IMG/VR virus record: IMGVR_UViG_3300017963_000559
Span: 1 to 32,620 of that record
Source of the DNA: a virus
Reading direction: 5' to 3' (one strand)
Length of the DNA: 32,620 bases
Under the pieces are notes generated by a model. The model was not told the DNA's origin, did not search any database, and saw nothing but the letters and a program-made list of their open reading frames with translations. This document shows positions 1 through 32,620 of this stretch, piece after piece (the stretch's first letter is position 1; every line of letters starts with the position of its first letter). The position numbers were made by a program, and so were the translations under genes.

Positions 1-508
1 ATCGGAGACCATACGTCTGATAAAAACACGTCACAGAATTCACGGTAGCTATTTATTTGTTTTGGAATAAATTCAGTGTAATGTCTTTTTGAAAAATCGC
101 ACCGATCTGGTGATACAGATATATCTATCAAGATGGTATCCCCGCGCATGTCCCGCGCATCCTAAAAAGGAAGGCGCCGGTGCGAATCTGCGCGGTTGAT
201 ACGCACCGACCAAAGCCCAATTTATAGCCCTACTATTGTAGGAAAGACTACTTTAGGCCGATTATATGTATTTAGGCAAAAAATCCAAGTAAAATACCAG
301 AGTACCTTCATTCAAGGTATCTATCTCCTTTTCACGCGTGCCGATCAAGCCACGGTCGGCACGTATTTTATGCTATAATAAAACTACGGGCTTGCATTTT
401 TATTCATAGGGACTGGGTGCTGCAGGTTCGGTGAAAACGTTTGGTGCCTGCCGGGCTTTCTTATAGCCAAAAACATGGTTGCACAGCGCGCACAGCTATG
501 TTTGAGTT
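1..508. other. Non-coding leader region, about 500 bases, no convincing gene
   Basis: No open frame here looks like a phage protein. The segment holds a direct repeat CCCGCGCAT (two copies, 11 bases apart, around 141-160), an inverted repeat CGGTGCG/CGCACCG at 178-184 and 202-208, a GTGCCG/CGGCAC hairpin at about 339-361, an extended -10 TGCTATAAT at 371-379 and a terminator-like hairpin at 471-510. The density of structured elements suggests a control region or a small RNA rather than decayed coding sequence. Confidence 0.5.
371..379 (+). promoter_or_regulatory. Extended -10 promoter element
   Basis: TGCTATAAT matches the sigma-70 extended -10 (TGnTATAAT) exactly. The hexamer 17 bases upstream (cacggt) is not a good -35, as is usual for extended -10 promoters. 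A transcript would begin near 386 and run through 400-510 toward the small plus-strand gene starting at 515. Confidence 0.45.
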
Positions 509-510
509 TT
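471..510 (+). terminator. Hairpin with short T-rich tail, possible terminator
   Basis: AAACATGGTTG (471-481) pairs with CAGCTATGTTT (493-503) over 11 positions including two G-U pairs, with an 11-base loop, followed by GAGTTTT. It lies between the extended -10 at 371-379 and the small gene at 515. It could end a short RNA of about 120 bases or act as an attenuator in that gene's leader. The T-tract is interrupted, so termination is uncertain. Confidence 0.35.
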
Positions 511-514
511 GACG

Positions 515-733
515 ATGACAAAAAAATTTAACTACGATCAATACGAAAAATATAAAGACACCATCTATCTTTTAATGCATGGACCACTGAGTGATTTCGA
601 GCAGGATTTTTTGCGCTCGTGCTGGCGTCGCCTGGGAGATCTTTCTCAAAAGCAGGTAGCTCTTTTAGAAAAAATTATTGAAAAGTATTTCGGCCCATCC
701 AAACGCGACGTCCGTACTCGGCGATCAAGGTAG
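515..733 (+). CDS. Small phage protein, function unknown
   Basis: A 72-residue protein. The pattern of acidic/aromatic helix, then DFLRSC, then LSQKQVALLEKI resembles a family of small phage proteins seen beside replication and recombination genes, which have no firm function. An upstream in-frame TTG at 509 is an alternative start; no strong Shine-Dalgarno is visible for either, the best being GAG at 504-506. It is one of only two plus-strand genes and its end overlaps the end of the convergent RuvC-like gene by 59 bases. The residue pattern looks genuine, but expression from this strand is inferred. Confidence 0.6.
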   Translation: MTKKFNYDQYEKYKDTIYLLMHGPLSDFEQDFLRSCWRRLGDLSQKQVALLEKIIEKYFGPSKRDVRTRRSR

Positions 734-1166
734 CATCTACGATCCCGTCGTGCTCTTTTTTACACCTTTGCGACGCTCTAAAATCATGATCAGGAAAAAG
801 CCTGTAGGCCGCACACGCTGCTCGTGATTTTGGTTTATCGGACGTGTCGGTTCCTGCAAACATAACCCTTTGCCATACCTTTGGTTTTACAAGACAAAAC
901 GGAAGCTTCATAGCCGATACGATACCGATGAGAATTCCAAAGTTTTTTCCAAACGAAAACATAGACCGTGCCGACATTTTATGAATAGCCTGCGAGTGCT
1001 CGATATAAACCATCTGCGGGGCGTCTTGCATTAAAAAATTAACTATGGTGTTTACGTCGATTTCTTTTCCGATAACTGGCATGGCACAATAAGACAGGTC
1101 TTTTTGATCGGTACTTATCGATGAGATACCCCCGCAAGCTCCCGGGTCAATGCCCACTATTTTCAT
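675..1166 (-). CDS. RuvC-like Holliday junction resolvase
   Basis: A 163-residue protein of the RNase H-fold RuvC class, of the small phage/poxvirus-like type. Acidic catalytic positions are visible in order: D7 in GIDPGACGG, E55 in VYIEHSQ, and the C-terminal HDGIVDA with D140 and D144. KPKVWQ and KSRAACAAYRLFP are the usual middle motifs. It should cut four-way DNA junctions made during phage recombination and before packaging. The start at MKIVGIDPG overlaps the upstream gene by 20 bases; an ATG three codons earlier (1175) is equally possible. It ends the early minus-strand operon and overlaps the plus-strand gene tail to tail. Confidence 0.85.
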   Translation of the reverse strand: MKIVGIDPGACGGISSISTDQKDLSYCAMPVIGKEIDVNTIVNFLMQDAPQMVYIEHSQAIHKMSARSMFSFGKNFGILIGIVSAMKLPFCLVKPKVWQRVMFAGTDTSDKPKSRAACAAYRLFPDHDFRASQRCKKEHDGIVDATLIAEYGRRVWMGRNTFQ

Positions 1167-1335
1167 CGGACTCATCACAATCGAGCATGTTTCGTACGAA
1201 TCGAGTCCAATGTTTTGCGCGGCGTCGTTCATAATATATTATCCCCATGGCAAGTCCTATGTTCCAAATTAACAAAGTTAAAAGAACATACCAACCGTTA
1301 ATGGGTTTGCTGCAAATGAACGTATATAGATTCAT
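1147..1335 (-). CDS. Small membrane protein
   Basis: A 62-residue protein with one clear transmembrane segment (about residues 15-35, WYVLLTLLIWNIGLAMGIIY) followed by a basic stretch YERRRAKHW, so the C-terminus is predicted to be cytoplasmic. It starts 4 bases after the lipoprotein gene, and AGG lies just upstream of the ATG. Its last 20 bases overlap the resolvase gene. No family is recognised. It could be a small envelope-modifying early protein, but this is only context. Confidence 0.6.
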   Translation of the reverse strand: MNLYTFICSKPINGWYVLLTLLIWNIGLAMGIIYYERRRAKHWTRFVRNMLDCDESDENSGH

Positions 1336-1339
1336 GAGC

Positions 1340-1555
1340 CTACCTTGATAGTTTTTCTTTTTCTATTCGACAAACGTTCTGGCATTTTTCAAGCGTTTCA
1401 CAAACGGCAAGCTGACGCTTATAAAACCCACCTACATGATACGTACATTCATACCAGACCTTGTCATTAACAACGCTCATACCTACTCTGTAGGATTTTT
1501 GACAACCTGTAGTGGTAAGCATCAGCAGTAAAATCAAAGACATTAATATTTTCAT
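1340..1555 (-). CDS. Small cysteine-rich predicted lipoprotein
   Basis: A 71-residue protein with a typical N-terminal signal (MKILMSLILLLML) ending at TTTGC, an imperfect lipobox because -3 is Thr. The mature part has five further cysteines or near-cysteine clusters (ECTYH, AVCETLEKCQNVC). AGGAG lies 6 bases before the ATG. It is likely exported and perhaps lipid-anchored in the envelope. Phage lipoproteins of this size often act in superinfection exclusion or lysis, but nothing here proves either. It sits directly after the three Ser-rich repeat genes in the same operon. Confidence 0.65.
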   Translation of the reverse strand: MKILMSLILLLMLTTTGCQKSYRVGMSVVNDKVWYECTYHVGGFYKRQLAVCETLEKCQNVCRIEKEKLSR

Positions 1556-1578
1556 TTTATTCTCCTATAAATTCATTA

Positions 1579-1791
1579 TCACCAAGTTCTAGATCTGGAT
1601 CTAGATAAAGTTTTAAATCCAGATCCGGAGTAAAATAAAATTTCGAGACAAAATTTAGTATTAGGCAAAGATTTAGATCTAGAATCAGATCCAGACCAAG
1701 ATTGCGATTTAGATGGAGATCCAGATCTAGATCTAAATCTAGACCGAAACGAAGATTCGAATAGAGCCCAAAATATAAAATTATGATTCAT
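1579..1791 (-). CDS. Ser/Arg-repeat microprotein, copy 3 (most diverged)
   Basis: A 70-residue protein beginning MNHNFIFW, clearly related to the starts MNHSFKYW of the two genes upstream. The middle still shows alternating Ser-X (SRFRSRSGSPSKSQSWSG) and the end SRSRSRTW, while residues about 42-60 have lost the pattern. The leader GGATTATAA before the ATG matches the preceding copy. It starts 13 bases after the stop of copy 2. It is the most decayed of three tandem paralogues built from a TCTAGG-type hexanucleotide. Function unknown; it may no longer be functional. Confidence 0.5.
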   Translation of the reverse strand: MNHNFIFWALFESSFRSRFRSRSGSPSKSQSWSGSDSRSKSLPNTKFCLEILFYSGSGFKTLSRSRSRTW

Positions 1792-1804
1792 TTATAATCC
1801 GCCG

Positions 1805-1951
1805 TTATTTAGCTCTAGATTTATACCAAAACCTAGAACTAGACCAAATCCAAAACCCATAACCAGACCCAGACTTATGCCGAGATCGATATCCAGACCT
1901 AGATTCAAACCAAGGCCGAGATCTAGACCAATATTTAAAGCTGTGATTCAT
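1805..1951 (-). CDS. Ser/Arg/Trp-repeat microprotein, copy 2
   Basis: A 48-residue frame starting MNHSFKYWSRSRPWFE and ending YKSRAK, with Ser at many alternate positions and Arg, Gly, Trp, Lys between. The first eight residues are identical to those of copy 1 upstream. The ATG sits in GGATTATAAATG, 10 bases after the stop of copy 1. Conservation of start, frame, stop and spacer among three units argues that the frame is, or recently was, translated. No domain is recognised. The composition suggests a disordered, basic, possibly nucleic-acid-binding peptide. Confidence 0.55.
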   Translation of the reverse strand: MNHSFKYWSRSRPWFESRSGYRSRHKSGSGYGFWIWSSSRFWYKSRAK

Positions 1952-1961
1952 TTATAATCCA

Positions 1962-2138
1962 TTATCTAGTTCTTGATCTAGATCGAAACTTAGATCCAGA
2001 CTTAGACCTAGACCTAGACCTAGACCAAGACTTAGACCTAGACCTAGACCTAGACTCAGACCAAGGCCAAGACCAAGACCTAGACCTAGACCTAGACCTA
2101 GACCAAGACCAAGACCAATATTTAAAACTATGATTCAT
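1962..2138 (-). CDS. Ser-X dipeptide repeat microprotein (SR/SW rich), copy 1
   Basis: A 58-residue frame: MNHSFKYW, then Ser at almost every second residue to the end (SWSWSRSRSRSRSWSWPW and so on), with Arg most common between and some Trp, Lys and Gly; it ends SRSRTR. Nearly all Ser codons are TCT. The ATG overlaps the stop of the upstream LSm-like gene by 4 bases (ATGA at 2135-2138), the classic arrangement for translational coupling, which is the best evidence that it is expressed. It is basic and disordered, reminiscent of eukaryotic SR tails. No function is known; RNA or DNA contact in partnership with the upstream protein is speculation. Confidence 0.6.
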   Translation of the reverse strand: MNHSFKYWSWSWSRSRSRSRSWSWPWSESRSRSRSKSWSRSRSRSKSGSKFRSRSRTR

Positions 2139-2395
2139 TTTAACAATCCAAACGATTCAATTGACTGAGTTGCTACATACCAATCATTAGGAAGCTTTTG
2201 CATGTCCTGCCAATCAGTTGAATCAAGTTCCCCGGTTTCATAAACAATCCCAGCGTCTGTTAAAAGAGCACATTTATCATCAACGCCGATAAGTCTTCCA
2301 GTGTAGATGTAACGACAACAAAAAAGCGTTACACGTTCTCCAATTAATTTTTCGAGCCCTTCAGTTTCTGTTTCTTCTACAAGTTTTTTCATCAT
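2135..2395 (-). CDS. Phage LSm-like small beta-barrel protein
   Basis: An 86-residue protein. ERVTLFCCRYIYTGRLIGVDDKCALLTDAGIVYETG has the look of an Sm/LSm-type five-strand barrel: strand, tight turn, GRLIGVDD, strand, then LTDA and VYETG. The rest (DWQDMQKLPNDWYVA) is typical of a family of phage proteins of unknown role. It starts by ATGA overlap with the zinc-ribbon gene upstream, with AAGGAG 6 bases before the ATG, and is coupled by ATGA to the Ser-repeat gene downstream. An RNA-binding or regulatory role is inferred from the fold only. Confidence 0.7.
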   Translation of the reverse strand: MMKKLVEETETEGLEKLIGERVTLFCCRYIYTGRLIGVDDKCALLTDAGIVYETGELDSTDWQDMQKLPNDWYVATQSIESFGLLK

Positions 2396-2502
2396 TTATT
2401 CTCCTTTTGCTTACTTAAACCACAAATCACACAATCGCCTTCAATTGTTTCTGTGATTTTACGGCATTTGAAACAGTAGCGTTTATCAGTTTTTTCATTC
2501 AT
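2392..2502 (-). CDS. Zinc-ribbon microprotein
   Basis: A 36-residue protein with two CxxC knuckles (CFKC at residues 10-13, CVIC at 24-27), enough for one structural zinc ribbon. Its stop overlaps the start of the LSm-like gene (ATGA), and its last codons carry the AAGGAG ribosome binding site of that gene. This overlap and the paired cysteines support it despite its size. Function unknown; such ribbons usually mediate nucleic-acid or protein contacts. Confidence 0.65.
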   Translation of the reverse strand: MNEKTDKRYCFKCRKITETIEGDCVICGLSKQKENK

Positions 2503-2518
2503 CACGTTCGTCTTTAGT

Positions 2519-2893
2519 TTATTGAACAACCCACATCCAATAAAGGTTGGCATCATCTATTAATTCAGATTCAGGCGGAAACATTTGAAAACCAATTGTT
2601 TTGTTATCGTAAATTTCATTTTTTATTCGCTGAAGATCTTGCCATGAATATATGGGTTTAGAGTCACATCGACGGATCATGAGTTTATCACACGGCTTAT
2701 CAAGCATTTTTCTGTTTTTAAAAATTTGAACTATGTATTTTGTATTGACGAAAACCCTGTCTGGAGGCGTCGTTCCTGGCCATTTAATCTCACCGGAACG
2801 AAGTCTGTGAGTTTGATCTTCGAAGTTAGACCACGGTTTTTTTTGTTGCCGCAAACCGTTTCTGTGAGATGCTCTTCGTTGCTCTCGATTCAT
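2519..2893 (-). CDS. DUF7694-like phage protein
   Basis: A 124-residue protein. The N-terminus is basic (MNREQRRASHRNGLRQQ), followed by a compact alpha/beta part: PPDRVFVNTKYIVQIF, then LMIRRCDSKPIYSWQDLQRIKNEI, and an acidic, aromatic end (FPPESELIDDANLYWMWV). This order of motifs is that of a widespread family of phage early proteins with no assigned function; the family name is from memory. The start is supported by AAGGGGGTG two bases before ATG. It sits in the early operon between the nuclease-like gene and the zinc ribbon. Confidence 0.7.
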   Translation of the reverse strand: MNREQRRASHRNGLRQQKKPWSNFEDQTHRLRSGEIKWPGTTPPDRVFVNTKYIVQIFKNRKMLDKPCDKLMIRRCDSKPIYSWQDLQRIKNEIYDNKTIGFQMFPPESELIDDANLYWMWVVQ

Positions 2894-2970
2894 TTCACCC
2901 CCTTACCGCGATTTAACTTTCAAAATAAAAGGTTTTTTTTAATATTTGCTCCAAGCTTTATCGTTGCATT

Positions 2971-3342
2971 TCATTCATCCGCTAAGGGTATTAAAAATTC
3001 TGTAAAATTGCGTTGCCCTCTCTTATCTGCGCATTTTAAAAAATCTTCCATCTTTTCTAGAAAAATGTATCCATCAGGAAAAACAACAGCCATGAAATCA
3101 GCTTTTCTAGATGGCTCATAAATATGTTCTGTTCTAAAGCTAAATGCTTCTTTTCTTTTCTTAAGAGCCTTAACCTCTACATTGAAAGCGCGGGTTCCAT
3201 TATGAATGGTTAGATCAAATCCGGTAGCGTTTTTGTGTTTTATATTTAGAATTTCGAATCTTCTATTTCTTAAAAAATCTATGACTAAATATACCGCCTC
3301 GTCGTGATCAAAACACTTCCAGCCTGTTGCTTGCTTTTTCAA
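2971..3342 (-). CDS. PD-(D/E)XK nuclease-like protein
   Basis: A 123-residue protein. GFDLTIHNGTRAFNVEVKAL reads as the core of a PD-(D/E)XK nuclease: Asp in GFDL, then Glu-X-Lys in VEVKA, preceded by a helix and strand (AVYLVIDFLRNRRFEILNIKHKNATG). Such small phage members act as resolvases or restriction-like or repair endonucleases. It starts at TTG, overlapping the upstream stop by 4 bases (TTGA), with GAGGAAGGAGCGGAG just before. The assignment rests on this single motif, so substrate and activity are open. Confidence 0.55.
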   Translation of the reverse strand: MKKQATGWKCFDHDEAVYLVIDFLRNRRFEILNIKHKNATGFDLTIHNGTRAFNVEVKALKKRKEAFSFRTEHIYEPSRKADFMAVVFPDGYIFLEKMEDFLKCADKRGQRNFTEFLIPLADE

Positions 3343-3551
3343 ATCTCCGCTCCTTCCTCGTATTCAAGCGCTTCTTGCATGGACATTCCATATTGATCTA
3401 AATATGGATACCAATAAATATCTTCTAAATACAAAAAACAATTGGCGTATAGATCAGAATTGAAATTGAAAATAATTTGAGGGTCTATTTTACTCATCTG
3501 ATAATGCCTAAAGCATTCTTTTAATTGTCTGTATAATTCTAATTTAGTCAA
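3339..3551 (-). CDS. Small acidic helical protein, unknown
   Basis: A 70-residue protein, aromatic (FLYLEDIYWYPYLDQY) and acidic, starting MTKLELYRQL from a TTG codon that overlaps the upstream stop by 8 bases. The last residues, LEYEEGAEI, are encoded by DNA containing GAGGAAGGAG, the ribosome binding site of the next gene. The start resembles that of the upstream gene (MTELEYYMLL), so the two may be distant paralogues, though most of that likeness is short. No family recognised. Confidence 0.55.
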   Translation of the reverse strand: MTKLELYRQLKECFRHYQMSKIDPQIIFNFNSDLYANCFLYLEDIYWYPYLDQYGMSMQEALEYEEGAEI

Positions 3552-3807
3552 TCATTGCCCCTTCCTCGTATTCGTGCCAGAATTTGCTTTCATCCCAATC
3601 TATTATGCTGCACTCATATTCAAAAATATCATTTCCAAGCTTTATTTCGGTTACATTTTTTATATATATTTCCCTATATTCATCGGCTAAATCACAAAGA
3701 TTTTTTAAAGCAATATACACTTGATCTTCTATATATGGATCACTTGTTATTGTTTTTGCCTTGGTTTTGGCTTCACAAAGAAGCATGTAATATTCAAGTT
3801 CGGTCAT
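3544..3807 (-). CDS. Small acidic protein, unknown
   Basis: An 87-residue protein starting MTELEYYMLL; GGAG lies 6 bases before this ATG, which is therefore preferred to the ATG four codons earlier (3819). It is mostly helical and acidic, ending HEYEEGAMID, where EEGA again coincides with the Shine-Dalgarno sequence (GAGGAAGGGGC) of the following gene. It overlaps its upstream neighbour by about 14 bases. No domain recognised; likely an early accessory protein. Confidence 0.55.
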   Translation of the reverse strand: MTELEYYMLLCEAKTKAKTITSDPYIEDQVYIALKNLCDLADEYREIYIKNVTEIKLGNDIFEYECSIIDWDESKFWHEYEEGAMID

Positions 3808-3994
3808 CGTTTTCTCCATGATCTAACATAAACAAAAGCCTCTGAGCTGCCATTACTACTTTTGTTTCTGTGCACTGCTCGCAGATCCATCTGAGGGTTT
3901 TTTTGACCTCGGCCATCTGGGTTTCCGCTCGGGTAAATCCACCCTGTCCGGGGTCACATGTTGCACCGATAACGTTAGGTTTTTCTTTTGACAT
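3794..3994 (-). CDS. Small helical protein, unknown
   Basis: A 66-residue frame starting MSKEKPNVIG, with a helical, natural-looking C-terminal half (RAETQMAEVKKTLRWICEQC, then VVMAAQRLLFMLDHGEN). AGGCGG lies about 10 bases upstream. It overlaps for most of its length the zinc-ribbon frame on the same strand in another phase. Either both are translated, or the two are halves of one protein separated by a -1 shift near the A-rich run AAAAGAAAAACC (about 3981-3992). The amino-acid quality favours this frame over the C-terminal half of the overlapping one. Confidence 0.5.
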   Translation of the reverse strand: MSKEKPNVIGATCDPGQGGFTRAETQMAEVKKTLRWICEQCTETKVVMAAQRLLFMLDHGENDDRT

Positions 3995-4083
3995 GCCTTG
4001 CATACCGCCTGAGTTGTTGTTGGAATGTTTTGCCAATAAAGTATCTCACCACAGAAAGGACATTTAACTGCGTAGTTTTTCAT
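3856..4083 (-). CDS. Zinc-ribbon protein, first gene after the parS-like site
   Basis: A 75-residue frame. The first 33 residues (CPFCG at 8-12, then CKAC at 28-31) form a plausible zinc ribbon, and AAGGTG lies 6 bases before the ATG. The remainder (residues 42-75) is Pro/Lys/Arg/Ser rich and looks poor, while the overlapping frame looks better there. The start is well supported, the end less so. It is the first gene of the early operon, with its start codon 12 bases from the palindrome TGTTTCACGTGAAACA. Confidence 0.5.
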   Translation of the reverse strand: MKNYAVKCPFCGEILYWQNIPTTTQAVCKACQKKNLTLSVQHVTPDRVDLPERKPRWPRSKKPSDGSASSAQKQK

Positions 4084-4094
4084 TGCACACCTTA

Positions 4095-4110
4095 TGTTTC
4101 ACGTGAAACA
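4095..4110. promoter_or_regulatory. parS: Perfect parS-like palindrome
   Basis: TGTTTCACGTGAAACA is a perfect 16-bp palindrome, identical to the consensus chromosomal parS bound by ParB/Spo0J in many bacteria. It lies in the short control region between a terminator and the first early gene. A chance exact match in about 33 kb is very unlikely (of order 10^-5). No ParA and no ParB with its parS-binding HTH is seen in the window, so a host ParB is the likely binder. A phage-specific operator with the same palindrome is the alternative. Confidence 0.6.
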
Positions 4111-4121
4111 ATAATCATAAT

Positions 4122-4127
4122 TCTTAT
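4122..4127 (-). promoter_or_regulatory. Possible early promoter region upstream of parS-like site
   Basis: On the minus strand the AT-rich stretch between the terminator and the palindrome (4111-4146) contains TATGAT-like -10 candidates (TTATGATTATTG, about 4111-4122), but no convincing -35. If used, transcription would begin inside or next to the TGTTTCACGTGAAACA palindrome, making it an operator. This is a weak call, based on position as the only gap ahead of an operon of a dozen genes. Confidence 0.2.
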
Positions 4128-4146
4128 TTCCATTAAGTCCTTCGTT

Positions 4147-4179
4147 AAAAATCGGGCAGTGTATTTTACACTGCCCGAT
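4147..4179 (-). terminator. Strong rho-independent terminator after the SSB-like gene
   Basis: A 13-bp perfect stem (ATCGGGCAGTGTA at 4151-4163 and its complement at 4167-4179) with a 3-base loop is followed on the minus strand by TTTTT. It ends the HTH-RecT-SSB operon and insulates it from the downstream early operon. The other side of the stem lacks a T-tract, so it acts mainly on the minus strand. Confidence 0.85.
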
Positions 4180-4230
4180 TAATTAAGTTGAGGACGTTCG
4201 AAAAAAAAACGGGGATAATCAGGAGGTGCA

Positions 4231-4692
4231 TTAGAATGGCAAGTCCTCACTATCTAATGCCCTTTTCTTATCGGCGCCTTTTTTAGAACCTTTAGAAAAA
4301 AACTTCGAAGCAGTACTTTTATCAAGCTGTCCTTTCATACTACCAGATGCATTATTACCCTCACCGTCTTTATAAATTGCCTGCACATTAGCGTATGTTC
4401 TGCCGCCAGATTCATCGTGAATAACGTTTACATCGTAATAATCGTTACAATTAAGCCATCCCGATTCAACCCCCTCGGCAAAATTCTCGTCAAGTTCTGT
4501 GCGTTTTGCACCCATAACATTTAACATCTTATGACAATAACCTTTTGCCGCTTCGCTTTCATAACTACACGACCATCGCACTCGCTCACCATTAGTTGAT
4601 TCAAATAAAACCACAACGCGAAGTCTTCCCGTTTGCGTCTCGGTTAGTCCATAATCAATTACCTGTGCTCGATGTATACCTTCATCAATCAT
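4231..4692 (-). CDS. SSB-like single-stranded DNA-binding protein
   Basis: A 153-residue protein. The C-terminus, ALDSEDLPF, is the acidic tip with terminal D-L-P-F typical of bacterial and phage SSBs, which recruits partner enzymes. The N-terminal about 110 residues are beta-rich (RLRVVVLFES, RVRWSCSYES, YYDVNVIHD) as expected of an OB-like fold, followed by a Gly/Ser/Lys linker. It directly follows the RecT-like gene with an 8-base overlap, and AAGGAG precedes the ATG. A GTG two codons earlier is an alternative start. It is likely to coat single-stranded DNA for the annealase. Confidence 0.7.
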   Translation of the reverse strand: MIDEGIHRAQVIDYGLTETQTGRLRVVVLFESTNGERVRWSCSYESEAAKGYCHKMLNVMGAKRTELDENFAEGVESGWLNCNDYYDVNVIHDESGGRTYANVQAIYKDGEGNNASGSMKGQLDKSTASKFFSKGSKKGADKKRALDSEDLPF

Positions 4693-5470
4693 TTTCACTG
4701 TCTCCTTCTTTTATTAACTGTTCAATGCGATCGTATATTGGGTTCAAATCACAATCGTCATCTTTTTTGGAATTTATGTACGCAATGGCAACCTGTCTTT
4801 TGGCGTCATCTTTTATCTTTTCAGCCGATGCAATTAAAAGATCGATTTGGATAAGTCTAGATGCATTAGCACGATCATTTTTATCTTTTTTCGGTGGCAA
4901 TAAAACAACATCGCCAGCTTCATCAACATCAGCGCCAAGATCATCAAACGTATAGCTAAGCCCAGCAATAGCATCCGGATAAACAGCCGACGCCATGTCG
5001 GAAACCGCACGCCATCGAAGCATGTTTTTTGGATACTTTTTCCAGTTGGATTTTCCTAAAAGCCCAGCACGTCTGGCGTCTTCCATGGTAAACGTAAACT
5101 CCTGCCAGGCGTGAAGCGGACGCTTGGTTCTAACGGTGCAATATTTTTCATCTGAATGTTTGTATTCAACAACCGCGCCCGGACAGTTTTGAAAAATCAT
5201 GGCAAGTTGCAGCTCGGATTTAACCGCGGTTCTTCCGCTTATTACGTCAATCCCCTCAAGTGATCGAACCATGGGAATGCCAAGCTCTCTGCCTTTAAGT
5301 ATAACCATCATCGCTTGTGAAGGAGTTTTTATACTTTCAGGTAAAAACCCTGATTCTAAAAGTGTGGCAGCTTGCCCGTGCATTAATTCCCAATCAGATT
5401 GACTGACCGATGGAACCTGAGCTTGTGTTTTTTCGGCTAACTGAAGTTCGTTTTTTTGTTGTTCTTCCAT
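4685..5470 (-). CDS. recT: RecT-family single-strand annealing recombinase
   Basis: A 261-residue protein. LLESGFLPESIKTPSQAMMVILKGRELGIP, then the variable core with AVKSELQLAMIFQ, then GLLGKSNWKKYPKNMLRWRAVSDMASAVYPDAIAGL is the signature order of RecT-like phage annealases. The C-terminal tail (about residues 205-261) is charged and helical. It promotes annealing of complementary strands during phage recombination and replication, working with the SSB-like protein encoded next. No exonuclease partner is obvious. The ATG at 5470 with GAGGAA 7 bases upstream is preferred; it overlaps the HTH gene by 77 bases. Confidence 0.8.
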   Translation of the reverse strand: MEEQQKNELQLAEKTQAQVPSVSQSDWELMHGQAATLLESGFLPESIKTPSQAMMVILKGRELGIPMVRSLEGIDVISGRTAVKSELQLAMIFQNCPGAVVEYKHSDEKYCTVRTKRPLHAWQEFTFTMEDARRAGLLGKSNWKKYPKNMLRWRAVSDMASAVYPDAIAGLSYTFDDLGADVDEAGDVVLLPPKKDKNDRANASRLIQIDLLIASAEKIKDDAKRQVAIAYINSKKDDDCDLNPIYDRIEQLIKEGDSEND

Positions 5471-5633
5471 CAATGATTTCCTCAACTCGTTCGTGCATAT
5501 AGTGTGGGATGTTACCGCGCCGTAACCACTGATCTATGGTCGCGTCTGTCTTATAACCCAGCTCATAAGCTAGTAGCATCTTTGAGTTTTTCGGGTTATT
5601 AAGCCAGTGTATTAATTTGTCTTGCAAATCCAT
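5394..5633 (-). CDS. Small HTH DNA-binding protein (Cro-like)
   Basis: A 79-residue protein. LLAYELGYKTDATIDQWLRR has the spacing of a helix-turn-helix with the recognition helix at TDATIDQWLRRG, followed by GNIPHYMHERVEEII, as in small Cro/CI-type phage regulators. The C-terminus is a basic, Ser/Thr-rich tail. The start is fixed by GAGGAG four bases before the ATG; in-frame ATGs further upstream lack this. As first gene of the RecT-SSB operon, with an inverted repeat upstream, it probably regulates its own promoter. Confidence 0.7.
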   Translation of the reverse strand: MDLQDKLIHWLNNPKNSKMLLAYELGYKTDATIDQWLRRGNIPHYMHERVEEIIDGRTTKKRTSVSRKNTSSGSIGQSI

Positions 5634-5661
5634 TTTACTCCTCATATCGCGCAAATCTGTA

Positions 5662-5688
5662 TTTACATCGTATCTAAAATGTTGTAAA
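5662..5688 (-). promoter_or_regulatory. Operator-like inverted repeat with promoter, upstream of HTH gene
   Basis: TTTACATCGT (5662-5671) and ATGTTGTAAA (5679-5688) are near-perfect inverted arms (8 of 10) around 7 bases. On the minus strand the same DNA reads TTTACA, 17 bases, then TAAATA, which is a fair -35 and a weak -10. A regulator bound here would block the promoter, and the adjacent HTH protein is the obvious candidate. The HTH start codon is 29 bases downstream. Confidence 0.4.
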
Positions 5689-5794
5689 CATGTTTTTATG
5701 AAATTTAAAATTAAAATTTATTATGCAATCATAAAGAGACGTTTAGGAAGGCTTCGTTGCTTGTTTTTAGGACATAATAGGACTTATCCGATCA

Positions 5795-6334
5795 TCATTC
5801 CTCCGCCGTGGAATGCGCACGGATTTTACTGCTCACGCTGCCGCCAGGCGATACTTTACCGCTCGCGCCAAACATCGCTATGTCGTACCAACGCAAAAGC
5901 TCGCGGAAAACGCTCATTGAAAACCCAGGACAGGTTTTATAGCGATTAGATTCGTTGTGTCCAAGCCAATCAGAAAAACCTATTTTTCTAGATCGTTTTA
6001 TCATGACATATAAATTTAAAAGCTCACGCATTTGAGCGCGTGTTGGATCTTTTCTTCCGATATAACAAACACCAATCGAATCTTTATTAAGTCCAAGACA
6101 GTGTGCGCCGATTTGATCGATGTCACGACCGCACTCGATAACGCCCGATCTTCGCACTACGAAATGATAACCTATCGCGTCAAAACCCCGAGCGCGATGC
6201 CAACTATCGATGTCGGTCGCGCCGTAACGATCAAAATCACCTATTTCATAAGGAAAATCCGGCGTATCGGAGCAATGCAGTATAACACGCCGTGGGTTAT
6301 TGGGTGCAATGTTTGTAGAGTTTTTCAAATTCAT
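5795..6334 (-). CDS. N-acetylmuramoyl-L-alanine amidase (endolysin)
   Basis: A 179-residue Amidase_2 (T7 lysozyme-like) protein that cuts the lactyl-amide bond between peptidoglycan glycan and stem peptide. Zinc ligands are visible at H20 (VILHCSDT), H126 (LGHNESN) and C135 (KTCPGF); Tyr56 (IGYHF) and Lys133 fit the catalytic pair of T7 lysozyme. WHRARGFDAIGYHFVV and the ECGR/GAHC segments are family hallmarks. There is no wall-binding domain and no signal peptide, so it needs a holin. The ATG at 6334 with AGGCGAG upstream is preferred; it overlaps the lipoprotein gene by 38 bases. Confidence 0.9.
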   Translation of the reverse strand: MNLKNSTNIAPNNPRRVILHCSDTPDFPYEIGDFDRYGATDIDSWHRARGFDAIGYHFVVRRSGVIECGRDIDQIGAHCLGLNKDSIGVCYIGRKDPTRAQMRELLNLYVMIKRSRKIGFSDWLGHNESNRYKTCPGFSMSVFRELLRWYDIAMFGASGKVSPGGSVSSKIRAHSTAEE

Positions 6335-6521
6335 CTCGCCTGAGGCAAACAAACTCGTCAAAATCTTTCGCACTACATGATATATAATCATCTTCTTGTG
6401 CGCGACATATTTTTTGCTCGCTACTATCAGCCGCATAGACCTTAAACGTCATCTTTTCGCGACTCGCGCACGATACCAAGAGAATTAAGAACAAGCTCAA
6501 GCTCGGCAGTATCTTTTTCAT
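6297..6521 (-). CDS. Small lipoprotein in the lysis region
   Basis: A 74-residue protein with signal MKKILPSLSLFLILLVSC; LVSC is a good lipobox, so the mature chain should be lipid-anchored at Cys18. The mature part is charged with four cysteines (KICRAQ, ISCS, FVCLRR, KHCTQ). AAGG lies 6 bases before the ATG. Its place between membrane proteins and the amidase fits an outer-membrane spanin subunit, but it lacks the Pro-rich character usual for Rz1. Superinfection exclusion is another possibility. Confidence 0.65.
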   Translation of the reverse strand: MKKILPSLSLFLILLVSCASREKMTFKVYAADSSEQKICRAQEDDYISCSAKDFDEFVCLRRDEFEKLYKHCTQ

Positions 6522-6660
6522 CTCGCGCCTTTCTTAGACCTGCGTTTACAGTTTGAATACGATCAACGCGAGCGCGTTTATCAGATTCGTTTTGATTAAT
6601 CCATTTAATCAGTTCACGCGTAAGAGCAATAACAGCTAAAAGAAGTTGTATCCAATTCAT
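6442..6660 (-). CDS. Small membrane-anchored coiled protein, lysis region
   Basis: A 72-residue protein with an N-terminal hydrophobic helix (WIQLLLAVIALTRELIKWI), then a charged helical segment of about 45 residues (ESDKRARVDRIQTVNAGLRKARDEKDTAELELVL). This topology, one N-terminal membrane helix and a coiled periplasmic part, is that of an inner-membrane spanin or a small holin. It starts by TAATG overlap with the upstream stop, and overlaps the lipoprotein gene by 80 bases, an embedded arrangement reminiscent of Rz/Rz1. The role is inferred from topology and position. Confidence 0.55.
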   Translation of the reverse strand: MNWIQLLLAVIALTRELIKWINQNESDKRARVDRIQTVNAGLRKARDEKDTAELELVLNSLGIVRESRKDDV

Positions 6661-6953
6661 TAGGCTTCAACCTTAACGAAAAGTCCAATGAGCTTCATAA
6701 CAACCGGCCAGCTTGTATCAAGAAGCTGTTTGCGTTCGTCTTCGTCCAGGTCTTTTAGCTCGTCTCCGATTTTCCAGCTACCAACAACGGCCCTTACGGC
6801 TTCGTCCATTGTAGCACCAACGGTTTGAAAAACCTCTGCAGTGTCTATTTTACCGTCGTCGGCTTTGTGTTTTCCAAGCTCGTCTAAAAGAGCATCGGCG
6901 AATTTAATTACATCCATCGATTCTTCTATGCCGGTTTTTTTCTCGTCAACCAT
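6660..6953 (-). CDS. Small acidic helical phage protein, unknown
   Basis: A 97-residue soluble acidic protein (DVIKFADALLDELGKHK, DGKIDTAEVFQTV, DEDERKQLLDTSWPVVMKL). It looks like a four-helix or EF-hand-sized domain, but no calcium loop is complete. GAGGAG lies 6 bases before the ATG, and its start overlaps the previous gene by 8 bases. It lies in the lysis region between two membrane proteins; similar small acidic proteins are frequent there, with no known role. Confidence 0.6.
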   Translation of the reverse strand: MVDEKKTGIEESMDVIKFADALLDELGKHKADDGKIDTAEVFQTVGATMDEAVRAVVGSWKIGDELKDLDEDERKQLLDTSWPVVMKLIGLFVKVEA

Positions 6954-7194
6954 TTACGACTCCTCTTATTTTGTTAAACGCGTTATTAATGTCGTTTTCT
7001 GTTTTACCCATACGATGGTCTAACAAAATAAGTTTATCATGATCATCTCTAACGTGACGAATGTTCTCTTTTATAACAGCCACATCTACCTGCATTCGAT
7101 CTATTTTTTCAGTGTTTTTTTTAGAAAGCCAAAAGAAAAAACCGCCAAGTACCATGACTTGGCCAAGGGCTGCGCCTATGATTTCAATCGTCAT
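6946..7194 (-). CDS. Holin-like small membrane protein with coiled coil
   Basis: An 82-residue protein: one transmembrane helix at about residues 5-24 (IIGAALGQVMVLGGFFFWLS) followed by a basic KKN and a coiled-coil (DRMQVDVAVIKENIRHVRDDHDKLILLDHRMGKTENDINNAFNKI). This fits a single-span holin or an inner-membrane spanin, encoded a few genes before the amidase. It overlaps the end of the lipoprotein gene upstream by 11 bases. Topology supports a lysis role; the exact part is not resolved. Confidence 0.5.
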   Translation of the reverse strand: MTIEIIGAALGQVMVLGGFFFWLSKKNTEKIDRMQVDVAVIKENIRHVRDDHDKLILLDHRMGKTENDINNAFNKIRGVVNG

Positions 7195-8020
7195 TTTCTA
7201 TGATTCCAAACGCAAAGATGTAAAGAATAACCGCTGGGGCATTGCCCCAATCGAAAAGATTTAGGCTTTTTTCAGGAAGTCTATTTGGTGGAAATATATC
7301 ATCGTTGCCAAGTATACCGAGAGCCACCGCTTGATCGCCATCGGTATACTTATGCCACAATGCCTGGTAAATCGGGGATTGCGGAACATTATCTTTCATC
7401 ACTTCGATGGCGTCAAGCTCTAATGCATTGATCGATCCTGTGACATCGCCTTTAAGAGTTATGTAATCGGCTATAACATTTGCACGGTAACCGCTTACGA
7501 CGTCCCACGGGTCATAATCAATCATTGAATTTAACCTGATTTCATCAAGCATCCATTCAATTAAAAAGCTTAGATGATAAAGATTTGTGTACTCTTTCGG
7601 ACCCTCGCCCATAACCCAACCGTTGGCACGTCCGTAATCTTGAATGTCTTTTATGGCATTCTTATCTCCACGAGCCCAAAGCGCATGCAAGATTCCAAGC
7701 AAAGATTCTGTCGAGATGGCCGAACGGGAATCCTCGGGGTAGCAAGTCTCAACGTCACGATTCCATTTTCCCGCTTCGGGATATTCGTGTTCATAGATTT
7801 CGATGTTTTTTCCGTACGCGTCCCATAGGCCAACAAAAGTGCTACCATCGCAACGATCAACCACAGAATAAACATCATCGAGGGTCTTAACGTAATAGTC
7901 TCTTTTTTGTTTCGCGGCATCATATGGATTAATCGTCTCCTTGCCTTTATGCTCCCAGGCACAGTTTGTTAAAAACAAAACAACAAAAAGAACAATTGTT
8001 TTTGGTAAAAAACGCAACAT
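7184..8020 (-). CDS. Predicted phage-encoded lipoprotein, unknown
   Basis: A 278-residue protein with an N-terminal signal (FLPKTIVLFVVLFLTNC) and a fair lipobox LTNC. The mature domain is helical, rich in Trp/Tyr/Asp (GLWDAYGKNIEIYEHEYPEAGKWN, LLGILHALWARGDKNAIKDIQDYGRANGWVMGEG), and ends in a hydrophobic stretch (APAVILYIFAFGII). The middle part with repeated 'xALWARGD...DY...NGW' resembles alpha/alpha-barrel surfaces but no enzyme family is certain. AGGGAT precedes the ATG. It sits between the fibre gene and the lysis genes. It may be exported to the envelope for exclusion or lysis. Confidence 0.6.
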   Translation of the reverse strand: MLRFLPKTIVLFVVLFLTNCAWEHKGKETINPYDAAKQKRDYYVKTLDDVYSVVDRCDGSTFVGLWDAYGKNIEIYEHEYPEAGKWNRDVETCYPEDSRSAISTESLLGILHALWARGDKNAIKDIQDYGRANGWVMGEGPKEYTNLYHLSFLIEWMLDEIRLNSMIDYDPWDVVSGYRANVIADYITLKGDVTGSINALELDAIEVMKDNVPQSPIYQALWHKYTDGDQAVALGILGNDDIFPPNRLPEKSLNLFDWGNAPAVILYIFAFGIIENDD

Positions 8021-8038
8021 TTAAATCCCTAAAATAGT

Positions 8039-9850
8039 TTACCACTTATTGACTTCAATGTGATTTGGAAGTAGCTCGATTAATGCCCACGACTCTTCAA
8101 GCGTATCATTACCTCTAATAGTCCCTTGTAGATAACTCACGTAAAATTCAACGTCGCTACCATCTGATACAAATGGGGGCGTCTTAGCAGTATAAGTAAA
8201 CTCCCTATTAGCTGTATTAACAGAATCTCGATAAGATAAAAAAGCCAAGTTAGTTGAGCCTTGTCTGATAAATACTTTAGCTTGATTTTGTGTGGCACCT
8301 GTGGTGAATGAACCTGATATTTGAATCTTTACCTGAAATTTTTTACCAGAATCAGGCGCAGTGAATTTAAAAGCGCTGTTGCCAGTAGTGCCAGATAGAT
8401 TTCCAAGTACACCATCATAACTTGCATCCTGATACAGTTTAACTATTTGAAACTCAGTAGGAGGATAACCTACCGGAGATGGTGAAGCACTTTTACGGAT
8501 ACGCCATTTAGCATCAGCAGGAAGAGTACCCCAATCAGTAGAGCCGCCATATCTATAACGTTGGAATTCGACATCTATATTTGTATCATTGCCATCAATA
8601 TGTTCTAAGACTATTCCTACATTTGTATTTCGATCTCCAACAGCTATGTCATTAGAACCAGCGCCAATAACTGGAAGAGGCGTAAAGTTACCATTACCGT
8701 ATAAATCTGCCTCAAAAACCAAACTATCTGTTTGTTGAATGGCCGTAGCGAAGCTAACCCTTTTTTGACGTCTGTCAGTTAGGGTTCCTGGAAAATCAGA
8801 GCCCGTAGCGCTATAAACAAATGAAGTAGTATCTGCCGCATCTGAAGTATCTGAGTTACTGGCAAATTCAACTTGAGAGTTTGCATAGTTTGCTGAACCC
8901 GTCCATTCGGCAATTGGTATATTATCCGCTTTAATTACAAATCGTTGAGAAGCACTAATCCATGCGTTGCCATTTGCTGGAGTTACAGGACTAGAAGCTG
9001 CGCCGCTTGTGTGTAATGCAAAATTAAGATAGCCATCGTCTTTAGTTGCCAAAACAATAGAAGATAATGTAGATGATGTGTCGCGCCACGCTCTACCCAC
9101 TGCTGTTGTTCCAGAACCTTCACCACCTATGGTTAAACCATTAGGTAAAGCTAAACGTCCTTCAGTAGCTGATACTGATCCAGTAGTAGCATAACCGCGA
9201 ATAGACATTGTATCACCAACACGACTCCATTGAAAATTTTCTGAAGACAACGTTCCAAAACCAGCATTAATACTTGGATCTGATGTGTACGTGGTCCAAT
9301 CCACAGTGGGCGTTGAATAAATATATGTTGCAGTACCAAGCCATACGTTATCAATTGTAATTGAAGCTGCATTGGTTGTTGATTTTAATTTAAATTGAAT
9401 TAGACCACTAGATGGACAGTTAAACTGAGCTGCTGTTTTTATCCATGTTGCTGATGGTTCAAGATCGACATTAACAATTTCATCAGATCCGCTGTCTTCA
9501 ACAACCATTTCGATATCACCAGTGGTTGCCGACGCTGACCATTTGTACCACATCGATACAAGGCAGTTTCCAGATTCCTGTAAAGCAGCTTTAGGTGTAA
9601 ATCCCGTTCCCGTTAGCTCTTCACTTGCTGCCGAAGGGTCCCACTGTAAAGACCTTTCACCCCAACCCGATGATGTTGTTGTGGCAAATGTAGAAGATCC
9701 GGTTTTCGTCCATCCTGCTATGCCGTTTTCAAACCCGGGATTTTTAAGACCGTTCCAATCAGCAATATATTGATTATCAACTGTGGAAAGCTGAGAGCTT
9801 GCAGTAAAACTAAAAAACAAAAGACAAAATGCAATAAAAATTCTAAACAT
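8039..9850 (-). CDS. Secreted or virion fibre-like protein with signal peptide
   Basis: A 603-residue protein. The start at MFRIFIAFCLLFFSFTASSQ is chosen because AGGGG lies 7 bases upstream and the segment is a textbook signal peptide; longer starts lie inside the previous gene. Residues about 30-180 look like a carbohydrate-binding beta-sandwich (NPGFENGIAGWTK to ITIDNVWLG). The middle is repetitive beta-rich fibre sequence. The end (FKFTAPDSGKKFQVKIQ to SWALIELLPNH) resembles the C1q/TNF-like trimeric tips of phage fibres. It is probably a receptor-binding or cell-surface adhesin; a signal peptide is unusual for a virion protein. Confidence 0.65.
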   Translation of the reverse strand: MFRIFIAFCLLFFSFTASSQLSTVDNQYIADWNGLKNPGFENGIAGWTKTGSSTFATTTSSGWGERSLQWDPSAASEELTGTGFTPKAALQESGNCLVSMWYKWSASATTGDIEMVVEDSGSDEIVNVDLEPSATWIKTAAQFNCPSSGLIQFKLKSTTNAASITIDNVWLGTATYIYSTPTVDWTTYTSDPSINAGFGTLSSENFQWSRVGDTMSIRGYATTGSVSATEGRLALPNGLTIGGEGSGTTAVGRAWRDTSSTLSSIVLATKDDGYLNFALHTSGAASSPVTPANGNAWISASQRFVIKADNIPIAEWTGSANYANSQVEFASNSDTSDAADTTSFVYSATGSDFPGTLTDRRQKRVSFATAIQQTDSLVFEADLYGNGNFTPLPVIGAGSNDIAVGDRNTNVGIVLEHIDGNDTNIDVEFQRYRYGGSTDWGTLPADAKWRIRKSASPSPVGYPPTEFQIVKLYQDASYDGVLGNLSGTTGNSAFKFTAPDSGKKFQVKIQISGSFTTGATQNQAKVFIRQGSTNLAFLSYRDSVNTANREFTYTAKTPPFVSDGSDVEFYVSYLQGTIRGNDTLEESWALIELLPNHIEVNKW

Positions 9851-9860
9851 AGCTAAACCC

Positions 9861-10613
9861 CTACGCGCTAAAAGTTGTTTCTGTTGCTGATGGAATAAAA
9901 CGAGTTTCATTTGTATCTGAACTTGTTTCGTTTGCTGTATCTCTTGAAATCTCAACTCGAAGCATGTCCCCCGAAGAAACAGCTACACTATTAACCTCAC
10001 CCGAACCATCTGTTAGATCCAGCTCAACTTGACGATATTGATTTGTAACCGTATTGGTTAACTGAGTATTTGTAGAATCATGTTTGTTTGTTACCGAAGC
10101 CACGTTATCAGTGCCGTTTCTTATGAGGTAACTATCAGAAATTAAAAGCATATTTCCTGACGAGCTGGGGCTATAAACACCGATAAACATTTTAATGGGA
10201 GCGCCTGCGATATAGGTTTGTGGTACCTTAACAAAGGCCACAAGTTTTTGGCCTTCGTTAACATCAAACTTATAAACTTCTGAATCAAATTCTTGTCCTT
10301 TAACCGGAGCCTCGCCATCTGGCGCGCTCCATGTTATCGACCCTCCGCCGCCGCCCGCACCTAATTTAAATTCATCACCCGAGCTATCTTTATGATAAAT
10401 TCCATCTGATTTTGCATAAAAATACCTTGTACCAGCCGATGGCGTACCAGGTTCGCTAACCTCTGTTAGGGTGTCGGCTATGGTTTTTCTAAAATAAGTA
10501 TCATCAGCATATCCTTTTGATATGGTATCTTCATCATCTGTAGGTGTTCCGACAGTTGGAAGTGTGTCGGTTTCTGGTCCTACTATAAAATCAAATTGTC
10601 TTGTATTACCCAT
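9861..10613 (-). CDS. Tail fibre / minor tail protein
   Basis: A 250-residue protein. The N-terminus (FIVGPETDTLPTVGTPTDDEDTISKGYADDTYF) is a typical fibre attachment segment, with the recurring SKGYADDTYF motif seen before fibre shafts. A Gly-rich hinge (LGAGGGGGS, about residue 91) separates it from a beta-rich C-terminal domain of about 155 residues that may bind the host or carry the trimer. GAGGAAAACAAA precedes the ATG. It lies directly downstream of the tail-tip gene, as expected of fibres. Confidence 0.65.
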   Translation of the reverse strand: MGNTRQFDFIVGPETDTLPTVGTPTDDEDTISKGYADDTYFRKTIADTLTEVSEPGTPSAGTRYFYAKSDGIYHKDSSGDEFKLGAGGGGGSITWSAPDGEAPVKGQEFDSEVYKFDVNEGQKLVAFVKVPQTYIAGAPIKMFIGVYSPSSSGNMLLISDSYLIRNGTDNVASVTNKHDSTNTQLTNTVTNQYRQVELDLTDGSGEVNSVAVSSGDMLRVEISRDTANETSSDTNETRFIPSATETTFSA

Positions 10614-10626
10614 TTTGTTTTCCTCA

Positions 10627-12777
10627 CTACTGGGAAGCTCGTCGTTTATCGTTTAATGTTAAGTTTATAGAATTAACAGATTTACTTGTTTGCTCTATTG
10701 CATATTTTCTAGAACGTTCAGTTCCAGGGTCAAAAATATAACCAGGAGTAAACTCCGAGTTAACATCGACAACATCATCAAGATCTATTTTAAAAATATC
10801 TCTTTTCATTGTCAGCGTAGTTCTTCCCTGACGATTACCCAAAGTTTTTGCTACGTCTTCTGCCAGGTCATCTGCTTCGGAAGATTCTAAAAGATATGTT
10901 TTTATGATTTTTTGTTTTTCGGCTTTATGAAGATATAGTGCCATTTTTGTTGTATACGAACTTCTTGTGCTTTGGCTTTTAGCCTCGTTTTTTTCATTAA
11001 TTTCACGATGAGCGTATTCTATTAAAATAGAATCATATATGTCTTTATAAGAATATCGGTATTTTAAAGATCCAAATAAATACTGATCTCCGGTAATTGT
11101 TTGAGTTGCCGTTACCAGTCTTGACGGGTCGTCTTTAAAGATAGACCACTGACCATCGGATTTTTTATAAAGATAATAAAGGCCACTGGCTAAAATACGC
11201 TGAATGACTTGTTTGTATGTTGGAAACTGAGAATCTGAAAGCTCATCAATAGCAAACGAAAGATCTGGCGCCGATGTTTCTTCTGATTGAAACGCTGCCG
11301 TATCTATATCTGATTCGGCTATACCGACCTTGTCTTTTAGGATTTCGTACAAAATAACCGCAGCGTTTGTTATGTTATATGTTTTTTGATTTCTTGTTCC
11401 AAAATCAGAAGCGGCTATTTGAGGAATTTCCGATGGTCCGTAATATCTACAAAAAACAAGATCATTAGGTGTCAGTGTTACCATGGCGCCTCCGATATTG
11501 GATTCCATGGTCGATGTAAAGGTAAACGTTTGTGTACTTCCAGTATCAGAATTAGTTACGCTGTAATCTCTTCCGTAAAACGCCTTATATGCTACGCCCG
11601 ATTGAACTATTTTTACAAAAGCCACAGGAGCACGCTCAACAGACGCTGCAGATGTTGCCGGGGCAGAAAGCGCGGCATGATCAATATAATTAGACGTGTA
11701 ATTAACGGCTGTAACCTCTACATAATTTAAAACCGGAGTTAGCGTCGCATCATTTATAACAATCGTATCGCCAACCTGAAGCCCTGATGCACCATCACCG
11801 TTTACTGGAAAACCCTCGGCTGGAGACGGAAGATAGGTTCTTGTAGTTGTATTTGATGTGGCAGCCGTTCCAGAAAACATTTTTATAAAACCAGAATTAG
11901 ATCCCGAAGGAGTAGACCCTACACCCCATTTTCTGTTGTTAGATGTCGTAGGCGCATCGGAATTAAAATCAAGATTTACCGGAACAAACCCCTCTACGAC
12001 ACCGTATCCGCGACGTATCGGGGTATCTAATTTTGTTGGATCTAGATTAGAAAACGACGTTGTGTTCCAAAAACTATCCCCTGAGGAAGGGTTTCTATAT
12101 TCTTTTTCAAAAAGATCTGTTGTTTCAAAAATATTAAATGAAACCGATGTTCTGTCTGTCGATACATCGCCGCCGACAACACCGTTTAAAATATTAAACG
12201 CGTTTGACGATGATAGCTCGCCGGCATAATGCCAAACAGATATTTCAATTCTATTAAAACTTGACTCATAAAGATAAACATCAAAAAATTTATCATTATT
12301 ATCACATGTCATTGTTGTTGATCTTGTCGGGAAAAACCCAAATAAAATATCTGTAACTGATTGCTGAAGTTTCGGAGGGGTTTTTATAAGACCGTTGTAA
12401 AAAACAGTTGCAGACGACGTGTCCGATGGATCTCTATAATATGAGACGCTTTTAGTTGAAAGATAAAGCTCGTAGGTAACAACCGTATAATTTGTACCAC
12501 CACTGGCACCTGGGTTTGATCCGATATCTATCCAAAGCCGCTTTTCTGAAACGTCGTAATACCACACGCCATCAGAGAGCGTCGCGTCGCTTGCTTGTGT
12601 TTGCGATACACCGTTATTATCAACATTTACGATTTGACCGTAATCGCCATACAAAAAATCGCGATAATACTTTGTTCCGCTATCTAAAAACCATTGTGAT
12701 ACAAAATATCTTGGCTTCAAAATAACAAGATATTGAAGCTCAATATTATATTTTGATGTATTAGCATCATAACTCAT
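10627..12777 (-). CDS. Tail tip / baseplate hub protein
   Basis: A 716-residue beta-rich protein, starting by ATGA overlap with the upstream gene. The C-terminal half (FPTYKQVIQRILASGLYYLYKKSDGQWSIF to KIDLDDVVDVNSEFTPGY) follows the plan of phage tail-tip hub proteins: a helical part that builds a local frame, then strands with a DVVDV-type segment. It probably closes the tail tube and carries the fibres. Size, position after the tape measure and distal-tail genes, and the following fibre genes all agree; no enzymatic motif is seen. Confidence 0.6.
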   Translation of the reverse strand: MSYDANTSKYNIELQYLVILKPRYFVSQWFLDSGTKYYRDFLYGDYGQIVNVDNNGVSQTQASDATLSDGVWYYDVSEKRLWIDIGSNPGASGGTNYTVVTYELYLSTKSVSYYRDPSDTSSATVFYNGLIKTPPKLQQSVTDILFGFFPTRSTTMTCDNNDKFFDVYLYESSFNRIEISVWHYAGELSSSNAFNILNGVVGGDVSTDRTSVSFNIFETTDLFEKEYRNPSSGDSFWNTTSFSNLDPTKLDTPIRRGYGVVEGFVPVNLDFNSDAPTTSNNRKWGVGSTPSGSNSGFIKMFSGTAATSNTTTRTYLPSPAEGFPVNGDGASGLQVGDTIVINDATLTPVLNYVEVTAVNYTSNYIDHAALSAPATSAASVERAPVAFVKIVQSGVAYKAFYGRDYSVTNSDTGSTQTFTFTSTMESNIGGAMVTLTPNDLVFCRYYGPSEIPQIAASDFGTRNQKTYNITNAAVILYEILKDKVGIAESDIDTAAFQSEETSAPDLSFAIDELSDSQFPTYKQVIQRILASGLYYLYKKSDGQWSIFKDDPSRLVTATQTITGDQYLFGSLKYRYSYKDIYDSILIEYAHREINEKNEAKSQSTRSSYTTKMALYLHKAEKQKIIKTYLLESSEADDLAEDVAKTLGNRQGRTTLTMKRDIFKIDLDDVVDVNSEFTPGYIFDPGTERSRKYAIEQTSKSVNSINLTLNDKRRASQ

Positions 12778-13265
12778 AGTTCGGCGCCAAATAAAACTAT
12801 CTGATAAGGTGAAACAAGCAATTTTTCATATGTTTGAGAATAATCATAAACAGGCTTCGGCCAGGCTTTCATCCATGCAAGATAAGAGCTACTTGATGGA
12901 ACATAACCATCGCCATTTAAAACAATATGATATTTAGAGTTTCCGACAAGCGTGATGTCATCGAACTCGAAATAAAGACTTTTATATGCATTATCCAGTG
13001 TATGAATCTGAGATTTTGTTAATACGGTTGTTGATGATGCTATAAGAGATCCGGGTGAATCTGTCGAAGCGTTTTCATCATTATTATAAAGTTTTGCGGT
13101 TAGATTGGTAAACGTAGGGTCGTTATAAACAACAACCCACGTTCTTATTGCTCTTAGTATAAAGCTTTCATTAGAAAGACTGCTGTCTGGTGTGACCGTA
13201 CAAAACATGCTTGTATTTGCCAGCTCGCCAGAATCAAATATGTCTCCCCAAACTGTTCTAGACAT
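12774..13265 (-). CDS. Minor tail protein, unknown
   Basis: A 163-residue beta-rich protein. WVVVYNDPTFTNLTAKLYN and LYFEFDDITLVGNSKYHIVLNGDGY are strand-rich and fit a jelly-roll or lectin-like fold, as in accessory tail-tip or side-fibre attachment proteins. GAGGAG lies 9 bases before the ATG, and it ends by ATGA overlap with the hub gene. The function is inferred from position between distal-tail-like and hub genes. Confidence 0.6.
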   Translation of the reverse strand: MSRTVWGDIFDSGELANTSMFCTVTPDSSLSNESFILRAIRTWVVVYNDPTFTNLTAKLYNNDENASTDSPGSLIASSTTVLTKSQIHTLDNAYKSLYFEFDDITLVGNSKYHIVLNGDGYVPSSSSYLAWMKAWPKPVYDYSQTYEKLLVSPYQIVLFGAEL

Positions 13266-13268
13266 CTT

Positions 13269-14405
13269 TTATAGCTCCTCGCGAATTGTCATGGTTAAAT
13301 TATATACGCCAGGAGATATCAATTCATATCTTGGCTCTGCCGTTCGTTTTACATACCGCACGTAATATTCTGGCTCACTTGAAAGCACCTGTTCTCTATC
13401 CATTGATACAAAAAACGGGCTGTGTGTTCCGTAGTTTTCAAAAAATAAATCCATTTGTTCTTTATCATCAATGGTTAAGCCAAACCACTGAAGCTCCCAG
13501 GATTCTGATTGAGGATGAATATCTGTAAAGGTCTGTCCGTTTTCTGATATGCTTGTTTTAGAAAGATCAAGCATCGTGCCTCTAAATGGAAACTGTACCG
13601 CGCCGCGTGACACGCTTAGATGCTCTCCCAAAAACAAACTATTAACCTCTATATAGCGATTTGCGTTAGTGAGATCAGAAATAGAAACGCGCCAAAAACG
13701 TAAAGGATCGCTATGAAAACCATCGGCGTCAAACTTAAAAAACGCTCTAGAATTATACGATATCGTGGCTTCATAGCTTGGAGATGTCCACACGTCAGTT
13801 TCGCTACCTTGTATCTTAATTGTAGCACCTGGCGAGATGGCTATGGGAGAATTACGATTGCCCAAAAGGACAAAGGCTGTTGGATTACAAGAAATCCCCA
13901 TATCAAATACAATAAACTCGTTTTCTGTGATCTTGAGACTGTCGGCAATATAACTCAAAGCACCCGTGTCGTCGGATGTCGTATCGAATCCGATGAGATC
14001 ACCGAAAACTGTATCTGATGTCCACATCAGCTCGAATATTCCGCCTCCGCCTAAACCATCACTTGAAATTTCCCAACGATATGTCGAAGGATCTACACCC
14101 ACCCGATAACTAGACGCGCCGCCAGCTTCTAATGCATCGCGTATAACAGTGGCAAAACTATCGTGTGTTCTATATTCACCCGTTGCAACGGTTGCTGTTA
14201 AATCAACACCAGTTGTTTCACGAAATACGATAGTATTATTTGATGAGGTTATGTTCCAATAACCATCCGAACGCCACGAACGAGATCTGTTTTTTTCGTT
14301 AAATGTATTAGTACCTTCATAACCAGTTTTTTCCGAAGACACGTCATAATCATTGAGGCGATCTTCATCGATGTAATTATTATCTAAAATTAAAAAACAT
14401 CCCAT
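13269..14405 (-). CDS. Distal tail-like protein
   Basis: A 378-residue protein starting by TAATG overlap with the tape measure stop, the normal place of the distal tail protein. Its N-terminal part contains a domain (residues about 60-155, with FRETTGVDLTATVATG to FDTTSDDTGALSYIAD) that also occurs in the tail tube protein. The C-terminal half (SWELQWFGLTIDDKEQMDLFFENYG to YNLTMTIREEL) is of the kind found in phage distal-tail and tail-fibre-connector proteins. It likely forms the ring joining tube and tip. Confidence 0.6.
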   Translation of the reverse strand: MGCFLILDNNYIDEDRLNDYDVSSEKTGYEGTNTFNEKNRSRSWRSDGYWNITSSNNTIVFRETTGVDLTATVATGEYRTHDSFATVIRDALEAGGASSYRVGVDPSTYRWEISSDGLGGGGIFELMWTSDTVFGDLIGFDTTSDDTGALSYIADSLKITENEFIVFDMGISCNPTAFVLLGNRNSPIAISPGATIKIQGSETDVWTSPSYEATISYNSRAFFKFDADGFHSDPLRFWRVSISDLTNANRYIEVNSLFLGEHLSVSRGAVQFPFRGTMLDLSKTSISENGQTFTDIHPQSESWELQWFGLTIDDKEQMDLFFENYGTHSPFFVSMDREQVLSSEPEYYVRYVKRTAEPRYELISPGVYNLTMTIREEL

Positions 14406-17056
14406 TATGCTAACCTAAATCCTTGTCTGTTTAGATTTAAAATCACATCGGCAAGTTGCTGCTCGCCAACTTGAAGATTAACCGTCATTGATTGTGGCGC
14501 TGCTTGCGTGGGTTCTTGACGTGACGAAGCCAGCTCATCGATCAAACCAAAAAGTTGACCTACACGATTTGACGGAACAACCATCTCGCCACTTGTAAGT
14601 GCTGCTGGATACGTGTCGTTTGGAAACCCTTGAGGAACAATGCCTCCAGATTGAAACCCTAGTATGTCTCCGATTGTACCGCCGCCGCCACTAATGGCGT
14701 CTCCGATATCATCAAGCCAGCCAGGGCGTTTGATGGTAAACTCGAAATCAAATAAATCATCTAACCAATCTGGTGCTTCTATAGTTATACCCGATAACCA
14801 CGCTGGTTCGGGAATACTGATTTCGGGTAGCTTGATAGAATTTGAAAACGAGTCGGCAAGTGATGCTCCTATATTGGCTACGGCTGCTTTAAATCCGCGA
14901 GCGATAGCCTCACCTATAGCCATCGCGGCTCGGCCAAGACCACGAACTATGCCCTGAACAAGAGCGGCGGCGACACGAGGAATTGCCTTAATTAAAGCCA
15001 CAACAATACGTTCAAGACCGCCTTCGACAAGAAGCGAATCAATCAAAGCCTCTATAATCTCTCCGGCTGCTGCCGTTAGCCCCTCGACAAGAGCAATAAC
15101 CACAGGAGCTATGTTTTCAGCAATTGCCTCCATAAGAGGCGCAATAGCATCGGCCAGGGCTTTAATAATTAACGGTAACGCATCGGTGATGGCTGTAATT
15201 AATGCCGGAAGTCCTTTAAGAAGTTCGGCTATCAAATCCGGCAGGGCTTCAGCCAGGTTTTTAATAACATCTGGAAGACGTTTAACAAGCTGGGTTGCCG
15301 CGTCTAAAATTGCTGCGGCAAATGCCGGAGCTTGTTCTGCAATAACTTCACTAAGAGCCACAAACCCTCGGGCAATTTCAGGTGCTAGCTCAACTAGTTT
15401 TTCAATAACACTTTGAATGATACCAGGAAGTGAATTTATTATATCTGTTATCGCATCTGGAAGCGTATCAATAAGTCCGGTTAGTATTTCATCGAAATTT
15501 TCAAACGCTTGTTTAAACTGTAATGGTGCCGTGGCAATAGATTCTGTTGCCTTTGCAATACGGCCAACACCCGCACCTGAGAATAGATCGAAAAACAAAT
15601 CAGCAGTTTTTGTTACAGCAGGAACTACCTTATCTATAAAAAACGATGCACTGATACTAACACCTTTTTCTACAATCTCGCCCACTTCTGCTGCAATAGA
15701 TAACGCGCTTTTTGTCTCCTGCTGTGTTTGCTCGGTGGTTTTTCTTACACCAGACTGGGTTTTTTCAAGTTCTTTTATGAGTTTTTGGCCGTTTGTACCA
15801 ACAGCGTCAACTAAAAACTCTATTCCAGTTTCAATGCCTCTAAAAAATGTTTCTGATTCAAAACCAAATGCTAACGAATCTTCTTCTATCTTTTGAAATG
15901 TATCAGAAAGGCTTTCAACATCTTTTTTAACTTCGTTGCCACCGATACCATCGGAAATAGAATCTTGAAGCGATTGTAAAGATGCTTTAGTCTCTTCAGA
16001 AGCTTTTTCAATACCTGGTATGTACTCGCCGATAGTTAGCACTGCCTGTGCAAGTTCTATGATACCAAGTTTTATTATGTCTATTCCATCGGCTAGGTTT
16101 TGAATAAAATCCTGGACGAAATCTAATTTTAAAATTGTTTTTGCAAATATAGAAAAGCCCAAAACAAGAGAATTTATAGCAGCTATAACCCCTTCGAAAC
16201 CTCTTGAAATAAACTTCAAACTACCTACCACAGCAGGCGCAAGCTTTATTATATTAATAACAAGATTGGTAACAAAATCAGTTATCACATCGCGGTTTTT
16301 AGAAATACCGTCGATAAGTTTACTGATGATATCTGAAATACCGCCAATGGCTTTAATAACCACCGGGTTTTTGGTAATTAAAAACCCAATCTCTTCTAAA
16401 AGATCGCCGTACGTGTTTGAAAGCTGAGTTGTAGCACCTGCAAATGTTTTTATTTGAGCCTGAGCGGACCCGCCGTATTGAGAAATTAAAATCTTTGCTG
16501 CCTCGCCTGCACGAAGCTGTTCTTGTGTCAACGCCTTAATTGCAGGATTTACCTCACCAAGCTCTCCGGCAAAACCACCTAGGGTTTTTGCAACCTGGCG
16601 CGTAGCCTCTTCGAGGCTTTTACCAGTAGCTGCAGCAAGTTCCGTAGCGGCTGTTACAACTTCTTTTGCCTGTTCATTTGTTGCCCCAAAAGCCTTGGCA
16701 AGAGCAAGTTGCTGTAAGATAAGTTCATCACCAAACCTGGATGCTTGCTGAATAGATGTGGCATAGTTTTGAAAATCTTGACTGGCTTCTTCTGAAAACT
16801 CTCCAGATGTTTGAAGCGCAGTATTAAGATTATTAATGGCGTCTTCTTGAATAGACGCTGCCTCGGTTACCGCGTCAATGCCTGAAATGATTTTACGACC
16901 GGCAAAAATACCAACCGCACCAACAGCAACTGCTGTTAAACCCGCAAACGCCGTTTCAATAGATTTTAAAGACTTGGTGGCGCTTTTAGCAAACTTCTCA
17001 ACGTTACGTTGAGCTTTTTTGGTTTCGGCTACAAGGGTTAAATCAACAGTTGCCAT
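14405..17056 (-). CDS. Tape measure protein
   Basis: An 883-residue protein, the longest in the window, spanning nearly 2.7 kb. The N-terminus is coiled and Ala/Thr/Lys rich; residues about 200-330 are hydrophobic helices. Residues about 520-700 form a heptad/undecad-like series of Pro-containing helices (LPDAITDIINSLPGIIQS, LPDVIKNLAEALPDLIAEL, LPALITAITDALPLIIKAL). The C-terminus has GGGG hinges and a QSGGIVPQGFPNDTYPAALTSGEMVVP segment typical of tape measures. It sets tail length and delivers DNA or protein at ejection. It starts one base after the frameshifted chaperone's stop (TAATG). Confidence 0.9.
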   Translation of the reverse strand: MATVDLTLVAETKKAQRNVEKFAKSATKSLKSIETAFAGLTAVAVGAVGIFAGRKIISGIDAVTEAASIQEDAINNLNTALQTSGEFSEEASQDFQNYATSIQQASRFGDELILQQLALAKAFGATNEQAKEVVTAATELAAATGKSLEEATRQVAKTLGGFAGELGEVNPAIKALTQEQLRAGEAAKILISQYGGSAQAQIKTFAGATTQLSNTYGDLLEEIGFLITKNPVVIKAIGGISDIISKLIDGISKNRDVITDFVTNLVINIIKLAPAVVGSLKFISRGFEGVIAAINSLVLGFSIFAKTILKLDFVQDFIQNLADGIDIIKLGIIELAQAVLTIGEYIPGIEKASEETKASLQSLQDSISDGIGGNEVKKDVESLSDTFQKIEEDSLAFGFESETFFRGIETGIEFLVDAVGTNGQKLIKELEKTQSGVRKTTEQTQQETKSALSIAAEVGEIVEKGVSISASFFIDKVVPAVTKTADLFFDLFSGAGVGRIAKATESIATAPLQFKQAFENFDEILTGLIDTLPDAITDIINSLPGIIQSVIEKLVELAPEIARGFVALSEVIAEQAPAFAAAILDAATQLVKRLPDVIKNLAEALPDLIAELLKGLPALITAITDALPLIIKALADAIAPLMEAIAENIAPVVIALVEGLTAAAGEIIEALIDSLLVEGGLERIVVALIKAIPRVAAALVQGIVRGLGRAAMAIGEAIARGFKAAVANIGASLADSFSNSIKLPEISIPEPAWLSGITIEAPDWLDDLFDFEFTIKRPGWLDDIGDAISGGGGTIGDILGFQSGGIVPQGFPNDTYPAALTSGEMVVPSNRVGQLFGLIDELASSRQEPTQAAPQSMTVNLQVGEQQLADVILNLNRQGFRLA

Positions 17057-17295
17057 TATTTGCGTTTCCTTTGAGCTTTTTTAGCTTCTTCAGCATGGAT
17101 TTTATCTATCTCTATGTCGATAAGCATAAAACAATCCGCACTGAAAGAATCAAGCTTGGTAAGATCATCCATAAAACCAAGCTTAGTTAGCCGTCTTCTG
17201 GTTTCGTAATCATTCCAAATAGACGTGGCCTCGGTTGCCAGTGAATGTCCTTTAAAAGCCGCACGTACCTGGCGCTTTATCGCGACCTTTAGTGG
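17056..17295 (-). CDS. Frameshift extension of tail assembly chaperone (gpT-like part)
   Basis: An open frame without its own ATG, read in the -1 phase after GGGAAAC. From C at 17295 it codes 79 residues: PLKVAIKRQVRAAFKGHSLA, then TEATSIWNDYETRRRLTKLG, and ends KAQRKRK just before the tape measure ATG. Joined to the first 112 residues of the upstream frame it gives a 191-residue fusion. The highly charged helical end is the feature expected of gpGT-type chaperones, which coat the tape measure during tail assembly. No stop occurs in this phase before 17058, supporting real coding use. Confidence 0.8.
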   Translation of the reverse strand, partial: PLKVAIKRQVRAAFKGHSLATEATSIWNDYETRRRLTKLGFMDDLTKLDSFSADCFMLIDIEIDKIHAEEAKKAQRKRK

Positions 17296-17630
17296 TTTCC
17301 CAATGGAAAACCGTTTACCATCATGCGACCTATGTCGTTGATGATGTCCGCACCCTCTTTATAGTAACTAAGATCATCAAACGATTCGATCTTGTCTGTT
17401 TGGCCTTTGGCTTCTAATTTAATAGATTTAATTCGTTTTTTAGTTTCTTTAATTAAATCTACTGCGTTATCAAGACCAGGGTTGTTTGGATCTATGTCAA
17501 GAGACTTAACAAGATCAAGCCGCTCGACATAAAGTGGTACTTCTATTTCAACAACACCGACAAAAGGAGACTTTGTGTCTCCTTCGTCGGATTTAAACAT
17601 TTTTTCTGGTCTGTACTTAAATGTTTTCAA
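17289..17630 (-). CDS. Tail assembly chaperone, short form (gpG-like)
   Basis: A 113-residue protein, acidic and mostly alpha/beta (FVGVVEIEVPLYVERLDLVKSL, then LIKETKKRIKSIKLEAKGQ). It lies between the tail tube gene and the tape measure, the fixed position of gpG. Its last codons contain the slippery heptamer GGGAAAC followed shortly by the stop, so most ribosomes give this form and a few give the long form. Its role is to chaperone the tape measure protein during tail assembly. Confidence 0.8.
   Translation of the reverse strand: MKTFKYRPEKMFKSDEGDTKSPFVGVVEIEVPLYVERLDLVKSLDIDPNNPGLDNAVDLIKETKKRIKSIKLEAKGQTDKIESFDDLSYYKEGADIINDIGRMMVNGFPLGNH
17295..17301 (-). promoter_or_regulatory. -1 ribosomal frameshift slippery site
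   Basis: G GGA AAC in frame, an X XXY YYZ heptamer, differs from the lambda G/T site (G GGA AAG) only in the last base. It lies two codons before the stop of the short form. Shifting here opens the 79-residue extension that ends exactly at the tape measure start. A stimulatory structure downstream was not identified by eye. Confidence 0.75.
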
Positions 17631-17647
17631 GATATCTCTCCTTAAAA

Positions 17648-19156
17648 TTATACAAAAGAAATAGCAGCTTCGTCGTCGCCGTCGCTATTTACAAAAACCG
17701 ATAGCGTCATGCTAAGGCTAACAAGACCATCGTCGTCTTCAAGAGCAAACGATGTAATCGTAGCGCTTGGAGAAGCTAGACAAAGACATTTTCCAGCCTG
17801 CCAATTGCCACCAGACTTTTTACCTGCAATATAAGCAAATCGTGTGGTTGTATTTTCTTTAAAACGTTGAAACTTATCAACATCGTATTGATTTAAAAGA
17901 GCAGATACGGTGATACTGATTTCTCTTGAGTTAATAATAGATCCCGATACGCCCGATTCAGCACAGATTGATTCGATGTTTCTTTTCGGTGTAGACATGG
18001 AAAAACCAACAGAACTTGCTTCGAAACATTCGTAATCTTCCTGATCACCAATCATACAAAGATTGTCTTTTGCCACTAGTGGGTCTGCGCTGTCAAAAGA
18101 CGGGGTATAAGGTGCACTGTAATCTTGCGCATCATCTGATGTATAAGTCAAAGCTCCGGTATCATCGGCAGAAACTGTAAAGCCGATTTTATCGCCAACA
18201 GTGTTTGCCGTGTTTGCTCCTGTTGACCATAAAAGAGAAAGTGTCGCTCCGGTTGTATTTTCAATAGTGAATTTTCCAGTAGAATCCGAATAGGTCACAC
18301 TGTGAGTTTCTGTTGTGGCCGTGCCGTTCATTGCTGTTGTTAGAGCTTCGGCAAGATCGTGAGGGGTTTTATACATTTGGGCTGTTATCTGTGCGGCAAA
18401 CGTACCGTCATCATCTGTAAAATCAAGATAGATGTCTGTTGCTTCGATCTCGATTGGATCATAAAAATATTCAACACCTTCTAGTGTGTAGCTTGCATTA
18501 ATAAGCTCTCCGGCGTCAATTGTTACAGAAAAATCTGTTACCCTAGATCCGGCCATAAGCTGAATCGCACCGGAATTTCCAACATAATTCCAAATAGAAA
18601 GAGTTTGGTGTCCGGTTTCTGCCGGATAATAGGTAACCGCTTTTCCAAGATTAACACCCGTCCCAGGTGCGGTTGCTACTGCAAAAAGAAGCTCAAGATC
18701 ATCACTTGAAATAGATTCAATCGGACGAATTGAATAACCATTGGTGCCGTCTTTAATTAAAAGCGCTTGAAGCGGACGAAAATTAGTTCCCTCTCCAGTA
18801 TCTACTTTAACTGCCGTTGTAGTTGAGCCGGCAATGGTGTCGTATTCTGTAGCTTCGACATCTTCGTTTCCAAAAGCAGCTTCTAGTAAATCACCATATC
18901 CTGGTGCTTGACCCTCTGTGCCGCTATGTCGAAGATAATGAGAAAACGACGCACTTGGTTGCTCAATACCAAGAATTGATTTCGATGGTCCTAAAGATCC
19001 GGTAAGTTCTGCATTTTCTAATACTGCAAACTCCGGAGACATCGTAAAATCATCTTGAATTGCGATAAAATCGGTTGCTGCCGATGGCGGTACAGGTGTT
19101 CCCTCGGTTGTCTCAACCAAAACCGCCAAAACTGAATTGCGTGATTGAATAGCCAT
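17648..19156 (-). CDS. Major tail tube protein
   Basis: A 502-residue protein. The N-terminal half has the tail-tube pattern (SRNSVLAVLVETTEGTPVPPSAATDFIAI, then FSHYLRHSG and GYGDLLEAAFG). The C-terminal third contains an inserted or appended beta domain (residues about 240-340, with LSLLWSTGANTANTVGDKIG and FTVSADDTGALTYTSD) also found in the distal-tail-like protein. The last part (FALEDDDGLVSLSMTLSVF) returns to tube-like strands. About 500 residues is long for a tube protein, because of the extra domain, which probably decorates the outside of the tail. Confidence 0.7.
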   Translation of the reverse strand: MAIQSRNSVLAVLVETTEGTPVPPSAATDFIAIQDDFTMSPEFAVLENAELTGSLGPSKSILGIEQPSASFSHYLRHSGTEGQAPGYGDLLEAAFGNEDVEATEYDTIAGSTTTAVKVDTGEGTNFRPLQALLIKDGTNGYSIRPIESISSDDLELLFAVATAPGTGVNLGKAVTYYPAETGHQTLSIWNYVGNSGAIQLMAGSRVTDFSVTIDAGELINASYTLEGVEYFYDPIEIEATDIYLDFTDDDGTFAAQITAQMYKTPHDLAEALTTAMNGTATTETHSVTYSDSTGKFTIENTTGATLSLLWSTGANTANTVGDKIGFTVSADDTGALTYTSDDAQDYSAPYTPSFDSADPLVAKDNLCMIGDQEDYECFEASSVGFSMSTPKRNIESICAESGVSGSIINSREISITVSALLNQYDVDKFQRFKENTTTRFAYIAGKKSGGNWQAGKCLCLASPSATITSFALEDDDGLVSLSMTLSVFVNSDGDDEAAISFV

Positions 19157-19158
19157 GA

Positions 19159-19611
19159 TTAACTCCTATTTTGAAAAAATTCAACCTCGACGGACATTTC
19201 GACCGAAAGATACCTGTCGCGATCTCCTTCAGGTATTTCCAGTCCCCCGTGGGATGTATAAATAGCCTTAACAGCAGTGCCGTTTATGTCTTCGTCATTT
19301 TCAATGGCCAAAAACACAGAGTTGACATCTTCCATTATGGCTTTTTGAATGTTTTTAAAGGCTGATAAATTATGATCTGTTGTATTAATTTCGTTTGTAA
19401 GAACAACGATAAATTCTTGAACAAATGTATGCTTGCAACCAACCAGACGATTGCTGTTTGTTCCAGGCCCGTATGCAAACCCATAGCCTTTTTTTAAAAT
19501 TCTATCGGCGTTACTTTCTAAAGCATATGGATTAGGAAACTCTTGATAATCACTTAACGTGGAATCTAAAAGCGAGTCCAATGCATCAAATATATCTGAA
19601 ACAACCGTCAT
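19159..19611 (-). CDS. Tail terminator-like protein
   Basis: A 150-residue protein between the connector-like gene and the tail tube gene. The plan, an N-terminal helix (VVSDIFDALDSLLDS), a Pro/Gly loop, then strands and a helix (FVQEFIVVLTNEINTTDHNLSAFKNIQKAIMEDV), ending with a long strand (RYLSVEMSVEVEFF), matches tail terminators that cap the tube and join it to the head. It overlaps the upstream stop by ATGA. Position and fold pattern agree, without a diagnostic motif. Confidence 0.55.
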   Translation of the reverse strand: MTVVSDIFDALDSLLDSTLSDYQEFPNPYALESNADRILKKGYGFAYGPGTNSNRLVGCKHTFVQEFIVVLTNEINTTDHNLSAFKNIQKAIMEDVNSVFLAIENDEDINGTAVKAIYTSHGGLEIPEGDRDRYLSVEMSVEVEFFQNRS

Positions 19612-20447
19612 CTTCTTAAATATCCTGTCTGTGTTGATTTTTCCCGGTCGCTTTGATTACCATCGCGATTAAGATCAACACCAAAAAACTTAAGATTTAT
19701 AGCTTCGTCATAATAAGCCCGAGCTTTTGTTCTGTTATCGTCAAACTGTCTTCCTAAAGCCCAGTAAACAATCTCGGCAACCTTATGAATTGTTGGTTCT
19801 TTGAATTTTTCGTAATCAAGTATTTGATTTTGAGAAATGATAATATTTCTCTTTTTTAAATCTCTTATAACCATCTCTGAAGCTATAAAATGCTGATCGT
19901 CCCATGTTGTTTTACCTGCTTCAAAGGCTTCTTTTAAAGATGTGTTTGAAAGATCTGGATAATAATCATAAAGAACAGAATCCGATGAAAACTTGTTTCC
20001 AATGTATTTTAATGCAGTATTGACGTTTAAATCAGCACTAAATGACATGCGAATCCAATACATGTCGTAAATTCCCACCTTTGAAACACCCGAAACGTCA
20101 TCACTATCAAGCTCTCTATCCCAACCTTTTAGACGGTCGGTTTTCCATTCGATAATTCCAGACTGCGCTAACGATGCACTTGATAATGCCGTTCGGTCAA
20201 TTAGATCAACTACTGCGTTCCACTGGTTACCGTACCAGGTTTCAACACTGACACTTGTCGCCTGGTCGTTAGCCGTATCGATTTCAATATATTTGTGATT
20301 AAATGGAAGATCACACGCGACATAAAGCCTATCGTCGGCAGCTACAAATGGAAGCGTATATGATCCACTGCGCCATTCGTTAAGCTCAACGGAAAGATCT
20401 TTTTCCGTGCCGTCGTCGTTCCAGAATATTCTTTGAATATCTATCAT
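19608..20447 (-). CDS. Head-tail connector-like protein, neck region
   Basis: A 279-residue protein; the ATG at 20447 overlaps the upstream stop as ATGA and has GGGGA at the right distance, so the longer start (20459) is rejected. Residues 1-155 form a beta-rich domain (YTLPFVAADDRLYVACDLPFN). Residues about 170-279 are helical, with VAEIVYWALGRQFDDNRTKARAYYDEAIN, as in small gp6-type head-tail adaptors. The end (DLNRDGNQSDREKSTQTGYLRR) is typical of this class. It probably forms part of the ring beneath the portal. Confidence 0.5.
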   Translation of the reverse strand: MIDIQRIFWNDDGTEKDLSVELNEWRSGSYTLPFVAADDRLYVACDLPFNHKYIEIDTANDQATSVSVETWYGNQWNAVVDLIDRTALSSASLAQSGIIEWKTDRLKGWDRELDSDDVSGVSKVGIYDMYWIRMSFSADLNVNTALKYIGNKFSSDSVLYDYYPDLSNTSLKEAFEAGKTTWDDQHFIASEMVIRDLKKRNIIISQNQILDYEKFKEPTIHKVAEIVYWALGRQFDDNRTKARAYYDEAINLKFFGVDLNRDGNQSDREKSTQTGYLRR

Positions 20448-21043
20448 AACCTTCCCCATTGACGCACTGTCGATTCATAATCACCGGCTGTTACCGCCTG
20501 GTTTTCTAAAACTTTCATAAATTGTTGAATAAGAGTAATTGCCGATGATAACTCGACTTTAGTCATCTCCGAGCCGTAAACAATACGCTCGTCTTCCCAA
20601 ACGGCAACACAGTCGCTTATTTCATTGGCGTTATATTCTGCCTCTATTGTTTTTCCTTGATTTAAAAGCTCAAGACACATCGATGTCAAATCATAAAGCC
20701 TCGAACCCATAGCCTCGACAGCCGTGGAAACAACCGCCGATGCTTCGTTATTTCCGTAATAAATTGGATATAAAGATCCAAGATAATCAGATTGTGTAAC
20801 AGCCGAGTTTTGAAAAAAGTTATCAAGCTGTTCGACAAAAGCCAGCCCGGTTGTTAACTCGCCTTTAGTAAGTTTTGTAGAAACCGTCGCTGCGTCACCA
20901 TCGGCAAGAGACGACAGATCAGAAGATGCGCCTGATTTCCAATAAAGATTGTAAATAGCCGGAGCTTCGTTAATAAGCGATTCACACGACGTCATAAAAG
21001 ATTTGATATCTGTTTGTAAATTACTTGTTACACAATTAGACAT
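20444..21043 (-). CDS. Virion-region protein with internal duplication, unknown
   Basis: A 199-residue protein built from two related halves: KLTKGELTTGLAFVEQLDNF (about residue 58) followed by FQNSAVTQSDYLGSL, and EMTKVELSSAITLIQQFMKV (about 159) followed by LENQAVTAGDYESTV. Both halves carry the TK-EL...AVT-DY pattern, so it arose by tandem duplication. The start has GAGG 8 bases upstream. It sits between fibre/decoration-type genes and the neck, so a structural role is likely. No known family. Confidence 0.55.
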   Translation of the reverse strand: MSNCVTSNLQTDIKSFMTSCESLINEAPAIYNLYWKSGASSDLSSLADGDAATVSTKLTKGELTTGLAFVEQLDNFFQNSAVTQSDYLGSLYPIYYGNNEASAVVSTAVEAMGSRLYDLTSMCLELLNQGKTIEAEYNANEISDCVAVWEDERIVYGSEMTKVELSSAITLIQQFMKVLENQAVTAGDYESTVRQWGRL

Positions 21044-21050
21044 ATAAACC

Positions 21051-21530
21051 TCAATTCACTACTCTAAAAAATAAAATAACAGTTAGATCACTTGCATTTG
21101 TGCCTTGATCAACGTATTTAATATCCAACGTATCACCTGGATCAAAAGGGTCAGAAAGTCCTGTAAAAATCCCTCCGTAATCCACGTTACGTACTTCTCT
21201 TGTTGCGTATTTAGTTGTTGTTCTGCCGTTTAAATAAAATTCCATATCAAAATCTACAGAAGTTCTTGTGTTATCGTATGTAAAGGCTTTAAGTTCTGAT
21301 TTAATAGGAATTCTAATCGAGTTATCAGGGGTTAAATTAGAATAGGTAATCCAATCGCCATTTGACATAGTTCCGTTCATAATTAAAGGAATAGTATAAA
21401 CCGGCAGATCAAGAGCTATTTGTCTGGCTTCTTCAATAGCTGATTGAACCTCGTCGGCAGTAAATCCGTTTGTAGAATTATCAAAAGGAGTAGTAAGAGC
21501 TATTTGAGATTTAAAATACTGGTTTCTCAT
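21051..21530 (-). CDS. Fibre or decoration-type virion protein
   Basis: A 159-residue protein. TTPFDNSTNGFTADEVQSAIEEA is a common phage virion segment found near the N-terminus of fibres and head fibres; the remaining about 105 residues are beta-rich (SELKAFTYDNTRTSVDFDMEFYLNG, DLTVILFFRVV) and look like a small jelly-roll head-fibre or tail-fibre tip. It overlaps the upstream gene by 4 bases (ATGA). Placement among head decoration genes favours a head-fibre role over a tail fibre. Confidence 0.6.
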   Translation of the reverse strand: MRNQYFKSQIALTTPFDNSTNGFTADEVQSAIEEARQIALDLPVYTIPLIMNGTMSNGDWITYSNLTPDNSIRIPIKSELKAFTYDNTRTSVDFDMEFYLNGRTTTKYATREVRNVDYGGIFTGLSDPFDPGDTLDIKYVDQGTNASDLTVILFFRVVN

Positions 21531-21838
21531 CCTAATTCCTGGCAGATAACATTGTTTCCAGATGAACCTGCTATTAAATAAAGTCCAACGTCTCCAACAG
21601 GGACGGCTACTTCTTGTCTTTTTTCAATTGGGATACCCTTATTCGCACCAGATGTTGCCACGCCAGTTGGTCCGTAATAAACAGTATTGTTTGAATCGTT
21701 GTATAAAATAACCAACTGTCGCTTCTCATCGCGACTGCCGCCAACCTTAGCCTCAATCTGAGTAGACCCAACAGATAACGTTGTGGCAACATACGTTTGA
21801 TCGTAAACTTCTGCACGTTCACCATACCATTGGCCCAT
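21527..21838 (-). CDS. Small beta-sandwich virion protein (decoration type)
   Basis: A 103-residue protein. RQLVILYNDSNNTVYYGPTGV, then IEKRQEVAVPVGDVGLYLIA, and a final ICQELG give a compact all-beta domain of the kind phages use for head decoration or fibre attachment. Two other small proteins of the cluster (23036-23365 and 23367-23753) share the 'I-N-S' and 'pl-g' layout and may be paralogues. Its start overlaps the upstream stop by one base. Confidence 0.6.
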   Translation of the reverse strand: MGQWYGERAEVYDQTYVATTLSVGSTQIEAKVGGSRDEKRQLVILYNDSNNTVYYGPTGVATSGANKGIPIEKRQEVAVPVGDVGLYLIAGSSGNNVICQELG

Positions 21839-22050
21839 TATTCAGCGTCCTTTGGCTTTTCGATTACTTGTTTTAATTCCATAATATGATCTTCACATTT
21901 TTTAAGATGTAAAACCATGTCCTTATAAAGAGTGTAAAAATCTACCATCTCTTTTCCGGATATTTTAAAATCAGCTCTGGTCATTACAAAATTCATAAAA
22001 TCAGCAATGCGCTTTACCTCGGCTTCGGTAAATGTAATTTGATCTGTCAT
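21838..22050 (-). CDS. Small helical protein, unknown
   Basis: A 70-residue helical acidic protein (EAEVKRIADFMNFVMTRADF, then FYTLYKDMVLHLKKCEDHIMELKQVIE). GGGGAT precedes the ATG by 3-4 bases. A terminator-like hairpin lies just upstream, so this gene may start a new transcript or be reached by read-through. Its place among virion genes suggests a chaperone or minor structural role. Confidence 0.55.
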   Translation of the reverse strand: MTDQITFTEAEVKRIADFMNFVMTRADFKISGKEMVDFYTLYKDMVLHLKKCEDHIMELKQVIEKPKDAE

Positions 22051-22066
22051 TTTATCCCCAAAAGAG

Positions 22067-22086
22067 GGAAGGGCACAGGCCCTTCC
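22067..22086 (-). terminator. GC-rich hairpin between structural genes
   Basis: GGAAGGGC (22067-22074) pairs perfectly with GCCCTTCC (22079-22086) around a 4-base loop. On the minus strand it is followed by CTCTTTTGG, a short T-run. It lies directly after the stop of the 292-residue fibre-like gene and before the next start, and may act as a partial terminator or as an mRNA-stabilising structure. Confidence 0.6.
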
Positions 22087-22088
22087 TA

Positions 22089-22967
22089 TTAACTAAGTTC
22101 CATAACACGCATGTCTTCAGACGATGCACCAGTTCCGCCAATTACTTGTGGTGTTACAGATGGTCCGATTCTCCAAACATGTTGCATACCAGGATGTAGT
22201 GGATAACCATTGGTTGTAGTTACACCGGTTTTTCCAAAATAAAGCGATTTGTTGCCTTCGTTTGCCGTGGCAAGCCATTTTCTGCTGGCAAGAGCAGACG
22301 CTACAACGTTAATAGCAGCTGCAGAAACCGCAGTTGCTGTGTTTTCAATTGCCGTATCAGCAAGATCATCATCAAGATCAATTGAATTTGTGACGTTTAC
22401 ATCTAAAGAACCGCCAGTTGATCCAATTGCATTTCCAGATCCGTCGTTTAACCATGCATCAACAGAGTCGCTTGCTGCTGTTAAATCGCGAATATCAAGA
22501 TCAGAAGCATCAACTGTTAAAGAGCCGCCGCCATCATCAACACTGATTCCGCCTTGAAGCTCGGCTAAAACATCAGTGTCGGTGACATAAAGCTCACCTA
22601 AATTGTTGGATTTAAACGAAGCATAATCACCATCGGCTGATGTAGACGCTGCCAGGGTATCTTGTCTAACGGCAAGAATCTGTTGGCCATCGTCGCCACT
22701 GGAATGCGCCGAATCTTCTGCATAAATACCAAGACCAGGAGCTGCTGCAATGTTTACGTCTAAAGCATTTGACGTTACAGCAACTTCGTTTCCAGACGAA
22801 TCGATTATTGGACCAGAAACTCTAAGCCATTCAAGAGCGTTTAAGGTTTCCGAGCCGATCAAATCACCATCGGTACCGGCTCTAACAAATGCACCTATTG
22901 AACTTGACGCAGCAATAGAATTAGCATCGGTTGGATCAAAAATAAGCCTGTTAGTTACACATGACAT
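22089..22967 (-). CDS. Virion structural protein, fibre/decoration type
   Basis: A 292-residue protein rich in Asp, Ser, Ala and Val (DGDLIGSETLNALEWLRVSGP, VTSNALDVNIA, LDVNVTNSIDLDDDLADTAIENTATAVSAAAINV). It has repeated LDVN(V/I) turns like those of head-fibre or decoration proteins. The C-terminal part (KSLYFGKTGVTTTNGYPLHPGMQHVWRIG) matches a small beta-domain common at the end of such proteins. AAGGAG lies 9 bases before ATG. It is followed by a strong hairpin. It probably binds the capsid surface. Confidence 0.55.
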   Translation of the reverse strand: MSCVTNRLIFDPTDANSIAASSSIGAFVRAGTDGDLIGSETLNALEWLRVSGPIIDSSGNEVAVTSNALDVNIAAAPGLGIYAEDSAHSSGDDGQQILAVRQDTLAASTSADGDYASFKSNNLGELYVTDTDVLAELQGGISVDDGGGSLTVDASDLDIRDLTAASDSVDAWLNDGSGNAIGSTGGSLDVNVTNSIDLDDDLADTAIENTATAVSAAAINVVASALASRKWLATANEGNKSLYFGKTGVTTTNGYPLHPGMQHVWRIGPSVTPQVIGGTGASSEDMRVMELS

Positions 22968-23035
22968 ACTCGTGTCTCCTTTAATGGAATTAAAAAATTA
23001 AAATACACCCTCGTATCGGATGATTTTTTATTTTC

Positions 23036-23365
23036 TTAACTCCATGATATCACTTCAAGCAACTGCGCGGCTTGAGGCGATTGAAAATAAAGCGTTAAAC
23101 TTGCCGACGATGCTATATTATTTTCACAATACTGCTGACCTGGAAACAGTGTCCAATAAGTTGTCCCAGATGTCCCAACAGAATATGCTAATTTCATAAG
23201 ACCATTAGATCTATTTTGAATCTTAAAAAATTTCGTACTCGACGGAAGAGCATACGACACTTCAGTATTTGCAATTGGAATTGAGACGTTTGCAACTATT
23301 GGTGTTGTCGCCGTTAAACCAGAAACATCTAATTGCCCTGCAAGGGAACTATTAACACTGGTCAT
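23036..23365 (-). CDS. Small beta-sandwich virion protein
   Basis: A 109-residue protein: EVSYALPSSTKFFKIQNRSNG, then GTTYWTLFPGQQYCENNIA and SLTLYFQSPQAAQLLEVISW. This all-beta pattern, with a central 'iqNrs' turn and a 'fPG' turn, recurs in the neighbouring gene and in the 103-residue one at 21527-21838. The start at 23365 is taken because an earlier TTG start would sit inside the upstream gene. It is likely a decoration or fibre-associated protein. Confidence 0.55.
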   Translation of the reverse strand: MTSVNSSLAGQLDVSGLTATTPIVANVSIPIANTEVSYALPSSTKFFKIQNRSNGLMKLAYSVGTSGTTYWTLFPGQQYCENNIASSASLTLYFQSPQAAQLLEVISWS

Positions 23366-23366
23366 T

Positions 23367-23753
23367 TTATGCCAATTCCTCAACCGTTATTGTGGGAGTT
23401 CCACTTGCGGCTTTTGCATAAATTAAAATATCATCAGTAATCGAATAATGTCGTTCACTTCCGTTTGCTACCGTGACACCGACATATCCGCTTACGCTAT
23501 TGTCAAAATTAAGTTTAATCTCTATTCCCGAAAGATTTTGAATACCGATTTCGTTTCTATCGGTAAGCGCCGTTGCGGGAAGTACCGTCCACGATGTTGA
23601 GCTAATTTGAACCTCGGTTATCTTACCTTCGGTAGTAAGACCTGATGGACGAATTTGTGCACTGCCGCATAAAGTCGTTCGAACGGCAACGTTTCCATCA
23701 CATTCGACAAACTTCAGTTGCTCTTTTGTATTTATATTTGGGGGTAACGCCAT
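23367..23753 (-). CDS. Small beta-sandwich virion protein
   Basis: A 128-residue protein: VQISSTSWTVLPATALTDRN, then EIGIQNLSGIEIKLNFDNSV, then VTVANGSERHYSITDDILIYA and TPTITVEEL. The arrangement of strands and the 'iqN-s' turn match the neighbours at 23036-23365 and 21527-21838. No good Shine-Dalgarno precedes the ATG; instead a 10-bp hairpin ends 8 bases upstream. Likely decoration or head-fibre related. Confidence 0.6.
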   Translation of the reverse strand: MALPPNINTKEQLKFVECDGNVAVRTTLCGSAQIRPSGLTTEGKITEVQISSTSWTVLPATALTDRNEIGIQNLSGIEIKLNFDNSVSGYVGVTVANGSERHYSITDDILIYAKAASGTPTITVEELA

Positions 23754-23756
23754 GAT

Positions 23757-23782
23757 GAAAAAGGGGGCAAGTTGCCCCCTTC
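23757..23782 (-). terminator. Perfect hairpin with T-tract in the leader of the next gene
   Basis: AAGGGGGCAA (23761-23770) and TTGCCCCCTT (23772-23781) are perfect arms; on the minus strand they are followed by TTTTTCATC and then ATG. It follows the stop of the decoration gene (23788) and resembles a rho-independent terminator, yet the structural operon continues. It probably lowers downstream expression relative to capsid and decoration genes. The G-rich arm also holds the only Shine-Dalgarno-like bases near the next start. Confidence 0.75.
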
Positions 23783-23787
23783 CTTAT

Positions 23788-24195
23788 TTATGCAGCCTTG
23801 TAATAGGCTAAATAAACATTGATTTTCCCTGCTGTAAGATCAGCAGTTCCAATAACCAAATCTACAGTTTCGTCTTCGGCTACAACCAAAGACTGACCCG
23901 CTGTTTCTTTAACAGTAAAATCATCGACGAGGTTAGCTACGGCGCCAGACGTTGTGTCCATAAACGCGTCTGCGTCACCAGTTGACGTACCGATTTGAAC
24001 TGTTGCCAAGCCAGCGGACGTGCACGCTGTTTCAACTTGAACACATGCATCAACAACTAAAGCTTTTTTCAAAAACTTAGCTAAAGAATACGTGCCCTGT
24101 GCACCCGTGTCTTCAGAAAAATCGTATGTGAGCTTTTCTACTTTAAGCTCATTACTCCATGCACTTATTTCTTTGTATGCATTTGCATTAGCCAT
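23788..24195 (-). CDS. Head decoration (capsid cement) protein
   Basis: A 135-residue protein, highly Ala/Thr/Val rich and beta-type: YSLAKFLKKALVVDACVQVETACTSAGLATVQIG, then a variable middle and FTVKETAGQSLVVAEDETVDLVIG, ending INVYLAYYKA. This sequence of strands is typical of phage head decoration proteins that bind the capsid at three-fold sites. It starts by TAATG overlap with the preceding small gene and is followed by a hairpin, so it and the capsid gene are likely the most highly expressed of the operon. Confidence 0.65.
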   Translation of the reverse strand: MANANAYKEISAWSNELKVEKLTYDFSEDTGAQGTYSLAKFLKKALVVDACVQVETACTSAGLATVQIGTSTGDADAFMDTTSGAVANLVDDFTVKETAGQSLVVAEDETVDLVIGTADLTAGKINVYLAYYKAA

Positions 24196-24410
24196 TATTT
24201 AATTCCTTTCGTATCAGAACGTTTTTTTCTCGTAGGTTTTCGAAGATCTCCCATAATAAACGCAATAAAACGGCTATTATGAGAGATGATATTGATAACC
24301 TTAATCGGTGTTCTAATTTCTTTGACCTTCATGATCAAATCTTCTGGAGTCTTTGCAGAAATATAATCTAAAGACTCATACGGATTAAGGCTATCAAATA
24401 ATTCAGTCAT
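24195..24410 (-). CDS. Small protein next to capsid gene, unknown
   Basis: A 71-residue protein: acidic helix first (ELFDSLNPYESLDYISAKTPED), then two strands (VKEIRTPIKVINIISHNSRFIAFIMGD) and a very basic tail (LRKPTRKKRSDTKGIK). AAGGA lies 5 bases before the ATG, which overlaps the capsid stop. The basic tail suggests contact with DNA or with the capsid. No family recognised. Confidence 0.55.
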   Translation of the reverse strand: MTELFDSLNPYESLDYISAKTPEDLIMKVKEIRTPIKVINIISHNSRFIAFIMGDLRKPTRKKRSDTKGIK

Positions 24411-25264
24411 TACGATCCTTGAACTCTAATGTGTTTTACATTGCCAGCGATTCCAAGCTTAGCACCAAAAACTAAATCAACAGACATGTTGTAACCAAAC
24501 TTGTTTTGGGAATGAAGGTCAGAGATTTTAACCTGAACTTCAGTTTGTTGTACAAGATGCAAGAAATCTGGATGAAAAAACAAACCGTAATCTTCAGATC
24601 GGCTGTTGTCTTCAAAAAGATAAAAACCAAAACGCTTAAGAGCAACTTCGCCACCAATTACTGGAGAATCAGTTGCGCCGTATTCGGTTGAACTTAATGT
24701 AGTGTCGTCTAAAACATCTTTGTAATAACTAGGATCGATCAGTCCATACCATGGCTTGTTTTTTAACCATTTTGCCTGACCAGCAAGCTTTCTGATGTCA
24801 GAAACTTGGTTGGCGTTCATATCTGTAGATACGATCTCATGATCAGGAGTTGCAGCCGAAGGAGAAACTAAAGAATATAGATATTCGTTTATTTGATTAT
24901 TCATCGCATAAACCAAAGAATCCATAACCTCAGAGTTGCCTTCATCGATAAGAGATTGAATCGATACTAAATCTTCAAACTCGTAAGAAGCAACCGCTCT
25001 TTTGTCGGCTTTGATTTCGATCTCTGTCATAGACAAAGCTTCTGGTGAAAAAGAATCCGCATCTGTTCCAACTGTTAAAAGCTGGCCGTTAGGAGCGTTG
25101 ACTTGAGATACTGTTACAGTATCGCCGCCTTTTTTGATCGCACCTTTATAGTCTTTATTGACTAATGCACCTAAAAGTTGAGCAGCCCTAAGTTCTTTAG
25201 TAAACATTGGACTCCAGAATTGTTGTATCTGACCTTGTACTTCAGCTAATGTAGTTACACTCAT
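24410..25264 (-). CDS. Major capsid protein
   Basis: A 284-residue protein of HK97-fold type. The start at MSVTTLAEVQGQIQQFWSPM has GAAGGGAG at good distance. Helical N-arm first, then DYKGAIKKGGDTVTVSQVNAP, then SMTEIEIKADKRAVASYEFEDLVSIQ, the spine-helix region, KWLKNKPWYGLIDPSYYKDVL, and the P-domain and end MSVDLVFGAKLGIAGNVKHIRV. This is the usual capsid order, following the scaffold gene. No delta domain or protease is seen; the separate scaffold fits this. About 280 residues suits a roughly 30-40 kb phage head. Confidence 0.85.
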   Translation of the reverse strand: MSVTTLAEVQGQIQQFWSPMFTKELRAAQLLGALVNKDYKGAIKKGGDTVTVSQVNAPNGQLLTVGTDADSFSPEALSMTEIEIKADKRAVASYEFEDLVSIQSLIDEGNSEVMDSLVYAMNNQINEYLYSLVSPSAATPDHEIVSTDMNANQVSDIRKLAGQAKWLKNKPWYGLIDPSYYKDVLDDTTLSSTEYGATDSPVIGGEVALKRFGFYLFEDNSRSEDYGLFFHPDFLHLVQQTEVQVKISDLHSQNKFGYNMSVDLVFGAKLGIAGNVKHIRVQGS

Positions 25265-25299
25265 TGATTGACTCCCTTCAATCGGCAACTAAACGCTAA

Positions 25300-25944
25300 C
25301 TATTGAGAGGATCTAACCTCCTTTAGTCGTGCTCGCATTTCTTTTGCCGGTAATTTTTTCCATTCTTCATATGTTAATGTTTGACCGACACCTTTTGGAG
25401 CATTTGCTGGCATATTCGCCCCACTGGGACGTTTAATAACTTCTGGAAACTGCGACTGAAACTTATCAACGTATTTTGTCACGGACATTTCGTCGATTTC
25501 AGTCGATTCTGGATGAATAACGATCTCATTAAGATCTACAAGACCCCAATACTTTTGATCGATATCTCCATTACCAAGAGCTTTTTTAAACGCATCGAAC
25601 TTACGCATGTCTGTAAACTGTGTTTGCATACCGCTAAGTTTTTGAGTTGTTTCTTCTAGCTCTTTGTTTTTTAACTCTATGATTTTTTCATAGTTTTGTT
25701 GTTTCAGAAGCTCGTCTTCAGTTCGTTTCTTCTCTTCGGCTTCGAACCTACCAAGCCGTTCGCGGGCTTCTCGAAGCTCCTCGTCGCGCCTTTTCTTCTC
25801 GGATAAAAGCTTTCGATGAGTGTCGTAAGAAACTTGCTGTGAACCACCAGCTGGTGTTTCCTCTGATGTCTGAGAACTCATATCAGAACTACCACCGGCA
25901 GTATCCTGATCTGACCCACTGGGATTTTGATTTCCGTCAAGCAT
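25300..25944 (-). CDS. Capsid scaffolding protein
   Basis: A 214-residue protein: disordered Ser/Gly/Gln N-terminus (residues 1-40), long coiled-coil (about 43-110, HRKLLSEKKRRDEELREARE to LEETTQKLSGMQTQFTDM), then a short folded segment (DAFKKALGNGDIDQKYWGLVDL) and a basic C-terminal helix-turn (TYEEWKKLPAKEMRARLKEVR). This plan and its place just upstream of the capsid gene define an internal scaffold. AAGGAA precedes the ATG. Confidence 0.85.
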   Translation of the reverse strand: MLDGNQNPSGSDQDTAGGSSDMSSQTSEETPAGGSQQVSYDTHRKLLSEKKRRDEELREARERLGRFEAEEKKRTEDELLKQQNYEKIIELKNKELEETTQKLSGMQTQFTDMRKFDAFKKALGNGDIDQKYWGLVDLNEIVIHPESTEIDEMSVTKYVDKFQSQFPEVIKRPSGANMPANAPKGVGQTLTYEEWKKLPAKEMRARLKEVRSSQ

Positions 25945-25966
25945 TGTCGATTCCTTAATTGTTTAT

Positions 25967-26461
25967 TTATAGTTTATACTTATTTACCAAATCGCCAAAC
26001 GTTTTGCGATAAAAACGTTGAAGCTGTTTGATTTCAAGCTGTGAAAGATGATTAAATGGCCGTCCGTTTTGTTCAACATATTGTGCTAGCTTTTGATTTG
26101 TTAGATTTTCACCACGACGTCGTCCATATGGGCCAATCGTTAGGCGTCCTCGTTTTATCTTTCTAATCTTCATCGAATCAAGCATCTGACCGGTAAAGGT
26201 TAAATTACTTCTTGATGGACGTGTAAACTTGTTAAGTAATTGCTTGTTATCTTTTCTATATTGTACGTAATTTTCAGATAGGCCAATAAGTTTTTTCTTT
26301 TTACCGTAATCGCGCCTAACACCGTATCCAAGACGAGTTCTTTTTTTGATAAGAAAAATAGATTGCTTGCCTAAAGCCTTTAGTACACGCTGAGACTGTG
26401 TTTGTTTAAAAACGCTTTTAAATCTAGATAAAAACTTTTTTAGATCAAGTTCTGCAGCCAT
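25967..26461 (-). CDS. HK97 gp10-like tail or neck completion protein
   Basis: A 164-residue basic protein (many Lys/Arg: GYGVRRDYGKKKKLIG, KIRKIKRGRLTIGPYGRRRG). LTFTGQMLDSMKI is the pattern found in phage virion morphogenesis and tail-completion proteins; the upstream gene carries the related LQLTGDMLVALEHL. It starts by TAATG overlap. Location between portal and scaffold is unusual for gp10 but common for minor head proteins. It likely helps close the head-tail junction. Confidence 0.55.
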   Translation of the reverse strand: MAAELDLKKFLSRFKSVFKQTQSQRVLKALGKQSIFLIKKRTRLGYGVRRDYGKKKKLIGLSENYVQYRKDNKQLLNKFTRPSRSNLTFTGQMLDSMKIRKIKRGRLTIGPYGRRRGENLTNQKLAQYVEQNGRPFNHLSQLEIKQLQRFYRKTFGDLVNKYKL

Positions 26462-26880
26462 TATTCATACCTCGAAAGAATTTGAGATTTAAGATCCTTT
26501 TGAGATATACCAAGAAAATGTCTGCGTACCTGACCCTCGGTTGAATCGTTCCACCACGCCTTTTCGTTTTCGTCTGTACCGTTTTGATAGCCAAGATGTA
26601 TAGATCCCGGACGGTCTGATAAATGCTCAAGTGCTACAAGCATGTCGCCTGTTAACTGCAAGTTGGGATTTCCTCTTGATTTTCCAGCAATTTCAAAATC
26701 AAGTGACTGGCTATAAGATTTTGAATATTTTCTAAACGGAAGATTATTAACAGACCTTCCGCGATCGGTTCTTTCCTGAATATAATCAATAATATCCTGC
26801 GCAATAGCCCGACGCTCGTTAGGACCGAACTTTTTAGGTATCTCAATCCACGTATGTGCCCATTTAGGACTCTTGGCCAT
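26461..26880 (-). CDS. Virion morphogenesis / minor head protein
   Basis: A 139-residue protein: IPKKFGPNERRAIAQDIIDYIQERTDRGRSVNN, then LPFRKYSKSYSQSLDFEIAGKS and LQLTGDMLVALEHLSDRPG. The N-terminal helix, 'R-R/Y-S-x-x-Y' loop and L-TG-ML pattern match phage virion morphogenesis (gpS/gp10-like) proteins. GAGGAAG precedes the ATG, which overlaps the portal end by 17 bases. It may be a paralogue of the following gene. Confidence 0.6.
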   Translation of the reverse strand: MAKSPKWAHTWIEIPKKFGPNERRAIAQDIIDYIQERTDRGRSVNNLPFRKYSKSYSQSLDFEIAGKSRGNPNLQLTGDMLVALEHLSDRPGSIHLGYQNGTDENEKAWWNDSTEGQVRRHFLGISQKDLKSQILSRYE

Positions 26881-28282
26881 CTAGGTCTTCCTCTTCGTTA
26901 TCTTGAATCTGTGGTGCTCTGCCGAAACGTTCTTCTTCGATCTCATCAAACAACACATCTACTTCGTCTTCGGTCATCTTGGGATTTAACGATCCAATTG
27001 CGCGTTTTCGTGTAGTAAACCCTGCCGCAACCTCTTCTTTAAGTTCTTTAATAAGATCTGCTCTTCTTACCATCGGCACAAGATCTAAAAACCTTACGTT
27101 TACTTCAGACGTAGGCGAAAAAAGTGCGTTGGTATCAACCATCTTGTCGTTAACCCAAACAGGGTGCATATGATGCATGACAAGATTCCAAAGTTGCTTT
27201 TCAGCATTGGTAAAATATTCGATTTGTTTTTTTGTTATCTCGTAGGTATCCATTTCGTCGATCAGTTTTGAAATGCCCGATGAAAAATTCGACGTGGTAA
27301 CCTCGCCAACCGCTGAAGTCCTTATCCCTCTTGAGTTTAACCAGAATGCAAACTCAGATTGAATCAGCCCTAAAACCTGATCAATATCACACTGGGGTTT
27401 TATCTGACCTACCTGTGGTTTTTGCTCACCGTTACCCTCGGATTTAAACCTCCAAAATGAATTGGGCGAGAGCTGAAGATTTTCATCGTCAACGTCGATT
27501 CCGAAAAGTATGCTAAATGCTTGATATTTAACGCAGAAATTAAGATCAGAAAGAAGAATCGGAAGAAGAATAGTAAGTGCATACGTATCCGAATCCTGAA
27601 TAGGCATTAAAAGATTATGCGATTGATTGACATAGACAAAAGGAATTTTTCCGTAAATGTTTACACCGTTGGGGTTTCCTTGTTGCGCCATAAAATCTGT
27701 TCTAAGATTGGCCTTTGAATCGATGATATAAAACTCATCGTCGGTATATACCTTATAGATTTCAACAATCTCTCCGGTGACTTCTTTGACTTTACCTTCA
27801 AGAATAATAAGATGAGTCATCGACATGTCGTCTATGGGATCATCTGAATAAACCACAAACCTATCTGAGGGGATGGATCTAAGTTTAGGAATGCCTTTAT
27901 GTACATATGGCTGAACAAGTGTAGTTTTGAATAGATTAAAAAATTCGTTTCCTACGTTCATAATCTCATCGATACGAAACGATTTTTCATACGAATCTAA
28001 AAGCTCTTTATCTACATCGGAGCCGTATTCTATGATTCGTGTCGGAGGTTCTTGATAAATTCTCGACAGTTTATCTACTATACGTTTTAGTACGTTTATC
28101 GGTGCCGCACGACTTGCCACTTCGGCACGGGTTTGACCTGAAAACTGTCTTTCGATTTCTTTTTTGATGAACTTTAAAAGCTCACCCTCATAGATTTCAA
28201 AAAGATCTCTATTTTTACAGATATAAGGTCTTTTTTGCTCTACATAATCAACTAACGTTCTGAATTGATTTTCTTGTGACAT
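26864..28282 (-). CDS. Portal protein
   Basis: A 472-residue protein directly after the large terminase, of the length and layout of siphovirus portals: RPYICKNRDLFEIYEGELLKFI at the N-terminus, then INVLKRIVDKLSRIYQEPP, the wing and stem strands (FVVYSDDPIDDMSMTHLIILEG, KIPFVYVNQSHN), the crown helices (ISKLIDEMDTYEITKKQIEYFTNAEKQLWNLVMHHMHPV) and an acidic tail (EEIEEERFG to EEEDLDGQES). It forms the twelve-membered ring at the capsid vertex through which DNA is pumped. AAGGAAG precedes the ATG. Confidence 0.85.
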   Translation of the reverse strand: MSQENQFRTLVDYVEQKRPYICKNRDLFEIYEGELLKFIKKEIERQFSGQTRAEVASRAAPINVLKRIVDKLSRIYQEPPTRIIEYGSDVDKELLDSYEKSFRIDEIMNVGNEFFNLFKTTLVQPYVHKGIPKLRSIPSDRFVVYSDDPIDDMSMTHLIILEGKVKEVTGEIVEIYKVYTDDEFYIIDSKANLRTDFMAQQGNPNGVNIYGKIPFVYVNQSHNLLMPIQDSDTYALTILLPILLSDLNFCVKYQAFSILFGIDVDDENLQLSPNSFWRFKSEGNGEQKPQVGQIKPQCDIDQVLGLIQSEFAFWLNSRGIRTSAVGEVTTSNFSSGISKLIDEMDTYEITKKQIEYFTNAEKQLWNLVMHHMHPVWVNDKMVDTNALFSPTSEVNVRFLDLVPMVRRADLIKELKEEVAAGFTTRKRAIGSLNPKMTEDEVDVLFDEIEEERFGRAPQIQDNEEEDLDGQES

Positions 28283-28292
28283 CTTGTCTTCC

Positions 28293-29654
28293 TTATAAAA
28301 CCACCGTGCCTTGAGGTTTCTTTTGTTTTCTAAATACCTCTGAACATAGCCCGTAGCCTATTGCAGTTGTAATATGCTGAAAAGATTTAGAATCATCTTC
28401 AATATAATTACCGCCTTTTTTAAGTTGTGTCAGCCTTAGACCCTTATCGGCTGTCGGCGCAGATTTATAAACAAAAAGTCTTATACGCTGACCATTATTG
28501 CAATAAGCATTAACCAGATTGTGTCGTCGGCGTATTGCAGGATTTGCCAAAGGTACATCAATTTCAAATTTAATAGGCTGTTGGTGTTTATTTTCATAAT
28601 TTAGCAAATAATTTTTGATGATATCATAATCAGAACGAATATTTCTAGTGTCTCTTGAGCGTCCCGTTGAATCTCCGTTTACAATGTAGTTTGTTCTGTG
28701 ATCTAATACGCCCTTGCCGGCGAGTTCCTCACAGCTATCGGCTGTTCTCATTCCTTCGACAACAACCTCATCAAACACATGCATTACATCATTAATAATC
28801 TGAAACAAAACCACAGAAAGCGGCTTACCCTCGCCGATATTAAAGTCCCACGAAAGATGTATCGGATAATTGTTATCTATTTGATAGCAATCGTCCTTAA
28901 AGTTTTGCTCGTGATTATATTGATAGTATACTACTTCTTGCTCAATTTCGATCCATTCTCCATGAATATAACGTCGCGCCATCTTAGGATCTAAGTCTTG
29001 TTCAAGCTGAGAGATGTAAATTTTATCTAAAAATGGATTATCAAACGTATTGGAATAGTACACATGACGTGTGTTAATTTTTTCTGCTATAAAATAACCA
29101 TACGCCCAATGGCTTGGTGCATCAGGGTTTGTAGCCGCTAAAAGAGCGTTTTCTTTTATACCAGGTATGCGACGAAGACGCGCTTTAAGTTCCAAAAAAA
29201 ACTGCATGTCTTCATCGTTAAGTTCGATAAGCTCTTCGATAATAACCATCGATAGCTTTAAAGATCGAACTTTGGTGTATTTTTTATCTGCACACGACGC
29301 CGAGATGATTGTAGATCCGTTACGAAAACCAATCGTTGCCGATGTTTCGTTTACCCAATAATCTTTACCCTCTTCGAGATCTTCAGAAATATGATCGATG
29401 ATCTCTTTAAAAATTGTGCGCTTTAAATCCGGCAATGCACGTCTCGCCAGGCACACGCAAGCTCTTGAATTCATTAGACAATGCGTTGCTGCAATGTGTG
29501 CCATGAGAATAGATTTAGCAGACCCATAGGAGCCCGAAAGAAGCACTTCAAGATTACCTTTTGAATAATCAAACGAACGAACGTCTTTTATTACGTCGTA
29601 TTGATAGGGGATAACCGTAGGGTTGAATTCACATAGGTGCGGTTTTGAATTCAT
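28293..29654 (-). CDS. terL: Terminase large subunit
   Basis: A 453-residue packaging motor with both catalytic halves. ATPase: Walker A at residues about 40-48 (LSGSYGSAKS, with Ala where Gly is usual before Lys), Walker B VIIEE at 137-141 and the coupling motif AATNP at 173-177. Nuclease: D270 in LSWDFNIG, D295/E296 in VFDEVV, D328 in VNGDSTG, and the C-terminal DDSKSFQHITTAIGYGL, as in RNase H-fold terminase nucleases. It starts by ATGA overlap with the small subunit. It cuts and packages the concatemer into the prohead. Confidence 0.95.
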   Translation of the reverse strand: MNSKPHLCEFNPTVIPYQYDVIKDVRSFDYSKGNLEVLLSGSYGSAKSILMAHIAATHCLMNSRACVCLARRALPDLKRTIFKEIIDHISEDLEEGKDYWVNETSATIGFRNGSTIISASCADKKYTKVRSLKLSMVIIEELIELNDEDMQFFLELKARLRRIPGIKENALLAATNPDAPSHWAYGYFIAEKINTRHVYYSNTFDNPFLDKIYISQLEQDLDPKMARRYIHGEWIEIEQEVVYYQYNHEQNFKDDCYQIDNNYPIHLSWDFNIGEGKPLSVVLFQIINDVMHVFDEVVVEGMRTADSCEELAGKGVLDHRTNYIVNGDSTGRSRDTRNIRSDYDIIKNYLLNYENKHQQPIKFEIDVPLANPAIRRRHNLVNAYCNNGQRIRLFVYKSAPTADKGLRLTQLKKGGNYIEDDSKSFQHITTAIGYGLCSEVFRKQKKPQGTVVL

Positions 29655-29992
29655 TTTTCAATTTTATACGCTAACGTAAATGGTTTATCGGGATTAGACT
29701 GAACCTCGTGTTTATCCGTCCATCCGCAAAGATTTTTCAAACAAAAAATAAGCATTGCTGGATGGCCGTTTTTTGCCATGTCTAATGCCTTTCTAATCAA
29801 TGCATTACGGGTTACAACCATGTTTTGTTCACGAAACTCCGAAAATGTTAATTTCGTGTGGCGTTTGATTTGTTTTTCAATCGTTGACGGATTGACCTTA
29901 AAAAACGCCGCGCAATCGACAAGCGTGGGCTTTAGTCGACAAAGCGCGGCGAGTTGTTCTAAATCTACTTTTTCACGGCCCTTAGCTGGCAT
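29651..29992 (-). CDS. terS: Terminase small subunit
   Basis: A 113-residue protein. DLEQLAALCRLKPTLVDCAAFFKVNPSTIEKQIKR is a helix-turn-helix of the terminase small-subunit type, and KNGHPAMLIFCLKNLCGW is the conserved oligomerisation part seen in many phage TerS proteins (the pattern 'Ak.Gn..mlif.LKn..gw'). The ATG at 29992 has GGAG 5 bases upstream and shares one base with the previous stop. It recognises the packaging start and hands DNA to the large subunit. Confidence 0.85.
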   Translation of the reverse strand: MPAKGREKVDLEQLAALCRLKPTLVDCAAFFKVNPSTIEKQIKRHTKLTFSEFREQNMVVTRNALIRKALDMAKNGHPAMLIFCLKNLCGWTDKHEVQSNPDKPFTLAYKIEK

Positions 29993-30927
29993 CAATACTC
30001 CGTTATTGATGATGATTCAGATCCGGATGAAAAGTCTATTTTCATAAGACCATAATCAACATAGCGCATATAAACATCCGAATCACTAGCACAGTTAACA
30101 ACAACAGGTGCATCATCGAACGTAAGGCCAAGCTTTGATACATCTGGTCTATTCCAGAATTTTGATTTTGCCGATGACGCACCATAACTTGTATCGGAAG
30201 ATCCAACAGCATCTAAAGAATAAATACTTGCCGATGTGTAAATAAAATCCATTTTATCCTGTCCATTTGCGTCACTATCGGAGATGACAGAATTTCCGGC
30301 AAGGTTAATTCCGTAAAGAGCCTGGTACTCTTTCCATTCGTCACCACGAGCTTTCCAATCTGTTTTAGTTTCAAAAGAAGCGTCTGATTTAATGGCAAAC
30401 GACTCAATAAGACACCAATCAATTGATGTTAGATTGGATTCCATCGCGTTAGGATTCCACGTTGTATTTGGATAGGACGCGTCGTTTTCTGTGCCAAGAA
30501 TATACTGAGCTTTCCACGCATTGGCAAAACAGATCATCTCATTTGAATGAATGTAATCAACCTTTGCGTTAAACGCTTCGCGACTGTTTGTTGTTGCTGT
30601 TCCATAATCGTATCCGGCTTCGTCCATAAAAATGCCATCAATGTCAAGAGTTTTCCACTCATCGACTTTAGTTTTGAAATTAGAAAACGTTTGATTAACT
30701 GTGACATAACCGAAAATTTGAACATCTGGATTTAACGCTTTAACTCGTGGAAGAATAGACTGTGTATTTGAATAGTCTCCGTGTGATGAACTTTGAATCC
30801 CGTCTCCTATCACCAAAAGATGATACTTAGCAAGCTCTTGTGCGACCTTTTCATTTGTCCAGCTATTTGTTGCTGAATTAAAAGAATTTAACCATCCGTA
30901 GTATACCAATAGATTTTTGGGTTTCAT
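29992..30927 (-). CDS. Glycoside hydrolase-like TIM-barrel protein
   Basis: A 311-residue protein. The pattern LLVYYGWLNSFN, then LLVIGDGIQSSSHGDYSNTQ, then IFGYVTVNQ and DIDGIFMDEAGYDYG (D102, E103), then MICFANAW and CLIESFA is that of a TIM barrel with carboxylates on successive strand ends, as in spherulation-specific family 4 / GH114-like putative glycosidases. Such domains occur in phage fibres and depolymerases. The ATG at 30927 with GGGAG upstream is chosen over an earlier in-frame one. No signal peptide. It is encoded between the methyltransferase and terminase genes. Confidence 0.65.
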   Translation of the reverse strand: MKPKNLLVYYGWLNSFNSATNSWTNEKVAQELAKYHLLVIGDGIQSSSHGDYSNTQSILPRVKALNPDVQIFGYVTVNQTFSNFKTKVDEWKTLDIDGIFMDEAGYDYGTATTNSREAFNAKVDYIHSNEMICFANAWKAQYILGTENDASYPNTTWNPNAMESNLTSIDWCLIESFAIKSDASFETKTDWKARGDEWKEYQALYGINLAGNSVISDSDANGQDKMDFIYTSASIYSLDAVGSSDTSYGASSAKSKFWNRPDVSKLGLTFDDAPVVVNCASDSDVYMRYVDYGLMKIDFSSGSESSSITEY

Positions 30928-30940
30928 ATAAAGCTCCCTT

Positions 30941-32161
30941 TTATAGTTTAACATGCTTTTTACCAGAAAAAGCTTCCCAGCGTTCTATTATAACCTGAAC
31001 ATAATGAGGATCTATTTCCATGCCGTAGCATTTGCGAGAAGTTTTTTCGCAAGCTATGAGAGTTGAGCCAGAACCAAGAAATAGATCAAGAACTAGCTGA
31101 CCTTTGTTAGAACTATGTTTTATTACGTGCGAACATAACTCTGTAGGTTTCTGAGTAGGATGCCCTAGACCTTCAGTAGCTACATGTATTTTATTAAAAT
31201 TCCAAGATGCTAGTGCGTGACCGCTATCGGGGAAATTAAAAACGTGTTTACCTATAGTAAAATAGCAACACAGTTCACTATTCCAACTCCAATGACGTTT
31301 CATTAAAGACGGCATTGGGTTTGGTTTAGACCAAACATTCCAGCCTGTAAATTTAGCCCAATCCGACAAGCCTTCTACTATTCTAGAAAACAAAAAATGA
31401 CTACACCATATGTATACACTTCCGTTTTCTATGATACTTTTTATTTGTTCTAACGCCTTCTCAATTTCAAAACCCTTATCCCAATCTGAATTTTTTAAAT
31501 CATTCATGGCCCTTGAAACCGACGCAGCAACGTTTTTAGAATTAGACGCTACGTTATACGGCGGATCAGTAAAAACCATATCAGCTTTTTGACCGTCCAT
31601 TAGCCTATCAACGTTTTCTTTCACGGTACAATCAGCGCATAAAACCCTATGATCACCTAGTTGAAATAGATCGCCTGGTTTCACCCAAACATCTTTTTCC
31701 TCAACATCGGGAACCTCGTCGGGATCGGTTTGACCCGATATGTCACCCGAAAATCCGATAATGTCATCAAGCTGGTCTTTTTCAAAACCTAAAATATCAA
31801 GATCAAAATCCTCGGATTTTAAATCAAGAATATCAAGCTTTAAAAGCTCATCGTCCCATTCCGAATTGAGGGTAAGCTGATTATCCACAATACCGTATGC
31901 TTTGGCCTGTGTTGGCGTTAAATGCTTTAGGTATATACACGGCACTTTTTTAAGACCGAGCTTTTCGGCGGCCATTACGCGCCCGTGTCCGGCTATTATT
32001 GTCGAATCGTCTTTTAAAAGAACCGGGGAATTAAAGCCGAATTCTTTGATGGACGCTGCAATCTGAGATACCTGATTTTGCGAATGTTTTCGTGCATTTC
32101 TGGCATATGGAATTAGCCCAGAAAGCTCACGATATTCAATGTTAAGTTCCAAAGTGTTCAA
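30941..32161 (-). CDS. ParB-domain DNA adenine/cytosine-N4 methyltransferase
   Basis: A 406-residue fusion. Residues about 8-95 are a ParB/Srx-type N-terminal domain (IPYARNARKHSQNQVSQIAA, GHGRVMAAEKL). Residues about 155-400 are an amino-methyltransferase with DPPY at 199-202, HPTQKP at 334-339 and the AdoMet motif FLGSGST at 361-367, in the order typical of beta-class enzymes. It probably methylates phage DNA to evade host restriction. The ParB part has no parS-binding HTH. The first codon is TTG with AAGGA close by; a TTG three codons later (32152) has better spacing. Confidence 0.85.
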   Translation of the reverse strand: MNTLELNIEYRELSGLIPYARNARKHSQNQVSQIAASIKEFGFNSPVLLKDDSTIIAGHGRVMAAEKLGLKKVPCIYLKHLTPTQAKAYGIVDNQLTLNSEWDDELLKLDILDLKSEDFDLDILGFEKDQLDDIIGFSGDISGQTDPDEVPDVEEKDVWVKPGDLFQLGDHRVLCADCTVKENVDRLMDGQKADMVFTDPPYNVASNSKNVAASVSRAMNDLKNSDWDKGFEIEKALEQIKSIIENGSVYIWCSHFLFSRIVEGLSDWAKFTGWNVWSKPNPMPSLMKRHWSWNSELCCYFTIGKHVFNFPDSGHALASWNFNKIHVATEGLGHPTQKPTELCSHVIKHSSNKGQLVLDLFLGSGSTLIACEKTSRKCYGMEIDPHYVQVIIERWEAFSGKKHVKL

Positions 32162-32187
32162 TCCTTAAACGATTTAGGTGTTCATAG

Positions 32188-32230
32188 TTTAGGCATGTTT
32201 AGATCAAACATATCAGCGAATTAGCCTAAA
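32188..32230. promoter_or_regulatory. Nested inverted repeats in the divergent control region
   Basis: ATGTTT-AGATC-AAACAT (32195-32211) is a perfect palindrome around five bases. It is flanked by TTTAGGC (32188-32194) and GCCTAAA (32224-32230). It lies between the methyltransferase gene (minus) and the plus-strand zinc-ribbon gene, the only divergent pair at this end, so it may be an operator for either transcript. No confident -35/-10 pair was found by eye. Confidence 0.35.
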
Positions 32231-32352
32231 TTCCAGATTTTTTTAAAATAATGTCCAATCGTTAAACAGTTACAAAATCGTAACCGTGCGAATATTCGAC
32301 ATATTTTATTGGATCGGTTTATGCATCAATAATAGTAAAAGGAGGGGATATC

Positions 32353-32550
32353 ATGGAAAATAAAATCAAATGCACGGCGTGCCTTAGATCAATAGATATA
32401 GATAAGAGCGTTGAAATGCCCTTTGAAAAAGGCAAGCGATCAGAAAAAATGAGCATTTGTCTTGAATGCGCTGAAATCATGGATGATTTTGCAATTGAAA
32501 CAATATCGCAACTTATAGAAAAGATTAATGAATTTAACCCCAGGTCGTAG
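32353..32550 (+). CDS. Small zinc-ribbon protein, plus strand
   Basis: A 65-residue protein with CTAC at residues 8-11 and CLEC at 36-39, a plausible zinc ribbon, followed by an acidic helix (AEIMDDFAIETISQLIEKINEF). AAAAGGAGGGG lies at the right distance before ATG, the strongest ribosome binding site on the plus strand. It is transcribed away from the packaging and structural operon. A hairpin overlaps its stop. Possibly an early regulator; family not identified. Confidence 0.7.
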   Translation: MENKIKCTACLRSIDIDKSVEMPFEKGKRSEKMSICLECAEIMDDFAIETISQLIEKINEFNPRS

Positions 32551-32591
32551 CCTGGGGGATTCCTGCAATAAAAATCAAAATTCGTTGCAGG
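32538..32591 (+). terminator. Two hairpins after the zinc-ribbon gene
   Basis: CCCCAGG (32538-32544) pairs with CCTGGGG (32551-32557), overlapping the stop codon. A second pair, CCTGCAA (32562-32568) and TTGCAGG (32585-32591), surrounds an A-rich loop and is followed by GTGATTTTA. The tandem arrangement after the last plus-strand gene suggests transcription termination, although no run of five Ts follows the first. Confidence 0.45.
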
Positions 32592-32620
32592 GTGATTTTA
32601 CCATGTGAAAACTTACCGAA

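Follow-up and report, generated by a model that had tools for sequence, protein, structure and literature searches.

What are the three short serine-rich reading frames that lie in tandem behind a small gene of a phage, and does this arrangement reach beyond the phage in which it was noticed? The window, that is, the whole stretch of DNA analysed here, is a 32.6-kb virus record, an environmental tailed-phage contig. The initial annotation had described three consecutive frames in which serine alternates with another residue (Ser-X). Their starts, ends and gaps were all confirmed on the minus strand (Table 1), with a spacing of 10 nt between copies 1 and 2 and of 13 nt between copies 2 and 3. 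Copy 1 had been called nearly perfect and copy 3 worn, and this held. The tail of copy 1 is a nearly perfect alternation of Ser with Arg, Trp and Lys. In-phase Ser was counted at 22/30, 10/25 and 18/36 positions of copies 1, 2 and 3, and off-phase Ser at 1/29, 2/24 and 1/35. The repeat unit of copy 1 is a hexamer, as had been claimed, with a period of 6, 19.8 copies and a score of 161, and its X codons were AGG (10), TGG (5) and AAG (3). The array of copy 2 was mixed in codon make-up. Copy 3 had drifted to AGA (6), GGA (4) and AAA (2), by which Arg, Gly and Lys were retained and the GG of the repeat was lost.

Table 1. Positions in the window of the partner gene, the Ser-X frames and their shared elements
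Feature	Position	Strand	Basis
Sm-fold (LSm-like) partner gene, 86 aa	2135..2395	-	AF2 pLDDT 93.3; Foldseek PDB; Ser-X ORFs after homologues
Ser-X microprotein copy 1 (ORF1), 58 aa, MNHSFKYW...SRTR	1962..2138	-	ORF
Ser-X microprotein copy 2 (ORF2), 48 aa, MNHSFKYW...SRAK, tail partly worn	1805..1951	-	ORF
Ser-X microprotein copy 3 (ORF3), 70 aa, MNHNFIFW...SRTW, tail worn	1579..1791	-	ORF
ATGA stop/start overlap, partner gene with copy 1	2135..2138	-	sequence
Hexamer array in copy 1, coding strand TCT AGG / TCT TGG	1998..2116	-	TRF

The ATGA that was said to join copy 1 to the upstream gene was also found. A start context, GGATTATAAATG, is common to the Ser-X copies, and in copy 1 the 3′-terminal coding bases of the partner gene (GGATTGTTAAAATGA) take its place. 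It therefore appears, as an inference, that each duplication carried the 3′ end of the partner gene along. The neighbours of these genes in the window include RecT-like and RuvC-like proteins. Scans of the window with Rfam models and for tRNAs gave no match and no tRNA, respectively.

Judged from the compared sequences, the family is far wider than the window phage. We scanned IMG/VR with the DNA pattern (TCTNGG)5TCT and kept 119 loci among the matches listed. The Sm-fold gene was present in 68 of them (again among the matches listed), nearly always just upstream and on the same strand. The reverse test, which is free of this DNA bias, chose loci by the partner protein alone, from either of its two subfamilies. 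Among the 66 subfamily-1 loci, 65 had a Ser-X ORF downstream (59 detected by script and six shorter ones by eye), L141 being the sole exception. About 63 of the 69 subfamily-2 loci had one as well (65 by script, of which L258 and L262 look spurious). The initial annotation had suggested looking for Ser-X proteins beside LSm-like genes in other phages, and these two samples answer it. When the partner homologues were combined in a set partly fetched by the hexamer, 157 of 164 were followed by a Ser-X ORF. As the protein-only samples agree with this, chance is excluded as the explanation of the arrangement in the window. Two narrow protein patterns retrieved 251 and 364 partner relatives in phage contigs. 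In L141, an ordinary short ORF (MKNYRIVYSEQKKKYKIQYK...) occupies the Ser-X place with an ATGA overlap, 3′ of the match end at 3258.

The commonest single position of the Ser-X start in the relatives was -1 (ATGA or GTGA). The 555 other neighbours that lie within 3.5 kb contain no family seen at more than 10 of the roughly 125 loci. Thus, on the evidence of gene neighbourhoods, the two genes are travelling together through otherwise different phages. The regions around the pair contained genes of replication and recombination, namely those for DnaB helicase, Sak4 and Erf annealing proteins and Holliday junction resolvase. The earlier idea of a duplicating family stood only in part: tandem copies do share one leader, but 97 of 127 phages had a single Ser-X copy and it is the Sm-fold partner that is the constant feature. 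Since some IMG/VR loci are shared between the samples and phylogenetic independence is lacking, the counts refer to contigs and not to events.

The exact leader pattern of the window had no match in IMG/VR. A phage collection of 50,697 records gave only two matches, both environmental and from Manatee Spring, with the genes unannotated or hypothetical. A plasmid collection gave no match. In a genome collection, matches were confined to four MAG contigs, the host of which is doubtful; Ser-X was present on three. It seems that the Sm-fold gene and its downstream Ser-X microprotein or microproteins form a real gene pair of hundreds of environmental phages, translated and under selection, the job of which is unknown. 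A minority of the Ser-X arrays had no detectable partner. Clusters of this kind were observed in L129 (~5548-8171, +), L103 (12869-13467, -), L051 (2219-2794, +) and L044 (6212-6443, +), and in some of them the tandem copies were many (at least 10 in L129). Either the partner has diverged past the profile in these clusters or the microprotein lives alone.

The initial annotation had taken the ATGA overlap to imply translation. We have no expression data; the comparative evidence strongly supports that the Ser-X frames are translated and under selection. An upstream ATG was found in the Ser-X frame of 103 of 137 arrays, and in the other two frames of 17 and 12. The Gly-Leu frame (GGT CTN, N being silent) was considered as the coding frame and rejected, as its count was the 17. 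Ser was kept even where the dominant codon differed between phages, which have TCT, TCG, TCA or AGC arrays. No single silent change connects AGC with TCN, and the retention of Ser across both kinds of array therefore indicates coding. Since tandem copies within a phage offered too few sites for pN/pS, leaders were compared between phages. Leaders of the RGLKQK type gave pS 0.90 and pN 0.21, and those of the TKRxKxR type gave pS 0.80 and pN 0.15. Overall, pN/pS of the leader peptides was about 0.2, that is, they were conserved through heavy silent change. The leaders of subfamily 1 were mostly basic (RGxKQK[WY]R, TKRxKxR, TRKxLYR) and those of subfamily 2 resembled MNAxxLRxGFD, so the leader type tracks the partner subfamily.

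The partner is Sm-like in its predicted fold. The AlphaFold2 model of the window partner, built on an alignment of 64 sequences (pLDDT in Table 1), had a helix at residues 13-17 followed by strands. It met the definition of the Sm fold, an N-terminal helix and a bent five-stranded barrel, and the best 50 Foldseek matches in the PDB were nearly all Sm/LSm chains. The upstream gene had been called LSm-like, which is borne out as far as a modelled fold can do so. Subfamily 2, with about 20% identity to subfamily 1, was joined to it through iterated profile search. Its model, from its own alignment, again matched mostly Sm/LSm chains in the PDB, with weaker E-values; the query carried a low-confidence tail. 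Archaeal Sm proteins were among the matches of both (1m8v and 1h64 for the window partner, 1i8f for subfamily 2). Searches of Pfam, PHROGs and NCBIfam gave no Sm, LSm or Hfq model and no clear family for the partner, the only matches being weak ones to the MM0924 family in 15 of 65 members. A profile search against PDB chains found none. Given a fold supported by models and no match to a curated family, we call the partner Sm-like in fold only; it was not shown to belong to any named Sm or Hfq family, to form a ring or to bind RNA.

Like Hfq and the archaeal SmAP proteins, the partner is a small single-domain Sm fold from a microbe-associated genome. It differs from them in an insert of about 15 residues between beta-strands, and hhalign with E. 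coli Hfq gave a probability of 0.24%, which is no support. We know of no Ser-X neighbour in Hfq or SmAP systems. Predicted Sm-fold phage proteins in BFVD, such as A0A4D6T6Q3 ('RNA binding protein', Gordonia phage Reyja) and A0A6J5KXD6 ('Sm-like domain containing protein'), are like the partner in fold, but identity was low (6-22% among the matches listed).

In the microprotein, which has a median length of 61 aa, a conserved leader (about 8-12 residues) precedes a low-complexity (Ser-X)n tail. No Pfam match above cut-off was obtained for it. Across arrays, Ser occupied 0.886 of the in-phase and 0.013 of the off-phase positions. In about 88% of the units, X was one of Gly, Trp and Arg; Arg made up 25-34% of X, and Gly (about a third) and Trp were as common as Arg. 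None of the 102 arrays with at least 15 units was without Trp or Arg, and four were without Gly. The Trp share of X, about 26%, lay at 0.25-0.29, and its scatter was no more than binomial (chi2/df 0.96, 0.76 and 1.02). A higher genomic GC did not lower it: rho was +0.07 in one set and, in the two samples chosen by protein, +0.27 and +0.26 (P ~0.04). The same codon position does show GC pressure, in the switch from AGG to CGG.

The order of the X residues showed almost no autocorrelation. Near-identical phages, with 0 differences in the 260 nt of partner compared, had arrays that differed by in-frame blocks of, for example, 6, 48 and 84 nt. Length change that preserves the frame, as the hexamer unit had suggested, is therefore seen as whole-hexamer blocks in most such pairs; in one pair, L067/L107, the arrays differ by 51 nt and more deeply. 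Within-array diversity was 0.06 at S3 and 0.66 at X1. Among 119 arrays, 74 had less than 5% CGG and 25 had at least 95%. As silent choices are mostly uniform within arrays and X1 is diverse, an array seems to be put together from three kinds of unit (SR, SG and SW) in shuffled order and not to vary at one free base. The comparison of arrays demonstrates selection on the residue composition of the tail, with the order not kept. This is what is looked for in condensate proteins, namely, composition conserved and order scrambled, although droplet formation with RNA was not shown.

Three other sources of the variation were considered and rejected. That the N of TCT-N-GG is free or hypermutated does not agree with the rarity of arrays mixing AGG and CGG (13 of the 119), nor with a Trp share that does not fall with GC. 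Adenine-specific mutagenesis by a diversity-generating retroelement was rejected because A is fixed at the Ser positions of AGC and TCA arrays, and most arrays are uniform in their use of A or C at X1. Single-hexamer slippage cannot be the source of the order, as identical neighbours were not in excess (lag-1 identity 0.263, 0.274 expected). We also observed that TCC dominates among the Ser codons of just 1 of 123 arrays. TCC NGG would give CCNGG in each unit, and this palindrome is a target of several restriction enzymes; that the site is avoided is a guess.

What might such a pair do? We tentatively propose, at somewhat less than even confidence, a two-component ribonucleoprotein cassette, made of an Sm-fold protein and a separately encoded, disordered basic tail that acts by its composition. 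The first gene would give the small Sm-fold protein, for which a ring is possible by analogy. The second gene, which usually overlaps or abuts the stop of the first and is sometimes tandemly duplicated, would give a leader that docks on the Sm-fold protein and so ties the tail to its partner. The flexible tail could then make many weak contacts with RNA or ssDNA through Arg and Trp, which may also be sticky towards each other, with Ser and Gly mainly as spacers. The pair would be a nucleic-acid-binding or condensing particle of the phage, which would handle RNA or ssDNA early in infection, in the first stages of replication and recombination. The modelled Sm fold, the coding status, the gene linkage, the basic charge of the microprotein (median +9) and the selection on composition and not on order are established here; no binding, ring or RNA contact has been. 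The leader type that tracks the partner subfamily and the setting among replication and recombination genes also speak for the cassette. Tail disorder is itself only weakly supported. In the AlphaFold2 model of a read-through chain of subfamily 2, the leader was a weak helix and the tail had low confidence (pLDDT 39-47); this is consistent with disorder, but almost no alignment existed for the tail, and the model was uninformative on docking. The lack of a sequence match between the partner and Hfq or the Pfam Sm families counts against the cassette, and so do the arrays without a detectable partner. In addition, a tail acting by composition only would not need such strict Ser alternation, which the hexamer units would explain.

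Several known proteins resemble the pair in part. SmB, SmD1 and SmD3 of eukaryotes join an Sm fold to a low-complexity, Arg-rich dipeptide tail, and the pair would be a split version, with the Sm protein and its RG tail on separate genes. SmB and SmD3 bear multiple RG repeats (PMC10578488). In these proteins the tail is in the same chain. The phage encodes it apart, in a gene that has a leader of its own, is coupled in translation to the partner and may occur in duplicate, and its sequence is one of Ser alternating with R, G or W; a sequence relation was not shown. The likeness to SR tails that was suggested at first holds only in part: Ser-Arg repeats occur, as in the serine/arginine-rich splicing factors, but the phage tail is Ser-[Arg/Gly/Trp] and not SR alone. 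Trp and Gly are as frequent as Arg in it, and the setting is a phage. Membership in the SR proteins fails because the chain has no RRM domain, which does not exclude that it works like a dipeptide tail. The RG segment of coilin is also a short Arg/Gly-rich chain with Trp. A peptide of it forms droplets with RNA, and serine is counted among the stickers (PMC10881997). Unlike that segment, the phage tail alternates strictly with Ser, and its condensation is undemonstrated.

The microprotein might instead be an effector directed at the host, blocking a ribonuclease, RNA polymerase, the ribosome or a defence protein, with the tail engaged in an arms race and the Sm-fold protein as its partner or regulator. 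Small phage proteins often act on host factors, and phages with no difference in the compared stretch of the partner gene do have different tails. However, most of these changes rearrange blocks of the same three units, and the composition is the same in both subfamilies and in phages that otherwise differ widely, unlike that of a tail chasing changing targets. We consider this explanation unlikely, if still a live possibility. The strictness of the alternation and the four tail strands drawn by AlphaFold2, at low confidence, could point to a structural assembly, in which Ser lies on one face of a beta-strand and R, G or W on the other, and the tails stack into sheets or fibres nucleated by the Sm-fold protein. 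This is rather improbable: the strands have only the low pLDDT given above, Arg and Gly, at about a quarter and a third of X, disfavour tight sheets, and the order of X is random.

The array could also matter as DNA or RNA, for example as a G-rich repeat, a recombination hot spot or a site in its own mRNA bound by the Sm-fold protein, the peptide being secondary. X is NGG in 81-90% of the units, which places GG at every six bases in most arrays, and the arrays change through block indels. Nevertheless, the pentamer between the variable bases varies by phage with the dominant Ser codon, and copies 2 and 3 of the window use AGA, GGA and AAA. Moreover, the leaders are under amino-acid selection, and the silent choice of AGG or CGG follows GC while the residue shares stay level. 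A nucleic-acid-level element is thus improbable. A membrane-active or toxic peptide controlled by the Sm-fold gene seems very improbable. Arg/Trp peptides can be membrane-active, and the microprotein is rich in both, with a median net charge of +9; but with Ser at about 38% and Gly at 14% it is only weakly hydrophobic, it has no hydrophobic segment, and its gene lies with replication genes and not with lysis genes. Finally, there is hardly any room for a functionless microsatellite that is open by accident: hexamer repeats expand easily and some partnerless hits are plain simple repeats (e.g. L015, L026, L047 and L069), but these are largely runs of a single dipeptide, whereas the arrays linked to a partner contain R, G and W together, with a median entropy of 1.89 bits, and keep their frame, linkage, composition and conserved leaders, and the protein-only samples argue strongly against it.

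Returning to the cassette, its broadest form would be a widespread phage ribonucleoprotein system, in which an order-free S-[R/G/W] tail gathers RNA or ssDNA together with the Sm-fold protein and the cassette is the unit of inheritance. The binding is inferred, and we regard this extension as doubtful. If the Sm-fold partner does bind RNA, phages own an Sm-like particle with a separate tail. Hundreds of phage contigs contain the partner, and the tail gene was present in nearly every one examined, yet the partner is recognised by no Pfam or PHROG model; short repetitive ORFs such as Ser-X are easily skipped in annotation. The microproteins had been thought undescribed, and no earlier description of the pair was found in the open-access literature searched (subscription journals and preprints were outside the scope). 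The arrays amount to a natural experiment on low-complexity proteins, in which the alphabet and the tryptophan share are kept, the order is scrambled and the codons are swapped. The idea that a flexible tail needs a composition and not a sequence becomes directly testable.

Some other genes of the window, all on the minus strand, were noted. A 71-aa ORF at 1340-1555, directly 3′ of the Ser-X copies, has a lipoprotein-like start (MKILMSLILLLMLTTTGC). The gene at 2519-2893, two genes upstream of the Sm-fold gene, matched DUF7694 above cut-off and phrog_7839; its function is unknown. The gene at 2971-3342 had a sub-threshold NOV_C match (E 0.0015) and is possibly a small nuclease-like protein. 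A 320-aa ORF at 29992-30954 gave, from its translation only, the impression of a TIM-barrel protein of glycosidase type, which would be unexpected beside terminase-like genes.

Follow-up and report, generated by a model that had tools for sequence, protein, structure and literature searches.

The window, a viral DNA of 32,620 nt analysed over its whole length (IMGVR_UViG_3300017963_000559), carries at positions 4095–4110 the sequence TGTTTCACGTGAAACA, an exact copy of the 16-bp consensus palindrome of parS. This is the form in which the consensus is cited in the portion of PMC10197239 available to us. The site is very probably a ParB-binding site maintained by selection. That it is a genuine parS, kept by the phage for the ParB of its host, is a narrower proposal, which we consider to have about an even chance of being correct.

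The preliminary description of this DNA had called the palindrome perfect and canonical. The match (no strand assigned) was indeed exact, and it was the sole site in the window, with no second match at ≤3 mismatches. The same description had put the chance of such a match at about 10^-5. The number of exact copies expected from the base composition of the window was 1.2e-5, in agreement with that estimate, and it ignores the other motifs that were open to notice by a reader.

Surroundings of the palindrome

The genes on either side of the palindrome are on the minus strand. The first ORF after it encodes 75 aa with weak, sub-cut-off Pfam matches to zinc ribbons (3856–4083, minus strand). The ATG of this ORF (A at 4083) is separated from the palindrome by 11 bases, one fewer than the 12 given before. 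AAGGTG at 4088–4093 (minus strand; position computed, function by eye) is its likely ribosome-binding site. Small ORFs follow, one of which, of 123 aa (2971–3342, minus strand), is a possible nuclease by a weak, sub-cut-off NOV_C match, and then comes a RuvC-like resolvase at 675–1232. Two arrays of 6-bp tandem repeats were also seen in this region (1669–1743 and 1998–2116), where the ORFs would give Ser/Arg-rich proteins if read.

Upstream of the palindrome is a perfect 14-bp hairpin (4150–4180, minus strand; stem computed), a likely terminator, which was not scored as such by the consensus scan. The stretch 4070–4230 had a folding z of −5.71. Beyond the hairpin lies a 155-aa ORF (4231–4698, minus strand) that matched no Pfam family and, weakly, a single PHROG of unknown function; from its acidic tail, seen by eye, it is perhaps a single-strand binding protein. 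Next are a RecT-like ssDNA annealing protein (4685–5485, minus strand; phrog_4171, E 3.5e-13) and an 86-aa ORF (5394–5654, minus strand), a candidate DNA-binding protein by a sub-cut-off YdaS match (E 0.042) with no PHROG. The ATG at 4083 had been taken for the first start codon of an early block. This did not hold, as the RecT gene and the 155-aa ORF are located upstream, on the far side of the strong hairpin.

Partition genes and other genes of the window

No match to ParA (PF13614) or to the ParB helix-turn-helix (HTH_ParB, PF17762) was obtained in the window at E ≤1, as had been noticed before, and this applies to a linear record of 32620 bases that lacks a terminal repeat and may be incomplete. 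The sole ParB-type domain was also correctly placed on a methyltransferase. Domain searches showed a fusion of ParB_N with an N6_N4 DNA methyltransferase that lacks the ParB helix-turn-helix (30941–32161, minus strand), and the TIGR00180 match in the window was confined to positions 22–99 within this fusion, below the cut-off. Fusions of this kind are reported to be frequent in phages in those parts of PMC12704722 that we could consult. As the binder of the site the fusion protein was ruled out, since the recognition domain is absent. Joint action of the fusion protein with parS is possible, as a candidate only. Partition by phage-encoded proteins was likewise ruled out, neither ParA nor HTH_ParB having been matched.

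The window contained no match to a tyrosine integrase, and no plasmid replication gene was found among the 17 different ORFs covered by 20 PHROG scans. Elsewhere it encodes terminase subunits, a major head protein, a tape measure and an amidase, with weak matches to a portal and an Rz-like spanin. Lipoprotein-like and spanin-like ORFs, recognized by eye, may hint at a Gram-negative host. A mosaic boundary was noticed at one end, where a 99.5% identical contig (L149, 1–2612) departs from the sequence of the window at 32331 (32331–32620) and continues into different DNA.

Over-representation of parS in IMG/VR

The exact 16-mer was present in at least 120 IMG/VR stretches. Two control palindromes with matched dinucleotides, the two that were scanned across IMG/VR, occurred in 5 and 11. 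This suggested that chance accounts for about a tenth, at most, of the stretches with parS. Base composition was ruled out as the source of the enrichment, as Markov models of order 1–5, derived from 107 other viral loci, predicted parS/control ratios of 0.62–1.71.

Near-sites were counted in 120 of these stretches (1,049,592 bases with 146 exact sites), which may not be typical of all. At 1–2 mismatches there were 28 extra sites, 11 of them in one locus (L087), whereas six control palindromes yielded 0, 0, 0, 0, 0 and 1 in the same stretches. At 3 mismatches there was no excess (8 for parS vs 4 to 9 for the controls). The changes in the near-sites fell at positions 1/16 or 5/12 in 33 of 35 cases, and at 8/9 in the other two. 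Positions 1/16 and 5/12 are the loose positions of the published parS consensus. The variation in the 120 stretches thus appears to fit the pattern by which ParB recognizes parS; the window itself holds one site only.

A conserved peptide was also considered as the source of the sites, and was ruled out by their varied neighbours and by the range of the ORFs, from 100 to 1844 aa. Of 57 sites within ORFs of ≥100 aa, 40 were read as VSRET and 17 as FHVK, the third frame being impossible because of a stop.

ParA and ParB were sought, with one family each, in 48 of the 120 contigs, namely those of ≥18 kb, with the control contig L151 excluded. None of the 48 passed the ParB cut-off (TIGR00180) and five gave weaker matches, in a search that can miss divergent ParBs, as only 8 of 14 control genomes scored above the cut-off. 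The match in contig G011 carries an internal stop. ParA was found in one contig, G034 (locus L087). As contigs may be fragments, these absences are no proof. A tyrosine integrase was present in 9 of the 48. The degenerate pattern NGTTYCACGTGRAACN occurred at least twice in 18 of the 48; for the reversed pattern this was so in none. The ParA contig G034 (116662 bases) has 24 parS-pattern sites, many of them TGTTTCACGTGGAACA, in two clusters, and gave no match to ParB by TIGR00180. In another locus (L116, 1–2500), one exact parS and four copies of CGTTTCACGTGAAACG lie within about 2 kb; no ParA match was found there, and its comparison with phages gave nothing informative.

The borrowing of host ParB had been proposed from the start as the simplest idea. 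It is the best reading of these results, because the near-sites vary as parS does and because ParB was found in 0 of 48 and ParA in 1 of 48 of the longer contigs. It is weakened by the single site of the window and by the rarity of the site among terminase relatives of the window (2 of 50, below).

Virus groups that carry parS

Relatives of one terminase were encoded in 33 of the 120 stretches (L067 counted once). Their closest named kin include the Pelagibacter phages HTVC027P and HTVC023P. At 13 of the 33 loci, parS was located 17–135 bp before terL (L019, L027, L029, L042, L066, L083, L088, L093, L097, L101, L111, L119 and L120). When 11 of these gaps, all but those of L066 and L111, were aligned, parS was the sole block kept throughout; at L097 it was TGTTCCACGTGGAACA that aligned, with the exact site directly after it. 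The cultured Pelagibacter phage HTVC027P (MN698241.1) has CGTTTCACGTGAAACA, with one mismatch, at 16412–16427, where no gene is annotated. The scan also covered five further named records, which showed no site at ≤2 mismatches.

L010 is similar to phi29-like phages and has proteins in common with L009, L051, L071, L094 and L096. Four phage records drawn from this comparison were scanned: two one-mismatch sites were found in PZA (17158/19366 bases) and four in Goe18. MT835854 has two exact and two one-mismatch sites, and MT835814 none at ≤3 mismatches.

Three small stretches (L006, L026 and L076; 4.4–6.0 kb) have a replication initiation protein in common, and we infer that they are Microviridae. 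In these, an exact parS lies between the replication gene and the adjoining ORF. A search of phages with the padded 16-mer gave nothing informative.

Placement of the sites and regulation by ParB

With ORFs taken as simple longest-ORF calls, the first sites of the 120 stretches were divided into 59 in ORFs and 61 outside, and random positions fell outside in 15% (1829/12000). Counting all sites, 69 of 146 were inside ORFs; for the two control palindromes, c1 and c2, the numbers were 2/5 and 1/11. The bias towards gaps was rejected as stand-alone proof, because 10 of 11 sites of c2 were non-coding. The number of parS sites within ORFs, unlike the gap bias, is special to parS.

The placement bears on a second role, in which host ParB would act as a transcription regulator: bound at the expected start of the transcript, it would repress the zinc-ribbon/nuclease operon in line with the cell cycle of the host. 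The short distance from the site to the ATG at 4083 and the likely terminator just upstream are consistent with this, and so are the sites before terL in one terminase family. Moreover, 54 of the 146 sites were ≤150 bp upstream of a start, compared with 1874 of 12000 random positions (controls, 1/5 and 0/11). On the other hand, the consensus promoter scan of 3800–4800 found no promoter at the palindrome; the sole site was at 4242–4215, fewer than in shuffles. A weak −10-like hexamer, TATGAT (4114–4119, minus strand; position computed), if used as a −10, would let transcription begin within the palindrome. The many sites inside ORFs also make an operator less likely. Sites in ORFs were about as common as those between ORFs, and a clamp-loading site therefore fits better than an operator. 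Regulation of the early operon, the other use suggested in the preliminary description, is thus possible, with the balance towards a loading site. We consider regulation, although it is the chief rival of tethering or segregation, rather unlikely as the main role, and the two roles may hold together.

Relatives of the window

A profile made from the terminases of the window and of L117 (45% identical) gave 80 IMG/VR loci, and no loci in bacterial genomes. Whole records with a related terminase carried a site at ≤2 mismatches in 2 of 50 cases. One (G071, locus L196) has the one-mismatch site AGTTTCACGTGAAACA. The other (G093, which is L117; L230 is the same contig) has an exact site, and was originally picked by it. 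A local scan of 81 terminase loci added one more (L188, TGTTCCACGTGAAACA). Five control palindromes gave no match at ≤1 mismatch in 78 loci (L167–L244).

The site of L196 is comparable in position to that of the window: it follows an annealing-protein-like ORF and immediately precedes a nuclease-like one (functions by eye). The sites of L188 and L117 are within structural ORFs, where a chance match is likelier. The parS trait is scattered within the related-terminase group. The check proposed earlier, a search for the same 16-mer at the same position in relatives, was thus mostly negative.

Other comparisons added little. The near-identical contigs L122, L149 and L150 stop short of 4095–4110. 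Among 27 RecT loci, one was near-identical and ended before the site position, and the other 26 had no site at ≤2 mismatches. Megablast of 1–25000 and a search with the portal, both against phages, gave nothing informative, and searches for IMG/VR relatives of the ORFs at 4231–4698 and 3856–4083 were also uninformative.

The 48 related records without a site would be expected if the palindrome were a chance match or a functionless relic, and a search for many motifs does turn up some rare ones. Against this stand the minute number of exact copies expected in the window, and the excess of parS over the matched palindromes across IMG/VR. A chance match or relic is improbable on these grounds.

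The palindrome might also be the operator of a phage repressor that coincidentally equals parS. The product of the 86-aa ORF at 5394–5654, which lies 1.3 kb upstream and has the weak YdaS match, would be the rival binder. However, the window has no second operator copy at ≤3 mismatches, and no match to this ORF was obtained in L196, whose site is almost identical, making a repressor operator very improbable. The least credible role is that of a decoy, by which the phage would titrate host ParB and so disturb the segregation of its host. Phage DNA does reach high copy number, and some parS contigs have many sites (such as G034, which also encodes ParA), but 30 of the 48 parS contigs, and likewise the window, held just one site of the degenerate pattern.

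Known systems

The borrowing of host ParB has a precedent. According to the parts of PMC9437464 accessible to us, host Spo0J (ParB) takes the genome of Bacillus phage phi29 into spores. The window shares with phi29 and its relatives (Salasmaviridae) the combination of parS, or parS-like sites in PZA and Goe18, with a phage that lacks ParA and ParB matches. It differs in that the phage is not related to them and has different genes for replication and the head, a single site and no sign of a spore-forming host.

Phage-plasmids and extrachromosomal prophages, such as P1 and some mycobacteriophages, have their own ParABS. They resemble the window in having a centromere on phage DNA, but they encode both ParA and ParB, whereas the window matched neither ParA nor HTH_ParB. 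The Staphylococcus phage Lacachita group has a lone ParB-like gene, annotated in some relatives as a methyltransferase or methylase, and no ParA, and the protein is taken as a partition protein in the sections of PMC10286716 that were at hand. In contrast, the fusion in the window lacks the site-binding domain, and the site is that of chromosomal parS.

Phages are also described, in the same available parts of PMC9437464, as co-opting the host regulators LexA, Spo0A and CtrA through their sites in the phage genome. These are transcription factors, whereas ParB is a segregation clamp.

Among the papers listed by the literature searches, none was a survey of parS across phages. The kind of borrowing is known from phi29; as far as the listed papers go, its breadth and the present phage group are new. 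The strategy had been called distinctive; it is less so, given the exact 16-mer in at least 120 IMG/VR stretches and the published case of phi29 and Spo0J (PMC9437464, as far as the source was accessible).

Proposed use of the site and its implications

In the reading that we prefer, host ParB would load at 4095–4110 during infection as a CTP-dependent clamp. The loaded ParB would slide into the flanking DNA, and the phage genome would then be handled as if it were an origin region of the host. The most likely benefit would be that phage DNA is tethered, or even segregated, during a slow or deferred infection, comparable to the entry of phi29 into spores with Spo0J. Damping of the small operon that starts at 4083 may be a side effect. 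On sequence comparison, it is an evenly balanced question whether such tethering or segregation is the main use of the site.

We give similarly even weight to a broader proposal, that a perfect host centromere has arisen repeatedly in unrelated phage lineages that lack partition genes, namely phi29-like, Microviridae-like and pelagiphage-like phages and the present tailed group, and that these exploit host ParB. Tethering or segregation by a borrowed protein would in that case be a strategy of phages in general, extending beyond the Bacillus phages that enter spores.

If host ParB does load on these sites, a widely conserved segregation protein would be used by viruses that have no partition genes of their own. 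Loading of this kind predicts that parS enrichment would be absent from phages of hosts without ParABS, of which E. coli is, to our knowledge, an example. It would offer a cheap means for the placement or inheritance of phage DNA in slow-growing hosts, and would couple infection to the cell cycle of the host.
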